Origin: Rouxiella sp. WC2420
GTDB taxonomy: Bacteria > Pseudomonadota > Gammaproteobacteria > Enterobacterales > Enterobacteriaceae
Assembly (NCBI RefSeq): GCF_041200025.1
Contig: NZ_CP165628.1
Coordinates: forward strand, 3,534,001-3,598,000
Direction: 5' to 3'
Length of the DNA: 64,000 bases
Part shown: positions 1-64,000 of the stretch, piece by piece
Layout of the letters: each line of letters opens with the position of its first letter
How positions within the stretch are numbered: position 1 is the first letter of the stretch
The notes under the pieces: generated by a model
The model's input: the letters and a program-made list of their open reading frames with translations, nothing else
The model's database searches: none
Told to the model about the DNA's origin: nothing
Made by a program: the position numbers and the translations under genes

Positions 1-201
1 AGTTACGTTAACTGCAGATGGGCCTTTCTGGCCATCTTGAATTTCGAACTCAACGTTCTGGCCTTCAGCCAGGGTTTTGAAGCCATTACCCTGGATTGCA
101 GAGAAGTGTACGAACACGTCTTTGCTGCCGTCAGCTGGAGTGATGAAACCGAAACCTTTAGACTCGTTGAACCACTTAACTTGACCTTTGATCTTTGCCA
201 T
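1..201 (-). CDS. cspC: Cold shock-like protein CspC (3' end beyond window)
   Basis: The 67 visible codons start [19 protein letters not shown] and contain both RNA-binding motifs of the cold-shock fold, KGFGFI and VFVHF. CspC is a constitutive Csp that binds RNA and single-stranded DNA, acts as a transcription antiterminator and stabilises stress mRNAs such as rpoS. The residues [19 protein letters not shown] match CspC better than CspE. Only the last few residues and the stop lie left of base 1. The start has an AAGGA Shine-Dalgarno, and yobF lies 41 bp upstream on the same strand, as in E. coli where yobF-cspC are co-transcribed. Confidence 0.95.
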
Positions 202-242
202 TTTGAGTATTTCCTTTGGATTGTTTAAACCGCCCTTCGGCG

Positions 243-359
243 TTACACAGACAAACTTGAGTCGTTACTGCTTGAGGCACTAAGATAAAAATCGGCAAGG
301 AAGCGGTATTCAACGATAACGTCTTTACTCAAAACTTCTTTACTGAAAATGCCACACAT
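243..359 (-). CDS. yobF: Small stress protein YobF
   Basis: This 38-codon gene lies directly upstream of cspC. Its first residues [12 protein letters not shown] followed by VEYRF are those of E. coli YobF, a 47-residue heat- and stress-induced small protein of unknown mechanism. After about residue 20 the sequence diverges and becomes serine-rich (ASSSNDSS), and it ends about 9 residues earlier than the E. coli form. The position, 41 bp before cspC on the same strand, supports the assignment. The shortened, divergent tail could be natural family variation. Confidence 0.85.
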
Positions 360-570
360 ATACAGAACTGTACCTCGTTTTACCCAGATGCGTTATCACA
401 TACTCTGAATTTAATGGCAAGCCATTTTTAATCAGCGATGGACTTGTCGCACATATTTGAGCCGCTTAAAGGCACTTACTGTCAAGTGAGGCCAAAATAG
501 GTTGATAGGACTAGTACTTTCTGCTCGAAACTCAGCAGGGCCTAACAATCAAATCAATAACGACTCACAT

Positions 571-592
571 CTGATTATTGATCAATAATCAG
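571..592. repeat. Perfect 22-bp palindrome
   Basis: The two 11-base halves, CTGATTATTGA and TCAATAATCAG, are exact reverse complements with no spacer. A perfect dyad of this length in AT-rich intergenic DNA is typical of an operator for a dimeric regulator. It lies about 210 bp upstream of the yobF start. No U-run follows, so it does not look like a terminator. Confidence 0.6.
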
Positions 593-1512
593 CGGACAGT
601 AAGAGTTAAATTCAATTTTTAATGCATTATTATCGTATTTGATATAACACAAATGAGTTTTTCGCAAGTTTTTACGCATTTTTTCCAGTCAAATTTTAAG
701 CACCTCGCCATCCCCTGCTATCAGTCATAGCAGGCTTCTTTGAGTTTTACAGGCGGCATAATGCCACCCACAACCTTAAACCTGGGCAATGAAAAAATCT
801 GCACAAACATTGCGCCAGAACAAAGCAGCGATTGATTGTTTATGCACTATTCAAATCAGGCATAATGGTACTAATCTGGTGCAAAACACTGTTGATTATT
901 ATTAGACTGCACCTTAAGCGTGCGCAATTATGATAACCAAAATAAAGTTTATCGCAGTTGAGATCATAGAAAATTGTCTACTTTTCGCGCCACCCATAAT
1001 TAGTGAATCACAAAGCCACCGCTATAAACAAGAAAGTTTACAATGAGATGAACTTTATATTAAAAGGCCTAAGTTGATCTTAAAAAATATATACAAAAAT
1101 CGACAATACATATTCAAAATTTGAATTAATAATAACTGTGATTTTATTGGAATTTTTATTAATTATTATCCCAGTTTACGCACACAGCACGACCCCATCA
1201 TTTTCAGAGTGGCATCATTCCGTTAACATTTAATATACAAACCCAGTCAGGGCGCAGCTTGCAGGCAGGAGCAAAAATGCAGGCCGCTCATTAAGACCAG
1301 AAAGGCCATCTGCGGGCTAAAAATCAATTTATCTCAAGATACTAGGCTAATATTGAACCCTGACAGCTTTTTGTTCTGAATAATGGAACAAGATGACTTT
1401 GAGTTTTATAAAATTCAACGATGAGATTTTGATGAAAATGAGCCTGAGTTAAGATAATTACCCGGGTTTAAAAGCAGATTTTAAATGATAAAAGCTCTCA
1501 TCTGTGAGTATT

Positions 1513-1549
1513 CGGGCGCTAATTATTCGTGACGAAAATAAAGCGCCCG
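1513..1549 (-). terminator. Hairpin downstream of the MBL-fold gene
   Basis: CGGGCGCT pairs with AGCGCCCG across a 21-base loop, just after the stop codon of the minus-strand hydrolase gene. It lacks a long U-run, so it may be a weak terminator or an mRNA-stabilising stem. Confidence 0.5.
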
Positions 1550-1554
1550 TCAAT

Positions 1555-2541
1555 TCATAGCGAAATATGCTCGCCTATTTTCAGCGGTGCAAAATTCTCT
1601 ACGCTTAACCCATCCTCTTCAATCGCCATCACTAATTCTTTTGGTGGTTCATCTAAGGACTCATCGGCTAATTCAAACACCCCCCAGTGAATGGGAACTG
1701 CTCGTTGACACCGTGTTTCCTTAAACACCTGAACTGCCTGCTGCGGGTCCATATGATGAGAATGCATGAACCATCTTGGTGCATAGGCACCGATAGGAAT
1801 CGCTGCAATATCAAATGGTCCCAGTCGCTCACCAATCTGAATAAATTGTTCGCTATAGGCGCTATCGCCCGAGAAATAAAAACTCAGATCACGATGCTTG
1901 ACCACCCATCCACACCACAAAGAACGATTTCTGTCCCATGGCGTGCGCATACTCCAGTGACGGGCAGGCACGGCGTGAAAACTAACCCCCTCTAAAATCA
2001 GCGCATCCCACCAATCCATTTCTTCAATGTAATGAGCGCCCTGCCTTTCCAACCAAGGCTTCATGCCCAGCGGCACCAGGAAAATAGCCTGAGGGAAACG
2101 TTTGACGAGTTTACGAACTGTCGATTTATCTAGATGGTCATAATGGTTGTGCGAGATCATGACGTAATCGATCACCGGAAGGCTGGCCACAGTAACTGCC
2201 GCCGGCGTCCTGCGTTTAGGGCCATAAAAACTTAGCGGCGACGCACGCTCGGAAAGTGCAGGATCGGTCAAAATATAACGCCCTGCAATGCGCAGCAGCA
2301 GGCAGGCGTGTCCCAAAAACCACAGACGATCTTCAGTCCCGCCAAAATCAGGGGTCTGACACCATTGATTAATAAAATGATCGTAGCCATTGCCCGGTGG
2401 GCGAGGATGTCCCTGTGCTTTTCGCTCTTTGCGCCAGCGTTTGAGATCGCCTTCGTTGCGCGTGTCCGGTTCGGGATTAGTGAAACCTTGCGGGGTATGA
2501 TGCGGTTTCGCAGGATCATAGTAGGGATTTTTTTCAGCCAT
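1555..2541 (-). CDS. MBL-fold metal-dependent hydrolase (NAPE-PLD/RomA-like)
   Basis: A 328-residue protein starting MAEKNPYYDP, chosen over an upstream start because GGGAAA sits before this ATG. The metallo-beta-lactamase signature HNHYDHLD binds the zinc pair, and later metal ligands are visible as FSGDSAY and near HSHHMDP and PIHWG. The order of motifs matches the group that includes N-acyl phosphatidylethanolamine phospholipase D and bacterial RomA/YtnP-like enzymes. No signal peptide is seen, so it is probably cytoplasmic. The exact substrate cannot be read from sequence. It stands alone, flanked by terminators. Confidence 0.85.
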   Translation of the reverse strand: MAEKNPYYDPAKPHHTPQGFTNPEPDTRNEGDLKRWRKERKAQGHPRPPGNGYDHFINQWCQTPDFGGTEDRLWFLGHACLLLRIAGRYILTDPALSERASPLSFYGPKRRTPAAVTVASLPVIDYVMISHNHYDHLDKSTVRKLVKRFPQAIFLVPLGMKPWLERQGAHYIEEMDWWDALILEGVSFHAVPARHWSMRTPWDRNRSLWCGWVVKHRDLSFYFSGDSAYSEQFIQIGERLGPFDIAAIPIGAYAPRWFMHSHHMDPQQAVQVFKETRCQRAVPIHWGVFELADESLDEPPKELVMAIEEDGLSVENFAPLKIGEHISL

Positions 2542-2715
2542 AGTTTCCCTTATCGATAAATTTTTTGGCAGGCAGTGTGGATACAAAACCAACCTCTATC
2601 TCTTTAGTATCATAAAGGTTTGATGCTTTTCACTACAAAAAGTGCAAAGGGGTATTTGCAAAGAGATGTCAATCACGGTCAGGTGTGTTTAAGCACGGCC
2701 CCTGGCAGGAAAAAT

Positions 2716-2757
2716 AAAAAGCCCCGCCGGATGATTAAAGCACCGGCAGGGCTTTTT
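2716..2757. terminator. Bidirectional rho-independent terminator
   Basis: GCCCCGCCGG and CCGGCAGGGC form a GC-rich stem flanked by A5 on the left and T5 on the right, so it can work on both strands. It separates the DUF4060-like gene (minus, ending at 2840) from the MBL hydrolase. Confidence 0.8.
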
Positions 2758-2839
2758 GTTTTTACAGCTTTAAACTCTTTACACTAAGACGACTGTTACA
2801 AATCAGGTCGGTTAACTGTTTTCACTGTCAGCCCAAGGC

Positions 2840-3076
2840 TCAGGCTGCCATCCCACAAAGCTTGGTCAGGTTTCGGGCTCCAATCATTAAAGTCGCAACA
2901 TAAGACTGCCTGCGCGTGACAACTTCCACGGCAACGCGTTTGTCTTTGTATTTGATCATGTACGTAGAAGGCCAGCCCTGGCGTCTTTTGCCATAGGCTT
3001 TTTCGTGGCTGTCGATGGCTGCATGAGCCACGACCAGATGAGAGAGAGTTTTATCACCTTTAATGATGCGCTTCAT
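2840..3076 (-). CDS. Small DUF4060-like protein
   Basis: A 78-residue protein starting MKRIIKGDKTL. The central pattern, aromatic-rich STYMIKY followed by VAVEVVTRRQSYVATLM, resembles the DUF4060 family of small enterobacterial and phage proteins, whose function is unknown. No signal peptide or membrane segment is present and the protein is basic. An upstream alternative start would add ten residues, but the internal ATG fits family length better. The assignment is by remembered pattern only. Confidence 0.6.
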   Translation of the reverse strand: MKRIIKGDKTLSHLVVAHAAIDSHEKAYGKRRQGWPSTYMIKYKDKRVAVEVVTRRQSYVATLMIGARNLTKLCGMAA

Positions 3077-3212
3077 AATGGACTCCGTCTTAGACAATAC
3101 TGTCAAACTGAGGAAACATTACTCACTTGATACTCATCGCTTTACGCGACGCTTATTCGAATCACTGCTTTGCTTGGATCTTGTAACAGAATGAGTATCT
3201 GTCTGCTTTTCG

Positions 3213-3515
3213 CTATGCGCAAGTTTTACTTAATAAAAAACAAATCATAGCCGCACGCAATGGCTTGGCGCTGCTTGCCTGCCACTTGCCTTCTTCACTG
3301 GAAATGTGCGCGCACCAAGATTTGCTGTCTGGTAATTCATTGAAATTGAGATTTATTTTGTTGGCGCAAATGATTGGCCAGGCATCGGAAGGATTGTTGC
3401 AGTAGTCTTTCCCCTTCATTCCACCGTAGGGATACCACTTGTCGGGATCTTCCCCGGTGAGTAAAGCGATGTTGTGATTCAATTCGTTGTCGTGTTCTTC
3501 AGACCATTTAATCAT
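3213..3515 (-). CDS. Phage-type protein with DUF2591-like features
   Basis: A 100-residue acidic protein, MIKWSEEHDNELN at the start. The arrangement NPSDAWPIICANKINL, then WCAHI, then KPLRAAMICFLL near the C terminus follows the DUF2591 (NinX-like) phage family pattern, in which the end reads like PLIAAMRCFV. The function is unknown. It lies alone on the minus strand between yebO and the DUF4060-like gene, so it may be phage-derived cargo in the chromosome. Confidence 0.6.
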   Translation of the reverse strand: MIKWSEEHDNELNHNIALLTGEDPDKWYPYGGMKGKDYCNNPSDAWPIICANKINLNFNELPDSKSWCAHISSEEGKWQASSAKPLRAAMICFLLSKTCA

Positions 3516-3632
3516 CTGGAAATTATCCTGCTGAGTTGTTATGCAACACGCTACAGCAGAATTAATACATTTTTATGAATGGAAAAATAAACGAGGAACT
3601 ATCAGCGCAGCAGTGGCTTAAGAGACGTGTCA

Positions 3633-3902
3633 CTATCTTTTAGGAATGAAACCGCGCAGGCCAGAAACAGAATCATCATCGTATTCATCGACTACGCCCT
3701 TTCCCTGCGCTTTGGCCAAAACTTCCAGCAGTTCGGTTTGACGGCGTTGCTGCTCGGCGATTTCAGTCAGCAGTTGAACTTGGCGATTAGCTTTGACACT
3801 GGCCCGGTTAACGACAAACCACACCAGCAAAAATATCAAGGCTGACAGTAATCCCAGCACTATCGTGGCCAGACTAGTTTGGCCCAAAAATTGATCGAAC
3901 AT
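3633..3902 (-). CDS. yebO: YebO family inner-membrane protein
   Basis: An 89-residue protein with one N-terminal membrane segment (about residues 10-33, IVLGLLSALIFLLVWFVV), the WFVVNRAS motif and a following coiled coil (QLLTEIAEQQRRQTELLEVL). This is the YebO layout (WFFINRAS then LLEALLDQQKRQ in E. coli). The ATG at 3902 is chosen over a GTG at 3914. Its function is unknown. It follows mgrB on the same strand, as in E. coli yebO-mgrB. Confidence 0.8.
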   Translation of the reverse strand: MFDQFLGQTSLATIVLGLLSALIFLLVWFVVNRASVKANRQVQLLTEIAEQQRRQTELLEVLAKAQGKGVVDEYDDDSVSGLRGFIPKR

Positions 3903-4005
3903 TGACGATCCCACAATGTAGTTAACCAGATAACTATCTTATCATCGTCAGAGATACAGGGAAGGTATTAGCAAAAATACAGAAGCTTCCGACAGGCGGC
4001 AGATG

Positions 4006-4212
4006 TTACCAGGGAATAAATGAGGTGACCGAGCAAATTCCGAGGTCGAAATTCCCCCCCTGATCGCAATAGCTGTTAAGGGCCAGCAAATAAAGCCCGA
4101 CACAAAGTAGCCCAAAAATGATAAAGGCAATAATTTTCCTGATAGAAAATAGCGGTTTCTTCAGTTTGATAGCAGTTCTCTTAGGATTTATCACACGTTT
4201 GTAGATGCCCAA
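4006..4212 (-). CDS. mgrB: MgrB, small inhibitor of PhoQ (unusual start)
   Basis: The C-terminal half matches MgrB: a single membrane segment (IIAFIIFGLLCVGLYLLAL) followed by CDQ, then GIC and finally FIPW. The two cysteines form the periplasmic disulfide needed to repress the PhoQ kinase. The frame contains no ATG. Possible starts are TTG at 4212, GTG at 4194, or a CTG-AAG-AAA that aligns with the MKK start of the 47-residue E. coli protein. A PhoP-box promoter (4247-4281) lies upstream, giving the expected negative feedback loop with phoPQ at 33.5 kb. Confidence 0.85.
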   Translation of the reverse strand: MGIYKRVINPKRTAIKLKKPLFSIRKIIAFIIFGLLCVGLYLLALNSYCDQGGNFDLGICSVTSFIPW

Positions 4213-4246
4213 AACACTGCGTCCGACACGAATAAAACATCAGCCT

Positions 4247-4281
4247 ATCCTACTCTGCCTAAGTTAAACAAACTTCAAACA
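4247..4281 (-). promoter_or_regulatory. PhoP-box promoter of mgrB
   Basis: On the minus strand TGTTTG-AAGTT-TGTTTA (4265-4281) fits the PhoP direct repeat (T/G)GTTTA-N5-(T/G)GTTTA. Exactly 12 bp separate it from a TAGGAT -10 element (4247-4252), the known class I PhoP geometry. The phoP promoter in this window has the same spacing. Confidence 0.85.
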
Positions 4282-4428
4282 GAGTAAGCCCAATAGGTGG
4301 TTGGCCGCGCACAAATCATTCAAACGCTTAAGTCTTTTCATGATTTTTTTCAGAGAATTAGAGAAGCAGATCTCACCACACTAAGGTTATACTGCTTCGC
4401 GGCTTAAGCCATAAAGGGAGTGTATAAA

Positions 4429-4665
4429 ATGGGTTTGATTAAAACAATTGTTGTACTGGCGGTCATTTATGCTGTTTTTCTGTTTTCAGGCTACGGCGTT
4501 ACGGTCGGTAGCAGTGAAAATGCAGCTGGCCTTGGCCTCAAGTGCCAATACCTGACGGCTCGCGGTATCGTTGACTCACAGTATCTGCACACGGACAGTG
4601 GCGTAATCGGTGTTGCCAAATGCCCGATACTCAAACAGGTTGATAAGGTTGTCGATAAATCCTAA
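4429..4665 (+). CDS. yobH: YobH family small exported/membrane protein
   Basis: A 78-residue protein with an N-terminal hydrophobic segment (IKTIVVLAVIYAVFLFSGYGV), then GSSENAAGLGL, CQYLTARG, QYLHTDSG and CPIL. These are the landmarks of E. coli YobH (SGYGV, GSKENAAELGL, YLTARG, QYLHTKSG, CPLL). Two conserved cysteines in the exported part could form a disulfide. The function is unknown. It diverges from mgrB across the PhoP-box region, as in the E. coli yebO-mgrB-yobH cluster. A GGGAG ribosome site precedes the ATG. Confidence 0.9.
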   Translation: MGLIKTIVVLAVIYAVFLFSGYGVTVGSSENAAGLGLKCQYLTARGIVDSQYLHTDSGVIGVAKCPILKQVDKVVDKS

Positions 4666-4690
4666 TCAGCAACGCTGTTTGAATAAAGGA

Positions 4691-4719
4691 TTAACCCGCA
4701 GCATAGGCTTGCGGGTTAA
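4691..4719. terminator. Hairpin terminator of yobH
   Basis: TTAACCCGCA and TGCGGGTTAA form a perfect 10-bp stem with a 9-base loop between the convergent yobH and the next minus-strand gene, so it can serve both directions. Confidence 0.7.
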
Positions 4720-4733
4720 TCCGACATCAATAA

Positions 4734-4979
4734 TTAGCTGTCGTGTTTGGTAAACTTCAGTTCGATCAGCGAAATTGCTTTCTCGATTGCCCGACGGGTA
4801 ACGGGATCCGCACCCGCAGGATGCGTGCTGAAATCAATACTTTTAAGCTGATGAGACATTTTATCGCGCACTTCGGTCGGCGCAATAATGTCGATGACAT
4901 CCAGAATCTGTTTGATAACCAGTTGGCACGCGACCAAGTCTGACTCAAGTTCCTGATCTTTGGATAAGCTCTCTGACAT
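4734..4979 (-). CDS. Small helical protein, weakly DUF2594/YecF-like
   Basis: An 81-residue acidic helical protein ([15 protein letters not shown]). The order of a single cysteine (VACQ), a hydrophobic helix, then [11 protein letters not shown] and a C-terminal amphipathic helix resembles YecF/DUF2594 (CLKAML, LKMEKQLALI). The match is weak and no function is known. It has no signal peptide and stands alone, convergent with yobH. Confidence 0.7.
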
Positions 4980-5243
4980 CCCGGTGACTCCTCGGTACTA
5001 AAAATAGGCATAAAAAATTCGGCGCAAAGGATAACACGTCATCGCTGAATTTCATCAAAGCTTCTGGGCTGAATCGAGTAAAAAGCTTAGAAGGCGAGTT
5101 CTTCATCATCGATTTTCAAATTTAAAACTCTGAAACCACTAATAATAAACCATTCATTAATTGTTGCTTAATCTTACGGTTAGCGTTATCAATTACCTGT
5201 TATTCATTGATATTTTGACTATTAATTGAATGGGAAAATACTG

Positions 5244-6881
5244 ATGCAAAGAAGCAACATCGTCCTTAAATTACTTCCTCTTGCCGCACTGGTTTCAGGT
5301 CTTGGATTATCCCCTCTCGCCGCTCAGGCCGCCGTCGTACCACAGGGCGTCGTGCTGGCCCAAAAACAGGAAGTGGTGCGTAACAATGCCTCAGAGCCTG
5401 CAACTCTTGATGTACAAAAGGCCGAAAGCGACGTCGAAAGTAATATTCTCAGCGATTTGTTTGTCGGACTGGTCAGCATCGATGATAACGGTAATGCCCA
5501 TCCCGAGCTCGCAACCAGCTGGGAGACTAAAGATAATAAAACCTGGACCTTTCATTTGCGCCCCGGCATCCGCTGGTCTGATGGCACCCCCATTACCGCG
5601 CAGGATGTGGTTTTCACCTGGCGTCGCCTGATCGACCCGAAAACCGCCTCGCCCTATGAGAGCTATCTCGGCACGGTTAACGTCGTTAACGCCGACAAAA
5701 TTATTGCCGGTAAATTGCCTCCTGACCAGCTAGGTATAAAGGCATTAGATCCACAAACAGTACAGATTGAATTAACCCGTCCGATGTCTTATTTCCTGCA
5801 AATGGTTGCCCACTATTCTCTGTTTCCGGTAAGTCAGGCTAATGTTGAAAAGTATGGAGAAAAATGGACCCAACCTGGCAATATGGTTAGCAGCGGGCCT
5901 TTTAAACTAAAAACCTGGACAGTGAACGAGCGTGTCGTTGCTGTGCGCAATACCCAATACTGGGACAACGACCACACTGTACTGTCGCAAATGACCTACT
6001 TGCCGGTGGGCTCGGGCGCAGCCGATATTAACCGCTATAAGGCCGGTGAGATTGATATCACCGGAAGTGTTCCGGAAATCCAGTTTGCCTCGTTGAAGAA
6101 GGAGTTGGGTTCTCAAGTCCACGCCAATCCTTATCTCGGTGTCTACTATTATGCGTTCAACAATCAGAAGCCGCCGTTTAACGACGTCAGAGTTCGAGAA
6201 GCCTTGGCATTGGGGTTGGATCGCGACATTATTGCCAATAAAGTGTTGGGACAGGGGCAAACTCCTGCTTATACCATCACGCCGCAAAATACCGGCGGAT
6301 ACACCTTCAAACCTGCGGCCTACGCCAGCTGGACGCAGGAGCAGCGCAATGTCGAAGCGCGAAAACTGCTGACCGAAGCGGGTTTTGGCCCCGATCATCC
6401 TTTGAAATTCAATCTGCTTTATAACACCAATGAATCTCACCAGCGCATTGCTATAGCGGCCTCGTCGATGTGGAAGAAAAATCTGGGCGTGACCGCCGTG
6501 TTGCAGAATCAGGAATGGAAAACCATGCTGGACACCATGCATCAAGGTAACTATGAGGTGGTGCGCTATGCCTGGATTGCAGACTACAACGAGCCATCAA
6601 CGTTTCTGAATACCTTCCGCAGTGGCAACAGTGAAAATACTCCGCACTTCAAAAATGCCGAGTATGACAAAGTGATGGATGATGCACTGGCAGCTACCAG
6701 CAAAGATCAGGTGCAAAAAGACTATCAGGAAGCTGAAGATATTCTGAGTAAGCAGGCTCCGGTGGTGCCACTTTATCACTACGTCAGCGCCCGACTAGTG
6801 AAGCCTTTTATCGGCGGTTTTGATGAGCATGACCCACAAGGCCGAGTTTTTGCTAAAGATCTTTATGTGATTAAACACTGA
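5244..6881 (+). CDS. Periplasmic oligopeptide-binding protein (OppA/MppA type)
   Basis: A 545-residue substrate-binding protein of the SBP_bac_5 family (ABC importers of peptides). A signal peptide covers about the first 30 residues (LLPLAALVSGLGLSPLAAQAA). The body has family landmarks: EPATLDVQKAESDVESNILSD, LATSWETKDNKTWTFHLRPG, WSDGTPITAQDVVFTWRR and GPFKL. The most likely role is delivery of oligopeptides or the murein tripeptide (MppA) to the Opp permease. It is monocistronic with no permease genes nearby, which favours MppA or an orphan OppA paralogue. An in-frame TTG 18 bp upstream is a less likely start. Confidence 0.9.
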   Translation: MQRSNIVLKLLPLAALVSGLGLSPLAAQAAVVPQGVVLAQKQEVVRNNASEPATLDVQKAESDVESNILSDLFVGLVSIDDNGNAHPELATSWETKDNKTWTFHLRPGIRWSDGTPITAQDVVFTWRRLIDPKTASPYESYLGTVNVVNADKIIAGKLPPDQLGIKALDPQTVQIELTRPMSYFLQMVAHYSLFPVSQANVEKYGEKWTQPGNMVSSGPFKLKTWTVNERVVAVRNTQYWDNDHTVLSQMTYLPVGSGAADINRYKAGEIDITGSVPEIQFASLKKELGSQVHANPYLGVYYYAFNNQKPPFNDVRVREALALGLDRDIIANKVLGQGQTPAYTITPQNTGGYTFKPAAYASWTQEQRNVEARKLLTEAGFGPDHPLKFNLLYNTNESHQRIAIAASSMWKKNLGVTAVLQNQEWKTMLDTMHQGNYEVVRYAWIADYNEPSTFLNTFRSGNSENTPHFKNAEYDKVMDDALAATSKDQVQKDYQEAEDILSKQAPVVPLYHYVSARLVKPFIGGFDEHDPQGRVFAKDLYVIKH

Positions 6882-6903
6882 TTTCAGAATTTACTCAGGC
6901 CAG

Positions 6904-6940
6904 AATCACCCCGCCAAGTACTTGAAAGGCGGGGTTGATT
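6904..6940. terminator. Hairpin downstream of the oppA/mppA-like gene
   Basis: AATCACCCCGCC pairs with GGCGGGGTTGATT, a long GC-rich stem 22 bp after the stop codon. The U-run is weak. Confidence 0.65.
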
Positions 6941-7053
6941 ACTCAAATATCCCCTTTCTACTCCCCCACGTAGGCAGAATTGTTAGGTTAATGCCCTTGC
7001 CTCAGGTTTCTCAGATGATAAATTGAACATCAATCGTACAGATGGGAGGCCCT

Positions 7054-7266
7054 ATGCAATTCTCGGAAAGCGAGATCCAACCCCTTTGGGACGAAGTTGC
7101 TCGTATTATTGGTGAAGCTGTGATTCAGCTGCGGCATCGCGGAGAACCCCTTACGGCAGATTCGTTGATTCATTATTTGGAAGACGAGCTAAACACGGCT
7201 GGCGTGCAGCAGCGCATTTTGATTGGCGCGGCCATCAACCTGCTCAAAGCTGACAGGCGTTCCTGA
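7054..7266 (+). CDS. Small protein, possibly YmgB/AriR-type regulator
   Basis: A 70-residue protein starting MQFSESEIQPLW behind a GGGAGG ribosome site. The spacing of IIGEAVIQLRHRGEPL, LIHYLEDEL and ILIGAAINLL recalls the helical YmgB/AriR/YcgZ family of biofilm and two-component connector proteins (AVTNLMLSGD, LIHSLE, TLEIVL). The resemblance is only by pattern. There is no signal peptide, so it is probably cytoplasmic. Confidence 0.65.
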   Translation: MQFSESEIQPLWDEVARIIGEAVIQLRHRGEPLTADSLIHYLEDELNTAGVQQRILIGAAINLLKADRRS

Positions 7267-7283
7267 TAATTATCGTTAAGCCA

Positions 7284-7571
7284 TTATCTGGACTGAGATG
7301 CGCGCCCCTGAGCAAACAGAAAAATGCGCTGGGTAATGTCATCAGCTCCCAAAATATTGCTTTTCTGCTCCACGTTGGCTCTGGCATAGGCAATATCGTG
7401 AGCCTGATCAACCATCGTGATCACTTTATCGCGAGTCGTTTTATCGAGATTGCCCAACAGGGTTGTTAATATTGCCTGATAGGCATTAGAGGCATAGGTG
7501 AGTTGCTTTTCGCGTTGTTCCAGCGCATCGATACGTGCTATCAGCGCCTGTAACTGCTCTTGGTTGGACAT
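7284..7571 (-). CDS. Small coiled-coil protein of unknown function
   Basis: A 95-residue protein starting MSNQEQLQALIARIDALEQREKQL. Its first 30 residues form a clear coiled coil and the rest is helical. I do not recognise a family. The start at 7571 is preferred over an upstream in-frame start that would add a hydrophobic stretch in a poorly conserved leader. It is convergent with the 70-residue gene to its left, with only 17 bp between stops. Confidence 0.65.
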   Translation of the reverse strand: MSNQEQLQALIARIDALEQREKQLTYASNAYQAILTTLLGNLDKTTRDKVITMVDQAHDIAYARANVEQKSNILGADDITQRIFLFAQGRASQSR

Positions 7572-7880
7572 AGCGGCATCCTCATTTGTGTTGCAGAAAA
7601 AACTGACAACTAAAAACACTGATTGAGCATATTTCATACAGACATTTCACTTTAAAGCAAAATCCGCGATTAACCAATCTTAAACCTTCATAAATCATTG
7701 CACGACAGCGCTGTGATTTGTAAATACCTCTTGCAGCACTGCTGAGAGCTACCACCCCCTTTTTACTCATCTGTAAAATTAGCAGCAAAATAGCATTAAT
7801 TGCTTACAGAAGCCTCCATGACGACAACGGCAAGTTGTGAGATCTTCATCATGAGTCTTTTTTTCTTTGGAAATTATTTT

Positions 7881-8123
7881 ATGAACAAGTTTTCTTGCTA
7901 TGCCGCTGCTTTCGCCGTGCTGATGTCAGCAACTTCAATGGCCCATGCGGAAGGATGTATTAAAGGAGCAGCTGTAGGCGCTGTTGCAGGCCACGTAGCC
8001 CATCATCACGCTGTGTTGGGTGCCGTGGGGGGTTGCGTAGTGGGTCACCATATGGCGACTAAAGCCAGAGAGCAGAAAGAAGCAGAAGCGAAAAAACAGC
8101 AACTGCAACAACCACAGCACTAA
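7881..8123 (+). CDS. Exported glycine-zipper-type small protein
   Basis: An 80-residue protein with a classic signal peptide (MNKFSCYAAAFAVLMSATSMAHA, cleavage after AHA). The mature part has a glycine- and alanine-rich zipper (CIKGAAVGAVAGHVAHHHAVLGAVGGCVVG) with many histidines and two cysteines, then a charged Lys/Glu/Gln tail. Glycine-zipper segments of this type associate with membranes. No specific function can be named. A strong terminator follows. Confidence 0.75.
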   Translation: MNKFSCYAAAFAVLMSATSMAHAEGCIKGAAVGAVAGHVAHHHAVLGAVGGCVVGHHMATKAREQKEAEAKKQQLQQPQH

Positions 8124-8186
8124 CTCCTGCCATTACGGGAGTTTCACTGGATAAATTGCAGGAAACCCGTTTTTTTTGATATATAA

Positions 8187-8213
8187 AACCAGCCATTAAT
8201 GGCTGGTTTTTTT
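8187..8213 (+). terminator. Rho-independent terminator
   Basis: AACCAGCCATTAATGGCTGGTT forms a palindromic stem followed by a T7 run, ending the exported glycine-zipper gene. Confidence 0.85.
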
Positions 8214-8298
8214 GTTAAATTTCTGTGGGTAATTTTCGGTTGGCAGACCAGAGTTAATCTGTAAAATCAGGTTTTTATCATGATTTTAAGGACACAAC

Positions 8299-8820
8299 AT
8301 GAAGCTCAGGGACGCTGTTTCACATGATGCTCCTCTTATTGCACGGCTACATACCACCAGCTGGCGTAGCGCCTATCAGGGGATTTTTTCTGCCGAGTAT
8401 TTGGCCGGAGCCATTGAGCAGGAACGGTTAAATTATTGGCTGGAAAAGTTTGACACTCAGCAAGCCGACCACACGGTGATCGTGGCTGAAGATGATTCAC
8501 TTCCGGTTGGCTTTGTAAGCGTTTTTGGCGCGAAAGATCCCCACTGGGGATCATTAGTTGACAACCTGCACGTGCTCCCTGCGACCAAAGGTAAAGGATT
8601 TGGTATTGCCCTGCTAAAAGCGGCGGCGCGCTGGGTGTTTAACAACCATCCAGGCGATGGCCTCTATCTTTGGTGCTACGAACAAAACCTTCCATCACGC
8701 CAGTTTTATGAACGCTGCGGCGGCAAGATTGTTGAAATCAAAAGTGAGACAGTCCCCGGCGGAACGACTCTCAACGCGTTAAGATATTATTGGGAAAAAC
8801 CAGAAAATTTAGCAGGTTAA
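8299..8820 (+). CDS. GNAT family N-acetyltransferase
   Basis: A 173-residue acetyltransferase. The central strand LVDNLHVLPATKGKGFGIALL carries the acetyl-CoA pyrophosphate-binding motif A (variant K-G-K-G-F-G of Q/RxxGxG/A), followed by the motif B pattern SRQFYERCGG. It probably transfers acetyl groups to an amine of a small molecule or protein. The substrate is unknown. It is preceded by AAGGACA and a short untranslated leader and followed by the ACT-domain gene 100 bp downstream on the same strand. Confidence 0.85.
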   Translation: MKLRDAVSHDAPLIARLHTTSWRSAYQGIFSAEYLAGAIEQERLNYWLEKFDTQQADHTVIVAEDDSLPVGFVSVFGAKDPHWGSLVDNLHVLPATKGKGFGIALLKAAARWVFNNHPGDGLYLWCYEQNLPSRQFYERCGGKIVEIKSETVPGGTTLNALRYYWEKPENLAG

Positions 8821-8920
8821 CGAATTTTTTGTTTTTGAATAATGGGTTTCGAGCTGGGTGTGGAAGCATTGCATCTTCAGTCATATCATCTCCTCTTAAG
8901 AAATTTGCAATGGTAAACGG

Positions 8921-9313
8921 ATGTACGATATTCATGTGATTTTAAAAAATGAACCCGGAGAGCTGGCGTGGCTCGGCAAGATCCTAGGTCTCTATGGGAT
9001 CAGTCAGGAAGGTGGCGGTGTGTTTACTGTCAATGGGCAATGCCATGCACATTTTCTGGTGAAGGATGGCGAAAAGGCCAAGTCTGCGCTTGAGACCGAA
9101 GGCTTTGCAGTGCAGGGCATTCACAAACCTCTAATCAGAAAGCTGGATCAGCAACAGCCTGATGAGCTGGGAAATATTGCTGCCAGATTGTCCGAGTTTG
9201 GGATTAATATAATTACTCAATACAGCGATCACGCCAATCGGCTGATTCTAGTTACCGACAATAACCTTGTTGCCGAGGAAGTTACTGCACCTTGGATAGC
9301 AACGGCGTACTGA
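8921..9313 (+). CDS. ACT-domain regulatory protein
   Basis: A 130-residue protein made of two ACT-like halves. The first starts [27 protein letters not shown] and the second includes [28 protein letters not shown]. The ExPGELA pattern is the ACT ligand-binding loop, which usually senses amino acids or other small effectors. There is no catalytic domain. It ends 81 bp from the displaced icd end and shares a terminator hairpin with it. Confidence 0.8.
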
Positions 9314-9347
9314 TAGTGGATCCCACAAAGGCTCGCCGTAATAAAAA

Positions 9348-9369
9348 ACGGGACCCTCTCGGCTCCCGT
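9348..9369. terminator. Terminator of the original icd transcript
   Basis: ACGGGA and TCCCGT form the stem, with A6 to the left that becomes a U-run on minus-strand transcripts. It lies 24 bp after the displaced icd stop, so it was probably the native icd terminator before prophage insertion, and it can also end the ACT gene. Confidence 0.7.
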
Positions 9370-9393
9370 CGTTTGCAACCTCGTTTTCCGAGA

Positions 9394-9554
9394 TTACATA
9401 TTCGCGATCATCGCATCGCCAAACTCTGAGCATTTCAGCAGCTTGGCGCCGTCCATCAGACGTTCGAAATCGTAAGTCACGGTTTTCTTGGCGATTGCCG
9501 CTTCCATACCTTTAACGATCAGGTCTGCCGCTTCGAACCACTCCAAATGACGCA
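9394..9554 (-). pseudogene. Displaced 3' end of icd (far attachment repeat)
   Basis: 161 bp that match the last 53 codons plus stop of the intact icd (26697-26857), with only about four mismatches. It includes the native stop TAA. This is the original chromosomal 3' end, separated from the gene when the prophage recombined into icd. The 58 bp nearest the prophage (about 9497-9554) are identical in both copies and must include the crossover core. Confidence 0.92.
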
Positions 9555-9676
9555 GCAACAGAGCGAAGTAAATAATTTAATACATTGATTAGAAAAGAAA
9601 ATACTTCCCTTACGACATGTCTTTATCTGCAAAAAACGGTGTTTGTAACTACATGAATTTACGAAGAATAAATTTA

Positions 9677-9708
9677 GTTTTGCAGAAGGAATTTTACAGG
9701 TTTTACCA
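9677..9708 (+). repeat. Candidate integrase arm-type repeats, left end
   Basis: GTTTTGCAG, ATTTTACAG and GTTTTACCA follow one another at a period of about 11-14 bases. The same pattern (GTTTTGCAG three times) stands at 26593-26625 beside the other attachment repeat. Matching arrays at both ends of a prophage fit P-arm binding sites for the tyrosine integrase. Confidence 0.5.
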
Positions 9709-9736
9709 TTTCTTGCATCGCGGGGTTGGCACCAGC

Positions 9737-9767
9737 GTCGGGGGTTCAAATCCCCCCAGCTCCACCA
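9737..9767 (+). other. 3'-end fragment of a tmRNA or tRNA
   Basis: This segment contains a complete T arm (GGGGG TTCAAAT CCCCC) followed by AGCTCCACCA, the 3' acceptor end of tmRNA (ssrA) in many enterobacteria. No 5' half, anticodon arm or tag-coding region is present. Such fragments are usually attachment-site remnants of elements that integrate at ssrA or a tRNA gene. Here it lies inside the icd-integrated prophage. Confidence 0.6.
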
Positions 9768-9897
9768 AATTAGATAGGACAGTGACCGGACAAACTCATA
9801 CAAACCAGTAAGTTATGAGAATGGCAAGGACGAAGCACTGACACCATCGATACTAAAAAGGATACGTAAAAGATACGCGGATCCTTGGAAGAAAGAG

Positions 9898-9925
9898 AAC
9901 CTCTGTTAACCCAGAGGTTTTTTTT
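9898..9925 (+). terminator. Rho-independent terminator at the left prophage end
   Basis: AACCTCTG and CAGAGGTT form a perfect 8-bp stem with a 6-base loop, followed by T8. Confidence 0.85.
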
Positions 9926-9928
9926 CGT

Positions 9929-10024
9929 CTACATCACCGGGCAGTCATCAAACTCCCCAGTGCGCACATCATTGATGATGTCCGCCCCCCCCCCACGCCA
10001 ATCAATTCCTTTTCTTAACTGCAT
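9929..10024 (-). CDS. Short phage ORF with a homopolymer tract (uncertain)
   Basis: A 31-codon frame, MQLRKGIDW then GGG from a run of ten G, ending EFDDCPVM. The C-terminal part looks like genuine protein sequence, so this may be the 3' remnant of a larger phage gene or a frameshifted one. The G10 tract (C10 on the plus strand, 9984-9993) is prone to slippage. No good ribosome site is seen. No family was recognised. Confidence 0.3.
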   Translation of the reverse strand: MQLRKGIDWRGGGADIINDVRTGEFDDCPVM

Positions 10025-10070
10025 TCACCATCAAACCCAAAAGATTTAGTTAGATTTAGGCTTATCATTC

Positions 10071-10232
10071 TTATTTTTTATTATCAAACTCAATAAGCTC
10101 ATCCTTAGCATTTTTTATTTTACTTTCTAAACCTATTGCCCCTAGCCTAATTAGCTCACTTTCTTTTTGTAAAACTTGCATTTGCGAACTATACAAAGCT
10201 AACTCTAGTTCAATCTCTTTTCTTGTTTTCAT
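10071..10232 (-). CDS. Small coiled-coil phage protein
   Basis: A 53-residue protein starting MKTRKEIELELALYSSQMQVLQKE. It is highly charged and helical throughout, with a heptad-like pattern of leucines. A strong AGAGGA ribosome site precedes the ATG. It follows the tailspike and the 58-residue gene on the minus strand, so it probably belonged to the late operon as a tail or fibre accessory. I do not recognise a family. Confidence 0.65.
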   Translation of the reverse strand: MKTRKEIELELALYSSQMQVLQKESELIRLGAIGLESKIKNAKDELIEFDNKK

Positions 10233-10244
10233 AATATCCTCTCG

Positions 10245-10421
10245 TTAAGATTTAACAGCGTTATTTAAAGCATCTTGCGCTTCAGTTGTAGCAGCTAAAA
10301 TTGCAGAGTTTTCATCAGGGTGATCTGCTAATTTTACCTGTGCTGGAAAACTGACACCTTTGTCATTTTGAACTATGACTAAAACAATTCCAGTAACATC
10401 GTCGATGATTATATTTTTCAT
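10245..10421 (-). CDS. Small protein downstream of the tailspike
   Basis: A 58-residue protein starting MKNIIIDDVTGIVLVIVQNDKG. The ATG follows the tailspike stop by one base (TAATATG), suggesting translational coupling, so it is preferred over a longer frame inside the tailspike gene. The mixed strand/helix content with AQDALNNAVKS at the end is typical of small proteins encoded after tail fibres or spikes. The function is unknown. Confidence 0.7.
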   Translation of the reverse strand: MKNIIIDDVTGIVLVIVQNDKGVSFPAQVKLADHPDENSAILAATTEAQDALNNAVKS

Positions 10422-10422
10422 A

Positions 10423-12153
10423 TTAGTAAGGTCCGAAAAGTTGATAGTATGTGCCATCAAACTGTATGTCTACGGTTTGATAAATTTTAGTTGTTGTAAA
10501 TTCGAAAGTAGAATAACCATTGATTTGCGATTCATTATTATATGTTAAAAAACTATAACTCCCTATTTCAAACAATCTAAACGTATATTTATACCCTGCT
10601 TGCGGAAGGTCTGCAATAGCAGGTAAAGTTATTGTAATACCAGGCACATTAATATAACCCAATGGGTAGTTAGTTGGCATTTTAATTGATGAACCGATCT
10701 GAAGTATTAACTCGGGTTTTTTAACATCACAGCCATTTGGGTCTATTATTCTAGTTAATTTTGACGGAGAGACCTCAGTTTCATTTTCAGTTTTTGCCCA
10801 AACTTCTGTAGCGAAAGCGTTAAGATTAGAAAATCGGAATCCAACCGTCGCATTAGATCTTTCCACAAAACCATTGTATGGCTGAGTTACTCCGCTTTGC
10901 GAAACGAAGTTATTACTATTGCCAGCAGAAAGGAACCCATAAGCCCAAGAGTGTAGTGTAGCTCCGTGTGCATAAAACCCAGCAGTAGCACCGTATTCTC
11001 CATCAAGGACTACCATGTCAATGCCATTTAATGAGTTCGGATTTTGTATCCCTTTATTAAGGATCCCTATTTCTAACCCTGTTGCCGTAATATAATCCGT
11101 GTCTTCAGGTATTATTATATTAAGATTACCTGCCCAGCCCTTGTTAAATGGGTTAATAACCAGGCCAACATTATCACTTGGCGTAGTTGTTGTACTGTTG
11201 CTGTTCGCCCACATATCTACAGTAACGGTTTTTCCTGAAATTGATTTTACAATCCCTTTGCAAGGTATAGCATGCTTCGTCACTAATACTGAGTTAACTT
11301 TAATTAAACTAGCAGCAATAGTATCAGCGCTGGAAAAAGTTGCCGTATTTGAAGAATAAGTACAAGAAGAAACATTCTTCCACGCTTCTCTTGGTGTCAA
11401 TGTGCAATCAGAATAAAGCGCCACCACATCAAGTGTGCCTAAATCGTAAAGCTCCATTGCAGATTTAACACCGGTCACCTGAGGAACCAACCCACCATGA
11501 TTTCCTGCATTAGTGCTGGGTTGCCCGCTTCTTATAGAAAGCCCAGTAGCGCCTCGGGTTAAACCTGTAGGTGTGTGCGAAATAGATAAAGAACCTGTGT
11601 GTAATAAATTAGTATCACCCAAGGCCTCTTGTATCTTCATAAGTACAAGATCATTAATCTCGTCATATCCTAAAAAAGGAGGTGCAACACCAATATCCTC
11701 AAGTCGCATAATTTGAGATAGAGCATTACTAACATTTGATTCTCTAAACCCTATTAAACTAGCTCCATCTGATCCAGCAAGATTTTGCCTAAGCGTGTCG
11801 CCATCCATTAAAACCAGATGCGTTACATCATTAATAAACGATGCACCATTAATTCCAGTGGTTGTAAATCCAACATCAGTTGTCGCATTTATTCGATAAT
11901 ATTGATTATCAAACCGTATAAATTGATTCCTGGCTGTAAAGGTTAACGGTCCATTTTCATACTGCCCGAGAAACTCATACCCAGAATCCAATAAAAAATC
12001 CTGAAATCTGTTTTCCTGACTGATCAACTGCCGAGCATGATCTTGCTCCATGCCGAACCATGTTTTACGTGCCTTACCAAGGCGGTCATTCCAGTTTTCA
12101 TTGACTTGATCAGCTGAAAGATGATCAAGATTCTGGGCGTTAACCTTTACGGA
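10423..12153 (-). pseudogene. Phage tailspike, 5'-truncated
   Basis: From the first ATG (12051) the frame encodes 542 residues. The open frame continues upstream in phase to 12153 (NAQNLDHLSADQVNENWNDR) and then meets a stop, with no initiation codon in that part. This upstream sequence is the usual start region of tailspike/tail-fibre proteins, so the first 20 or so codons are missing. The N-terminal region (GYEFLGQYENGPLTF to DGASLIGFRES) is a particle-binding type domain. The rest is strand-rich, as in beta-helix spikes that bind or cleave O-antigen. No ribosome site precedes the ATG at 12051. Expression is doubtful. Confidence 0.8.
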
Positions 12154-12304
12154 CTAATCCCTTAACATGCTCATCGGCAGCATTCGCGGACCTAAAACCA
12201 AGATGATCCGCAATTTCTGTGCGCGTTGGAGGAAAGTGATTCTTCTCGATAAAACCAGCGATGAATTCCAATACTTTTCCCTGCTGCTCAGTCAAAATAT
12301 TCAT
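12140..12304 (-). pseudogene. LexA-type winged-helix protein, truncated by deletion
   Basis: MNILTEQQGKVLEFIAGFI then PPTRTEIADHLGFRS and DEHVKGLVRKG form the DNA-binding domain of LexA (PF01726), as in short phage LexA-like proteins. The frame stops after 54 codons, exactly where homologues continue past the recognition helix, and the next bases belong to the tailspike frame. It is translationally coupled to the gene before it by an ATGA overlap at 12301. The protein may keep partial DNA binding but lacks the family's usual end. Confidence 0.75.
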
Positions 12305-12654
12305 GCTGCTTTGTCCTCGTAGTTCGTGGCTACTAAGCGATAAAACCAAACCTGTTTACCTGTATCCAAATCCCTAACCACGCGTTTATCTTTACGTAGT
12401 CCATGCACCATCGGGTCAACTTCTCGCAGCCGGGCGCTGATGGCTGGCTGTGTGTCGGCTTGTCCGAACATGTTCAAAACCAACAGCTCCAAATCGCGTA
12501 GGGTGTGCCAGTCCGGTCCCATTGCTGCCTGAATCACTCGGTAAAGCTGGGAGTTAGGCGCATCTTTCAGGTTCGTTGCCCTAATGACGTCACGCACACC
12601 TGCATTAATCGCTGCACGCTCGAACTCATCTACTTCTAAACGAATCTTTCTCAT
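12301..12654 (-). CDS. Phage replication-region protein of unknown function
   Basis: A 117-residue protein starting MRKIRLEVDEFERAAINAGVRDVIRATN. It sits between the DnaC-like loader and the LexA-like gene, overlapping both by 4 bases, so it is a member of the PR operon. The pattern DLDTGKQVWFYRLV near the end is strand-like. Similar small genes occur beside replication genes in lambdoid prophages, but I cannot name a domain. Confidence 0.75.
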   Translation of the reverse strand: MRKIRLEVDEFERAAINAGVRDVIRATNLKDAPNSQLYRVIQAAMGPDWHTLRDLELLVLNMFGQADTQPAISARLREVDPMVHGLRKDKRVVRDLDTGKQVWFYRLVATNYEDKAA

Positions 12655-13400
12655 GCCCTGCCCCCTTTGCGACTGCGGAAACTATTCCAGGTGAACGGCA
12701 CCCACATACCACCGTTGGTCTGACGGTCCATAATTCGATCACCCAGCAGTGCAAACATTTCGGAGTGGTTTAGGTTGGTCAGCATGCCAGTAGGCTTAAG
12801 CTGCAACTGGCGGCGGTCGATAATCTGGCTCAGCAAATTGATTTCAAAATCATTGTTTGCCGTCTTCTGTACACCGACTTCATCCAGCACCAGTAAATCC
12901 AGACGGCAGATATCGCGCATCAGATCGGCTTCTTTCAGTGGGCTGCTCTTGTCGAAGGTAGAGCGGAATTTCTGGCACAACTCAGCTACGGTGATGATTG
13001 CTGCGGCTTTGTTCTTGGTAATCAGTGAGCGCACAATCGCAGTGGCCAGATGATTTTTACCAGTACCTACGTTGCCAGAAAAAACGAATCCTCCGTGGGT
13101 GTTACCGAAGTCGCGCAGATAGGACTTAGCCAGCGCAAGCGCTTGCTGTTGGTCTTCCGTTTCTGCGAGGTAGTTTTTAAAACCACAGTCGCGGTGAAGT
13201 GGCTGGATCCCCGAACGACCGAGAATTTTTTCAATGCGCGCCTGACGGTTCTGGTCTGCAACCAACCTTGATGCCTTAAGCCCCTCCTCCTGCTGCCAGG
13301 CCATGAGTTCAGAACCAGTTTTGCAATGCGCTTCAACGTGTGCCGGTTTCAAAGCAAGGAACCGCGCCATCACGTTGGCCGATTTAGATGAAGTCATCAT
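12651..13400 (-). CDS. DnaC-like helicase loader
   Basis: A 249-residue AAA+ ATPase. The Walker A motif is FSGNVGTGKNHLATAI and the Walker B motif is LDLLVLDEVGVQ, matching phage and bacterial DnaC/IstB-like loaders that place the replicative helicase DnaB on phage origins. Asn replaces the usual Ser/Thr after the Walker A lysine (GTGKNHLA), a variant common in DnaC relatives. It overlaps the replication initiator gene by 17 bp and follows it in the PR operon. Confidence 0.9.
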   Translation of the reverse strand: MMTSSKSANVMARFLALKPAHVEAHCKTGSELMAWQQEEGLKASRLVADQNRQARIEKILGRSGIQPLHRDCGFKNYLAETEDQQQALALAKSYLRDFGNTHGGFVFSGNVGTGKNHLATAIVRSLITKNKAAAIITVAELCQKFRSTFDKSSPLKEADLMRDICRLDLLVLDEVGVQKTANNDFEINLLSQIIDRRQLQLKPTGMLTNLNHSEMFALLGDRIMDRQTNGGMWVPFTWNSFRSRKGGRA

Positions 13401-14259
13401 CAGTGCCTCCTTGGGTTGGTGCTGCAGGTAGGTTTTGGTTAAAGCCTTCAGGGATGTCGCCGGTTGCCTTGGTCAGCTGAGAACTGCGCACCCATTTGCC
13501 ATTCACTCGGGCTGGGCGACCTTTCTTTTCCCACGCCTCGCTTGAACCCTGATAGCCAGGAAACTTTGTTGGCTGGAAAAGCGTTGTCGGCCGCAGGTAG
13601 TCCGACATTTCTTCGTCGTTGCGCCACTTCTCAACCATGTAATCAACGGTGAGCAGCAACTGTTCAGCTGTAAAACCTTCTCTCAAGCGGCCACGAATGC
13701 CGCTCAATGAGGATTTACAGACCTGCCAGCGGCGGTTAGTAAGCTGATTCAGGTGCTGCAAAACCGCTTTGGCATCGTCAGTGACTTGAACCTCAGGGTC
13801 GGTTTCCGCAGGAAGCTGACAAGAGGGTTTTAAAGGTTCATTGACTGGTTCTAAAGGGTGACTGATTCTGGTGCCATCTGCTGCCCCAGGGGGTGTGGCA
13901 TCAGATACTACAGGTGGGTTTTCTGGTGCCATAGGGGGTGTGTTTTTTGGTGCCCTACCCCCTATGCTTTCTGATGACACAGGGTTATCTAGCATCAAAT
14001 AGTAAAGATTCGACGTATTACCTTTGCCGTTGTTCACGCCAAGACGGTTCTCTTTCAAGACAAGACCCATATCAATCAGAGAGTTAATATGCCCTTTAAC
14101 CGCGCTTTTGCTGCATTCGCATTGGTCCGCTACATGTTGATAAGACGGCCAGCATTCACCCTTATCATTGGCATTATCGGCAAGCTTGATGAGAACCAAC
14201 TTACGCAGGTGATTGCCCACTTTTATACTCATGGCTTTAGCCATCAAAGTCATGCTCAT
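13384..14259 (-). CDS. Phage replication initiator with winged helix (O-like)
   Basis: A 291-residue protein. The N-terminal part (KLVLIKLADNANDKGECWPSY then CECSKSAVKGHINSLIDMGL) is a winged-helix DNA-binding domain. A long Pro-rich linker follows (about residues 95-150). The C-terminal part (VLQHLNQLTNRRW to YLRPTTLFQPTKFPGY) is the conserved phage C-terminal domain PF09524. This arrangement acts as origin-binding initiator together with the DnaC-like loader downstream. The phage origin often lies inside such genes. I did not find clear iterons. Confidence 0.85.
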   Translation of the reverse strand: MSMTLMAKAMSIKVGNHLRKLVLIKLADNANDKGECWPSYQHVADQCECSKSAVKGHINSLIDMGLVLKENRLGVNNGKGNTSNLYYLMLDNPVSSESIGGRAPKNTPPMAPENPPVVSDATPPGAADGTRISHPLEPVNEPLKPSCQLPAETDPEVQVTDDAKAVLQHLNQLTNRRWQVCKSSLSGIRGRLREGFTAEQLLLTVDYMVEKWRNDEEMSDYLRPTTLFQPTKFPGYQGSSEAWEKKGRPARVNGKWVRSSQLTKATGDIPEGFNQNLPAAPTQGGTDDDFI

Positions 14260-14528
14260 AAAGAAGCCCCATACTCCCGGATGAGTTGCACTCGCTTAGC
14301 TTCTACAATTGCAGGCAAGTCTGGGTAGTTGATGACTTCATCAACGCCCTGTACATTTCCAACATACCGGTATGAATCTCCCTTGCCACAAAGTGGTAAA
14401 CAGCGGATTTGCGGTTTAGATAGCGGATCAGATAGACTGTCCAAGCGATGGTTATTCCACAATGAAGAGCTGGCGCAAACCGGTGTGCGGGCTGCAACCT
14501 GCACACCAACCTCTTTTTGATTAATCAT
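14256..14528 (-). CDS. Phage early protein of unknown function
   Basis: A 90-residue protein starting MINQKEVGVQVAARTPVCASS. It overlaps the replication initiator by 4 bases and the CII-like gene by 4 bases, so it is tightly coupled in the PR operon. The first half is Ser/Cys-rich and the second half ends with IVEAKRVQLIREYGASL, a likely helix. No family was recognised. Confidence 0.7.
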   Translation of the reverse strand: MINQKEVGVQVAARTPVCASSSLWNNHRLDSLSDPLSKPQIRCLPLCGKGDSYRYVGNVQGVDEVINYPDLPAIVEAKRVQLIREYGASL

Positions 14529-14992
14529 TTCTTACCTGCCTTAAGTGACTTCGAATAAAGTCGAACGATTGATCTCACTTCATCTTCACGGGCAGAAATA
14601 TGGCGATTGTGATATGTCATAATTTCGTCTGCTTCGTCCTGAGTAATCACACCATCTTCCAAAGACTTTTCTATAATCTGATCAACATGACCACGATTAG
14701 CGGCAGTGCGGACGCCCTTTTCAAATAAACAAACTTGGTCCAACTCCTCATAGGCAGGAATATCCACATGCATACCCCCGCGCCGCTGAGAAAAATATTC
14801 GGCCAACAAACTTGTCCCTGATAGGTCTTCCATTGCTTCCAGTTCGTGGTGTTCGAAGAAGCGGCACCCGTTCTTTTCGTAAAGGTTGTTATTGAAATGA
14901 GCCAAGGTCATTCCCAAACCACCAGCCATAGCAGACCGGCCACCTGGTAACGCCTTGCACATCGCTTTCACTGTCTCTTTGATGTCTACCAT
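14525..14992 (-). CDS. CII-type phage regulatory protein (CP76 family)
   Basis: A 155-residue protein whose start (TVKAMCKALPGGRSAMAGGLGMTLAHFNNNLYEKNGCRFF) follows the PF06892 'phage regulatory protein CII' family, to which e14 YmfL belongs. The first part is a helix-turn-helix region and the rest is helical. Its position directly after cro in the PR operon is that of cII. It probably influences the lysis-lysogeny choice or early transcription. Confidence 0.8.
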   Translation of the reverse strand: MVDIKETVKAMCKALPGGRSAMAGGLGMTLAHFNNNLYEKNGCRFFEHHELEAMEDLSGTSLLAEYFSQRRGGMHVDIPAYEELDQVCLFEKGVRTAANRGHVDQIIEKSLEDGVITQDEADEIMTYHNRHISAREDEVRSIVRLYSKSLKAGKK

Positions 14993-15017
14993 GTTGATCT
15001 CGCTTTAGTAGTTATCT

Positions 15018-15215
15018 TTAAATGGCTGTTGCTGTAGGTTTGTCATAAAGGCTTACATCCACCTTTAGAGCGCCTTTTGTAAGCACCTGAATTTCGAAAG
15101 CTCTTCCCTTTGGAATGAGTTCGGACCATCCAGATACGGATGCATGAGAGAGGCCTAGCGCTTTAGCCGTTTTTCCCACACCTCCGAAGTAAGTGATAAC
15201 TTCGTTTTTTATCAT
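15018..15215 (-). CDS. P22-type Cro repressor
   Basis: A 65-residue protein from the ATG at 15215, with GAAGGG four bases upstream. MIKNEVITYFGG, GKTAKALGLSHASVSGWSELIPKGRAFEI and LTKGALKVD follow P22 Cro step by step (DVIDHFG, AVAKALGISDAAVSQWKEVIP, VTAGALKY). Cro binds the OR/OL operators and turns down repressor and early transcription. It is divergent from cI, with the operators between them. Confidence 0.9.
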   Translation of the reverse strand: MIKNEVITYFGGVGKTAKALGLSHASVSGWSELIPKGRAFEIQVLTKGALKVDVSLYDKPTATAI

Positions 15216-15249
15216 TTTTCCCTTCAATTATTAGATTTGCGACAAAACG

Positions 15250-15317
15250 ATTGTAGGATAACTTACATTAAGGAGTCAAGGAATCCTACATTGCTTAATG
15301 TTAGGATTGCCTACATG
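15250..15317. promoter_or_regulatory. OR operator region with PR promoter
   Basis: On the minus strand TTGACT (15274-15279), an 18-bp spacer and TACAAT (15250-15255) form PR toward cro. The spacer carries an operator, TGTAAGTTATCCTACA on that strand (15252-15267). Two further related half-site pairs lie at about 15283-15306 and 15300-15317, the last overlapping the cI start. The same operator word is repeated exactly at OL (17085-17100). Confidence 0.85.
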
Positions 15318-15959
15318 GAAATGAATGAACGTATTCGCTCTAGGCGAAAAGAATTGAAATTAACGCAAGCTGACTTGGCTAAGCTGATCAAGGTCAATCG
15401 CGTTACAGTTACCGGTTGGGAATCTGGTGACTATAAACCTGGTGGTGAAAACCTCCAGATGCTTGCTGCTGCCCTAAAATGTCACCCTCAGTGGCTTGTA
15501 GATGGAACAAAAAAAGCAGAAGAAAATGTTTCTTACGTAGGTCCATATGAGCCCAAAGGTTCTTTCCCGGTTCTGAGTTGGGTTAGCGCGGGACACTGGG
15601 CCGAGGCAGTAGAATCATATCATCGCAAATCTATCGACCGCTGGTATGAAACCACTGTCGAATGCTCCGATCACTCATTCTGGTTAGATGTTAAAGGTGA
15701 CTCAATGACTGCACCAGCTGGGCTGAGTATCCCAGAAGGTATGGTTATCCTAGTTGATCCAGAAGTAGAGCCAATCAATGGAAAGTTGGTAGTAGCGAAA
15801 ATCGAAAATGACAACGAAGCTACCTTTAAAAAGTTTGTCACAGATGCCGGGAACAAGTACCTCAAACCACTTAACCCTCAGTACAGCATGATCCCTATCA
15901 ATGGGAACTGTACGATTATTGGTGTTGTGGTTGATGCAAAGATTGCAAACCTACCTTGA
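15315..15959 (+). CDS. P22 C2-type prophage repressor (CI)
   Basis: A 214-residue repressor. The N-terminal helix-turn-helix is ERIRSRRKELKLTQADLAKLI to TVTGWESGDY. The C-terminal peptidase S24 half contains the Ala-Gly cleavage site in SWVSAGHW, the catalytic Ser in GDSMTAPAGLS and the catalytic Lys in GKLVVAK. It is thus likely subject to RecA-stimulated autocleavage. Much of the C-terminal half is nearly the same as P22 C2 (LDVKGDSMTAPAGLSIPEG, IIGVVVDAK). The ATG at 15315 follows AGGA by 8 bases. An ATG two codons later is possible. Confidence 0.92.
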   Translation: MEMNERIRSRRKELKLTQADLAKLIKVNRVTVTGWESGDYKPGGENLQMLAAALKCHPQWLVDGTKKAEENVSYVGPYEPKGSFPVLSWVSAGHWAEAVESYHRKSIDRWYETTVECSDHSFWLDVKGDSMTAPAGLSIPEGMVILVDPEVEPINGKLVVAKIENDNEATFKKFVTDAGNKYLKPLNPQYSMIPINGNCTIIGVVVDAKIANLP

Positions 15960-15994
15960 ACATCATTAATTAATTATGATTAAGGGTTATGATT

Positions 15995-16420
15995 ATGAGA
16001 GTTTTTAGAGTTTTATCACTGTATACAGCTGAAATTTTTAAATTTGGTGATGGGAATTCCAGTGTTATCAATCAAGCTGTTTTTAATTTTGAGCAGTTCC
16101 CTGCCCCAATAAATTTCCTTGTGGGTGCTTATATTTTAGTTCCAAAATCAGATCCCTACTTTAATCTTCGATTTGATGTTTTTGATGATAAAGGCAAACC
16201 CATACATGATGAGATCCAGTCGCTTACTCCATTTAATCTAACAGAGTACAATAGTACGGAAAATGAAACAGTCCTCCATATCGTTTTTCAACCTAAAGAG
16301 CATATCTTAGTTAGCGAAGGCACTTACAGGGTAAACGCTACTTTGCTGAAAGATGAAGCCGTTCAAGATGAAATGGATAGTTATTTTATCGCTTCAACTG
16401 CCTGGCATAAGATGAGGTAA
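15995..16420 (+). CDS. Lysogeny-region protein of unknown function, gene 1 of a pair
   Basis: A 141-residue protein beginning MRVFRVLSLYTAEIFKFGDG. The ATG at 15995 has AAGGG eight bases upstream and is preferred over one six bases earlier. The sequence alternates strands with short turns (FNLRFDVFDDKGKPIHDE, VLHIVFQPKEHILVSEGTYRV), suggesting a beta-sandwich. No signal peptide or catalytic motif is evident. It lies 35 bp after the repressor gene on the same strand, the place where lambda carries rexAB. I infer expression from PRM in the lysogen. Confidence 0.75.
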   Translation: MRVFRVLSLYTAEIFKFGDGNSSVINQAVFNFEQFPAPINFLVGAYILVPKSDPYFNLRFDVFDDKGKPIHDEIQSLTPFNLTEYNSTENETVLHIVFQPKEHILVSEGTYRVNATLLKDEAVQDEMDSYFIASTAWHKMR

Positions 16421-16423
16421 AAA

Positions 16424-16723
16424 ATGGGTCAGGTTTTTAATTTCGATAGCAAAACCAAGTTAGACAATACTTTTTCTCAGGAGCATACTGAAGAAGGTTT
16501 TGTAAATAGTAAAAGCGGTGGCGGTGGAGGTGATATGGAGATAAGAATAGCCAGACTCGAATCTGATGTTGAGCATATTAAAAACTCTATAAAAGAGATA
16601 AAAGACGATGTGCGTGAGATAAAGAAAGATGCTCGCACTGATTTCAGATTGATTTTTGGAGCACTCATAGCTGTTGCTTTAGGGCTTGCTGGCATGATGG
16701 CCAAAGGTTTTCATTGGTTTTGA
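16424..16723 (+). CDS. Coiled-coil protein with C-terminal membrane anchor, gene 2 of a pair
   Basis: A 99-residue protein. Residues 1-36 are polar and end in a Gly-rich linker (SGGGGGD). Residues 37-73 form a strong coiled coil (ARLESDVEHIKNSIKEIKDD). Residues about 75-97 form one membrane helix (LIFGALIAVALGLAGMMAKGF). The layout resembles XhlA-like and similar small membrane proteins. It starts 3 bp after the stop of the preceding gene, so the two are coupled. The pair may be a rex-like exclusion or lysogenic-conversion module, which is inference from position. Confidence 0.75.
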   Translation: MGQVFNFDSKTKLDNTFSQEHTEEGFVNSKSGGGGGDMEIRIARLESDVEHIKNSIKEIKDDVREIKKDARTDFRLIFGALIAVALGLAGMMAKGFHWF

Positions 16724-16755
16724 TTGATCAATATCCCACCAGATAGTTCAAAGAT

Positions 16756-16780
16756 AACCACCCTCTGCGGTGGTTTTTTT
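16756..16780 (+). terminator. Terminator of the repressor operon
   Basis: AACCACC and GGTGGTT form the stem with a 6-base loop, followed by T8. It ends the cI plus two-gene transcript. Confidence 0.85.
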
Positions 16781-16962
16781 TGCCTTACGTTCTCATATCC
16801 ACCGGATAAAAAGTCAATTGTTCTGTTTATTGTGCCCATTGTGCGCAAAAGTCAGATTCGACATAAAGTGTTCGTTCGACCTCATTTAATACCATCAATA
16901 AGACTAACTTACTTAGGCACCGCTCTAGCGGTGACTGATGTTCCTTTGTTCCGAGAATACTT

Positions 16963-16987
16963 GCCCGTGTCATAGCGGGCTTTTTTT
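16963..16987 (+). terminator. Second terminator before PL
   Basis: GCCCG and CGGGC form the stem and T7 follows. It insulates the repressor operon from PL. The 16781-17049 stretch around it holds no gene I can support. Confidence 0.75.
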
Positions 16988-17049
16988 CGCCTGCAATCCC
17001 TTAACTCATGTACCTATTCTGCCCTTCTCAATGAACTTTTAAATAAAAA

Positions 17050-17102
17050 TGTAAGTTTTCCTACAAATAATCTTGACGTCAATATGTAAGTTATCCTACA
17101 TT
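17050..17102 (+). promoter_or_regulatory. OL operators with PL promoter
   Basis: TTGACG (17073-17078), an 18-bp spacer and TACATT (17097-17102) form PL toward the left operon. The operator TGTAAGTTATCCTACA (17085-17100) overlaps the spacer and -10. A second operator, TGTAAGTTTTCCTACA, lies at 17050-17065. The architecture is the same as PR (TTGACT-18-TACAAT with the same operator word). Confidence 0.88.
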
Positions 17103-17140
17103 GATATCCATTGAGCAAACATGCAGCACCGTGTTTGCAC

Positions 17141-17152
17141 CGCTCTTTAACA
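17141..17152 (+). promoter_or_regulatory. boxA-like nut element of the left operon leader
   Basis: CGCTCTTTAACA, about 40 bp after the PL -10, matches the boxA consensus bound by NusB/NusE in lambda nut sites and rRNA leaders. AATCAG and CTGATT follow at once as a short dyad that could be part of boxB, though its loop is not canonical. Confidence 0.6.
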
Positions 17153-17253
17153 ATCAGGCTGATTCAACTCCCGCTGTAAGCATCCCTCTTAACCGAACCA
17201 TTCACTTTTAGAGATCTTCCGGCATACTGATTATGTCCCCTGAGGAGATCGCC

Positions 17254-17520
17254 ATGCGTAAGATTCGATTCACCGAACACCAGATCATCGCCGTTCTTAA
17301 GTCTGTCGAAGCCGGACGAACCGTCAAAGATGTCTGCCGCGAGGCCGCTATTTCAGAAGCCAGCTATTACAACTGGAAGGCGAAATATGGCGGGATGGAA
17401 GCCGCTGATATCAAAAAGATCAAAGATCTTGAAGACGAGAATCGTCGTCTGAAGCAGATGTTTGCCGATCTGAGTCTGGAATGCCGGGCGCTGAAAGACG
17501 TCATCGAAAAAAAGCTTTAA
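17254..17520 (+). CDS. IS3-family transposase OrfA
   Basis: An 88-residue protein from the ATG at 17254, which has GAGGAG six bases upstream. MRKIRFTEHQIIAVLKSVEAG to CREAAISEASYYNWKAKYGG is the helix-turn-helix (HTH_8) that binds the IS ends. DLEDENRRLKQMFADLSLE is the leucine-zipper for multimerisation. A7 at 17507-17513 (A AAA AAG) is a -1 frameshift site just before its stop, used to make the OrfAB transposase. Confidence 0.92.
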   Translation: MRKIRFTEHQIIAVLKSVEAGRTVKDVCREAAISEASYYNWKAKYGGMEAADIKKIKDLEDENRRLKQMFADLSLECRALKDVIEKKL

Positions 17521-18365
17521 AACCAGCGGTAAAGCGTGAGCTCGTCAACTATCTGACCGCGCAGTTTTCGATGAGCTTACGCCAGGCATGCAGGACGTTA
17601 TCGCTGAGCAGGACGGTGTTTCGTTATCAACCGGATACACGACGTGATGAAGCAGTGATCCAGAGCCTGACTGAGGCGGCTGAACGCTACCCTCGCTACG
17701 GATTTAAGAAGCTTTTTCAGGTGCTTCGCAGGCAGGGGCACGTCTGGAATCACAAGCGGGTACACCGGATTTACTGTCTGTTAAAACTGAATTTTCGTCG
17801 CAAGGGTAAACAACGCCTGCCGGTGCGCAATCCGGCTCCGCTGGCAACGCCGGAAGCGCTCAATCAAAGCTGGTCCATCGATTTTATGCACGACGCGCTG
17901 ACATGTGGCCGACGTTTTCGGACTTTCAATGTCGTCGATGATTTTAACCGTGAAGCTCTGGCTATCGAAATTGACCTGAATATCCCGGCACAGCGTGTCG
18001 TGCGGGTGCTGGACAGGATAGCGGCAAATCGTGGATATCCGCTGAAGATGCGAATGGATAACGGACCGGAACTGATATCACTGGCTCTGGCGCAATGGGC
18101 CGAAGAGCATGGCGTGATGCTGGAATTTATCAAGCCGGGTAAGCCAACACAGAACGCGTTTATAGAAAGGTTTAACCGAACGTACCGGACCGAAATACTG
18201 GATTTTTATCTGTTCAGAACGCTGAATGAAGCACGGGAAATCACAGAGCGCTGGCTGACGGAATACAACAGCGAGCGGCCTCATGAATCCCTGAATAACC
18301 TGACGCCGGAAGAATACCGGCTGATAGCTGAAAAACCGGAACTCTCAAAAAGTGCGTGGAACTAA
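17481..18365 (+). CDS. IS3-family transposase OrfB (DDE domain)
   Basis: The 294-codon frame overlaps orfA by 40 bp and is probably made mainly as an OrfAB fusion after -1 frameshifting at the A7 run. It has an HTH_21 region (YPRYGFKKLFQVLRRQG, WNHKRVHRIY) and an RNase H-like integrase core. The DDE triad is visible as WSIDFMHD, MDNGPEL and FIERFNRTYR. The terminal SERPHESLNNLTPEEY is typical. It appears intact, so the element may be active. Confidence 0.93.
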   Translation: MPGAERRHRKKALKPAVKRELVNYLTAQFSMSLRQACRTLSLSRTVFRYQPDTRRDEAVIQSLTEAAERYPRYGFKKLFQVLRRQGHVWNHKRVHRIYCLLKLNFRRKGKQRLPVRNPAPLATPEALNQSWSIDFMHDALTCGRRFRTFNVVDDFNREALAIEIDLNIPAQRVVRVLDRIAANRGYPLKMRMDNGPELISLALAQWAEEHGVMLEFIKPGKPTQNAFIERFNRTYRTEILDFYLFRTLNEAREITERWLTEYNSERPHESLNNLTPEEYRLIAEKPELSKSAWN

Positions 18366-18490
18366 AACAGGTATGCTTACACCGCACCCGCGGGGATTCT
18401 GGGAGTCCAGATCATCTGAATCAATAAGTGTCCTTACCACTGCCCTTGCTTGCGAGGGTTTTGGCAATACCACTTAGCGTAGTAGAGAAG

Positions 18491-18643
18491 ATGAAATTTT
18501 TTGAATTACCTGAATCAACAAGGAATCATGCAGAAGAATTGCTTAAAGAATTGATGCTTATTTCACAGCCAATTGATAATGAGCCAGCAGTTAAGCTGGC
18601 TCAAATTGTTAAATCGGCCTTAATTGAGCTTTATAAAAATTAG
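18491..18643 (+). CDS. Small phage early protein
   Basis: A 50-residue acidic helical protein starting MKFFELPESTRNHAEELLKELM. AGAGAAG lies just before the ATG. It is the first gene of the left operon after the IS insertion, where N-like or kil-type proteins are often found. The sequence is not arginine-rich, so it is not an N antiterminator. A hairpin (CCCTTGC/GCGAGGG, 18443-18458) precedes it. The function is unknown. Confidence 0.6.
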   Translation: MKFFELPESTRNHAEELLKELMLISQPIDNEPAVKLAQIVKSALIELYKN

Positions 18644-18813
18644 CGTCCGTGTGTTTTTTGATAACCATCAACTAGTTGCTGGTATAAAGAATTGATTTCT
18701 TTTGCAGCTGAATCTGCACTACCAACTGAGATTTTTCCAGCCCTTATCAACTCAATAATGATTTGCTGTGATGCCATGTATTTGTTATGGATGGGGTTTA
18801 TTGTGTCTGGCAT
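18640..18813 (-). CDS. Small protein on the opposite strand of the left operon
   Basis: A 57-residue protein starting MPDTINPIHNKYMASQQIIIELIRAGKI, with GGGATG upstream of the ATG. Its coding sequence opposes the left operon, and its stop overlaps the end of the preceding plus-strand gene. The rest is helical (SADSAAKEINSLYQQLVDGYQ). Small minus-strand genes of this kind in prophages are sometimes expressed in the lysogen. No family was recognised. Confidence 0.6.
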   Translation of the reverse strand: MPDTINPIHNKYMASQQIIIELIRAGKISVGSADSAAKEINSLYQQLVDGYQKTHGR

Positions 18814-18947
18814 TTTACATCCCTTAATTGACCGTGGAATGAACAAATTATCAGTTTCCTTTGACTGTGGAAAGCAGGGAAATCACGGCTGGGCGTGGCT
18901 AAAAATCCCAGCATTAACCCCTACCCCAACGTTAGATAAGAGGAGTA

Positions 18948-19160
18948 ATGAAGATGCGAAATTATGCCCCATGGAGGAATGACCCTAAATGGCAAGACAA
19001 GCAGGAGCATGGTGAGCTTTACATAGCCGCACCTATTAAGGAGATGACGCCAGAAGAAATTCTTGCCGCTGATTTTTCTGAGGAACAGCTATGGGCATTA
19101 ATGAACGTTTTGAGGCTTTCAGGTTACAAGGTTTTTTCTCCAAACAAGAAGAAAAAGTGA
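18948..19160 (+). CDS. Small phage early protein
   Basis: A 70-residue protein starting MKMRNYAPWRNDPKWQDKQEHG, with an AGGAG site four bases before the ATG. It contains EMTPEEILAADFSEEQLWALMNVLRLSGYKVF, a helical part that could bind a partner. Its stop overlaps the next small gene (GTGA). I do not recognise a family. Confidence 0.65.
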   Translation: MKMRNYAPWRNDPKWQDKQEHGELYIAAPIKEMTPEEILAADFSEEQLWALMNVLRLSGYKVFSPNKKKK

Positions 19161-19240
19161 CTTTACCCTGCGCCTACTGTATCAGGCGCATGAATAAAGT
19201 TTCTGCTTTAGCAGCCAGGCTGACAGCGTACTGTCGTTAA
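19157..19240 (+). CDS. Very small CxxC-containing phage ORF
   Basis: A 27-codon frame starting at a GTG that overlaps the previous stop (GTGA), so it is probably translationally coupled. The peptide contains PCAYCIRRMNK and ends AARLTAYCR, with three cysteines, two in a CxxC pair that could bind zinc. Similar tiny proteins are seen in phage early operons. Its independent expression is inferred only from the overlap. Confidence 0.4.
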   Translation: MTLPCAYCIRRMNKVSALAARLTAYCR

Positions 19241-19419
19241 CACTGCTTTCCCCAGATGAGTTGGCTAACGCTGGGGCGCGAACTCACCGCGTAATGAGGC
19301 ATAACCCACAATGCGAGACTGTGAGTGTCGTCAATCCGGATCCTGAAGTGGGAAGGGTCTGGTAACCGCTGTGGCGATCAGGTTTGACAGCCGGAAGAGA
19401 CGGCATACAACAATACTAA
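19241..19419 (+). ncRNA. Structured noncoding segment, possible phage regulatory RNA
   Basis: No open frame is evident. There are several paired segments: CCCCAG with CTGGGG, GAGTT with AACTC, CGCG with CGCG around AACTCAC, and GCTGT with ACAGC. This density of alternative stems suggests a functional RNA, such as a C4-type antisense RNA or an operon leader. I could not verify a family. Confidence 0.35.
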
Positions 19420-19590
19420 CTAGTCTTTAGCTGCTTCTTTGGAAGAGTTGATTGTTTGCTCATAAATTTCCATAAGGGCTGCTAAATCGGGCACAACGAG
19501 GGATTGCCTTCTGGCTAAGAGATATTCTACAACTAGCTCAAAAACATCCTTACCTTTTTCCGTAATTTGACTTCCAAATTCGTTGGTCAC
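19420..19590 (-). CDS. Small phage protein
   Basis: A 56-residue protein that starts with GTG behind GGAGAG, a good ribosome site. The sequence (EFGSQITEKGKDVFELVVEYLLARRQ then VVPDLAALMEIYEQTIN) is helical and acidic. It opposes the left operon, as do the BssS-like and zinc-ribbon genes to the right. The function is unknown. Confidence 0.6.
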   Translation of the reverse strand: MTNEFGSQITEKGKDVFELVVEYLLARRQSLVVPDLAALMEIYEQTINSSKEAAKD

Positions 19591-19732
19591 TTAAAACTCT
19601 CCGAAGATTAGTGGGATAATGTAATTTTACTCCCAACCCCCTTGATAAGCGGGTCAAGCAGCATCAAAGTCTAATAAATATCGCTCCCTGAGTAAGTGAG
19701 AAAATACGAACTCATTTTTGAGCATGACTATT

Positions 19733-19984
19733 TTAGTGATTAGTTTCGTCCGGTGAATAAATCTGGGAGGTTCTAAAGGACTCAATACTCCCCTCAAGCT
19801 GAATTATGAGAGCGCGGGCCATGTCGGGTGTAATACCGTAAAGAATACCGTCTTGAGATTCATCCAAGGGATGCAGAGTTGATGTGATGAAATGAAATTG
19901 CATAAGAATAACATCATGTCCTAATAGCGGACCGACACGCCAACCGGTAACAGGAAACACAGAAACATCTTGTTTTTCAGACAA
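19733..19984 (-). CDS. BssS-like phage protein
   Basis: An 83-residue protein. The order of TGWRVGPLLGHDVILMQFHF, DGILYGITPDMARALIIQLEGSIESF matches the E. coli biofilm regulator BssS (VGWDI, YDALMLRLHYQT, LWLTTDVARQFISILEAGI). BssS affects biofilm formation through indole and AI-2 signalling. Prophage copies are known, but their role is not settled. It lies on the minus strand, opposite the left operon. Confidence 0.75.
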   Translation of the reverse strand: MSEKQDVSVFPVTGWRVGPLLGHDVILMQFHFITSTLHPLDESQDGILYGITPDMARALIIQLEGSIESFRTSQIYSPDETNH

Positions 19985-20293
19985 ATCAATTCCTTTTTCA
20001 AATTGTGTACTGGTAACTCAATAGGTTAACTCAAAGTTTATTATGAAACCATCGTACAGGACGCATTATAAATATTTAGGAAAACTGCCAGTTCTAGACT
20101 AAATTCCAGAAGTATTTAAAAGGTCATAACAAAATTTTTTTAAATTTAGCAGCTAGTCAACTTAATCCACTTTTAAGAAGTAGGTAAGTGTAGTGTCTCG
20201 ACTTGGCCAGCCGCTTTTTTAATATTTAAATTTAGCAAAATTAATAAAATTACTTTAATTAAAAAGACCATGGATTTTAGTTTTTTTAACAGA
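19985..20293. other. AT-rich intergenic stretch in the prophage
   Basis: About 310 bp between the BssS-like and the zinc-ribbon genes, both on the minus strand. It is very AT-rich with no open frame I can support. It should contain the promoter of the BssS-like gene. Confidence 0.5.
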
Positions 20294-20461
20294 CTAAGGT
20301 CGATACGGATAGACAATAAAATCCATTATTTCTTCTATTACAACTTTATGCCCACATACCCTACAAACCATGGAATTAATAACTTTACTTCTTGTCGTAG
20401 CGGCTAGGATATCAAATTGAGTTGATTGACATTTCTTACATGAAACGATGATGTCCGGCAT
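20294..20461 (-). CDS. Small zinc-ribbon phage protein
   Basis: A 55-residue protein starting MPDIIVSCKKCQSTQFDILA. Two pairs of cysteines, CKKC and CRVC followed by GH, make a zinc ribbon. A GGGAG site precedes the ATG. Such small zinc-ribbon proteins occur widely in prophages and are usually of unknown function. It opposes the left operon. Confidence 0.7.
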   Translation of the reverse strand: MPDIIVSCKKCQSTQFDILAATTRSKVINSMVCRVCGHKVVIEEIMDFIVYPYRP

Positions 20462-20566
20462 GACTTCACTCCCAGGGGGAATAGAACCTTAACCAAGGTG
20501 ACTAAGAATTCTCCCACACCATAGACAATATCACTTTGGCTAAATTTTGTTCGCTTTTACTAACAA

Positions 20567-20635
20567 ATAGAGAAGGGGCCAACGGTTACCCCTTAAACCT
20601 TTGTACAGTATAAGCCCCGTTGACCCCTTCTCTAT
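20567..20635 (+). repeat. Long inverted repeat upstream of rdgC
   Basis: Two 19-base arms, 20567-20585 and 20617-20635, are reverse complements with one mismatch and are separated by 31 bases. The stem contains AGAGAAGGGG. With the terminator 16 bp downstream this forms a candidate structured leader or a small RNA. Confidence 0.65.
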
Positions 20636-20650
20636 GTGGAGTAACCGTCT

Positions 20651-20687
20651 AGCACCAGTCTTTTGCAGAAGCCTGGTGCTTTTTTTA
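20651..20687 (+). terminator. Rho-independent terminator upstream of rdgC
   Basis: AGCACCAG and CTGGTGCT form a perfect 8-bp stem followed by T7. It lies 17 bp before the rdgC start, so transcription into rdgC must pass it, for example with antitermination. Confidence 0.85.
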
Positions 20688-20703
20688 CCTTGGAGATTGC
20701 CCC

Positions 20704-21621
20704 GTGACTAATCCTCTCTTTAAAAACATCGTGATTTACCGCCTCAACCGTGAGGTATCTTTGAACATTGATGAGTTGAACACTCAGCTTTCGCATTTCG
20801 TATTTTCGCCATGTGGTAGCCAGGACATGGCGAAAACTGGCTGGGTTTCGCCGATGGGAAAGCTCAGTGATTCACTAACGCATTCAGTAAACGGCCAGAT
20901 TCTGCTTTGTGTACAGAAAGAAGAAAAGATCCTCCCTTCGGGCGTAATCAAGGCTGAATTGATTAACAAAACAGAACAAATTGAGCTGGAACAGCACCGC
21001 AAATTGAAGAAAACAGAGCGCGACTCGATAAGGGATGAGGTTCTACATACTCTCATGCCACGCGCTTTTACTAAGCAATCTCAGGTATTTATCTGGATTG
21101 ACACTTCAACCAGTCTGATCACAGTCGCCACGCCGAGCTCACGCCGCGCTGAAGATGCTTTGGCACTTTTGCGAAAGAGTTTGGGATCCTTGCCTGTCGT
21201 GCCGGTGACCATGGAAACACCTATCGAGCTGACTCTTACTGAGTGGGTGCGCAACGGCAATGTGCCAGCTGGTTTTGCTCTGGGAGATTCGGCTGAATTA
21301 AAAGCCATTCTGGAACAGGGAGGGATTGTCCGCTGTAAAAGGCAGGCTTTAGTTAGTGATGAGATTAGCGCTCATATAGAAAGCGGCAAACTTGTTACCA
21401 CTCTGGACCTGAATTGGCAGGAGCGAATTGGGTTCTCTCTCAATGATAGCCTGACCATCAAACGCATTAAGTTTTCTGACGCTTTACTTGAGCAGAATGA
21501 TGATATTGATCGTGAAGATGCCGCACAGCGCTTCGATGCCGACTTTGTGCTTTTCACTGGCGAATTATCAGCTCTGTATAACAACCTCTTCCAATCACTC
21601 GGCGGTGAAATTCAGCGTTAG
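20704..21621 (+). CDS. rdgC: Phage-encoded RdgC (recombination-associated protein)
   Basis: A 305-residue RdgC homologue. It starts with GTG behind [22 protein letters not shown] and [21 protein letters not shown] are the RdgC N-terminal signature, and [23 protein letters not shown] to [12 protein letters not shown] is the usual C-terminal part. RdgC forms a ring on double-stranded DNA and limits RecA loading. In a phage it may tune recombination at replicating phage DNA. It is the first large gene of the left operon, followed closely by HD hydrolase and exonuclease genes. Confidence 0.93.
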
Positions 21622-21705
21622 CAATTCATCAAGTCACCCGTAACCGGGTGGCTTCGTGAAGTGTTACCGGCGCTTGCAGGCGTCTTTTTCATTGTGGAGA
21701 TTTCT

Positions 21706-22227
21706 ATGACCCGTATTGCCACCTTTTCTGGTAAGTACCTCGACTACACCGCGCCAGACCCTCACGTTTTCGATAAAGATAGTATCGCTCAGGGCTTGTC
21801 CCATGAATGCCGTTTTAACGGGCAAATCCCGCAGTTCTACAGCGTGGCCCAGCATTCCGTCTTAACCAGTTACCTGGTGCCTCCGCACCTCGCATGGGAA
21901 GCCCTACTCCATGATGCCACCGAGGCATTTTGCAAAGACATTCCCGCGCCGCTAAAGCTGCTGCTACCCGACTACAAACGAGTAGAAGCCCGGTTGGATA
22001 AAGTTATACGCCTCAAATACTGCATACCACTGGTAATGAGTCCTGAGGTTAAAAAAGCTGACTTGATCATGCTGGCCACCGAGCGACGCGACTTTGAACT
22101 TTATGACGGTACCGAATGGCCTGTTCTGGTAGGCATAGAGCCATGCGCTCAACCGATTTGCCCGCTTAACCCAGCGCAGGCCCGCGCCCAGTTCCTCAAG
22201 CGCTGGGAAGAAGTCCAGCCGTACTAA
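21706..22227 (+). CDS. HD-domain phosphohydrolase (YfdR-like)
   Basis: A 173-residue protein starting MTRIATFSGKYLDYTAPDP. FYSVAQHSVL supplies the first metal-binding His, EALLHDATEAF the HD pair, and KKADLIMLATERRDF the final Asp. It resembles YfdR of prophage CPS-53, an HD-type 5'-nucleotidase-like enzyme. It probably removes phosphates from nucleotides during phage growth. The ATG is chosen because of GTGGAG just upstream. It belongs to the left operon. Confidence 0.85.
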   Translation: MTRIATFSGKYLDYTAPDPHVFDKDSIAQGLSHECRFNGQIPQFYSVAQHSVLTSYLVPPHLAWEALLHDATEAFCKDIPAPLKLLLPDYKRVEARLDKVIRLKYCIPLVMSPEVKKADLIMLATERRDFELYDGTEWPVLVGIEPCAQPICPLNPAQARAQFLKRWEEVQPY

Positions 22228-22260
22228 CCCTGTTTGCAGACAGGCATTGTGGAGATAACC

Positions 22261-22905
22261 ATGACAGTAAACGCAATCACCATCGATACCGAAACGATGG
22301 ATGTAACCACAACAGCGCTAATCCTCTCGATTGGCGCTTTTGCTTTCGATGTAACTGACTTGAACACAACGCAGCAGGCAATCATGGATGTATCAAATGA
22401 CATTGAGCTGCAGGACAACTCCAAGTTCGCATTTTATCGCTGTGTTGATTCTTTCGACCAGTTGATGTCAGGCCGCACTGTCAGCCCTTCAACCCAGAAA
22501 TGGTGGCATGAGCAAGGCGAAGAGGCTCATGAAGCCCTGACCGGTCAACGTCTTAGCCTGGGTGAATCCCTCTCAGACTTGAAGAGGTGGATAGCAACAC
22601 ATCCGGATGCACGGATCTTCTTTCGCGGTACCGACTTTGACGGCTCTATTTTAGAAAACGCTTATCGCGCTGCAGGAATCACCTGCCCGTGGAAATATAA
22701 CGGCAAGCGGGACATTCGAACGTACATCGATGCAATGGTGCGCGGCGGCAAAGGCTACATCAAAGACCACCAGCCCTGCTTCCCAATGATCAAACACAAT
22801 GCCCTCCACGATGCTATGGGCGACGCTGAACAGATGGCGACCGCATACATGATGAACGACGGTAACACTGTTCCCTCTTCTGAATTTAAAAAGGTGACAG
22901 CATGA
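22261..22905 (+). CDS. DEDD-type 3'-5' exonuclease (Rv2179c-like)
   Basis: A 214-residue protein. AITIDTETMDV holds the first Asp and Glu, FRGTDFDGSILENAYRA the second Asp and HNALHDAMGDAEQ the catalytic His and last Asp, giving the DEDDh set. The fold corresponds to the PF16473 family often named exodeoxyribonuclease VIII-like or 3'-5' exoribonuclease in prophages. It overlaps the beta-clamp-like gene by 4 bases, suggesting coupled synthesis and maybe a shared complex. Confidence 0.85.
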   Translation: MTVNAITIDTETMDVTTTALILSIGAFAFDVTDLNTTQQAIMDVSNDIELQDNSKFAFYRCVDSFDQLMSGRTVSPSTQKWWHEQGEEAHEALTGQRLSLGESLSDLKRWIATHPDARIFFRGTDFDGSILENAYRAAGITCPWKYNGKRDIRTYIDAMVRGGKGYIKDHQPCFPMIKHNALHDAMGDAEQMATAYMMNDGNTVPSSEFKKVTA

Positions 22906-23435
22906 TCCTTACCGCATCCAAACAAGCAATCCTCGGCGCCATGATTTTTATGGCAAAGAAAGATCCACGCTATTACCTTTGCGGGATCTGCTTCACTCCG
23001 GATAAGAAATTAATTAGCACTGACGGTCATCGAATGTTTATCGGTGAGCATGAAACTGAAGGGTTAACGGAAAATGTCATCGTCAGAATCACCGGCCCTC
23101 GTTTCATTGCGTTTGATCACCTGACGATTGATACCGAATCTGGGGTCGTAACCTACCTAGACAGTGTTGATAAAAAAGTTGGCTTGGCGCTCGGTGAAAT
23201 GATCGATGGAAAATATCCCGATTATAAACGCGTTTTACCCAAACAAAACGTTGCAGTTCATGAGATTGGATTTAATGCCGGTTATCTCAGCGATATTGAA
23301 AAATTGGTAAAACTCTATAACCGCAAATGGTCAGGGATTGCGATCAAGCCAAACGGGCCAGAAGGGTCTGCTCAAATTGATATCACTGGAGCATTCGGTA
23401 AAGCCTCCGTCATCGTCATGCCTATGCGCTTGTGA
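22902..23435 (+). CDS. Short DNA polymerase III beta-clamp-like protein
   Basis: A 177-residue protein, about half the length of DnaN (366). LISTDGHRMFIGEHE corresponds to the ATDGHRLA region of the clamp, DGKYPDYKRVLP to the GRFPDYRRVLP region, and the C terminus reads VIVMPMRL as in DnaN (VVMPMRL). The protein thus corresponds to selected clamp segments rather than a full three-domain ring. It overlaps the exonuclease gene. It could form a partial clamp or interact with the host clamp or its partners. Confidence 0.8.
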   Translation: MILTASKQAILGAMIFMAKKDPRYYLCGICFTPDKKLISTDGHRMFIGEHETEGLTENVIVRITGPRFIAFDHLTIDTESGVVTYLDSVDKKVGLALGEMIDGKYPDYKRVLPKQNVAVHEIGFNAGYLSDIEKLVKLYNRKWSGIAIKPNGPEGSAQIDITGAFGKASVIVMPMRL

Positions 23436-23442
23436 GGTGCCT

Positions 23443-23688
23443 ATGAAAGTTGGAGTGTCCCAACTCATCAAAGTGATCGGTGACGATCGCATTAACTACC
23501 AAATCCTAAACCACGCTATCACCAGCATCCGCACCGCTAAAGCCCACTCCACTATCTCTTTTAAAACTGATGCAGTCACAGCAGTTGGAGAACTGGCCGG
23601 CACTAATAAGGTTGGGCTTGTTATCTGGGTTGATGAAGCGGTGTTTAACACCGAATTAGCGAAACTTGGTGAAGGAGTTAAATCGTGA
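23443..23688 (+). CDS. Small phage protein
   Basis: An 81-residue protein starting MKVGVSQLIKVIGDDRINYQILNHAIT behind GAGGTG. It has mixed helix and strand content (AHSTISFKTDAVTAVGELAG, VGLVIWVDEAVFNTEL). It lies between the clamp-like gene and a frameshifted gene whose start overlaps its stop by 4 bases. No family was recognised, though similar genes are common in lambdoid left operons. Confidence 0.7.
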   Translation: MKVGVSQLIKVIGDDRINYQILNHAITSIRTAKAHSTISFKTDAVTAVGELAGTNKVGLVIWVDEAVFNTELAKLGEGVKS

Positions 23689-24111
23689 AAATTGAAAACT
23701 CACAGATTACCAGGCTCCGTTTAACCGAGCTCAAGAATCTAGACCCAGTTGAAGTGATCGTGGACAACATTGCCGAGCACAAAGGCAAAATCACCATCAG
23801 CTGCTATGGCAGTTCTTGGACGGCATATTGGGGCGCAATGTCTGCAAATACCGTCCAGGAGTTTTTTAACTGGTGCGGTAGGGGAGTTAGAAAATCACAC
23901 CGTCATCGGATATAGCGAGGAGTGGGAATACGTTAATAGCCATTTCACCAGAGAAGGCGCGGAGGCATTCATTAAGCGCAAGAAGCACGATTATCGTGAA
24001 GGACTGCGGGTCTACGTAGATGCCAATATCTACTGCTGGGAATTTAACGCTATTAAAGAGGCACTGATGGATGGCCGCCTAGTGATGAAGGAGCAACCTC
24101 ATGACCAATAA
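23685..24111 (+). pseudogene. Phage gene disrupted by a frameshift or small deletion
   Basis: The first part (frame of 23685) begins MKIENSQITRLRLTELKNLDPVEV and runs to FFNWCGRG, then leaves the coding pattern and stops at 23915. The second part continues in another frame from about 23876 (VGELENHTVIGYSEEWEYV) to 24111 (KEQPHDQ). Each part looks like real phage protein, and together they would make about 140 residues. Either one gene has lost its frame at 23870-23885 or two adjacent genes were fused by deletion. Confidence 0.65.
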
Positions 24112-24583
24112 AACCTTGCTCGTAGAGGGAGTTATTTGCAAAGGCTCCCTTCAATTCGGTAGTGGCTGCGGCAGCTGTTCGCGTTGCAAAGATGAAATTA
24201 GGTCAGTATTTACCAGACTCGAAGCGGCAGAGGCCGAGATTGCCGCGCTGCGCGGGGCGGCGGTGCCTGTGGCATGGGCTTGCCGAGCGACAGCCGAACG
24301 ACGTGAATTGTATGGAATTTCAGACCACTGGACTATTGACACTAGAGTGCTTGTAGAAGGAGCACCAAAACCAACCGTTATCTGGTACGAATACCAGCCA
24401 CTGTTTACCCACCCTGCGCCACCTGTCGTGGTGTTGGAAAAACTAACTGTTGGTGAGGTTATGCATAGAAGCGGGTTTGATAGGCAGTATGCCGAAGGTT
24501 GGTGTTCTGCAACCGACTGGGCAATCAACCAGTACAAGACTGCTGGCATCACCGTTAAAACTGTCGATGGCGAGGAGGCGTGA
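24101..24583 (+). CDS. Ea22-like phage protein
   Basis: A 160-residue protein. The N-terminal part has a Cys cluster (GCGSCSRCKD). The middle has the typical LEAAEAEIAALRGAAVPVAWACRA linker and LFTHPAPP, which recur in Ea22-like (PF13935) proteins of lambdoid prophages. The C-terminal part is unique. These mosaic proteins vary by domain swapping and have no known function. It overlaps the preceding gene by 11 bp and the next by a base or so. Confidence 0.75.
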   Translation: MTNKTLLVEGVICKGSLQFGSGCGSCSRCKDEIRSVFTRLEAAEAEIAALRGAAVPVAWACRATAERRELYGISDHWTIDTRVLVEGAPKPTVIWYEYQPLFTHPAPPVVVLEKLTVGEVMHRSGFDRQYAEGWCSATDWAINQYKTAGITVKTVDGEEA

Positions 24584-24882
24584 TGCCGACATTTTCGCAG
24601 TTAATTTCCTACAAGCTTGACCGTGAAAACAGAACTACTGAAACAATTTATTATGTCCAGCAAGCCTCAAGAACGGTTCCGGTAATTGGTAAGAACAGCA
24701 GGTCCATTATTGACCAAGAATTGATTATATCTGGCAGGCTGGACTACCGTCATTATACCGCCAATATGGTTATGGCAGGTTTTCCAAAAGATTACGGGTC
24801 GGAGCGAGAAGCCGCGCTGAAATACGCAGAATGGTTGCAGCGAATGGGCGCGGCAATTGAGGATTTTTGGAGTGAAGCATGA
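24583..24882 (+). CDS. Small phage protein
   Basis: A 99-residue protein starting MPTFSQLISYKLDRENRTTETIYY, with AGGAGG four bases upstream. It is rich in tyrosine and ends with a helix (ALKYAEWLQRMGAAIEDFWSEA). It overlaps both neighbours in the left operon. No family was recognised. Confidence 0.7.
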   Translation: MPTFSQLISYKLDRENRTTETIYYVQQASRTVPVIGKNSRSIIDQELIISGRLDYRHYTANMVMAGFPKDYGSEREAALKYAEWLQRMGAAIEDFWSEA

Positions 24883-25181
24883 GCGATAAAATCAGTGATG
24901 AACGTCTTATAGAAATTATGGAAAGACGATCCCCTTCATTACGGTGGGGTGAGGCAGAGAACATAGCAAAAGAGCTCCTCGCCCGCCGCGCCGCCGAGGT
25001 TAAGCCGGTGAAGTTCCCTAAAGACATGCAGATGTCTGATGCCGTTAAGACCAATATTTCTTCGGATTTTATGGATGGATATAACGTTCGTGGAGTTATG
25101 GACCGTAAAGCTGTTGAAGCCGCTGGCATTAGCGTTTTATCTGCTGATCCCGTGGCAGAGTTTCCACCAGCAAGCACTTAA
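24879..25181 (+). CDS. Ead/Ea22-type small phage protein
   Basis: A 100-residue protein starting MSDKISDERLIEIMERRSPSLRWGEAENIAKELLARRAAE, a start shared by several mosaic Ead/Ea22-like proteins of enterobacterial prophages. The C-terminal part (FMDGYNVRGVMDRKAVEAAGISV) is typical of the same group. It overlaps the previous gene by 4 bases. The function is unknown. Confidence 0.7.
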   Translation: MSDKISDERLIEIMERRSPSLRWGEAENIAKELLARRAAEVKPVKFPKDMQMSDAVKTNISSDFMDGYNVRGVMDRKAVEAAGISVLSADPVAEFPPAST

Positions 25182-25222
25182 ATATCACCCTGTGTGCAGC
25201 AGGTTAATATATGGAGTAATTT

Positions 25223-25465
25223 ATGGCGAGAACATTAACGTTAGATGCATGGGCTCGGGATGAGTTTTCCGCGCCGATACCCAGCAAACCAACACTGCTG
25301 AGGTATGCAAAAAGCGGCATGATATCTCCCCCACCCTTTAAGGCTGGGCGTTGCTGGCGTGTTGAAGCGTCAGCGCGATTCATTGGCATGGCTGATAAAC
25401 CCGTTATCTTGAAGGATGATAATCCACGTTTAATGAGGATTCTCGAAGATGGCACGTCCACGTAA
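25223..25465 (+). CDS. xis: Excisionase
   Basis: An 80-residue basic protein. LTLDAWARDEFSAPIPSKPTLLRYAKSGMISPPPFKAGRCWRVE forms the winged-helix fold of the phage excisionase family (PF07825), as in phages 21 and e14. Xis bends the attachment DNA and steers integrase to excision. It overlaps the integrase gene by 17 bp, as is usual. Confidence 0.88.
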   Translation: MARTLTLDAWARDEFSAPIPSKPTLLRYAKSGMISPPPFKAGRCWRVEASARFIGMADKPVILKDDNPRLMRILEDGTST

Positions 25466-26573
25466 ATACAACGTGAACATCCCTGGGTTGTCCTGTTATA
25501 CCGACGCCAGAACCAAAAAAGTTTACTGGCGTTATAAACACCCGTTCACTGGGAAGTTTCATGGTTTAGGTGATAACGAAGAGGAAGCAAAAGCAATAGC
25601 GATTGAGGCGAACTCCCGGCTTGCCGAGCAAAAAATGAAGCAGATGTTTACGATAAAGGAGAGGATTAGTACCAAAATTGGGATGTCGATTACTGTTACG
25701 AGTTGGCTGGATAAGTATCTCATGATCCAGAAGGAAAGGTTGAAGGCTGCCGAAATAAAGTTGAACACCTTTAAGCAAAAAACAGCCCCCATTGAAACCT
25801 TCAGGCGTGAATGTGGGTCTATGGAACTGCAGTCGGTTGGAGCAAAGGACATCGCTGCCATCATCGAGCAGTATAAAGACAAGGGACAGCGCAGAATGGC
25901 CCAGGTTGTGCGCATGGTGTTAGTTGATGTCTATAAAGAAGCGCAGCATGCCGGCGAGGTTAGTCCAGGCTACAACCCAGCGATGGCCACCAGAAAGCCA
26001 GTGAATAAAGTTCAGCGAGAACGTTTTGATCTTGAAGAGTGGCAAGTGATTTTTAAAGCGGCTGAGAGTGCTCAAAAGTACGTACAAAATTCTATGCTCC
26101 TTGCCGTCGCTACTGGCCAGCGCCTGGGTGATATATCGCGAATGAAGTTTTCCGATATATGGGATGACCATCTGCATGTTGAACAGGAGAAAACGGGAAT
26201 GAAGCTGGCGATCCCGCTTTCACTGCGTTGCGATGCGTTGGACATTTCTCTGAGGGATATTATAAATCGTTGCCGGGATATGATTGTTAGCCCCTATATT
26301 TTGCACATCCATCACACCACAGGAATAGCAAAGCGTGGGGGTAAAGTTTCAGCCGCTTCTATAACGTCATCGTTCTCCCAGGTTCGAGATCGCAGCGGCT
26401 TAAAGTGGACGGAAGGTACCCCGCCAACATTCCACGAACAGCGCTCACTATCAGAACGGCTTTACCGTGCCCAGGGCATCGACACACAAAAGTTATTAGG
26501 CCACAAAAACCAGCAAATGACAGATCGCTATAACGATGACCGAGGAAAGGACTGGGTTGTTTTGGCGATTTAA
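25449..26573 (+). CDS. int: Tyrosine integrase, icd-specific type
   Basis: A 374-residue tyrosine recombinase. The N-terminal arm-binding part (MARPRKYNVNIPGLSCYTDA) is followed by a core-binding domain. The catalytic set is visible: Arg in ATGQRLGDISRMKF, His-x-x-Arg in FHEQRSLSERL, and the nucleophile Tyr in LLGHKNQQMTDRYND. It lies 123 bp from the icd attachment repeat, as in phage 21 and e14, whose integrases use icd. All catalytic residues are present, so it should be active. Confidence 0.93.
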   Translation: MARPRKYNVNIPGLSCYTDARTKKVYWRYKHPFTGKFHGLGDNEEEAKAIAIEANSRLAEQKMKQMFTIKERISTKIGMSITVTSWLDKYLMIQKERLKAAEIKLNTFKQKTAPIETFRRECGSMELQSVGAKDIAAIIEQYKDKGQRRMAQVVRMVLVDVYKEAQHAGEVSPGYNPAMATRKPVNKVQRERFDLEEWQVIFKAAESAQKYVQNSMLLAVATGQRLGDISRMKFSDIWDDHLHVEQEKTGMKLAIPLSLRCDALDISLRDIINRCRDMIVSPYILHIHHTTGIAKRGGKVSAASITSSFSQVRDRSGLKWTEGTPPTFHEQRSLSERLYRAQGIDTQKLLGHKNQQMTDRYNDDRGKDWVVLAI

Positions 26574-26592
26574 TCAGTGCGTATTTTGTACA

Positions 26593-26625
26593 GTTTTGCA
26601 GAAGAGTTTTGCAGGGGTTTTGCAG
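26593..26625 (+). repeat. Candidate integrase arm-type repeats, right end
   Basis: GTTTTGCAG occurs three times (26593, 26606, 26617) with spacing of 11-13 bases, about 70 bp from the icd copy. A degenerate copy of the same array is at 9677-9708. Confidence 0.55.
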
Positions 26626-26640
26626 AGGAATATTTAGAGG

Positions 26641-26672
26641 GTTAAAAACAAAGGGGGACCTGCGTCCGCCCC
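26641..26672 (-). terminator. Terminator of the reconstituted icd
   Basis: On the minus strand GGGGCGGAC and GTCCCCC form the stem, followed by TTTGTTTTT. It lies 25 bp after the icd stop and is supplied by the prophage side of the junction. Confidence 0.75.
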
Positions 26673-26696
26673 ATGTTTATTTTGAAAATGACCGCA

Positions 26697-26857
26697 TTAC
26701 ATATTAGCGATCATCGCATCGCCAAACTCAGAGCATTTCAGCAGCTTGGCGCCGTCCATCAGACGTTCGAAATCGTAGGTCACGGTTTTCTTGGCGATCG
26801 CCGCTTCCATACCTTTAACGATCAGGTCTGCCGCTTCGAACCACTCCAAATGACGCA
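26697..26857 (-). repeat. Attachment-site repeat inside the intact icd
   Basis: These are the last 53 codons plus stop of icd, brought in by the prophage and keeping the encoded protein almost unchanged. The partner repeat is at 9394-9554. Confidence 0.92.
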
Positions 26858-27950
26858 ACATCATTTCCGCAGACAGGATCACTGAACCAGGGTTCACTTT
26901 ATCCTGTCCGGCGTATTTCGGTGCCGTGCCGTGGGTAGCTTCAAACAGTGCGCATTCAGAACCAATGTTTGCGCCCGGTGCGATACCAATGCCGCCAACC
27001 TGCGCCGCCAATGCGTCGGAAATATAGTCACCGTTGAGATTCATACAGGCGATCACGTCATATTCAGCCGGACGCAGCAGAATCTGTTGCAAGAAGGCAT
27101 CGGCAATAACGTCTTTAATAATGATGTCTTTGCCATTGTTAGGATTCTTGATTTTGACCCAAGGTCCACCGTCAATGAGTTCACCGCCAAACTCTTCGCG
27201 AGCCAGCTGGTAGCCCCAATCCTTGAAGGCACCTTCGGTAAATTTCATGATGTTGCCCTTGTGAACCAGAGTCAGTGAATCACGATCGTTGGTGATAGTG
27301 TATTCAATGGCCGCACGTACCAGGCGTTTGGTGCCTTCTTCCGAACAAGGTTTAACGCCGATGCCGCATTGCTGCGGGAAGCGAATTTTGTTCACGCCCA
27401 TCTCGTCTTGCAGGAACTTAATCACTTTATCTGCTTCGGCAGAACCTGCTTTCCATTCGATGCCAGCATAGATATCTTCTGAGTTTTCACGGAAAATTAC
27501 CATGTCGATATCTTCCGGGCGTTTGACCGGGCTTGGCGTACCGGTGTAATAGCGAACCGGGCGCAGACAGACATACAGGTCAAGCTGCTGACGCAAAGCC
27601 ACATTCAGTGAGCGAATGCCGCCACCGACCGGAGTGGTCAATGGGCCTTTGATCGCAACGCGGTACTCGCGGATCAGATCCAGCGTTTCCTGCGGCAGCC
27701 AAACGTCTTGACCATAAAGTTCAACGGATTTCTCACCGGTATAAATTTCCATCCAGGAAATCTTGCGCTCACCGTTGTACGCTTTCTTGACCGCCGCATC
27801 GACAACCTTGAGCATTGCCGGGGTCACATCGACACCAATACCATCCCCCTCGATGTAAGGAATGACAGGATTATTGGGAACGACCAGTTTACCTTTGGCA
27901 TCAACGGTAATCTTGGTACCTTCAGTAGGAACAACAACTTTGCTTTCCAT
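26697..27950 (-). CDS. icd: Isocitrate dehydrogenase (NADP+), prophage-completed 3' end
   Basis: A 417-residue enzyme that oxidises isocitrate to 2-oxoglutarate and CO2 with NADP+ in the TCA cycle. [21 protein letters not shown] contains the substrate-binding and phosphorylatable Ser (IRSLN) and the Arg residues of the active site. [20 protein letters not shown] is the isocitrate/isopropylmalate dehydrogenase signature. Phosphorylation by AceK controls it in related species. Its last 53 codons come from the prophage side, so the integration leaves a functional gene. Confidence 0.97.
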
Positions 27951-28096
27951 TAACCTCTCCTTCAGCGCACTATTATGTTAATGATTTATGTTAATTATTT
28001 GTAAGATGCCGGTTAATATTACTTCAATAATTTGCCGACGCCAAACCGAAACCTTTTTCAAGTATAATGCGCTAATTATTCTCAACTACAACCATC

Positions 28097-28723
28097 ATGA
28101 ATAAATTATTTGTTAAGAATCACAAGGTTAAACGTTTCAGCACCCAGTCTCATCGAGAAAGTCAAGACTCGAAAAAGCCACGTAAGGTGCTGCTTTTCAA
28201 CAAGCCTTTCGATGTGTTACCGCAATTTACCGATGAAGCTGGGCGAGCAACGTTAAAAGACTATATTTCTATTACCGACGTCTATGCGGCCGGTCGCCTA
28301 GACCGCGATAGTGAAGGTCTGTTAGTGCTGACTAATGACGGGCAGTTGCAGGCGAAGCTCACTCAGCCAGGTAAACGTACCGCCAAAATTTACTTTGCCC
28401 AGGTTGAAGGTGAACCACAAGAATCTGCTTTGAAAGCCTTCCGCCAAGGATTGCCGCTTAAAGATGGTCAAACTCTCCCTGCTGGAGTTGAACTCGTTGC
28501 AGAACCTGAATGGCTTTGGGAGCGCGTGCCGCCAATCCGTGAACGTAAAAATATTCCTACCCGCTGGCTCAAAATTACGCTTTATGAGGGTAAAAACCGG
28601 CAGGTGCGACGCATGACGGCGCATATCGGCTATCCTACTTTACGTCTTATCCGTTACAGCATGGGTGATCTTACCCTTGGCGATTTGGCTCCGGGACAAT
28701 GGAAGGAAATACCTTATGTTTAA
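28097..28723 (+). CDS. rluE: 23S rRNA pseudouridine(2457) synthase RluE
   Basis: A 208-residue RsuA-family pseudouridine synthase. The catalytic Asp lies in [19 protein letters not shown]. The usual [15 protein letters not shown] precedes it, and the terminal motif [22 protein letters not shown] is typical. It has a short basic N-terminal extension and no S4 domain. It modifies U2457 near the peptidyl transferase centre. It diverges from icd and overlaps nudJ by 8 bp. Confidence 0.95.
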
Positions 28724-29162
28724 ACCGAACGTAACTGTCGCCTGTGTGGTTCATGCCCAGGGACAATTCTTGCTGGTTGAGGAAATTGTCAACGGCAAGC
28801 TGACCCTAAACCAGCCTGCGGGACATCTTGAGGCCAATGAAACGCTGATTGCCGCTGTTCAACGCGAGCTGTTTGAAGAAACGGGCCTTGATGCACCACC
28901 GCAATTTTTCCTTGGGTTGCACCAATGGCAGGCTCCGGATAAAACCTCTTTCCTGCGTTTCTCGTTTGTGATTGATTTACCTGAGATTGTGGCCACTTTC
29001 CCGCAAGATAGCGATATCTCTGGCTGTCGTTGGCTAAGTGCCGAACAAATTATCAACTCGGCCGAGCTGCGCTCCCCGCTAGTGGCAGAAAGTATTCGTT
29101 TGTATCAACAAGGCGCGCGCTATCCGCTGGATCTTCTGGGCAATTACAATCTTCCACACTAA
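28716..29162 (+). CDS. nudJ: Nudix phosphatase NudJ
   Basis: A 148-residue enzyme with the Nudix box [20 protein letters not shown] (GX5EX7REUXEEXGU). NudJ hydrolyses nucleoside triphosphates and diphosphates and, in E. coli, the thiamine precursor HMP-PP. The ATG at 28716 overlaps the rluE stop, a layout conserved in the rluE-nudJ-mnmA order. [23 protein letters not shown] is the standard start. Confidence 0.93.
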
Positions 29163-29330
29163 TTGACGCTCTCTTGCCCGCCGCACCGATCGGCGGTGCA
29201 GCAAAGGCGGCAACGTGATAAAATTCTTCCCGCTATTTTTAAGCCCCCGTAAAAAATGTCGTTGGCGCGCGGCCTTCATCCTCGCCTGAACGGCATTAAA
29301 CGGGTTATGACTCTATGTTTTGGAACTGCT

Positions 29331-30440
29331 ATGTCAGACAACAGCCAGAAAAAAGTGATCGTCGGGATGTCCGGCGGCGTCGACTCCTCAGTCTCTGCTT
29401 ACCTGCTACAACAACAGGGATATCAGGTCGAGGGGCTCTTTATGAAGAATTGGGAAGAGGACGACGATGAAGAATACTGCTCCGCCGCGACTGACCTTGC
29501 CGATGCGCAAGCGGTAAGCGACAAGCTGGGCATCAAGCTGCATACCATTAACTTTGCAGCCGAATACTGGGACAACGTTTTCGAACATTTCCTGCAGGAA
29601 TACAAGGCCGGACGCACGCCAAACCCGGATATTCTTTGCAATAAAGAAATCAAGTTCAAAGCTTTCCTGGAGTTCGCCGCTGAAGATTTAGGTGCTGACT
29701 ATATTGCCACCGGGCACTACGTGCGTCGCAAGGACAGCAACGGGCAAAGCCAGCTGCTGCGCGGCCTCGATGGCAATAAAGATCAAAGCTATTTCCTGTA
29801 CACGCTCGGCAGCAACCAAATTGCCAAAAGCCTGTTCCCTGTCGGAGAACTCGAGAAACCAGAGGTTCGCCGCATCGCGGAAGAGCAAGAGCTGGTGACG
29901 GCGAAGAAAAAAGATTCCACCGGTATCTGCTTTATCGGCGAGCGTAAATTCCGTGATTTTTTGGGTCGCTATCTGCCAGCCCAACCGGGTCCTATCAAAA
30001 GCGTTGACGGTCAGGACATGGGGCAGCATCAGGGTCTGATGTACCACACCCTTGGCCAACGCAAGGGTCTGGGCATTGGCGGTCAAAAAGACGGCGGAGA
30101 AGATCCGTGGTATGTGGTCGATAAAGACGTGGCCAACAATATTCTTTATGTCGCACAGGGCCACGAGCATCCGCGTCTGATGTCCGTTGGACTGATCGCC
30201 CAGCAATTGGATTGGGTCGATCGCCAGCCAATTTCTACTGCTGTGCAATGCGTAGTGAAAACACGCTATCGTCAGGAAGATATTCCCTGCGTGATTACAC
30301 CGCTCGACGACAACCGTATCGAAGTTCGCTTTGAATCACCTGTCGCGGCAGTCACTCCGGGCCAGTCAGCCGTATTCTATCAGGGTGAAATCTGCCTTGG
30401 CGGCGGCGTTATTGAGCAACGCATCCCGCTAATTCAATAA
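29331..30440 (+). CDS. mnmA: tRNA-specific 2-thiouridylase MnmA
   Basis: A 369-residue enzyme. The PP-loop [17 protein letters not shown] binds ATP. The catalytic cysteines are in [12 protein letters not shown] and [10 protein letters not shown]. MnmA receives sulfur from the IscS-Tus relay and makes 2-thiouridine at position 34 of tRNA Lys, Glu and Gln. The start [16 protein letters not shown] is chosen by homology over an upstream in-frame ATG. It is followed by an ERIC element. Confidence 0.96.
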
Positions 30441-30443
30441 TTC

Positions 30444-30571
30444 ATACCCAATAGATTTGATGCTGCAGCAAGGTAGCAACCTAATTTCCCCTATGAGCTT
30501 ACATAGATAAGTGACTGGGGTAATAAGGAAGCATGACAGCTGCAGCATGAAAAATGAAAAATGAAAGGTAT
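30444..30571. repeat. ERIC element
   Basis: A 128-bp imperfect palindrome beginning ATACCCAATAGATTT and ending with GGTAT. The core contains GAGCTTACAT and AAGTGACTGGGGT, corresponding to the conserved ERIC centre known from ERIC-PCR primers. It lies between the convergent mnmA and lprI-like genes. The usual ERIC length is about 127 bp, so this copy is complete. Confidence 0.85.
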
Positions 30572-31002
30572 TAGCCATTCCCGCCGCTAACGTCCAGACT
30601 CGCCGCCATGGTATTTAACTCAATCGCCTTGTTGCGAATAAAGTCGAGCTTGGCCTGCAAATCGACAATTCCCCAGACTGTGCCCTGCTGCTGCTGATAA
30701 AATTTATCCAACGCGGCGAAATACGATTTCTGATAAACCAGCCAATCGCGCTGTGACTGAACGATAGCCTTTTTAGCCGCCGCAGATTGCCCTTTTAACA
30801 GAGCCTGATATTGGACGTTCAACTCCTTGTCCCAGTCGGTGTACCCCTGTTGCAAACAGCCTTCAGAGTCCAAGGTCGAGACGGCCTTTTTGGAGCAATC
30901 CTCAATTTTTTTATCGATTGCCTTACCCGGCGTTGCAGCATGTGCCGCCATAGCAGTAAGTAACACACCAATGCAGCACACCCATGAGGCTAACTTCTTC
31001 AT
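30571..31002 (-). CDS. LprI-like periplasmic protein (DUF1311)
   Basis: A 143-residue protein with a signal peptide (MKKLASWVCCIGVLLTAMAAHA). The mature part has the LprI/DUF1311 pattern: paired cysteines (DCSKKAV, GCLQQGY), WDKELNVQYQALL and SQRDWLVYQKSY. LprI of Mycobacterium inhibits lysozyme. Enterobacterial members are less studied. AAGGAAAA precedes the ATG. The stop lies at the edge of the ERIC element. Confidence 0.8.
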   Translation of the reverse strand: MKKLASWVCCIGVLLTAMAAHAATPGKAIDKKIEDCSKKAVSTLDSEGCLQQGYTDWDKELNVQYQALLKGQSAAAKKAIVQSQRDWLVYQKSYFAALDKFYQQQQGTVWGIVDLQAKLDFIRNKAIELNTMAASLDVSGGNG

Positions 31003-31249
31003 CTGATTTTCCTTTTTGAGGTGACCCAGTCGGTGATTCTGCGCGCAACTGGACGATAATTCTGCCATAAAACGCTTATTACCCACCAGGTTTACGCTCT
31101 TGGACTTATGTTATCGACTTTAGCAATGGATTCGCTGCCTTTCGGCGCTGTGTTTAGCCGCCGTTTTATGGCATGATCTGTCGCCATTAGTTGGGCACTC
31201 AGAAAAAGTCGCAGAATGTTGCTATTGAGCAACGCTTACAGGAGTAATC

Positions 31250-31876
31250 GTGGCCAAAAACTATTATGACATTACGCTGGCATTGGCTGGTATGTGCCAA
31301 TCTGCGCGTTTAGTTCAGCAATTGGCCCACGAAGGTAACTGCGCCAAGGAAGAAATGACCGTTTCACTGCGCAGCCTGCTCGAAATGAATCCGGCTTCCA
31401 CACTGGCAGTGTATGGCAATAATGAAGCCAACCTCAAAATGGGGCTCGAAACCTTGCTCGGCGTGCTCAACGCCAACCGTCAGGGATTAGGCGCGGAATT
31501 GACGCGCTATACTTTGAGTCTGATGGTGCTTGAGCGTAAACTGCACGCAAAAAAATCGTCCATGGATCAGTTGGGTCAGCGCATCGATCAGTTAGATCGC
31601 CAGTTGGCACATTTTGAACTGGAATCGGAGCAGGTAATGAGTTCGCTGGCGTCGATATATGTCGATATTGTCAGCCCTGCCGGTCCGCGCATTCAAGTGA
31701 TCGGCACACCGGCAATTTTGCAGAACACGCAAATTCAGGCTAAAGTCCGGGCCTTGCTTCTCGCGGGTATCCGCGCAGCAGTACTTTGGCAGCAAGTAGG
31801 CGGTGGCCGTCTGCAGCTAATGTTTTCCCGTAACCGATTGTTCGAACAGGCGAAAAGCATCCTCGCCCGTTGCTGA
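31250..31876 (+). CDS. hflD: High-frequency lysogenization protein HflD
   Basis: A 208-residue helical protein starting with GTG behind [34 protein letters not shown] and [19 protein letters not shown] to RLQLMFSR are standard HflD segments. In E. coli it is a peripheral inner-membrane protein that binds lambda CII and lowers lysogenisation. It lies between mnmA and purB as in other enterics. Confidence 0.95.
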
Positions 31877-31913
31877 AAATCTGATTTGTTATACCTGCTG
31901 CAAGCAGGTATGA

Positions 31914-33320
<1,407 letters not shown>

Positions 33321-33347
33321 TCCCCGTCAGTTTAAAATAAGTTCGAT

Positions 33348-33380
33348 GGGGCAGAAACCACGCGTTTTTGCCCTATTTTT
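33348..33380 (+). terminator. Terminator of purB
   Basis: GGGCAGAAAC and GTTTTTGCCC pair with one mismatch around a 5-base loop, followed by T7. Confidence 0.75.
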
Positions 33381-33472
33381 TTAACTCTCGCCCGATTTCG
33401 TCACGTTATGAACAAATAACCCGACGCGCCTTTCGTTTCTCATTTATATTTCGTTTATATTTTCCACCTTAT

Positions 33473-33507
33473 GGTTGATAACAGGTTTATCTTATGACGA
33501 TCATAAT
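33473..33507 (+). promoter_or_regulatory. PhoP-box promoter of phoPQ (autoregulation)
   Basis: GGTTGA-TAACA-GGTTTA (33473-33489) fits the PhoP repeat (T/G)GTTTA-N5-(T/G)GTTTA with one mismatch. Exactly 12 bp later comes the -10 CATAAT (33502-33507). It is 28 bp before the phoP start, as expected for the autoregulated promoter. Confidence 0.85.
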
Positions 33508-33534
33508 GAGCCTTAGCCGAAACCGGAGAACGTT

Positions 33535-34209
33535 ATGCGAATTTTAGTCGTTGAAGATAATGCGCTTTTGCGCCATCACCTTTCTGTGCAGCTGCGGGAA
33601 ATGGGTAATCAGGTAGATTCCGCAGAGGATGCCAAAGAGGCCGACTATTTTCTGCAGGAACATGCGCCGGATATCGCTATCGTCGATCTGGGTTTGCCCG
33701 GTGAAGACGGACTCAGCATGATCCAGCGCTGGCGCAATCATCAGGTAAAATTGCCGATTCTAGTACTGACTGCGCGTGAAAGCTGGCAGGACAAAGTTGC
33801 GGTGCTGGAAGCCGGTGCCGACGATTACGTCACCAAGCCTTTTCATCTGGAAGAAGTCATTGCTCGCATGCAGGCCTTGATGCGCCGCAACAGCGGGCTT
33901 GCCTCACAGGTCATTGCCCTGCCGCCGTTCAGTATTGACCTGTCTCGTCGTGAGCTTACCGTTAACGATCAACCGGTTAAACTTACCGCTTTTGAATACA
34001 CCATCATTGAAACGCTGATCCGCAACGCTGGAAAAGTAGTCAGCAAAGACAGCCTGATGTTGCAGCTTTACCCCGATGCCGAACTGCGCGAGAGCCACAC
34101 CGTTGACGTTTTGATGGGTCGCTTACGTAAAAAACTGCAGGTTGAACATCCGGTCGAGGTGATTACAACGGTTCGAGGTCAAGGTTATCGCTTTGATATT
34201 CGGCCTTGA
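33535..34209 (+). CDS. phoP: Response regulator PhoP
   Basis: A 224-residue OmpR-family regulator. The receiver domain has the acidic pocket (VVEDN), phospho-acceptor Asp in [13 protein letters not shown], Thr in VLTARES and Lys in DYVTKPFH. The C-terminal winged helix ends [16 protein letters not shown]. It responds with PhoQ to low Mg2+, acid and cationic peptides, and controls lipid A and stress genes. Its stop overlaps the region just before phoQ. Confidence 0.97.
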
Positions 34210-34214
34210 ATCTA

Positions 34215-35669
34215 ATGAGATCCAAGAGTAAAAATCCGTTCTCGCTGCGTTCGCGCTATATGATGGCGACTGCGGCGGTGGTGCTTGCCCTGTCGCTGGC
34301 CTATGGCCTGGTGGCGGTGGTCGGCTACATGGTGAGCTTTGATAAAACGGCTTACCGCCTGCTGCGCGGTGAAAGTAACCTGTTTTTTAGCCTTGCCCAA
34401 TGGCGAGACAACAAACTCAGCATCAATGTGCCCCCGGATTTGGATCTCAACTTCCCGACGTTAGTATTTATCTACGATAATAACGGCAAGCTACTCTGGG
34501 CGCAGCGCCGTGTGCCGGATCTTGAGGCGCAAATACAAAAAAGCTGGCTGAACAAAGCCGGCTTTTACGATTTGGACACCGACCCACTCACCTCCAGTGA
34601 AGTAGTAGGCAATAATCCGCGCGCACAGAATCAGCTCAAAAATTATGATGCCAACAACGCCACGGCAATGACGCACTCGGTGGCGGTCAATACCTATGCG
34701 GCGACCTCTCGTTTACCGGCGCTGAATATCGTGGTCATCGACAGTATTCCGCAAGAATTGCAGCACTCTGACCTGGTGTGGGAATGGTTTAGCTATGTGC
34801 TGCTCGCCAACCTGCTGCTGGTGGTGCCACTGCTGTGGCTGGTGGCCTATTGGAGCCTGAGACCTATCAAGGCGCTCATCGGACAGGTTGCCGAGCTGGA
34901 AACCAAAGAGCGTGAACTGCTCGACGAGCACACGCCGCACGAACTGCGCGGGCTGGTGCGTAACCTGAATATTTTGCTCAGCAGCGAACGTAGTCGTTAT
35001 GACCGTTACCGCACGACACTTGCCGACCTGACTCATAGTCTGAAAACACCTCTGGCGGTGTTACAGACCACCCTGCGCTCACTGCGTAACAGCCAGCAGA
35101 TGACAATCGAGAAAGCCGAACCGATCATGCTCGAGCAGATCAGCCGTATTTCACAACAGATTGGCTATTACCTGCATCGCGCCACGTTGCGTTCCGAACA
35201 TTTGATTCTGGTGCGAGAAATCCACTCGGTTCCTGCGTTACTCGACAGCCTGTGTTCGGCGCTGAATAAGGTTTATCAACGAAAAGGCGTTGAGCTAACG
35301 GTAGACATTTCACCGGAAATCACCTTTATCGGCGAAAAAAACGATTTCATGGAGATTCTGGGCAATGTCATCGACAACGCCTGCAAATACTGTCTTGAAT
35401 TTGTAGAAATCAGCGCGGTGCACACTGAAAACGAGCTAGTGATTTTGGTTGAGGACGACGGCCCTGGAATTGCTGAACATCAGCGTGAGCTAATTTTCAA
35501 ACGAGGACAGCGAGCGGATACTCTGCGGCCTGGTCAGGGTCTTGGGCTGTCTCTCGCCAGCGAAATTATCGAGCAGTATGATGGCAAGATCCTGATCGGT
35601 GAAAGTGAGTTGGGGGGTGCCAGCATGCGCATCTGCTTTGGCCAGCAGCATGACAGCGATCAATCCTGA
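34215..35669 (+). CDS. phoQ: Sensor kinase PhoQ
   Basis: A 484-residue sensor histidine kinase. TM1 is about residues 14-38 ([23 protein letters not shown]). A periplasmic sensor domain with acidic stretches follows, then TM2 (about 190-212). The HAMP region leads to the DHp helix with the phospho-acceptor His in [18 protein letters not shown]-binding boxes are [20 protein letters not shown] and GQGLGLSLA. The ATG at 34215 is used, because an upstream TTG overlaps phoP. MgrB, encoded at 4.0 kb, is its known inhibitor. Confidence 0.97.
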
Positions 35670-35793
35670 TTTAGCGCGCCAACATGATGTGATTGACGCA
35701 CCATTGTACAAATTTGCTGGCGATTGCCTAAGCCAGCACCGCGATGTTCCGTTATAATCCATCACAGACTTTAGCAATCCGTGGAAAAACTAA

Positions 35794-36915
35794 ATGGATT
35801 ATCAACTTGATTTAGACTGGGACGAATTTTTTGCTCGTTATTGGCAAAAACGTCCAGTCCTGCTTAAACGCGGCTTTAAAAACTTTATCGATCCGATTTC
35901 TCCCGACGAACTGGCAGGTCTTGCCATGGAAAATGAAGTCGATAGCCGTTTGGTCAGCCATGACCAAGGGCGCTGGGATGTGAAACACGGTCCTTTCGAA
36001 AGCTATGATCACCTTGGCGAAAACAACTGGTCGATTCTTGTTCAGGCTGTCGATCATTGGCACGAGCCTTCCGCACGCCTGATGCGCCCTTTCCGCCAGA
36101 TACCCGATTGGCGCATGGATGATCTGATGATCTCCTTCTCGGTTCCCGGCGGCGGCGTTGGCCCACATCTTGACCAATACGATGTATTTATCATTCAGGG
36201 CACTGGCCGTCGTCGCTGGCGAGTAGGCGAGAAGATCCCGATGAAGCAGCACACGCCTCATCCTGATCTGCTGCAGGTTGAGCCTTTCGATGCCATCATC
36301 GATGAAGAGATGGAACCGGGCGATATTATCTATATTCCACCAGGTTTCCCGCACGAAGGTTACTCACTGGAAAATGCCATCAACTATTCCGTTGGCTTCC
36401 GTGCGCCAAGTTCGCGCGAGATGATAAGCGGCTTTGCAGATTACGTTTTGTCACGTGAATTAGGCGGCAAACGCTATACCGATGCAGACTTGGTGAAACG
36501 CGAAAACTCTGCCGAGATCCAGCAACACGAGCTCGACGGTATGCGCAGCATGATGCAGGATCTGATAGGCAACCCTGAGCACTTCAACAATTGGATGGGT
36601 GAATTTATTTCCCAATCGCGCCATGAGCTTGACGTTGCGCCACCCGAGCCGCCTTATCAGCCTGGTGAAGTTTACGAATTACTGGAAGCAGGCGAAACGC
36701 TGCAACGTCTCGGTGGCCTGCGCGTGCTGCGTGTTGGCGATCGTTGCTACGTAAACGGCGAAAAGATTGAGACTGAGCATCTGCACGCGGCCGATGCATT
36801 GAGCCGTAATATGACTGTTACCCACGCTATGCTCGGCGATGCGATGGAAGATCCTTCCTTCCTTGCACTGCTTTGTGCACTGGTAAACAACGGCTACTGG
36901 TATTTTAACGAATAA
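35794..36915 (+). CDS. roxA: Ribosomal protein L16 arginine hydroxylase RoxA (YcfD)
   Basis: A 373-residue JmjC-type 2-oxoglutarate/Fe(II) oxygenase that hydroxylates Arg81 of ribosomal protein L16. The HxD iron ligands lie in VGPHLDQYDVFIIQ and the distal His in PPGFPHEGYSLE. The 2-oxoglutarate-binding region follows the RRRWRVGE segment. A winged-helix C-terminal domain completes the fold. A TATAAT-like -10 is at 35752-35757. It lies between phoQ and pepT, as in E. coli. Confidence 0.95.
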   Translation: MDYQLDLDWDEFFARYWQKRPVLLKRGFKNFIDPISPDELAGLAMENEVDSRLVSHDQGRWDVKHGPFESYDHLGENNWSILVQAVDHWHEPSARLMRPFRQIPDWRMDDLMISFSVPGGGVGPHLDQYDVFIIQGTGRRRWRVGEKIPMKQHTPHPDLLQVEPFDAIIDEEMEPGDIIYIPPGFPHEGYSLENAINYSVGFRAPSSREMISGFADYVLSRELGGKRYTDADLVKRENSAEIQQHELDGMRSMMQDLIGNPEHFNNWMGEFISQSRHELDVAPPEPPYQPGEVYELLEAGETLQRLGGLRVLRVGDRCYVNGEKIETEHLHAADALSRNMTVTHAMLGDAMEDPSFLALLCALVNNGYWYFNE

Positions 36916-36962
36916 TATCAATGCCGCTGGCTCCTTCCCCTGCTTGCAGGGGAAGACCAGGA

Positions 36963-38192
36963 TCAACGATGATCCTCAGCCACCAATTGTGCCAAACGCA
37001 TGATCACCTCAACCGCACTTTCCATTCCCTGCAAAGTAATAAACTCATGCTTGCCGTGGAAGTTATAGCCACCGGTGAAAATATTCGGGCAGGGTAATCC
37101 GCGAAACGAGAGCTGTGCTCCATCGGTGCCGCCGCGAATAGGCCTGATTACAGCTTTGATATTGCAATCTGCCATTGCCCGCTTCGCCAATTCGATGGTG
37201 TGCGGATGTTTGAGGATTTCATCGCGCATGTTGTAGTAATGGTCATCCAACGTCACTTCAATATAACAATCCGGATGCAGCCCTTTTCCTACCCGCTCAG
37301 CCACTTCCACCATCTTCTGTTTACGCGAAGAAAATCCTGCGTGGTCAAAATCACGCAAGATGTAATGCATTTCGGCGCGTTCTACCGTGCCCTTGACGCT
37401 GGTAAGATGATAAAACCCTTGATAGTCAGAGGTGGTTTCCGGTGTTTGATCATCAGGTAAAGCGAGATGAAAACGCATCGCCAATGACAGGGCATTGACC
37501 ATCACTCCTTTCGCACTTCCGGGATGCACATTGTTACCGACGATTTTTATGGTGGCTGAAGCAGCATTAAAATTTTCGAACTCAAGCTCGCCCAACCCGC
37601 CACCATCAACGGTATAGGCCCAATCGGCTGCAAACTGCTCAACATCAAAATTCTGCGCGCCCTTGCCAATCTCTTCATCGGGCGTAAAAGCCATACGCAG
37701 CGTGCCGTGCGGCAGATTGCTGTTTTTCAGACGCTGCATGGCAGTAATTATTTCTGCAATCCCGGCTTTGTCATCGGCACCGAGCAGGGATTTACCGTCG
37801 GTGGTGATTAATGTTTGGCCCAGCAGCTGGTGCATGACAGGGAACATCACTGGTGAGAGATACTCTTCTCCCTGACCCAGTGCGACATCACCACCGCGAT
37901 AGTTTTCGATAATCTGTGGGTTGACATTTTTGCCGGAAAAATCAGGCGAAGTATCCAGATGGGCGATAAACCCCAGACTTGGCACCGGCCAGCTGACGTT
38001 GGTGGCAAGGGTTGCCATTACGCAGCCTTTGGGGCTTAACGTTACCGCGTCGAATCCTAAAGAGATAAGTTCGTCCCGCAGTGAGTAAGCGAGTCGGGTT
38101 TGCCCGTCACTGCTTGGGGTAGACTTGGCGTTCACTTTTGATTGGGTATCAAAAGTCAGATAGTGCAAGAAGCGTTCCAGTAACATATCCAT
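36963..38192 (-). CDS. pepT: Peptidase T (tripeptidase)
   Basis: A 409-residue M20 zinc aminotripeptidase. The metal and catalytic residues are visible in [38 protein letters not shown] and [10 protein letters not shown]. It releases N-terminal residues of tripeptides in the cytoplasm. It is convergent with roxA, with 47 bp between stops. In Salmonella it is anaerobically induced by FNR, but I find no clear FNR site here. Confidence 0.96.
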
Positions 38193-38291
38193 ATTCAGGT
38201 ATCCAGAGGCGATAAGACCTCATTATGCGCAGCCTGAATATCACGGATATTGCTTCAGGTCATTATACCTTGCGTTACTGGAACCCGAGAT

Positions 38292-39128
38292 TTAACCCCA
38301 ACTCTCACTCTTATTGGTTAGGAAGGCGTGCACAAACTCCGGCACTACTTCGCTGGCCAGGCCGTAAATACGCTCGTCAAACTGGCTCTCGACCTGGCTA
38401 GGCTCAAGGTTAAGTTCAAAGGTGTGAGCTCCCTGTATGCGGGCTTCGTGAACAAATCCTGCAGCCGGATAAACGTGGCCAGAAGTACCGATAGCGATAA
38501 AGAAATCCGCCCTGGAAAGCGCCGTGTAAATTTCATCCATGCGCACCGGCATCTCACCAAACCACACCACATGCGGGCGCAGCGGTGCCGGGAACTGGCA
38601 ACAGTGACAGCGATCGTCTACCGATAAGTCCTTGGGCCAGTCAAATACCTGTCCGGACTCGGTACAACGCACTTTCATCAATTCACCATGCATATGCAAA
38701 ATCCGTGAACTGCCTGCGCGCTCATGCAGGTTATCAATGTTTTGTGTGACCAGTAAAAAGTTATCGCCCAACGCCTCTTCCAACGTAGCCAGCGCGTAGT
38801 GCGCGGAATTAGGTTTGATTTCCTCTTCCTGCAGCTGTTGGCGGCGGGCATTGTAAAACGCCTGCACCAGCTGTGGATCACGGCGATAACCTTCAGGCGT
38901 CGCCACGTCTTCGACTTTATGCTCTTCCCACAGGCCGTCTGCGGCGCGGAAAGTACGTATCCCTGACTCGGCCGAAATTCCGGCTCCGGTGAGCACCACA
39001 ACAAACGGTCTCTTTAACTGCGCCGCGGCCATGCTGTCGCGATGGAAGATATTTGACCGAAAACGCTGATGGCGTATGCGCTTATTTTTGCGAAATCGAC
39101 GCAGCCGATGGCTTGTGCGCATATTCAC
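38292..39128 (-). CDS. cobB: NAD-dependent protein deacylase CobB
   Basis: A 278-residue class III sirtuin. A basic N-terminal extension ([18 protein letters not shown]) precedes the NAD-binding [26 protein letters not shown] and the catalytic His in LHMHGELM follow. A zinc-binding CxxC-like part includes CTESGQ and [12 protein letters not shown]. It removes acetyl and succinyl groups from lysines, including acetyl-CoA synthetase. The long form starts at 39128. A short form may begin at the internal ATG near 39035. Confidence 0.95.
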
Positions 39129-39174
39129 CGCTCCTTTTCTTGACTCGGAAAACGTGTTTAATCGTTAAGATTGT

Positions 39175-40425
39175 TTACTGACCGCCGCTTAACACGCGTG
39201 CGGGATCAATACGGCTAGCGCGACGCGCAGGATACCAGCTGGCGAGCAGGCTCAATACCAGTGCGGTAGCCAAAACGCTGACCACGTCTAACCAATGCAG
39301 TTCCGATGGCAAAAAATCGATGAAATAAATATCACCGGATAAAAACTTATGCCCGACCAATTTTTGCAATACGTTGATAATATTGGTCAACTCCAGCGAT
39401 GCAATCACGCCGATCACTACGCCGCAAACACTGCCGACCAAACCGGCCATCAAACCGTACCAGATAAACACCGCGCGGATCAGGCCATCTTTAGCGCCCA
39501 AGGTTCTCAGCACGGCAATATCGCTGCTTTTATCTTTGACCGCCATCACCAGCGTAGAGACAATATTGAAGCAGGCCACGCCGATCACCAGCACCATCGC
39601 CAGATACATAATGGCGCGGATCATCTGGATATCACGATACATATAACCGTAAGTACCTATCCAACTGCTAATGTAAACGTAGGCTTTTGTGACCTCTCCC
39701 GCATCACGAACCAGTTTGTTGGCAGCAAAGACATCATTAACTTTGATGTCGATTCCGGTCACGCTGGTTCCCATCTCCTGATATTGCTGAGCATCGGCCA
39801 ACGGCACCATCGCCATGCTGTGATCGAGCTGACCACTTAATTGCAGAATACCGGTGACGTGCAGACGAATGCGCTTGGGCTGCAATAGCTTCATTTCGGG
39901 GTCACTGTTGGGGATCATGACCGTGACCCAGTCACCCTGCTTGACGTTTAGGGCATCAGCGACCCCTTTACCCAGGATTATCTGCTGCTCGCCGGCTTTA
40001 AAATTCTGCCAGGCGTCGCCCTGTACGAAGTTTGGCACAGCGCTAACGCGCCCTTCCTGTTGTGGATCAACACCTTTAACCTGTAAAGCACGCAGCTTGG
40101 CACCATTTTCAATCAGCCCGCTAAACTGCACATAAGGCGCGGCGGCAACAATACCCGGCACCTTCTCAACGCGATCTATCACGCCCTGCCAGCCGTTAAA
40201 GGGCTGATTGACCGGACTAATTTGCCCGTGAGGTACGACCGCAAGCACGCGATCTTTAAGTTCACGTTCAAAACCGTTCATCGCACTCAGGCCGACGATC
40301 AATACTGCCACCCCCAGCGCGATTCCCAGTGTGGAAATCACCGAAATGAGTGAAATCATGCCGCCACGACGGCGGCCACGGCTAAAACGCAGGCCGATAA
40401 GCAGGGAAAAAGGCATCGCTGACAT
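39175..40425 (-). CDS. lolE: Lipoprotein-releasing complex permease LolE
   Basis: A 416-residue inner-membrane permease of the FtsX/MacB type. TM1 (about residues 25-48, [21 protein letters not shown]) is followed by a large periplasmic domain and three C-terminal TM helices. With LolC and LolD it extracts outer-membrane lipoproteins and hands them to LolA. Its ATG overlaps the lolD stop (TAATG), the third gene of lolCDE. LSGGQ is its C-terminal sequence. Confidence 0.95.
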
Positions 40426-41129
40426 TAACGCGCCCCCAGCAGGGTAGAATCCTGCTGTAACTTGCCGTCGCGCATTTCCAACTGACGGCTAAGACGATTA
40501 GCCAACTGCAAGTCATGGGTGACCACCAGAAACGCCGTGCCCTGACGGACGTTAAGCTCACCAAGCAGTTCAAAAATGCTGTCAGCATTTTTCTGGTCAA
40601 GGTTACCAGTCGGTTCATCGGCCAGCACCAGAGACGGGTTATTCACCAGCGCACGAGCAATCGCCACACGCTGGCGCTCACCGCCCGACAGCTCGGAAGG
40701 ACGATGCTTGCTGCGATGCTCAAGCCCTACAGCAGCCAGCATTTCACGGGCTTTATCCTGCACTTCGGAAGCCTTGTTTTTACCAATCAGCAACGGCATT
40801 GCCACATTTTCCAGCGCCGTGAAATCTGGCAGCAAGTGGTGGAACTGGTAGATAAAGCCCAACTGACGATTACGCAATTCAGCCTTGGCGGCTGAAGACA
40901 TCTCGTTAAGCGACTTGCCTTTAAATACCACTTCGCCGGAAGTGGGAGAGTCCAGACCGCCCAGCAGGTGCAGCAAAGTACTTTTACCAGAACCAGAACT
41001 GCCGACAATCGCCATCATCTCACCCGGCTTGATGGCAAACGAAACATTACGCAGCACGTCAGTATGCAGTTTGCCTTCCTGGTAAGTTTTACAGAGGTTT
41101 TCGCACTGCAACAACAAAGAATCACTCAT
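40425..41129 (-). CDS. lolD: Lipoprotein-releasing ATP-binding protein LolD
   Basis: A 234-residue ABC ATPase. Walker A is [12 protein letters not shown], the signature motif [15 protein letters not shown], Walker [13 protein letters not shown], and the switch His follows in VVTHDL. It powers LolCE. The start [19 protein letters not shown] is chosen by homology. The open frame runs about 240 bp upstream into lolC. It overlaps the lolC stop by 8 bp. Confidence 0.96.
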
Positions 41130-42324
41130 AACGTAAAGCCTCTGCGGGTTGGGCGGCGGCGGCGCGCCATGAAGGGTAAAACGTAGACAACAACGCGATG
41201 ACCATGGCCACCAGCGCAATAACCACGACCTGCGTCGGCTCGATAGCCACCGGCAATGAAGCGCCGTCGAGCAATACGCCAATCGCAGGCATGATGGTGT
41301 TAAGTTGGGTTGCAAGCAGCACGCCCAGCAAGGCACCAAGCAGTGCTCCGATAATACCGGCGCTGGCACCCTGCACCATAAAGATCGCCATAATCTGCCG
41401 GCGAGTCAGGCCTTGGGTTTTCAGGATGGCGACTTCGCCCTGCTTTTCCATCACCAGCAGGCCAAGAGAGGTAATAATGTTGAACGCCGCAACCGCCACA
41501 ATCAGGCTAAGCAGCAGGCCCATCATATTTTTCTCCATGCGCACCGCCTGGAACAGCTCTCCGCGACGTTCGCGCCAGTCTTTCCACTGCGTGCCCTTCG
41601 GCAACGACTGGGTACTCAGTGAGTCGACATCAAGCGGTTTATTCAGATACAAACGCCAGCCGGTGACGTTGCCCAACGGGTAAAGCATCATGCGCGAAGC
41701 ATCCTGAATATTGACCAGCATCTCATAGCCATCAACTTCGCTGTTGGCAGCAAAAGTGCCTGCTACAGTAAACAGACGCTGGCTGGGAATACGGCCCATC
41801 GGCGTAAACTGGCTGACGCTGGTGACCATCAGACGCAGCTGGTCGCCGCGCTTGACTTTCAGCTGCTGCGCAAGCTGGTCGCCAAGAATGACCTTGAATT
41901 GACCCGGCTGCAGCTCCTGCTGACTCACACCCACCAGCGTATTGGACAAATTGTCTTTTTGCTGCGGATCAATTCCCAGCATCACGCCAACTGCTACGCT
42001 GGCGGGGCTTTGCAGCACCACATCGCCGGTAGTAAACGGCACAGCTCGATTCACACCCTGCAGTTTTGCGGCGTCATCGTGGGTAATTTGTTGTGGATTC
42101 AGCGATCCCTGCGGCGTGGTGATGTACGCTTGAGGCATGAGACCCAAAATATTACTTTCGAGTTCTTTCTCAAATCCGTTCATAACCGACAATACAGTGA
42201 CCAGCGCCATCACCCCAAGGGTAATGCCAATGGTGGATAGCCAGGAGACAAACCGCCCAAAGCGGTCTGAAGCACGCCCGCGCATGTAACGCAGGCCGAT
42301 AAATAACGCGACAGGTTGATACAT
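41122..42324 (-). CDS. lolC: Lipoprotein-releasing complex permease LolC
   Basis: A 400-residue permease. TM1 is about residues 25-48 ([23 protein letters not shown]). The periplasmic domain contains the hook region that recruits LolA. Three TM helices follow. [18 protein letters not shown] is the usual beginning of the periplasmic part. It is the first gene of lolCDE. Divergent mfd is 210 bp away. This intergenic stretch must hold both promoters. Confidence 0.95.
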
Positions 42325-42534
42325 GAAATCCGTTAAGTGCAGTAGCTCATTGCAAAGTGATCAAGGATAATAAAGGCTACATGCGCTTTATGGAACCATT
42401 AACGGTGTAACTTTGCGGCTTTTATTTATGAAGAGTCGTGTACAAATCGGATTGACCTGATAGTAAACACCATCGCAAGATACGGTTTATAAATCTGGCC
42501 CTTACCGCCGACTAAAGAGATAGCGAAATAGCTT

Positions 42535-45500
42535 ATGCTTCAAAAAATGCCTCAAGGAACGCGTTACTCACTGCCAGAACGTCCCGGCGATACCCGCCAA
42601 CTCGGGCAACTGACTGGGTCAGCCTGTGCGCTGGAGTGTGCGCAAATCAGTGAACGCCACCCAGGTCCGGTGATGCTTATCGCTCCTGACATGCAGAATG
42701 CTCTGCGTTTACGTGATGAGATCCAGCAGTTTACCGAGCATAAAGTCATCAGTTTGTCTGACTGGGAAACGCTGCCTTATGACAGTTTCTCCCCACATCA
42801 GGAAATTATTTCTGCCCGCCTGTCGAGCCTGTACCAACTGCCGACAATGGAACGGGGAATTATTATTCTGCCGGTGAATACTCTGATGCAGCGCGTTTGC
42901 CCGCACGAGTTTTTGCACGGCCATGCGCTGGTGATGAAGAAAGGCCAGCGCCTGTCACGCGACAAGCTCCGTTCACAGCTTGAGCAGGCGGGCTATCGCA
43001 GTGTCGACCAGGTGATGGAACACGGCGAGTTTGCCACCCGTGGTGCCCTGCTTGACCTGTACCCCATGGGCAGCGACGAACCGTTCCGCATTGACTTTTT
43101 TGACGATGAAATCGACAGCCTGCGCCTGTTTGACGTCGACACCCAGCGCACGTTGAGTGAAGTTGATTTTATTAATCTGCTTCCGGCACACGAATTTCCT
43201 ACCGACAAAAACGCTATCGAGCTGTTCCGCAGCCAGTTTCGCGAGAAGTTTGAAGTGCGCCGCGACGCCGAGCACGTTTATCAGCAGGTAACTAAAGGCA
43301 CTTTCCCGGCGGGTATTGAATACTGGCAGCCACTGTTTTTCAGCCAGCCGCTAAGCAGCCTGTTCAGCTATTTGCCGAAAAATACGTTGCTGCTCAATAC
43401 TGGCGATCTCGAACACGCCGCCGAGCGCTTCTGGCTTGACGTGGTGACGCGCTATGAGAGCCGCCGCGTTGACCCGATGCGTCCGCTGGTGGAGCCAGAA
43501 CTGCTGTGGCTAAAAGTCGATGGGCTGTTTGCCGAACTGAAACAGTGGCCACGGGTTCAGCTGAAAACCGATGAGTTGTCCGCTAAAGCCGCCAATACGA
43601 ATCTTGGCTATCAGACTTTGCCGGACTTATCTGTGGTGCCGCAAAACAAAGCGCCGATGGATAACCTGCGCCGTTTTAACGAATCCTTTAGCGGCAGCCT
43701 GGTATTCTCGGTGGAAAGTGAGGGTCGTCGCGAAACGCTGCAAGATTTGCTTGGCCGTATCAAGATCAATCCACGGCTGATTACGCGAATTGAAGAAGCC
43801 GTCGCCCCGGGCCGATACATCATGATCGGTGCCTGCGAAAAGGGTTTCCTGGATACCGCAAATCAGCTCGCGCTGGTGTGCGAAAGTGACATGCTCGGCG
43901 AGCGCGTTGCCCGTCGCAGGCAGGATACTCGCCGGGCAATTAATACCGATACCCTGATCCGCAACCTTGCCGAATTGCGCCCCGGTCAGCCGGTAGTGCA
44001 TCTCGAACACGGCGTCGGACGCTATCTCGGCCTGACGACTCTAGAAGCGGGCGGCATCAAGGCCGAATACCTGATTTTAACCTATGCGGGGGAAGACAAG
44101 CTTTACGTGCCGGTTTCCTCGCTGCATTTAATTAGCCGCTATTCCGGCGGTGCCGACGAATCTGCGCCGTTGCATAAACTCGGCGGTGAAGCCTGGTCTA
44201 AAGCGCGGCAAAAAGCAGCAGAGAAAGTGCGTGACGTGGCCGCCGAGCTGTTGGATATCTATGCTCAGCGAGAGGCCAAGACAGGCTTCGCCTTCAAGCA
44301 CGACAAGGAACAATACCAGCTGTTCTGCCAAACCTTCCCGTTTGAGACCACCGTGGATCAGTCACAGGCCATTAACGCCGTGCTGACCGATATGACCCAG
44401 CCACTGGCTATGGATCGCCTGGTATGCGGTGATGTGGGCTTTGGTAAAACCGAAGTTGCGATGCGTGCCGCGTTTCTTGCCGTCTCCAACAATAAGCAGG
44501 TTGCCGTACTGGTGCCGACCACCCTGCTGGCACAGCAGCACTTCGATAACTTCCGCGATCGATTCGCCAACTGGCCAATCCGTATTGAAATGATGTCACG
44601 TTTTCGCAGCGCCAAAGAGCAGCAAACGGTGCTGGAAGAGGCCATTGAAGGCAAAGTCGATATCATTATCGGTACTCATAAGTTGCTGCAAAGCGATTTA
44701 CGCTGGAAAGATCTGGGCCTGCTGATCGTCGATGAAGAACACCGTTTTGGCGTGCGTCATAAAGAACGAATCAAGGCAATGCGCGCCGATGTCGACATCC
44801 TGACGCTGACCGCCACGCCTATTCCACGAACCTTGAACATGGCGATGAGCGGCATGCGTGATCTGTCGATTATCGCCACGCCACCGGCACGACGTCTGGC
44901 GGTAAAAACCTTCGTGCGAGAGTACGACAGCCTGGTCGTTCGCGAGGCAATCCTGCGCGAAATCCTGCGCGGTGGGCAGGTTTACTATCTCTATAACGAC
45001 GTGGCCAATATCGATAAAGCCACGGAACGCCTGGCTGAATTGGTGCCCGAGGCGCGAATTGCCATCGGACACGGCCAGATGCGCGAACGTGATCTCGAAA
45101 GGGTGATGAATGATTTCCATCACCAGCGTTTTAATGTTTTGGTATGTACCACCATTATCGAAACCGGGATCGATATTCCCAGCGCCAATACCATCATCAT
45201 TGAACGCGCCGACCATTTCGGTTTGGCACAGTTGCACCAGCTGCGAGGCCGCGTAGGCCGATCGCATCATCAGGCCTACGCTTACCTGCTGACGCCAAAT
45301 CCGAAGGCGATGTCTGTCGATGCGCATAAACGCCTCGAAGCTATTGCCTCGCTTGAAGATTTAGGTGCTGGTTTTGCACTGGCAACTCATGACCTCGAGA
45401 TCCGCGGTGCCGGTGAGCTACTCGGCGAAGGCCAGAGCGGCCAGATGAGTACCATTGGCTTCTCGCTGTATATGGAGCTGTTGGAGAACGCCGTCGAAGC

Positions 45501-45996
45501 GTTAAAAGAAGGCCGTGAACCTTCTCTGGAAGACTTGACTACCAGCCAGACCGAAGTCGAAATGCGCATGCCCGCGCTGCTGCCAGAAGAGTTTATCCCC
45601 GATGTTAACACTCGCCTGTCGCTGTATAAACGCATCGCCAGTGCGCGTACCACACAGGAGGTCGACGAAATGCGGGTCGAACTGATTGACCGCTTTGGCA
45701 CCCTGCCCGACGGCGCGCGCAACCTGCTCAGCATCGCCATACTGCGCCTGAAAGCCAAACAACTCGGCATCAAGCGCATTGAAGGCAACGAGCGCGGCGG
45801 CTTTGTTGATTTCAGCGACAAAAATCGTGTCAATCCGAGTTACTTGATTGGCCTGTTACAGAAGCAGCCACAGGTTTATCGCCTCGATGGTCCGAGCAAA
45901 CTGAAGTTTATGCTGGATCTTACTGACCGACCAAAACGTCTGAAGTTTGTTGATGAGCTGCTGGAAGAGTTCGCCGCCAATCAGCTCCCTGGCTAA
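42535..45996 (+). CDS. mfd: Transcription-repair coupling factor Mfd
   Basis: A 1,153-residue DNA translocase. The N-terminal UvrB-homology region binds UvrA. The RNA polymerase-interacting domain follows (VVHLEHGVGRYLGL). The RecG-like motor has Walker A GDVGFGKTEVAMRAAF, DEEH box LLIVDEEHRFGV, motif III TLTATPIPRTL, and motif VI QLRGRVGRSHHQAYAYLL. It removes stalled polymerase and recruits UvrABC. The length is near that of E. coli Mfd (1,148). Confidence 0.97.
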   Translation: MLQKMPQGTRYSLPERPGDTRQLGQLTGSACALECAQISERHPGPVMLIAPDMQNALRLRDEIQQFTEHKVISLSDWETLPYDSFSPHQEIISARLSSLYQLPTMERGIIILPVNTLMQRVCPHEFLHGHALVMKKGQRLSRDKLRSQLEQAGYRSVDQVMEHGEFATRGALLDLYPMGSDEPFRIDFFDDEIDSLRLFDVDTQRTLSEVDFINLLPAHEFPTDKNAIELFRSQFREKFEVRRDAEHVYQQVTKGTFPAGIEYWQPLFFSQPLSSLFSYLPKNTLLLNTGDLEHAAERFWLDVVTRYESRRVDPMRPLVEPELLWLKVDGLFAELKQWPRVQLKTDELSAKAANTNLGYQTLPDLSVVPQNKAPMDNLRRFNESFSGSLVFSVESEGRRETLQDLLGRIKINPRLITRIEEAVAPGRYIMIGACEKGFLDTANQLALVCESDMLGERVARRRQDTRRAINTDTLIRNLAELRPGQPVVHLEHGVGRYLGLTTLEAGGIKAEYLILTYAGEDKLYVPVSSLHLISRYSGGADESAPLHKLGGEAWSKARQKAAEKVRDVAAELLDIYAQREAKTGFAFKHDKEQYQLFCQTFPFETTVDQSQAINAVLTDMTQPLAMDRLVCGDVGFGKTEVAMRAAFLAVSNNKQVAVLVPTTLLAQQHFDNFRDRFANWPIRIEMMSRFRSAKEQQTVLEEAIEGKVDIIIGTHKLLQSDLRWKDLGLLIVDEEHRFGVRHKERIKAMRADVDILTLTATPIPRTLNMAMSGMRDLSIIATPPARRLAVKTFVREYDSLVVREAILREILRGGQVYYLYNDVANIDKATERLAELVPEARIAIGHGQMRERDLERVMNDFHHQRFNVLVCTTIIETGIDIPSANTIIIERADHFGLAQLHQLRGRVGRSHHQAYAYLLTPNPKAMSVDAHKRLEAIASLEDLGAGFALATHDLEIRGAGELLGEGQSGQMSTIGFSLYMELLENAVEALKEGREPSLEDLTTSQTEVEMRMPALLPEEFIPDVNTRLSLYKRIASARTTQEVDEMRVELIDRFGTLPDGARNLLSIAILRLKAKQLGIKRIEGNERGGFVDFSDKNRVNPSYLIGLLQKQPQVYRLDGPSKLKFMLDLTDRPKRLKFVDELLEEFAANQLPG

Positions 45997-46021
45997 ATTA
46001 ATTGTTAAATAACAGGCACAA

Positions 46022-46050
46022 AAAAGCCCGAGCTTAAAACTCGGGCTTTT
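46022..46050 (+). terminator. Terminator of mfd
   Basis: AAAGCCCGAG and CTCGGGCTTTT pair around a short TTAAAA loop. It is symmetric and can work on both strands. Confidence 0.85.
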
Positions 46051-46167
46051 CATTGGCAATTTATCTTTTACGACTGTGCCATGGGTGTCCTACATCGTCA
46101 TTTAAACATCTTTAACTATTGTTTTTAAATGCACGATATTTGGCAGAGCGTATTATTGGACAAGTTC

Positions 46168-46710
46168 TTAACTACGAACGGTGCTTAATTCCAACTGCCC
46201 GCTCTTATCCAACGGGATCTTGGTACCAGGATCGTGATCCATCCGTACTTTGCCCTGCTGGCCGTCGATTTTGTAGGTCACATCATAGCCCAGCATTTTT
46301 TCTGACTTGTCATACACTGTGGTACAACGCTGACGCTGAGTGGTGTAAGTATCATTGTCCTGCATGCTGCTTTGGACACGATTACCCGCATAACCACCGC
46401 CGATTGCTCCCGCAACTGTCGCCAAACTGCGCCCATGACCGCCACCAAATTGATGACCAATCACCCCACCGGCAACCGCACCCAGCAATGAGCCCGCGAT
46501 TTGATTCTCATCCTGTACTGGACGACGGTGCGTCACGGTCACATTACGACATTCCTGACGCGGGGTTTTCGTGGTTTCCTTGATAGGCGTTGCACTGACG
46601 ACCTGCGCATATTGAGGACCGGAAGAAAAAACGTTCATACTTGCTACTGCCGCAACCCCCAGGGCTGCTGCGACGCCTATCCCGACGCCAGCTAACATTG
46701 ACTTATTCAC
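46168..46710 (-). CDS. ycfJ: Glycine-zipper 2TM protein YcfJ
   Basis: A 180-residue protein starting at GTG behind AGGA, by homology to E. coli YcfJ (NKSMLAGVGIGVAAALGVAAVASMNVF). The sequence PQYAQVVSATPIKETTKTPR and the glycine-zipper GSLLGAVAGGVIGHQFGGG are characteristic, followed by cysteine-containing TQRQRCTTVYDKSEKMLGYDVTY. It is anchored to the envelope. Its precise role is unclear. In some species it is linked to biofilm and stress. Confidence 0.92.
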   Translation of the reverse strand: MNKSMLAGVGIGVAAALGVAAVASMNVFSSGPQYAQVVSATPIKETTKTPRQECRNVTVTHRRPVQDENQIAGSLLGAVAGGVIGHQFGGGHGRSLATVAGAIGGGYAGNRVQSSMQDNDTYTTQRQRCTTVYDKSEKMLGYDVTYKIDGQQGKVRMDHDPGTKIPLDKSGQLELSTVRS

Positions 46711-46937
46711 AGGACATCCTCCTGAAAGTGATATCACGGTAAAGTTTGCTCAATTAGCCTACGACGGACAATAAGACATTTGGATAAAACACGGGAAGTG
46801 AGAGGTGTAAATCTATCTTTAAGATAATTCTCAGGAAAACAGTGTTAACAAACCAAATTAAAAGTTGTCCCGAAGATATGGTGAATAGCCAAGAAGTTAA
46901 TAAACATTAATTAGAAAGAAACTCGAATCGATTCAGC

Positions 46938-46966
46938 CTCCAGTTAAAAAAAACCGGAGGCCAAAT
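46938..46966 (-). terminator. Hairpin downstream of ndh
   Basis: On the minus strand GCCTCC and GGAGGC pair around a loop that is mostly T, immediately after the ndh stop. The T-run is in the loop, so termination efficiency is uncertain. Confidence 0.5.
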
Positions 46967-46972
46967 AGCGAC

Positions 46973-48277
46973 TTAGTGAAGCTTGAGTCGCGGGCGCAAA
47001 ACCCGATTAATACTGCCAACAAACATCATTAAACCTGTTTTAATATAGCCGTGCAGAGCAATCTGATGCATGCGGTATAAAGAAACATACACCATGCGGG
47101 CCAGACGGCCTTCAATCATCATCGAGCCCTTGGTCAGATTCCCCATCAGACTGCCAACAGTGCTAAAGCGCGACAACGAGACCAAAGAACCGTGATCCTT
47201 ATAGAGATAAGGTTTCAGCGTTCGACCGTTGCGCTGTGCGATGATATTGGCAAAACAGCGAGAAGCCATTTGATGCGCAGACTGCGCGCGCGGAGGCACA
47301 AAACCACCTGACGGCAAGGCACAGGAAGCACAGTCACCAATCGCGTAGATATCAGGATCGCGCGTGGTTTGCAGCGTAGGCTCGACCACCAGCTGATTAA
47401 TGCGGTTGGTTTCCAACCCTGAAATATCTTTGAGGAAATCAGGCGCTTTAATACCCGCAGCCCACACCATCAGATCGGCAGCAATAAATTCGCCATCCTT
47501 AGTGTTTAGACCCTTTTTCTCCGCGCTTGTTACCATGGTTTTGGTTAAGACCCGAACGCCAATCTTGGTCAATTCCTGATGCGCCGCCTCGGAGATACGC
47601 GCAGGCAGTGCAGGCAGAATTCGCTCACCAGCTTCAACCAGTGTCACGTTTAACGCACTATTTTGAAGGCCTTCAAAGCCATAGCTGTGCAATTCTTTTA
47701 CTGCATTATGCAGCTCGGCAGACAGTTCAACGCCCGTCGCGCCACCGCCAACAATCGCAATATTAACTGTCCCGGTTTTATCAGGATTGGCCGAATATTT
47801 CAGAAACAGGTTAAGCATTTCATTGTGGAAGCGATGTGCCTGATGCGGGTTGTCCAGGAAGATACAGTTTTCTTTAATGCCCGGCGTACCGAAATCATTT
47901 GAAGTGCTGCCCAGCGCCATAACCAGCTGATCGTAAGCCAGGTCGCGCTCGGCCACCAGCAGCTCACCGTTGGTGTCACGGATTTCAGCCAACTTGATGG
48001 TTTTATTTTCACGATTGATATCGGTTAAAGAGCCGATTTGGAATGTAAATCCATGATTGCGCGCGTGAGCCAGATAGCTTAACGCATCGACGCCGTCGTC
48101 AAGACTTCCGGTGGCAACTTCATGCAGCAACGGCTTCCACAGATGGCTGTGGTTGCGGTCGACCAACACTATCTCGGCTTTGCTGCTGCGGCCAAGTTTG
48201 TGACCCAGGCTGGTCGCAAGCTCAAGACCGCCCGCTCCACCGCCGATTATCACAATTTTTTTCTTTGCTTCAGTCAC
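46973..48277 (-). CDS. ndh: NADH dehydrogenase II (non-proton-pumping)
   Basis: A 434-residue FAD-dependent NADH:quinone oxidoreductase. The FAD-binding Rossmann motif is [18 protein letters not shown] and the NADH-binding one [30 protein letters not shown] is the second FAD contact. It binds the inner membrane peripherally and passes electrons to ubiquinone. Its upstream region has a perfect FNR site (48411-48424), so anaerobic repression is expected, as in E. coli. Confidence 0.97.
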
Positions 48278-48410
48278 TATGACTCCCTCAAATGTAAACC
48301 AAATGTTATCTAAGGGTAACGTTATTATCCTTAGATAACATAGGGTTGCTCAAGTTAAATCATCTTCAAGAATGAGGATAACACGCGGGAGTCCGTTGAT
48401 TATACCAAAA

Positions 48411-48424
48411 TTGATCTACATCAA
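48411..48424. promoter_or_regulatory. FNR-binding site upstream of ndh
   Basis: TTGATCTACATCAA is a perfect match to the FNR dyad TTGAT-N4-ATCAA. It lies about 135 bp upstream of the ndh ATG. FNR represses ndh in E. coli from similar sites. Confidence 0.8.
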
Positions 48425-48538
48425 TTGTTTTTGATAATCCCCGGTGATAACAAAAATTTTGCATCTTGCTATTCAATTAGTTAGCACCGGGAAGCCGAGG
48501 AGGAGAATCGTTACAGCAGATGTTTAGCGCAGAAAATA

Positions 48539-49573
48539 TTAAGCCTGTTTGTGTGCCTGCCAACGAGTATCTAGCTCGGTAAGCTCTTGGTGGGATTTTT
48601 TCCAACGATCGGAGTCGCGTAATGCCTGTCGACTCGATTTGCCGTGCCAGCCACCGCCGTGATACAGCGAGGCCACACCGTCGGCTTTCATTGGCGGCAG
48701 GTTGTCGAGCACGCTAACTGCGCCATCACGGTTATTGCAAACCAGAATCATGTCGCAGCCAGCATTCAATGAAGCCTGAGCGCGCTCGGCGTAACTGCCC
48801 ATTACCGCAGCCCCTTCCATCGACAGATCGTCGGAGAAAATAATGCCTTTAAAACCAAGTTCCTGGCGTAATATTTTCTTTAACCAGTAAGGCGATCCAC
48901 TTGCTGGGAGAGGATCGGCATCGGTATAAATCACATGTGCAGGCATCACAGCATCGAGCATCTTGCGTTCAATCAGTTGACGGAAAATGGCCATGTCATG
49001 CTGGCGGATTACTTCCAACGGACGATTATCCCGTGGCGTTTCCTTATGAGAATCGGCAGTGACTGCGCCATGTCCGGGAAAATGCTTGCCGGTCACTTTC
49101 ATGCCAGCCGCGTGCATACCGCGAATGTAGCGCTCGGCGATATCCAGCGCTTTTTGCGAGTCTTGATGGAAAGAACGCTCACCAATCGCAGCGCTAATAT
49201 GGCCGATGTCCAACACTGGGGCAAAACTGATATCAATATCCATGGCGATCATTTCTGCCGCCATCAGCCAACCGGCCTCTTCTGCCAAGCTACCGGCTTC
49301 GCGCTCATCGTTTAAAGCAGCAAAAGACTGAGCCGCAGGGATACGGGTAAAACCTTCGCGGAAACGCTGAACACGACCGCCTTCCTGATCGACCGCCAGC
49401 ACCAGACGCTCGCGGGAAGCCGCGCGGATTTGGCGGATCAGCTCCTGCAACTGTTCAACGTCGTGATAATTACGGGTAAACAATATCAATCCACCCACCA
49501 GCGGGTGCTGTAAAATTTCGCGCTCTTCAGCATCCAGCTCGAAGCTGGCAACATCTAACATGACTGGACCCAA
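48539..49573 (-). CDS. nagZ: Beta-N-acetylglucosaminidase NagZ
   Basis: A 344-residue family 3 glycoside hydrolase that removes GlcNAc from anhydro-muropeptides in the cytoplasm during peptidoglycan recycling. [18 protein letters not shown] is the family signature with the flexible loop holding the Asp/His acid-base pair, and [10 protein letters not shown] contains the catalytic nucleophile Asp. [13 protein letters not shown] binds substrate. It follows thiK in the operon. The usual downstream ycfP is not present before ndh. Confidence 0.96.
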
Positions 49574-49590
49574 GACCCAATACTCCTGTT

Positions 49591-50475
49591 CTAAAATTCA
49601 GATAATAATTTCTGACGCAGTGGCTGCGCCCAGCTTGCATAACGAATATCGGCCGTTTGCTGCCAGCGCACTTCAAACCACATCAGCATCAAATATTCGA
49701 GCCAAAGTCGCCACTGGCGAACCTGTTGCTCAAGCCTTGCAACATCACCAAAACCGCCTTGTTGGGCATACGCTTGCAACAATTCATACCGCTGAGTTTT
49801 GCTATAAGCATTACCGCTAAATAGCGCGGCAAATTCAAGGCCTATATCCGCAGACACCGCGTACTCCCAGTCGATCAAACGTATTCCTTCAGGGCTGTTG
49901 ACCCAATTTTGCGGGTGAATATCCATATGCGCGAGAGATATTTTTAACGCCCTAGGCAATCGTTGCTTGAGTAACCGTTTATGTAAATGCAGCCAGGACG
50001 GCGTTAACCGGCGGCGGTCAATCAGTTGCCAATAGTCGGCAAAACGCCTTTTGATATCCAGCGTTTCGCCACACGGCTGGCTGCGGTGAAGCTTTGCCAG
50101 CAGAGCGGCCAGCTGTTGTTGAGACTGAGCGGCAAAAAAGTGCTTCTCATCAAGCGTTTCTCCGGCGATCCAATTCACCACCAGCCACGGACAGGCCCAG
50201 GCATAAACCTGTGGGGCAATGTGCTTTGAAGATAGATGACGCAACAACCGATTTTCCCTGCGCCTGTCGATACCCAGCTGTCGTTTTTCAGTCGACTGCA
50301 ATCGCGCAAGATACACACCGCTTGCTGCTTCGATACGCCAGCTCTCACTGCTGAGACCTTCTACAGGTGTAAAAATGCAACCGGCGGAATAATCCGCCGG
50401 AAGATATTTTTTAACCCATGCCTCGAGGGAAGGATTAGTTTTGATTTTGAACTGCACCACTGCCTGACCAGACAA
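49591..50475 (-). CDS. thiK: Thiamine kinase
   Basis: A 294-residue aminoglycoside phosphotransferase-fold kinase. HMDIHPQNW is the catalytic loop (Brenner motif), and [17 protein letters not shown] contains the metal-binding Asp. [12 protein letters not shown] corresponds to the hinge. It phosphorylates thiamine in salvage. The start is inside the end of lpoB with about 40 bp of overlap. The sequence is fairly diverged from E. coli ThiK, but the order lpoB-thiK-nagZ supports it. Confidence 0.88.
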
Positions 50476-51052
50476 TTTCGCCAGACTGAACGGTCATCAG
50501 TTGCATATCCAGCGTCGGTGACTTCACGTTTCCGCTGGCATCGCTGTACAACACGTATTGGGCATTGACCTGACGTGCCAGTGCAATAGCCTTGCTGCGT
50601 GAAACCAGGTTATCATCGGCAGATAATCCCATCGCCTGTTTGGCTGTTGCCAGCTGCGAAGCGGGAACGACGGTGAAGGTATTGTTAGACGCCAACGCGG
50701 TGTGCATTGCATCGGTAATTTTACCGGTTTGCAGCGAACCATTGGTGCTGTTTTTCACGTTATCCAGAAGCAGAACGCTGCCTGACTGAACGCCTTCAGC
50801 CTTCAGCATTTTAGCCACCAGAGGCTGAACCGTTGCACTCCAGTCAATACTTTGCAGTTTCGGTGGTTGTGGAATGGTTTCAACCGGAGGCTGGCCCGAC
50901 GTTTCGGGCGCACCAATAGGCGGCACCGTTGTGATAGGTGCAGTAGTCGCCGGAGGTTGGGTCTGTGTTTGCTGCTGTTGTTCTTGCTGTGTGGAAATAC
51001 AACCGCTCAACGCCAAAGTTGCCAATGCCACGAGTAAATACTTTTTCATCAA
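50435..51052 (-). CDS. lpoB: Penicillin-binding protein activator LpoB
   Basis: A 205-residue outer-membrane lipoprotein. The lipobox is ATLALSGCIS. A Gln/Pro/Thr-rich disordered stretch (about residues 20-65) lets it span the periplasm. The globular domain SIDWSATVQPLVAKMLKAEG to [16 protein letters not shown] activates PBP1B. It can start at 51052 or the next codon. It lies in the ycfL-lpoB-thiK-nagZ series. Confidence 0.94.
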   Translation of the reverse strand: MMKKYLLVALATLALSGCISTQQEQQQQTQTQPPATTAPITTVPPIGAPETSGQPPVETIPQPPKLQSIDWSATVQPLVAKMLKAEGVQSGSVLLLDNVKNSTNGSLQTGKITDAMHTALASNNTFTVVPASQLATAKQAMGLSADDNLVSRSKAIALARQVNAQYVLYSDASGNVKSPTLDMQLMTVQSGEIVWSGSGAVQNQN

Positions 51053-51070
51053 CCCTCTCCGTACGGGATA

Positions 51071-51439
51071 TTAAAGATAGATGTGTACACGCACGCTGTA
51101 CGCATCAAGATTGCCGTTTAGCGAGTAGATATCAACGTTTGAATCCGCCGGAACGGTAATCGTTCGCGGTTCGGCAAAAGGCAGCAGGTCTAATCCCTGC
51201 TTGTCATACCAATAGAATATATAATGAACTGCTATCGATTTTGACTGATTATTACTGAGCGACAAGGTGGCCTTCTGCCGCCCCTGATCGCTACCCAGCG
51301 ACGGCGTGCCTGGAATTATACCGGCGGTCAGCACTGGGGACTCCATAATCACGGTTTGTTGATTATTCAGAGCAATGCCCTGTTTAGTGCTACAGCCCGC
51401 CAGAAAAAACAACACAGCACAAGCCATCAAAAATCGCAT
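51071..51439 (-). CDS. ycfL: Lipoprotein YcfL
   Basis: A 122-residue lipoprotein with lipobox FFLAGCSTK. The mature domain (VHYIFYWYDKQGLDLLPF, PRTITVPADSNVDIYS) matches the DUF1425/YcfL family. The function is not known. The position between hinT and lpoB supports a link to envelope growth. It stops 18 bp before lpoB starts. Confidence 0.92.
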   Translation of the reverse strand: MRFLMACAVLFFLAGCSTKQGIALNNQQTVIMESPVLTAGIIPGTPSLGSDQGRQKATLSLSNNQSKSIAVHYIFYWYDKQGLDLLPFAEPRTITVPADSNVDIYSLNGNLDAYSVRVHIYL

Positions 51440-51461
51440 ACCTTTCCCTCGTTAAACGGCA

Positions 51462-51484
51462 AGATACCCACCGGTGTGGGTATC
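51462..51484. terminator. Hairpin between hinT and ycfL
   Basis: GATACCCAC and GTGGGTATC form a perfect stem. It lies between the hinT stop and the ycfL start and lacks a strong T-run, so it could be a partial attenuator in the operon. Confidence 0.5.
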
Positions 51485-51502
51485 TAACGAACCAGCCGCA
51501 TT

Positions 51503-51853
51503 TTAGTGCGCCAGCAGAGGGCCTAGATTATGGCCGCCAACCAGGTGCATATGTATATGATACACCACCTGACCGGCGTCTTTGTTGCAGTTAACAATCA
51601 AACGGTAACCATTCTCTGCGATCCCCTCCTGCTCGGCAATTTTAGCGGCCACGGTCATCATGCGACCTAAAGCTGCCTCATGCTCTGCCGTCACATCATT
51701 CATCGTGGGGATCAGGATATTAGGAATGATCAAAATGTGGCTGGGGGCCTGCGGCGCGATATCGCGAAAAGCGGTAACCAGTTCGTCTTGATAAACTACA
51801 TCTGCCGGGATTTCGCGGCGGATAATTTTACTGAAAATTGTTTCTTCGGCCAT
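51503..51853 (-). CDS. hinT: Purine nucleoside phosphoramidase HinT
   Basis: A 116-residue HIT-family hydrolase. The triad motif is [12 protein letters not shown] (HxHxHxx). It splits AMP-lysine and related phosphoramidates. The start [22 protein letters not shown] is chosen by homology over a longer frame. It is the first gene of hinT-ycfL-lpoB-thiK-nagZ. Confidence 0.95.
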
Positions 51854-51967
51854 GACTTCTCTCCATTGATAGCTCTTCACTACTTAAGCTGTGAGCGCAG
51901 TATGATTCAGCCGTTCCACTATTTTCAAGTTTCTTAAGGTGTTTGCTGGTTTAATCAGCAAAACAAT

Positions 51968-52004
51968 CAGGGCGGCATCTACTCGTTGGTAGATGCCGCC
52001 CTCG
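51968..52004. terminator. Strong hairpin between hinT and the inverse autotransporter
   Basis: AGGGCGGCATCTAC and GTAGATGCCGCCCT form a perfect 14-bp stem around a 6-base loop. It lies 55 bp after the inverse autotransporter stop on the minus strand. Confidence 0.8.
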
Positions 52005-52058
52005 TTTATTAAGGCTAATTAATTTTGAAACAATCAATTGACACTATGGGTTATGACT

Positions 52059-55000
52059 TTAGTTCGGCCAGCTAGGTATAACGATCGTACCTCCTGTCGA
52101 AATCCATGCGTTACACTGAAAACCTTGATTCATGAAAGAAACTCTTACTTTTTCGCTAGAATTACCATACTGGTCTTCAACATTTACTTCATATTCATGA
52201 TTCCCAGCCTCAATGTCCCTTTTCACTCCCTCATAAGCACTGCTCTGATATACTACTGATGAGTTGCGTCGGAAAATGACCTTAATTTGGGAATCGCTCA
52301 CGTTGGCAATATTCCATGAAACCCTTCCTGAAGTGTTATTGCCGCTAAGTTGATAGTTACATCCATAATTGTAAAGATCTAGCTTCCCGTCGCTTATAGG
52401 CAATACTGCGCTAGTTTTGCTTGATGTCACGATTGATCCTGTAAAACCCTGCTGAGTTTTAGGCGTGACTTTTACCGTGATGAATCCTTTTACATTGTTT
52501 CTAAGCACTCTATAGGAATTGCGAGTCTCTCCAGATATCGGCTTACTGTTTAAATACCATTGAAACGTCGAAGCATCTCCGCCTCCACCATTGCTTTGGA
52601 AGGAGTAATTGACTGAGAGTGTCTCTGCTGTTTTTGGTGTGCCGCTGATTTTAACATTAGTCACCTCAGGAACGGCGATGACAGTTTCCGTCCATGCATC
52701 TGCCCTCTGCCCTTCATCACCTTTGACATTCTTTGGCGTTACTGTCAAATATAGCCGAGAGCCTAAATCAGCTGCCTGAATGGTATAACTACGCTGCGTT
52801 GCTCCGTTTATACCATGCTGCCCTTTATTCCACTGAAAACGGGTCTCACCTTCATCTGCGCCCAGGCCGGCATATGTATATTCCCCTCTGAGCACACTTC
52901 CAACAATCGGTTTGCCGTCAATTTTCACAAATCTTGCTTCCGGTATTCCCCACACTGGCCCAACATTCTGGGAAGCGCTGGTAGAACCAGACACGCCACT
53001 CTCATTTTTTGGGGTCACTTTAACAGAAATTTTGTGGCCGATATCCTTATCAGACAACGTCAGATAGGTTCTTCCTCTTGCTTCAACAATCGGGACAGAA
53101 TCTCTGAACCATTCAAACTCGGAGTTCCCTTCTTTTGAGCCGTTGCCGACATAGTCGTATTTAACCAATAAGCTAGTGCCTTCAAATGCTCTTCCGCTAA
53201 GGTTGACATTGCGAGCCTCTGGTTTTGTTACCAATACCTTTATTTTATTAGAATTAATATTATTACCATATTCTCCTAAGGTATTTTGTGGAACAACATT
53301 GACAAATATTTCATTTCCAGCATCAGCCAGGCTTATAACGTAGTCTTTACTCGTTGCACCGGTTATCCAACCTTTATCGTTCATCCACTGGAAGCCCGTT
53401 TTCCCCTCTGCCATTCCGTGGCCAATGTAGGTATATGACGACTCTAGCTTACTTCCTATAGCTGGCTGCCCGGTAATCTTCAAATCTTTAATCTCCGGCG
53501 CTGCGTGTTTAACGGTAACAGAAACATTTATGGATTCAGGAGCTGCCGAAGTATTGGTTTCTGACTGGCTTATTGTAATGCTGGCATTACCCGCCCCCAC
53601 AAACGTCAGTTCGCCACTATCAGAAACAGTCACCACGTTTCTACCCGAAGACTTATAGAAGAAAGCACCGTCGTTTCCGCCGGTAACTTTCAGCATTTGA
53701 GCTGGCGCTCCGAAGTCAACTATCACTGGGTCAGCCTGCAATGCAGGCGCATCTTTAACCCCAACGGTGACAGCGAGCGTGGCTTTTTGCCCCTTATAAT
53801 TAACACTCTCCTCTTCAGTAACGGTTAACGTTGCCGTGCCTTTCATATGCCCTTTCACGTTGCCATTACTGTCTACGCTGGCGACTGTTTCTTTGTCACT
53901 GCGAAAACTTAGTTTGCCGCCGTTGCCGCCCGTTATCTTGGCATTTTTGAACTCATCAATTTTCAGCGTCAGCGGACTTACCTTGAGCGCCGTGCCTGTA
54001 GTCTTATTGATATTTACGGCAACGGTGATGTCTTTAGGTGCAGCCACTGTATCGGTGGCAGCCTGACTGACGACGATGCTGGTATTGCCCGCGCCAACAA
54101 ACGTTAATTCTCCCTGACTATTCACCTTAACAACGTTTTTATTCAGCGAGTTAAAGCTAAGTAAACCGTTATTGCCGCCGGTAACTTCCAGCTTTTGAAC
54201 CGCTGCGCCGAACTCCACAATCACTGGCTCGGCTTTTAGTGCAGTCGCATCCTTCAGATCAACAGTGACGGTAAGCATTGCCTGCTGGCCAATGTAATTG
54301 GTGCTTTCAGCCTCTGTCACTGTCACCTTTGCCTTTCCTGAGGTATGAGCAGTGACTTTGCCATTACTGTCTACACTGGCGACAGTATCTTTGTCACTGC
54401 GATAACTCAGCACGCCGCCTCGCTCACCGTTTCCGCCTTTCAGCCTTAACTCTTGCTTTTCTCCCGCTTTTAACGTCATTGGACTCGCTGACAATACCGG
54501 CCCAATTATTTTCCGTACTGTAACCTCAACATCGATTGCTTGCGGAGCAGCTATGCTTTCCGTTGCCGCCTGGCTTACGGTGATATGAGTTCGGCCCGCT
54601 TTCACAAACGTCATAACGCCTGTGCGGCTAACCTCTACAATGCTGTTATCCGCAGATTCATAGCTCAAAATCCCATTATTACCCCCCCTGATAATTAGCG
54701 GGCGCGGCACTGTACCAAAGGCCCATGACACGGGATCAGCCTCCAGCGCGATGGCATCTCTCATATCGACAGTAACAGTTAGCGTAGCCTTCTGACTGAT
54801 GTAGTTGGTACTCTCCGCCTCAGTTACCGTTACCGTTGCAGAGCCGGAAGCATGAGCGGTCACTTTTCCCGTATTATCTATGCTAGCGATTGCAGGATTG
54901 GCTGACTCATAGGTAATTTTGCCGCCATTGCCGCCTTTTACTTCTGTATTGTTAGATTCACCAACTTTCAGCGCCAGCGGGCTTACTTTAAGCGCCGTGC

Positions 55001-57518
55001 CTGCGGATTTTTTGATGTTAACTTTTGCGATAACGTCTTTTGGGGCTGCCGTTGTTGCTGTGGCCTCCTGACTGACAATGATGTTAGTACTGCCCGCCTC
55101 AACAAATGTCAGTTCGCCTGTTGCCGAAATCTTAACAATGCTTTTGTCAGTAGATTCATAGAGGTAAGCCCCGCCGTTGCCGCCGGAGACCTGAAGCATT
55201 TGAGTCGATGCACCAAAATCAACGGTGACCGATTTGGCCTGAAGTGCATCTGATAGTTTTTTAATTACGTTAACAGTGAAAGTTATCGGGATGGGTGCAT
55301 TAACATTTTGATTGGCATTTTGGGAAACAATTACCTCAGCCACGCCTGCTTTCTTAGCCACCAGCTTACCCTGCTCGATAGCAACAATATCTGTAGATTT
55401 CGAGGTCAATAAATACTCACCGCCAGTAATCCCCCCCGTTGGAGTAATGGTTTTACTTTCTCCAACGCTGAGTGTTAACGCGGGTAGCGGATCTATTTTT
55501 CCAGCAGAGAACTCCACTCTAATATGGCGTGAGAGTGACTTCGTGGTTGAATCGAGAGATGCCCCTTCGCCAGTATCAGACTCTAGACTTACCGTGATGG
55601 TGTCATTGCCAGGCTTGGTAATTCCCTCATAGCGAATAATCATTTCTCCGCGTGTGTCAGTGACGCCCACGCGTGTGCTAATGCTGCCAAGACTTGAGTT
55701 TTTCTGATGCCAAAACACCGTTGCCTTTGAAACAGGTTTATTATTACTGTCTTTGACAATGGCGGTTAAAAATAGCTGCCCTTGGCTCGCCTGAGGAAAT
55801 ACGATAACGTCATCGCCTTCCACTGAAGTATTTCCATTGGCAACTAAAAGTTGACTCAATTTAATCTCCGGAATGTTAACGGTTTTTTCTACCAAATCTC
55901 CAGAGATCTTGTCTTTATTAGTCGGCGTTACCTGGAATACAATATCCTGCCCGCGATCTTTTTCGGTGATTTTATAGCTTAAGGTCTGGCTTAATATTGT
56001 AGAACTGTCTTTTGCGTTAAACCATTTAACCGGTGAACCGCCGGCTATTTCGTCATTCCCTTCATTATTTACGAAAAGATAACTCGCCGTGAGTGTCTCG
56101 CCAACATTAGGTGTGCCTGCGATATTCACATTAGATGCTGCAGGAGCAATATTCCCTGGTAAAACGGTAACCCGATAAGAAGCATTATTAACGGGGGTCT
56201 GCCATCTACCTTGTTGAAATTCCTGAGCGTGAATGACTGTCTCACCGCGTTTTAATGGCGTAACATACCCACTATCTAATTCAACTTTGGCTATTGCCTG
56301 TTGATCGGAGGTATATTTTATTACTCCACTATAACCGCCTTTAGCAATATTGCTCCCTCCTGGCTCCCCGGCTTTTAATATCATATGTTCAGGCATAAAA
56401 TAGAGCGGGCTAAATACTTCCTTTCTTTTATATTCTAAAACAATATTATTATTACGCGTGACAAAGTCTTTACGTGATAAAGCCAAGGCACTCATTGCCT
56501 GGCCTTGCTCTGGATTAAGCTGATGCTGCATGCTCTGACTAAATTTCCAGGAAAAATTGACTCCAATTTTGTGATCGTTAGGTTGACCGGCCGTTAGCGT
56601 CTCCTCAAGCATGAAACCCAACAAAGAAATTGGCTGCCATTTCAAACCAATTGTCAGACCATAGGGGTCAGCACTGACTCGATCTCGACTCCCCAGCGAA
56701 TCAACTTCCTTACCGAACCATTGAAACCACGTCATTTTTGCTGAAAGCGGCCTAAATATTAATGCCTCCAGATTAACATCCCACCCACGGGCTGCACGCT
56801 CGTACAAATCGTAGTGCATAGGATTTTGATTAAACTGTTTATCTTTGGAGTGTTTCCAACCGCTGAGAGGTACATAGTAGTTAAAGGAACTCCTGACCCG
56901 CTCAGTCCACGCCTCTAACCCAAGGCCCATACGCTTATGCCCTCGCGTAACATCTTGATCATAAAAGACATTGGAGCCTAAAATTAGATTATCATTGAGG
57001 CTAAAGCGATAGCCCAACCCCAAATTCAGCTGATTACGCTCGTTCCAGCGATGAAAGCTCAGTTGTGAAAAGAGAGTATTCTTTTCTGTTTCCATCCAGG
57101 GATAAAGGTGATCGAGCCCGAATTCAAAGCGGCTATTTCTATTTAGACCGCTATTAATACTGGCTCTTACATTCGAATCAGAAAAAGACAGGAACTGTTC
57201 GATTTGTTTCGAGGCTTGGCTATTCAGTGCGCTGGCAGCTTTTGAGGATAGCTGCTGAGATAGCGGCTCCTGAGCTAATGAAGGCCCCAACTGCTCCATG
57301 AACGAGGTTAAAGGAAGGGCATCATTTTTATCATTCTCCTTCGCCTGTTGCTGATTGTTATTTTCGGAACCCAAGGATGGGATCGAATTAGACGAAGCCA
57401 GTGCAAAATTAAAAATGACACACGCGATCATTATAAAAAACATAATAATCATTGCGAGTTTTTGGGCTTTACCAATTTTGATTTTTTTAGAATGAATCAA
57501 ACCCTTGAACATATCCAT
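52059..57518 (-). CDS. Inverse autotransporter (intimin/invasin family) with Ig-like repeats
   Basis: A 1,819-residue outer-membrane adhesin. An N-terminal signal (about residues 18-42) has the extended basic region seen in large secreted proteins. Residues about 105-335 form the 12-strand beta-barrel (FEFGLDHLYPWMETEKNTLF, LGLGYRFSLNDNLILGSNVFYDQD, GLTIGLKWQP). The plug-linker signature NIVLEYKRKE is at 358-367. A Big_1-like domain lies at about 560-665. Alternating Ig-like repeats lie at about 757-1340, and four larger domains with xxIxGxPxxGxxL starts follow at 1340-1710. The C-terminal domain has two cysteines (YNYGCNY, FQCNAW), like the disulfide-bearing tip of invasins. It is intact. 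Confidence 0.93.
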   Translation of the reverse strand: MDMFKGLIHSKKIKIGKAQKLAMIIMFFIMIACVIFNFALASSNSIPSLGSENNNQQQAKENDKNDALPLTSFMEQLGPSLAQEPLSQQLSSKAASALNSQASKQIEQFLSFSDSNVRASINSGLNRNSRFEFGLDHLYPWMETEKNTLFSQLSFHRWNERNQLNLGLGYRFSLNDNLILGSNVFYDQDVTRGHKRMGLGLEAWTERVRSSFNYYVPLSGWKHSKDKQFNQNPMHYDLYERAARGWDVNLEALIFRPLSAKMTWFQWFGKEVDSLGSRDRVSADPYGLTIGLKWQPISLLGFMLEETLTAGQPNDHKIGVNFSWKFSQSMQHQLNPEQGQAMSALALSRKDFVTRNNNIVLEYKRKEVFSPLYFMPEHMILKAGEPGGSNIAKGGYSGVIKYTSDQQAIAKVELDSGYVTPLKRGETVIHAQEFQQGRWQTPVNNASYRVTVLPGNIAPAASNVNIAGTPNVGETLTASYLFVNNEGNDEIAGGSPVKWFNAKDSSTILSQTLSYKITEKDRGQDIVFQVTPTNKDKISGDLVEKTVNIPEIKLSQLLVANGNTSVEGDDVIVFPQASQGQLFLTAIVKDSNNKPVSKATVFWHQKNSSLGSISTRVGVTDTRGEMIIRYEGITKPGNDTITVSLESDTGEGASLDSTTKSLSRHIRVEFSAGKIDPLPALTLSVGESKTITPTGGITGGEYLLTSKSTDIVAIEQGKLVAKKAGVAEVIVSQNANQNVNAPIPITFTVNVIKKLSDALQAKSVTVDFGASTQMLQVSGGNGGAYLYESTDKSIVKISATGELTFVEAGSTNIIVSQEATATTAAPKDVIAKVNIKKSAGTALKVSPLALKVGESNNTEVKGGNGGKITYESANPAIASIDNTGKVTAHASGSATVTVTEAESTNYISQKATLTVTVDMRDAIALEADPVSWAFGTVPRPLIIRGGNNGILSYESADNSIVEVSRTGVMTFVKAGRTHITVSQAATESIAAPQAIDVEVTVRKIIGPVLSASPMTLKAGEKQELRLKGGNGERGGVLSYRSDKDTVASVDSNGKVTAHTSGKAKVTVTEAESTNYIGQQAMLTVTVDLKDATALKAEPVIVEFGAAVQKLEVTGGNNGLLSFNSLNKNVVKVNSQGELTFVGAGNTSIVVSQAATDTVAAPKDITVAVNINKTTGTALKVSPLTLKIDEFKNAKITGGNGGKLSFRSDKETVASVDSNGNVKGHMKGTATLTVTEEESVNYKGQKATLAVTVGVKDAPALQADPVIVDFGAPAQMLKVTGGNDGAFFYKSSGRNVVTVSDSGELTFVGAGNASITISQSETNTSAAPESINVSVTVKHAAPEIKDLKITGQPAIGSKLESSYTYIGHGMAEGKTGFQWMNDKGWITGATSKDYVISLADAGNEIFVNVVPQNTLGEYGNNINSNKIKVLVTKPEARNVNLSGRAFEGTSLLVKYDYVGNGSKEGNSEFEWFRDSVPIVEARGRTYLTLSDKDIGHKISVKVTPKNESGVSGSTSASQNVGPVWGIPEARFVKIDGKPIVGSVLRGEYTYAGLGADEGETRFQWNKGQHGINGATQRSYTIQAADLGSRLYLTVTPKNVKGDEGQRADAWTETVIAVPEVTNVKISGTPKTAETLSVNYSFQSNGGGGDASTFQWYLNSKPISGETRNSYRVLRNNVKGFITVKVTPKTQQGFTGSIVTSSKTSAVLPISDGKLDLYNYGCNYQLSGNNTSGRVSWNIANVSDSQIKVIFRRNSSVVYQSSAYEGVKRDIEAGNHEYEVNVEDQYGNSSEKVRVSFMNQGFQCNAWISTGGTIVIPSWPN
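53501..55250 (-). repeat. Tandem alternating Ig-like repeat units in the adhesin
   Basis: Seven units of about 83-85 codons alternate between two types. One type begins ALxAxPVxVxFG and ends with VSQxATxxxAAP. The other begins GxALxxSPLxLKxGE and ends with VTEAESxNYxxQKATLxVTV. The DNA repeats are imperfect but recognisable, so recombination could change copy number. Confidence 0.8.
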
Positions 57519-58047
57519 ATTGCCTCCGTTGCATTGGATTAATACTATTGAACAACTTATTTATTACGAAAAACTCAAGCGCAAGAAAAAAAGACAGCAC
57601 ACCCTTGCTTTAATATTATTTAAAACACAGCCATTAAAAATAAATTAAATATAAAATAGCATGAAAATATCGCGGAAATTAATTTTACCCTTATAGCAAA
57701 AAATAAGCACCACCTTATAAGCGATAATCGAAACACCAATGATATTTAAAGAAATTAATGGCATAATAATCAACACATTAATCACTAAAAAAGAAGTGAT
57801 TATTAAAAATCAAATTTAAATAAATTTAATAATCAGTGACTACTTTAAGTTATAATTAATATGATGAATGCATTTTTCTTGATAATTATTTAATTTTAGG
57901 TGTTTCGCGATGTTAGCCAAAGCAAGGTAGGTTCAGGATAAGAAGTGGGTGGCGGAGAAATAGAAAGGAAAAAAGGCCTGATGAAATTCATCAAGCCTTA
58001 AAGATTTCGAAACGAAATGACAGCCCTAACAGGGCTGATCATACAGG
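57519..58047. other. Intergenic region with ptsG terminator
   Basis: About 530 bp, very AT-rich near 57,590-57,900, should hold the adhesin promoter. At 57,971-57,998 AAGGC-TGATGAA and TTCATCA-GCCTT form a stem followed on the minus strand by T6, the likely ptsG terminator. No gene is supported. Confidence 0.65.
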
Positions 58048-59481
58048 TCAGTTATTGCGAATATAATCGTCCATATCAGTTTTCAGATTGTCAGACTTAG
58101 TACCAAAAATCGCCTGCACGCCTGAGCCAGCAACAACTACCCCCGCCGCGCCCAGCTGTTTGAGACTCACCTGATCAACCTTGGTCACGTCCGCCACGCT
58201 AACTCGCAAACGGGTAATACAGGCATCAAGATTGGTGATATTTTCTTTGCCACCAAATGCCTTAACCAGAGAGGCTGACATCTCACTACCACCCTGGGCT
58301 GTTTGAGTAGCCGTCGTGTCTTCCCGGCCTGGTGTTTTCAAGTTCAGCTTGACGATTAACACACGGAAAATAGTGTAATAAACCAGACCGTAAATGACGC
58401 CGACGATCGGGAACAGCCAGATGCGGCTGCTGTTGCCACTCAGTACCACAAAATCGATTAAACCATGAGAGAAGCTGGTGCCATCACGCATGCCGAGCAA
58501 AATACAAATTGGGAATGCCAGACCGGCCAAAATCATATGGATGACATACAGAATCGGCGCAACAAACATAAACGCGAATTCGATCGGCTCGGTAATACCC
58601 GTCAGGAACGCGGTCAACGCGGCTGAAATCATGATGCCGCCCACTTTGGCACGATTTTCTGGTTTAGCTGAATGCCAAATCGCAATCGCCGCCGCTGGCA
58701 GTCCATACATTTTAAACAGGAAGCCACCTGACAGTTTACCCGCTGTCGGGTCACCCGCCATGTAGCGTGGAATGTCGCCGTGGAATACCTGCCCCGCTGA
58801 ATTGACGTATTCACCAACCTGCATTTGGAAAGGCACGTTCCAGATGTGATGCAGGCCAAAGGGCACCAGCGCGCGTTCTACGATACCGTAAATGCCAAAT
58901 GCCACGACCGGGTTCTGATAGGCAGCCCACTGAGAGAAGGTCTGAATAGCGCTGCCAATCGGTGGCCAGATAAAGGACAGCACCACGCCGAGGAAAATCG
59001 CGGCCAGGCCTGAAATAATTGGCACAAAACGTTTACCGGCGAAGAATCCCAAATATTCGGGCAGCTTGATACGATAAAAGCGATTAAACATATAGGCGGC
59101 AATGACGCCAGAAATAATGCCTCCCAAAACTCCGGTATCAGCCAAATGCTTACTGGTAATCTCGGCCGCCGGCAATTGCAGCACCATCGGCGCAACCACG
59201 GCCATGGTCTTCACCATAATGCCGTAAGCAACAACCGCCGCCAGCGCAGATACGCCGTCATTATTTGTAAAACCTAGCGCCACGCCGATGGCAAATATCA
59301 GCGGCATATTGGCGAAAACTGACCCACCCGCTTCGGCCATAACATGTGAAACTACGATTGGCAGCCAGCTAAAGTTTGCGGAACCGACACCCAGCAGTAT
59401 GCCTGCGATAGGTAATACGGAAACGGGCAGCATTAGCGATTTACCGACCTTTTGAAGGTTTGCAAACGCGTTCTTGAACAT
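58048..59481 (-). CDS. ptsG: Glucose-specific PTS transporter IIBC (PtsG)
   Basis: A 477-residue inner-membrane transporter. The IIC part (about residues 1-390) has many TM helices, with the substrate loop near [11 protein letters not shown] and the [10 protein letters not shown] motif. The IIB domain has the phospho-Cys in [10 protein letters not shown]. It takes up and phosphorylates glucose using EIIA-Glc. The leader just before its ATG retains the sequence paired by SgrS in E. coli. Confidence 0.97.
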
Positions 59482-59482
59482 A

Positions 59483-59500
59483 TTGGGAGTGCTCCTGAGT
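59483..59500 (-). promoter_or_regulatory. Conserved SgrS-pairing site in the ptsG leader
   Basis: On the minus strand ACTCAGGAGCACTCCCAA immediately precedes the ATG by two bases. It matches the E. coli ptsG site CAGGAGCACTCTC to which SgrS binds, and it includes the ribosome site. It suggests glucose-phosphate stress control. Confidence 0.7.
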
Positions 59501-59502
59501 AA

Positions 59503-59874
59503 TGGTGCGTGATACTCCCGTATTCATCAGCGTGCAACGCCAAACGCTGCTACTGATAATAATGGAGTATCTACTTCTCAGGGTTTTTAGCTGGTGCCAT
59601 CAACCCTGTTGCTGCGGCATTTTTAACCGCGGCGGGCGGGACATATATTTGCCCCTTTTAATTTTTACGAAGGGTAAAATAAATCGCCGCAATAATAATT
59701 GATGACAGTCACGTTTTGTTAAAAAAACGCCTATTCCTGTCTGAAAAGTTTCCTAATATCAATAAATCGGGGTGTTTTGGGCAGGGATTGAGAAGAATTA
59801 GCCTAACGCTTCCGAATATCAGAAGCGTTTAATATGTTTATTACGAGGCAAAAAATATTTGGGGGGGGGGGAAT
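59503..59874. other. ptsG upstream region, ending in a homopolymer G11 tract
   Basis: About 370 bp with no supported gene. It should contain the ptsG promoter and its CRP and Mlc sites, which I could not place with certainty. 59861-59871 is a run of 11 G, 3 bases beyond the ycfH stop. Confidence 0.5.
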
Positions 59875-60669
59875 CTATGCAAGCCTTGCTGCATCTACGT
59901 GGAACAGGCGCGAGAAGTTAGCCGTAGTCGCTTCCGCTAGCGTTTCCAGGCTCACGCCTTTCAATACCGCCAGATATTCTGCAACATCTCGGACATAAGC
60001 TGGCTGATTTTCTTTACCACGATGAGGAACCGGCGCCAGATAAGGTGAATCGGTTTCAATTAACAGGCGATCCAGCGGGACGTAGCGAGCGGCTTCACGC
60101 AGCTGCTCTGCGTTTCTGAAAGTTACGATCCCAGAGAAAGAGATGTAGAAACCCAGATCCAATAAGATCTCTGCAGTTGCTCTATCTTCGGTAAAACAGT
60201 GCAATACGCCGCCACACTCCCCGGCTTTTTCTTCGTGCAGAATATCTAGCGTGTCCTGACGTGCATCGCGAGTATGCACGATGACCGGCTTGTTAAGCTC
60301 ACGGCCGACGCGGATATGATGACGGAAAGAATCTTGCTGCAATTTCAGCTGGAAATCTTCTTTCTGGTAAAAATAGTCCAGACCGGTTTCACCCATCGCC
60401 ACAACGCGCGGATCGGCAGCCAGCTTGCGCAGCTCGTCAAAGTCGTAACCACCCTCAATATTCAGCGGATGCACGCCGCAAGAGAAGGCAACCTCAGGGC
60501 GATCGCCAATCAATTCAGCCATTTCGCGATAACCAGGCAACGTACAGGCCACCGCCAGCATAAACTTCACATCGCGGGCACGGGCTTTCTCTAACATGTC
60601 GTCTACACCGCTGTGCAGCGTCTGATAATCAAGGCTGTCGAGATGACAATGTGAATCGACTAAAAACAT
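59875..60669 (-). CDS. ycfH: TatD-family metal-dependent hydrolase YcfH
   Basis: A 264-residue TIM-barrel hydrolase. DSHCHLD is the metal-binding HxH, GETGLDYFYQ the bridging Glu region, VIVHTRDA and LHCFTED the further His ligands, and IETDSPYLAP the terminal Asp. Members act as 3'-5' exonuclease or deoxyribonuclease in vitro. It follows holB in the operon, 50 bp downstream. Confidence 0.94.
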   Translation of the reverse strand: MFLVDSHCHLDSLDYQTLHSGVDDMLEKARARDVKFMLAVACTLPGYREMAELIGDRPEVAFSCGVHPLNIEGGYDFDELRKLAADPRVVAMGETGLDYFYQKEDFQLKLQQDSFRHHIRVGRELNKPVIVHTRDARQDTLDILHEEKAGECGGVLHCFTEDRATAEILLDLGFYISFSGIVTFRNAEQLREAARYVPLDRLLIETDSPYLAPVPHRGKENQPAYVRDVAEYLAVLKGVSLETLAEATTANFSRLFHVDAARLA

Positions 60670-60719
60670 AGTATTAACTCTTTAATTTTTCGAGGAATTT
60701 CAGTTTTACAGAGAACTCT

Positions 60720-61694
60720 CTACAGGGAATGTTCCCATTCCAGTAGCTGTTCGGTGAGCAGCAGCTCGCGGTTAACACCCACGATGCCGAGAAGCTGTTG
60801 ACGGCAGTGCATCCACCCTTGCAGATCTTTTTGCAGAGCCGAATTGCCCAGGCCGCTCGCCAACTGAGCAATCAACGGCTGCTGGTCGAGATTAATGGTG
60901 TAATGTCCTGCACCCTGTTGAGTTTTAATAACGTCCAGCAGCAGCGAACAAAGCCAAAATAGGCGATCGGCGGCGTCGTCATGATTTAGCTGTGGCAGCA
61001 GTGAGAGTAAATCACGCTGTTGCCAGTTGAGGGTTAGTTGCTGAAAAAGCTGTTCGCGCTGTTTCCAGCGTTCGGGCTGGAGTAATTCCAGCGCGGCCAA
61101 CGGCGTACCCTCTCCCAGCCTGAGTGCTGTTTGAATAGCCAGTGGCGCGACTTGCAGCTGGCGGGCAATCCATTGACTGGCAAGTGCAGCATCGGGTGTC
61201 GTTAAATGCCAATAAAAACAGCGGCTACGCAGGGTCGGCAATAGCCTGGACGGCTCCTGGCATCCCAACAGAAAATAGGTGCGCTCCGGCGGCTCTTCCA
61301 GCGTTTTAAGCAACGCATTGGCCGCCGCTTCGGTCAGCAGCTCGGCATGGGGTAACCAAACGACTTTAGCCCCGCCCTGCTGAGAATAGTTGTACAGCGT
61401 CTCAATTAACTGGCGAATAGGTTCGACACCGAGACTGTTTTTGCCTTTCTCTGGTGTCAGTACGTGCCAATCAGGATGGTTACCAGCAATCATCAGGTTG
61501 CAGCTATGACATTTGCCACAGCTTTTTTCCCCTTCCGGACGCTGACACAGCAACCAGCGGCTCAGGCCATAGACCAACGCATCTTCGCCCATGCCTTTGG
61601 CAGCATGCATCAGCAGCGCGTGATGACCGCGTCCATCCTGATATTGAGCCACTAGCTGCCGGTAAGGGCCGTTTAACCAGGGATACCAGTTCAT
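60720..61694 (-). CDS. holB: DNA polymerase III delta-prime subunit
   Basis: A 324-residue clamp-loader subunit. A zinc module is visible ([21 protein letters not shown]). The SRC motif lies in [12 protein letters not shown]. It lacks the Walker A lysine, as expected for delta-prime. The start [14 protein letters not shown] overlaps the tmk stop by 4 bases (ATGA). Confidence 0.95.
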
Positions 61695-62341
61695 TCCTGA
61701 GTTTCCTGCTGGCGTTGCTGCGCAATCCAGTCGATTAAAGTCTGGCGAATAGCGCAACTGACTTGTTCAATTGTTTGTGAAGCATCGATAGTCTTGATGC
61801 TCGAGTCTTCTTTGGCCAGGCTCAGATAACGCGCGCGAGTACGCTCAAAAAATGCCAGCGACTCTTGCTCGATTCGGTCCAACTCGCCACGGGCGCGGGC
61901 GCGCTGCAAACCAATCACCGGTGAGAGATCAAGATACAACGTCAGGCTCGGCCGAAAATCTCCGAGTACGGTATCACGCAGGGAGGTCATTAGCTGATTA
62001 TCAATACCTCGTCCTCCGCCCTGATAGGCCTGAGAAGAGAGATCATGACGATCGCCAACCACCCAGGAACCTCGGGCCAGCGCTGGTTTGATTACGTTCT
62101 CAACTAACTGAACCCGTGCGGCATACAGCATCAGCACTTCGGCTTTATCTGTAAGCTGCTCACCCTCTATGCCGTTTTTGATTAAATCACGCAGCTTTTC
62201 GGCCAGCGGGGTACCGCCCGGCTCACGGGTAAACTGAATATCGGTGATGCCCTGCTCGCGCAGAGTATTTACCACAACGTCTCGCGCAGTGGTTTTACCC
62301 GCCCCTTCAAGGCCTTCAATAACGATAAAACTACTTTTCAT
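61691..62341 (-). CDS. tmk: Thymidylate kinase
   Basis: A 216-residue dTMP kinase. The P-loop [10 protein letters not shown], the DRHD-like motif [18 protein letters not shown] and the LID region [12 protein letters not shown] are present. It makes dTDP for DNA synthesis. It overlaps mltG by 11 bp and holB by 4 bp. Confidence 0.96.
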
Positions 62342-63356
62342 TCTTGTTTTTCATCAGGTCGCGATACGCGCGCACTGCCTTGTTATGGCTGTCGAGGTTG
62401 GTAGTAAAGGTATGCCCACCCTTGCCATCAGCGACAAAATAAAGAAAATCGGTTTTCGCCGGATGAGCTGCGGCTTCGATAGACGCCTCACTCGGCATCG
62501 CAATCGGCGAAGGCGGCAACCCATCAATCACGTAGGTATTATACGGCGTTGCGGTCTCAAGATCCTTCTTGCTGATAGTGCCTTTATAGCTGTCACCCAT
62601 GCCGTAAATCACCGTCGGGTCAGTTTGCAGTCGCATACCGATACGCAGGCGATTGATAAACACCGAAGCAACTTCTTTACGTTCATCTTTGATCGCCGTT
62701 TCTTTCTCAATGATCGAGGCCATGGTCAGCATGTCGGTTGGCGTTTTGTAAGGCAGCGAAGTATCGCGGTCTTTCCAGATTTGATCGACCGTTTTCTCCA
62801 TCCGCTGATGCGAGCGTTTCAGCAGTGACAAATCGCTGGTCCCTGCCGTGTAGGCGTAGGTATCCGGATACAACCAGCCCTCGGCGTTTTTAGCATCTTT
62901 CATGCCCAGTGCCGTGGCGATTTCATCGTCGGTTTTACCCGTCAGATCATGCTTAAGATAACCCGCTTTTTGCAACTCTTGCATCCAGTCCTGTAAGCGG
63001 AAACCTTCGACGAAACGAATATTGAACTGTGCTTCTTTGCCACTTTTTAACAGCTCGAGCATTTGACGGACCGTCATACCCTCGGGAAAACGATAGGTGC
63101 CGGCCTTGAATTCGCCCAGCTCAGGTTCAACGCGCAGTAGCCAACCAAACAACGTCGGTGATTTGATCAGCTTTTGTTGATACAGCATATCTTGCAGAAC
63201 CACCCTTCCCGTCCCGGCAGGTAAGGTAAAAATCTTCTCTTTGACTATGTTTAATTTGCGATCGGCAAAACGTTCGACTTTAAGATAGCCAGCAAACGTC
63301 AAGGCCAGCAGAACAATAACAATGATGCCGAAAATTTTGGTTTTTTTATTTTTCAT
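62331..63356 (-). CDS. mltG: Endolytic transglycosylase MltG
   Basis: A 341-residue inner-membrane protein (YceG). One TM helix (about residues 8-24, [18 protein letters not shown]), a LysM-like part, and the catalytic Glu in [42 protein letters not shown] is the highly conserved end. It cuts nascent glycan strands and may terminate peptidoglycan chain growth. The start [10 protein letters not shown] is chosen over an upstream one. Confidence 0.95.
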
Positions 63357-63387
63357 GATTCTTTCACTTAAATACAAATTAGCTTGT

Positions 63388-64000
63388 TCAACAACAACGT
63401 GGCTGTAAAAACTCGAATAGTTTCGCTGCGGTATAATGCCAGTTTTCTATCTTTCTGACTGGAAGAATTGGCATCAAGGCATTACAAACGACAACTTCTT
63501 CCGCATTTTCCAGCACTCCTCGAGTTTCTCGCACTGTTTCGACGCTAAAGTCGCGTGAATCGTTTAGTATTGAAATAATGTGCTGTCGCATAAGACCATC
63601 AACGCCGGAGTGTGAAAGGTCAGGGGTGAAAACTTTGCTGCCCTTACGCCAGAAGATATTGGCGGCGCAGCACTCAATCAGCATGCCATCGGTATCGTCC
63701 ACTAGCGCTTCGTGTGCCGAGGTAATATCCAGATGCCGACGGATCATCACCTGTTCAAGTCGGTTAAGATGCTTAATTCCGGCCAGCAGAGGATTGCGCG
63801 CCAGTGCGACAGGGCTGGGTGCCAGTTCTATCCCCTGCTGACGCCACCGGTGATAATGCTGCGGATAAGGGCTGAGCGACATAATTCGCGTCGGCCCAAC
63901 GCAGCCTTGGCTGCTGTAACCACGCCCACCCTCGCCACGCGAAAGAATAACTTTAATCACCCCTTCCTGCTGGCAACTGGACGCCGCGCGACGCATTTCA
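63388..64000 (-). CDS. pabC: Aminodeoxychorismate lyase PabC (5' end beyond window)
   Basis: The visible 204 codons are the C-terminal three quarters of a class IV PLP enzyme. Typical landmarks are KVILSRGEGGRGYS, GIKHLNRLEQVMIRR (PLP lysine region in related enzymes lies nearby) and CCAANIFWRKGSKVFTPDLSHSGVDGLMR. It makes p-aminobenzoate and pyruvate for folate. The frame stays open to the right edge. It is the first visible gene of pabC-mltG-tmk-holB-ycfH. Confidence 0.93.
   Translation of the reverse strand, partial: EMRRAASSCQQEGVIKVILSRGEGGRGYSSQGCVGPTRIMSLSPYPQHYHRWRQQGIELAPSPVALARNPLLAGIKHLNRLEQVMIRRHLDITSAHEALVDDTDGMLIECCAANIFWRKGSKVFTPDLSHSGVDGLMRQHIISILNDSRDFSVETVRETRGVLENAEEVVVCNALMPILPVRKIENWHYTAAKLFEFLQPRCC

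Follow-up and report, generated by a model that had tools for sequence, protein, structure and literature searches.

In the window (the whole stretch of 64 kb that was analysed), two small genes, orfA and orfB, follow a cI-type repressor gene on the plus strand. The features of the region are as follows.

14525..14992, minus strand: CII-like activator (PHROG 101, E 7e-35)
15018..15227, minus strand: Cro-like regulator (PHROG 409, transcriptional regulator, E 1.5e-21)
15252..15266, minus strand: operator-like 15-mer GTAAGTTATCCTACA, OR side, between cro and cI, exact copy
15315..15959, plus strand: cI-type repressor (HTH_3 and Peptidase S24, Pfam E 5.7e-15 and 2.8e-30), with which the lysogenic transcript presumably begins
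15995..16420, plus strand: orfA (P), predicted 141-aa soluble Ig-like beta-sandwich (AF2 model, weak match to PHROG 5893)
16424..16723, plus strand: orfB (M), predicted 99-aa membrane-anchored coiled-coil protein (sequence, alignment of relatives, hydrophobicity)
16424..16516, plus strand: orfB N-terminal peptide, residues 1-31, placed from the sequence; co-inherited with the partner gene in relatives (family statistics)
16517..16534, plus strand: orfB Gly-rich linker GGGGGD, residues 32-37, from the sequence; a Gly-rich stretch is also present in aligned relatives
16535..16633, plus strand: orfB coiled coil, residues 38-70; exchange breakpoints of relatives fall here or in the linker
16643..16699, plus strand: orfB hydrophobic (transmembrane, TM) segment, residues 74-92 (hydrophobicity window), followed by the C-terminus KGFHWF
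16756..16775, plus strand: terminator-like hairpin and T run, 3' of the cI-orfA-orfB unit (hairpin scan)
17051..17065, plus strand: operator-like 15-mer GTAAGTTATCCTACA, OL side, 1 mismatch
17073..17102, plus strand: PL-like promoter TTGACG-18-TACATT, overlapping the second OL-like site (promoter pattern scan)
17086..17100, plus strand: operator-like 15-mer GTAAGTTATCCTACA, OL side, exact copy

On the minus strand to the left of cI lie the Cro-like and CII-like genes and then replication genes (PHROG). The gap between cI and orfA is 35 bp, or 29 bp if translation starts at the in-frame ATG at 15989, which would give a protein of 143 aa; orfA and orfB are 3 bp apart, and the scan found no terminator-like hairpin in the interval between cI and orfA. 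The coordinates and the hairpin scan thus confirm the original prediction of a gene pair, with spacings of 35 and 3 bp, between the repressor and its terminator. At up to 3 mismatches the three copies of the 15-mer are the only matches in the 64 kb, and three matches were reached in 3 of 100 shuffles. The region has four promoter-like matches, where shuffled sequence has 5.6 on average, so that the PL-like call is weak alone. Since the OL-side 15-mers and the PL-like promoter lie beyond orfB, the pair stands between the repressor on one side and OL/PL-like sites on the other, which is the position of rexAB; this too had been predicted, and the same order is annotated in phage epsilon34 (repressor gp46, gp45, gp44, OL/PL, N). 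In temperate phages the place downstream of the repressor is the one for exclusion genes expressed in the lysogen, and to our knowledge few exclusion systems of this slot have been described.

In the wider prophage, a pair of transposase genes (17233-18365, PHROG 151 and 157), which we take to be IS3-like from its layout, is located just to the right of the PL-like promoter and before the recombination genes; the leftward lytic operon may therefore be cut and the prophage may be defective. To the right of the transposase, at 20704-23435, are found in a row a recombination-associated exonuclease (presumably RdgC-like), a deoxynucleoside 5'-monophosphate phosphatase, an exonuclease and a RusA-like resolvase (PHROG). 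A tail-fibre-like protein (10423-12051, minus strand; PHROG 17635, E 2.7e-10) is encoded beside the replication genes, where a tail gene would not normally be expected. The genome also carries four further cI-like genes (at 2913958, 3037122, 3296413 and 3657130; E<=1e-30), and therefore probably several related prophages.

The AF2 model of orfA and a structure search give an all-beta, Ig-like sandwich, in keeping with the beta-rich protein originally described; ten-residue block means of pLDDT are 87-96 over residues 1-140, with one block at 67. Profile searches of Pfam and NCBIfam placed orfA in no family, PADLOC-DB 2.0 returned no profile match for orfA or orfB even at E<=10, and the matches of orfB were all sub-threshold, so that the early impression of no recognised family holds for both. 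The weak match of orfA to PHROG 5893 (E 4.1e-5, 24.7 bits) is to a group that matches a relative of orfA at locus L017 more strongly (5.6e-23). PHROGs 5893 and 5881 both hold orfA-like proteins, neither is given a function, and orfA itself matches only the former. Among 25 partners of the orfA-like beta class (see below), DUF6941 of Pfam matched one weakly (E 0.089), and orfA did not match. Relatives of orfA were seen at 29-30% (locus L013) and 24% (locus L195). Genes of this kind are rare among close relatives: of 392 genomes of the family, a single-sequence search at E<=0.001 found one in 2, of which one is the window's own. PHROG 5893 matched in 5 of 345 genomes of the order, in 4 of these in frames of 622-629 aa. 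Searches of phages and plasmids with orfA by tblastn found nothing, and the one 11-residue match (L002) from a pattern scan of viral contigs was judged to be chance.

The orfB protein has a single hydrophobic window, residues 74-92, within one long predicted helix (AF2). A coiled-coil protein with one membrane helix had been proposed, and with it a soluble plus membrane-anchored layout; the hydrophobicity and the predicted anatomy support both. XhlA proteins consist of a short coiled coil followed by one C-terminal TM segment. Against this family (PF10779) orfB scores 19.9 bits, below the gathering cut-off of 34.7, and 6 of 17 members of the orfB family match it at E<=0.01 (best 4.8e-5); RefSeq calls one homologue, in E. 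coli PK5, a 'hemolysin XhlA family protein'. A plain XhlA lysis protein was nevertheless rejected for orfB, as the score is under the cut-off and the context is wrong, orfB being in an immunity region and not among lysis genes. Several PHROGs without assigned function are matched by orfB, as is one 'virion structural' PHROG, weakly (E 0.054). A structural phage pair was rejected on the position in the immunity region, the lack of any structural PHROG for orfA and the weakness of this one match of orfB. By tblastn, orfB gave partial matches only, in 5 of 50,697 phage records, and by blastn the pair was found in one of 5426 E. coli genomes, 26% covered. When the two proteins were modelled with AF2 as one read-through chain no confident docking was obtained, and chain residues 151-180, which are most of the B N-terminal peptide, were disordered (block pLDDT 44-51).

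Relatives of orfB were collected by scans with an alignment of orfB relatives, which picked up 38 loci on genome contigs and 54 on viral ones, and by a scan with a broader coiled-coil alignment, which gave 130 relatives, 80 of which were used. The B-like family pooled from the fetched loci comprises 133 distinct frames, one of which is the window's and a few of which are fragments; it is spread over genomes that by their record titles are gamma-, beta- and alphaproteobacterial, and over viral contigs. A B match at E<=0.001 was obtained in 15 of 197 whole genomes of relatives, counting the window's own and some weak ones; among 369 genomes of the class the orfB alignment (A1) matched in 7, namely the window's own and six weak ones, of which L103, a 968-aa frame, was rejected as false. 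A typical B protein has a variable N-terminal peptide, a Gly-rich linker, a coil start with the consensus MEARVAKLE and one hydrophobic segment near the C-terminus. Exactly one hydrophobic window is present in 120 of the 133 frames, none in 10 and more than one in 3, and the last window ends no more than 15 residues from the C-terminus in 115 of the 123 frames that have any. Six types of TM segment can be distinguished by pattern, with others that fit none of the six; their frequencies are not natural ones, since the A1 scans were keyed on a LAGLMAKGF-type TM and the A5 scan on the coil start, and 80 of 130 relatives were used.

Directly upstream of B, a co-directional partner gene is present for 119 of the 133 frames. 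By class, 38 of these partners are beta proteins like orfA, 36 are zinc ribbons and 6 form a third class, with the class assignment of L073 being doubtful; the other 39 include small helical proteins, a pair that appears SNase-like by eye, and spurious frames. Twelve of the 119 were dropped as spurious by eye (L021, L026, L028, L031, L033, L040, L041, L044, L046, L047, L048 and L069). In the zinc partners the pattern CxxC...CxxC is invariant in the 24 of 36 that were aligned. From another set, alignment A9, L022 was omitted for its length. The distance from partner to B in the 80 classified pairs has a median of -4 nt, and 79 of the 80 lie within 20 nt, a closeness that is partly by construction, since the choice of partner allowed only -40 to +25 nt. 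It is clear that one membrane end can be found with unrelated partners: the TM type LAGLMAKGFHW is common to 8 beta, 14 zinc and 3 third-class partners, counts in which one beta and one zinc locus appear twice because the 133 frames include fragments and second copies (for example L075, which is frameshifted).

Other arrangements were also seen. In one relative genome (L107 and L121) two B-type genes stand tail to tail: a beta partner accompanies one, whose TM segment is outside the six types, and the other, of 85 aa and ending in LAGIMAHGFGWL, is without a recognised partner. At L246:1444-2489 (minus strand) a 119-aa partner of a further type, by eye presumably Cas2/SinR-like, precedes a B-type protein of 227 aa. 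At L043 and L045 a B-type protein comes after a gene that is SNase-like by eye, which raises the idea of a membrane-tethered nuclease. A scan for partners of the L109 type found one locus, and a natural fusion of A and B, sought via phrog_3556, was not cleanly present in any of the 6 of 147 genomes that matched.

The relationship between the partner and the two ends of B was then quantified (omitting L073, L075, L111, L193, L205, near-duplicates, and L081 and L143, which could not be split). In the beta class (n=31) similarity of the partners correlates with similarity of the B N-terminus (r=0.756, 0 of 2000 permutations) and not with that of the C-terminus (r=-0.006, 1031 of 2000). The zinc class (n=30) gives r=0.558 (0 of 2000) for the N-terminus and r=0.177 (31 of 2000) for the C-terminus, which is therefore weakly linked too, and all classes together, the third included (n=66), give 0.546 (0 of 2000) and 0.048 (86 of 2000). 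A correlation with the N-terminus is also expected from linkage alone, since this is the part of gene B nearest to gene A.

Furthermore, single exchanges can be read from pairs of loci. L173 and L175 are 97.5% identical over a block of 606 bp that begins 21 nt ahead of the partner gene and extends to B codon 44; the whole remainder of B is different in the two. Between phage epsilon34 and L145, a stretch of 605 bp is 97.7% identical and the partner proteins are 97.2% identical; no homology is seen across the B coiled coil and TM segment, and it resumes at the B stop codon (83.7% over 1,094 columns). The cro/repressor region upstream also fails to align. E. coli PK5 has a partner nearly identical to those of LR-60 and EPSSH018, a different membrane end, and homology that returns just after B; here the front part of the repressor gene and cro (in EPSSH018, more) do not align as one block. 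What stays constant in the swap pairs (L145 against L249; L248 against L252 and L253), where the cro/repressor front does not align, is thus the partner with the B N-terminus, and in the E. coli pairs also the rear part of the repressor; the DNA is variable on both sides of it, towards the repressor as well as at the membrane end. In 14 locus pairs that passed a filter demanding that homology end inside B, the end point falls somewhere from the linker to 32 codons beyond the start of the coil, and in no pair is the TM segment reached; these are not 14 independent events, as loci are shared, and pairs alike through the whole of B fall outside the filter. As judged from these alignments, B contains a recombination joint and an exchangeable membrane module, and orfA-orfB belongs to a modular prophage family with diverse partners in which the membrane segment is exchanged as a unit. 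Docking of B on its partner does not follow from these data.

The genes next to the cassettes were also compared. A co-directional frame of 95 aa or more lies within 400 nt upstream of 93 of the 107 kept partners and is missing for the other 14; of 92 upstream frames that were scanned, 45 contain HTH_3, 39 Peptidase_S24 and 12 Phage_CI_repr, some having more than one of these. The check put forward with the original prediction, recurrence of the pair beside different repressors, is answered in its favour by these domains. Seen from the repressor, 30 loci carry relatives of the window's cI and 27 are readable; a partner-B cassette follows it in 2 of the 27, the window and L212, where the partner differs from orfA, and the remaining loci have other genes or nothing recognised by eye. 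The slot holds a frame that we take to be DUF4065/Panacea-like in L217, a presumed nucleotidyltransferase-like pair in L231 and, in L215, a second frame with an S24-like motif. In 12 of 5426 E. coli genomes the L185 cassette, a beta partner joined to one type of B, is matched with a coverage of at least 80%, with a LexA-family gene adjoining in the matches listed; the PK5 prophage has the order LexA-family gene, P, 'hemolysin XhlA family protein', a frameshifted frame and N.

RexA and RexB of phage lambda resemble orfA-orfB in being a soluble and a membrane protein encoded by two co-directional genes between cI and OL/PL. RexB of the lambda type has four TM helices, in contrast to the one hydrophobic window of orfB, and membership of RexAB was rejected on this ground. 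RexA is absent from the fold matches listed for orfA, and the two may still be related. The available parts of PMC12894663 and PMC2629481 give the lambda rexA/rexB arrangement in the same way. In Pseudomonas putida prophage P1, antiphage activity was shown in 2026 for RexAB-pp, a pair located 3' of a CI-like repressor, as far as the accessible text of PMC12894663 goes. This is again a soluble partner with a membrane effector; it differs from orfA-orfB, on the same partial account, in a RexA-like DNA-binding protein, a RexB-type effector (PP_5644) with four TM helices and two extra genes, PP_3897 and PP_3898, between repressor and rexAB, whose single deletions were without effect on the phages tested (PMC12894663). 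In epsilon34, genes 44 and 45 were described in 2008, in the part of PMC2629481 at hand, as an apparent operon 3' of the repressor like rexA/rexB, with no database matches at that time. The pair gp45/gp44 is a member of the orfA-orfB family in the same slot: gp45 and the beta partner of E. coli type at L185 are 73% identical, and gp44 is B-like by sequence with a different membrane segment. Among the matches listed in a search of the open literature (titles and starts of abstracts, subscription journals lying mostly outside it), no description of a modular partner-B family was found.

The anatomy of the orfA-orfB family, its synteny with the rexAB slot and the shuffling of its modules are established; position, architecture and shuffling together suggest a role in defence. 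The reading that we favour, tentatively and at a little below an even chance, is of a lysogen-expressed soluble sensor or adaptor with an exchangeable membrane effector acting against superinfecting phage, Rex-like but not RexAB. The pair would be expressed in the lysogen from the repressor promoter. The Ig-like beta-sandwich of orfA would be the soluble sensor or adaptor, on which the N-terminal peptide of orfB probably docks; the flexible Gly linker would lead to the coiled coil and to a C-terminal membrane helix acting at the inner membrane. On superinfection, or on some other signal sensed through the partner, the membrane part would be set free or switched on and would then block the incoming phage or stop the cell, as has been proposed for RexA/RexB. 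Contact between A and B, sensing, membrane action and an antiphage effect are thus all presumed in this scheme. Against it stand the lack of a PADLOC match, the lack of a docked AF2 pose, linkage as an alternative source of the N-terminal correlation, the weak tie of the C-terminus to the partner in the zinc class, the occurrence of some members away from any immunity region, and the rarity of the cassette after related cI genes. The single deletions of PP_3897 and PP_3898, as reported in the part of PMC12894663 available, would also count against it if these two genes belong to the family.

Alternatively, the pair may have nothing to do with defence and may tune prophage induction or host membrane physiology, or have some other moron function. 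We consider this unlikely, albeit with several observations in its favour. The pair is linked immediately to cI, and not all members of the family are in an immunity region: in phage SPN3UB, gp24/gp25 are a zinc partner and a B-type protein, beside other small genes after the ant region and upstream of the tape measure gene. L115 and L116 have a similar arrangement near tail genes, by eye, and a Klebsiella phage has a relative of the zinc partner in a place like that in SPN3UB. A repressor neighbour is therefore not required. Recurrence of the cassette with different repressor types argues the other way, as does the filling of the slot after related repressors by different genes or by nothing recognised.

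A slightly less probable alternative is superinfection exclusion by a block to DNA entry, in which B would disturb a factor of the host inner membrane that incoming phages use, the partner serving only to stabilise or place B, with neither sensing nor killing. The place after the repressor and the one short hydrophobic segment near the C-terminus of most B proteins are consistent with this, and several unrelated TM types would suit different membrane targets; it leaves unexplained the occurrence of the one type LAGLMAKGFHW with three unrelated partner classes. An addiction pair that keeps the prophage in the cell, with B as a membrane toxin held through its N-terminus by an upstream antitoxin A, is improbable: the gene order and spacing (within the -40 to +25 nt searched) are typical of toxin-antitoxin operons and the zinc partner has a weak Foldseek match to the Zn domain of the MqsA antitoxin, but this match (E 0.34) is not significant, and a neutralising interface would not usually allow one antitoxin to be combined freely with different putative toxin domains, or one such domain with different antitoxins.

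The defensive sensor-effector reading can be extended from the pair to the family. Shuffling of sensors and effectors is a known habit of antiviral systems, and the manner in which the parts of this family are swapped between phages recalls it. The family may thus be a combinatorial prophage defence, in which interchangeable sensor cassettes (of Ig-like, zinc-ribbon and other types) with their own docking peptides are combined with interchangeable single-TM effectors at a Gly-linker/coiled-coil joint; this wider proposal is a speculative one, and the odds are clearly against it. The allele pairs PK5/LR-60 and epsilon34/L145, whose cassettes differ almost only in the membrane segment, are natural material with which the partner as putative determinant of specificity could be separated from the TM segment as putative determinant of outcome. 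In this family, which spans proteobacterial classes and viral contigs, one type of membrane protein pairs with several unrelated partners, with swapped membrane ends. If the combinatorial proposal is true, temperate phages would be able to re-pair recognition with killing by the swap of one DNA segment, often in the rexAB slot.
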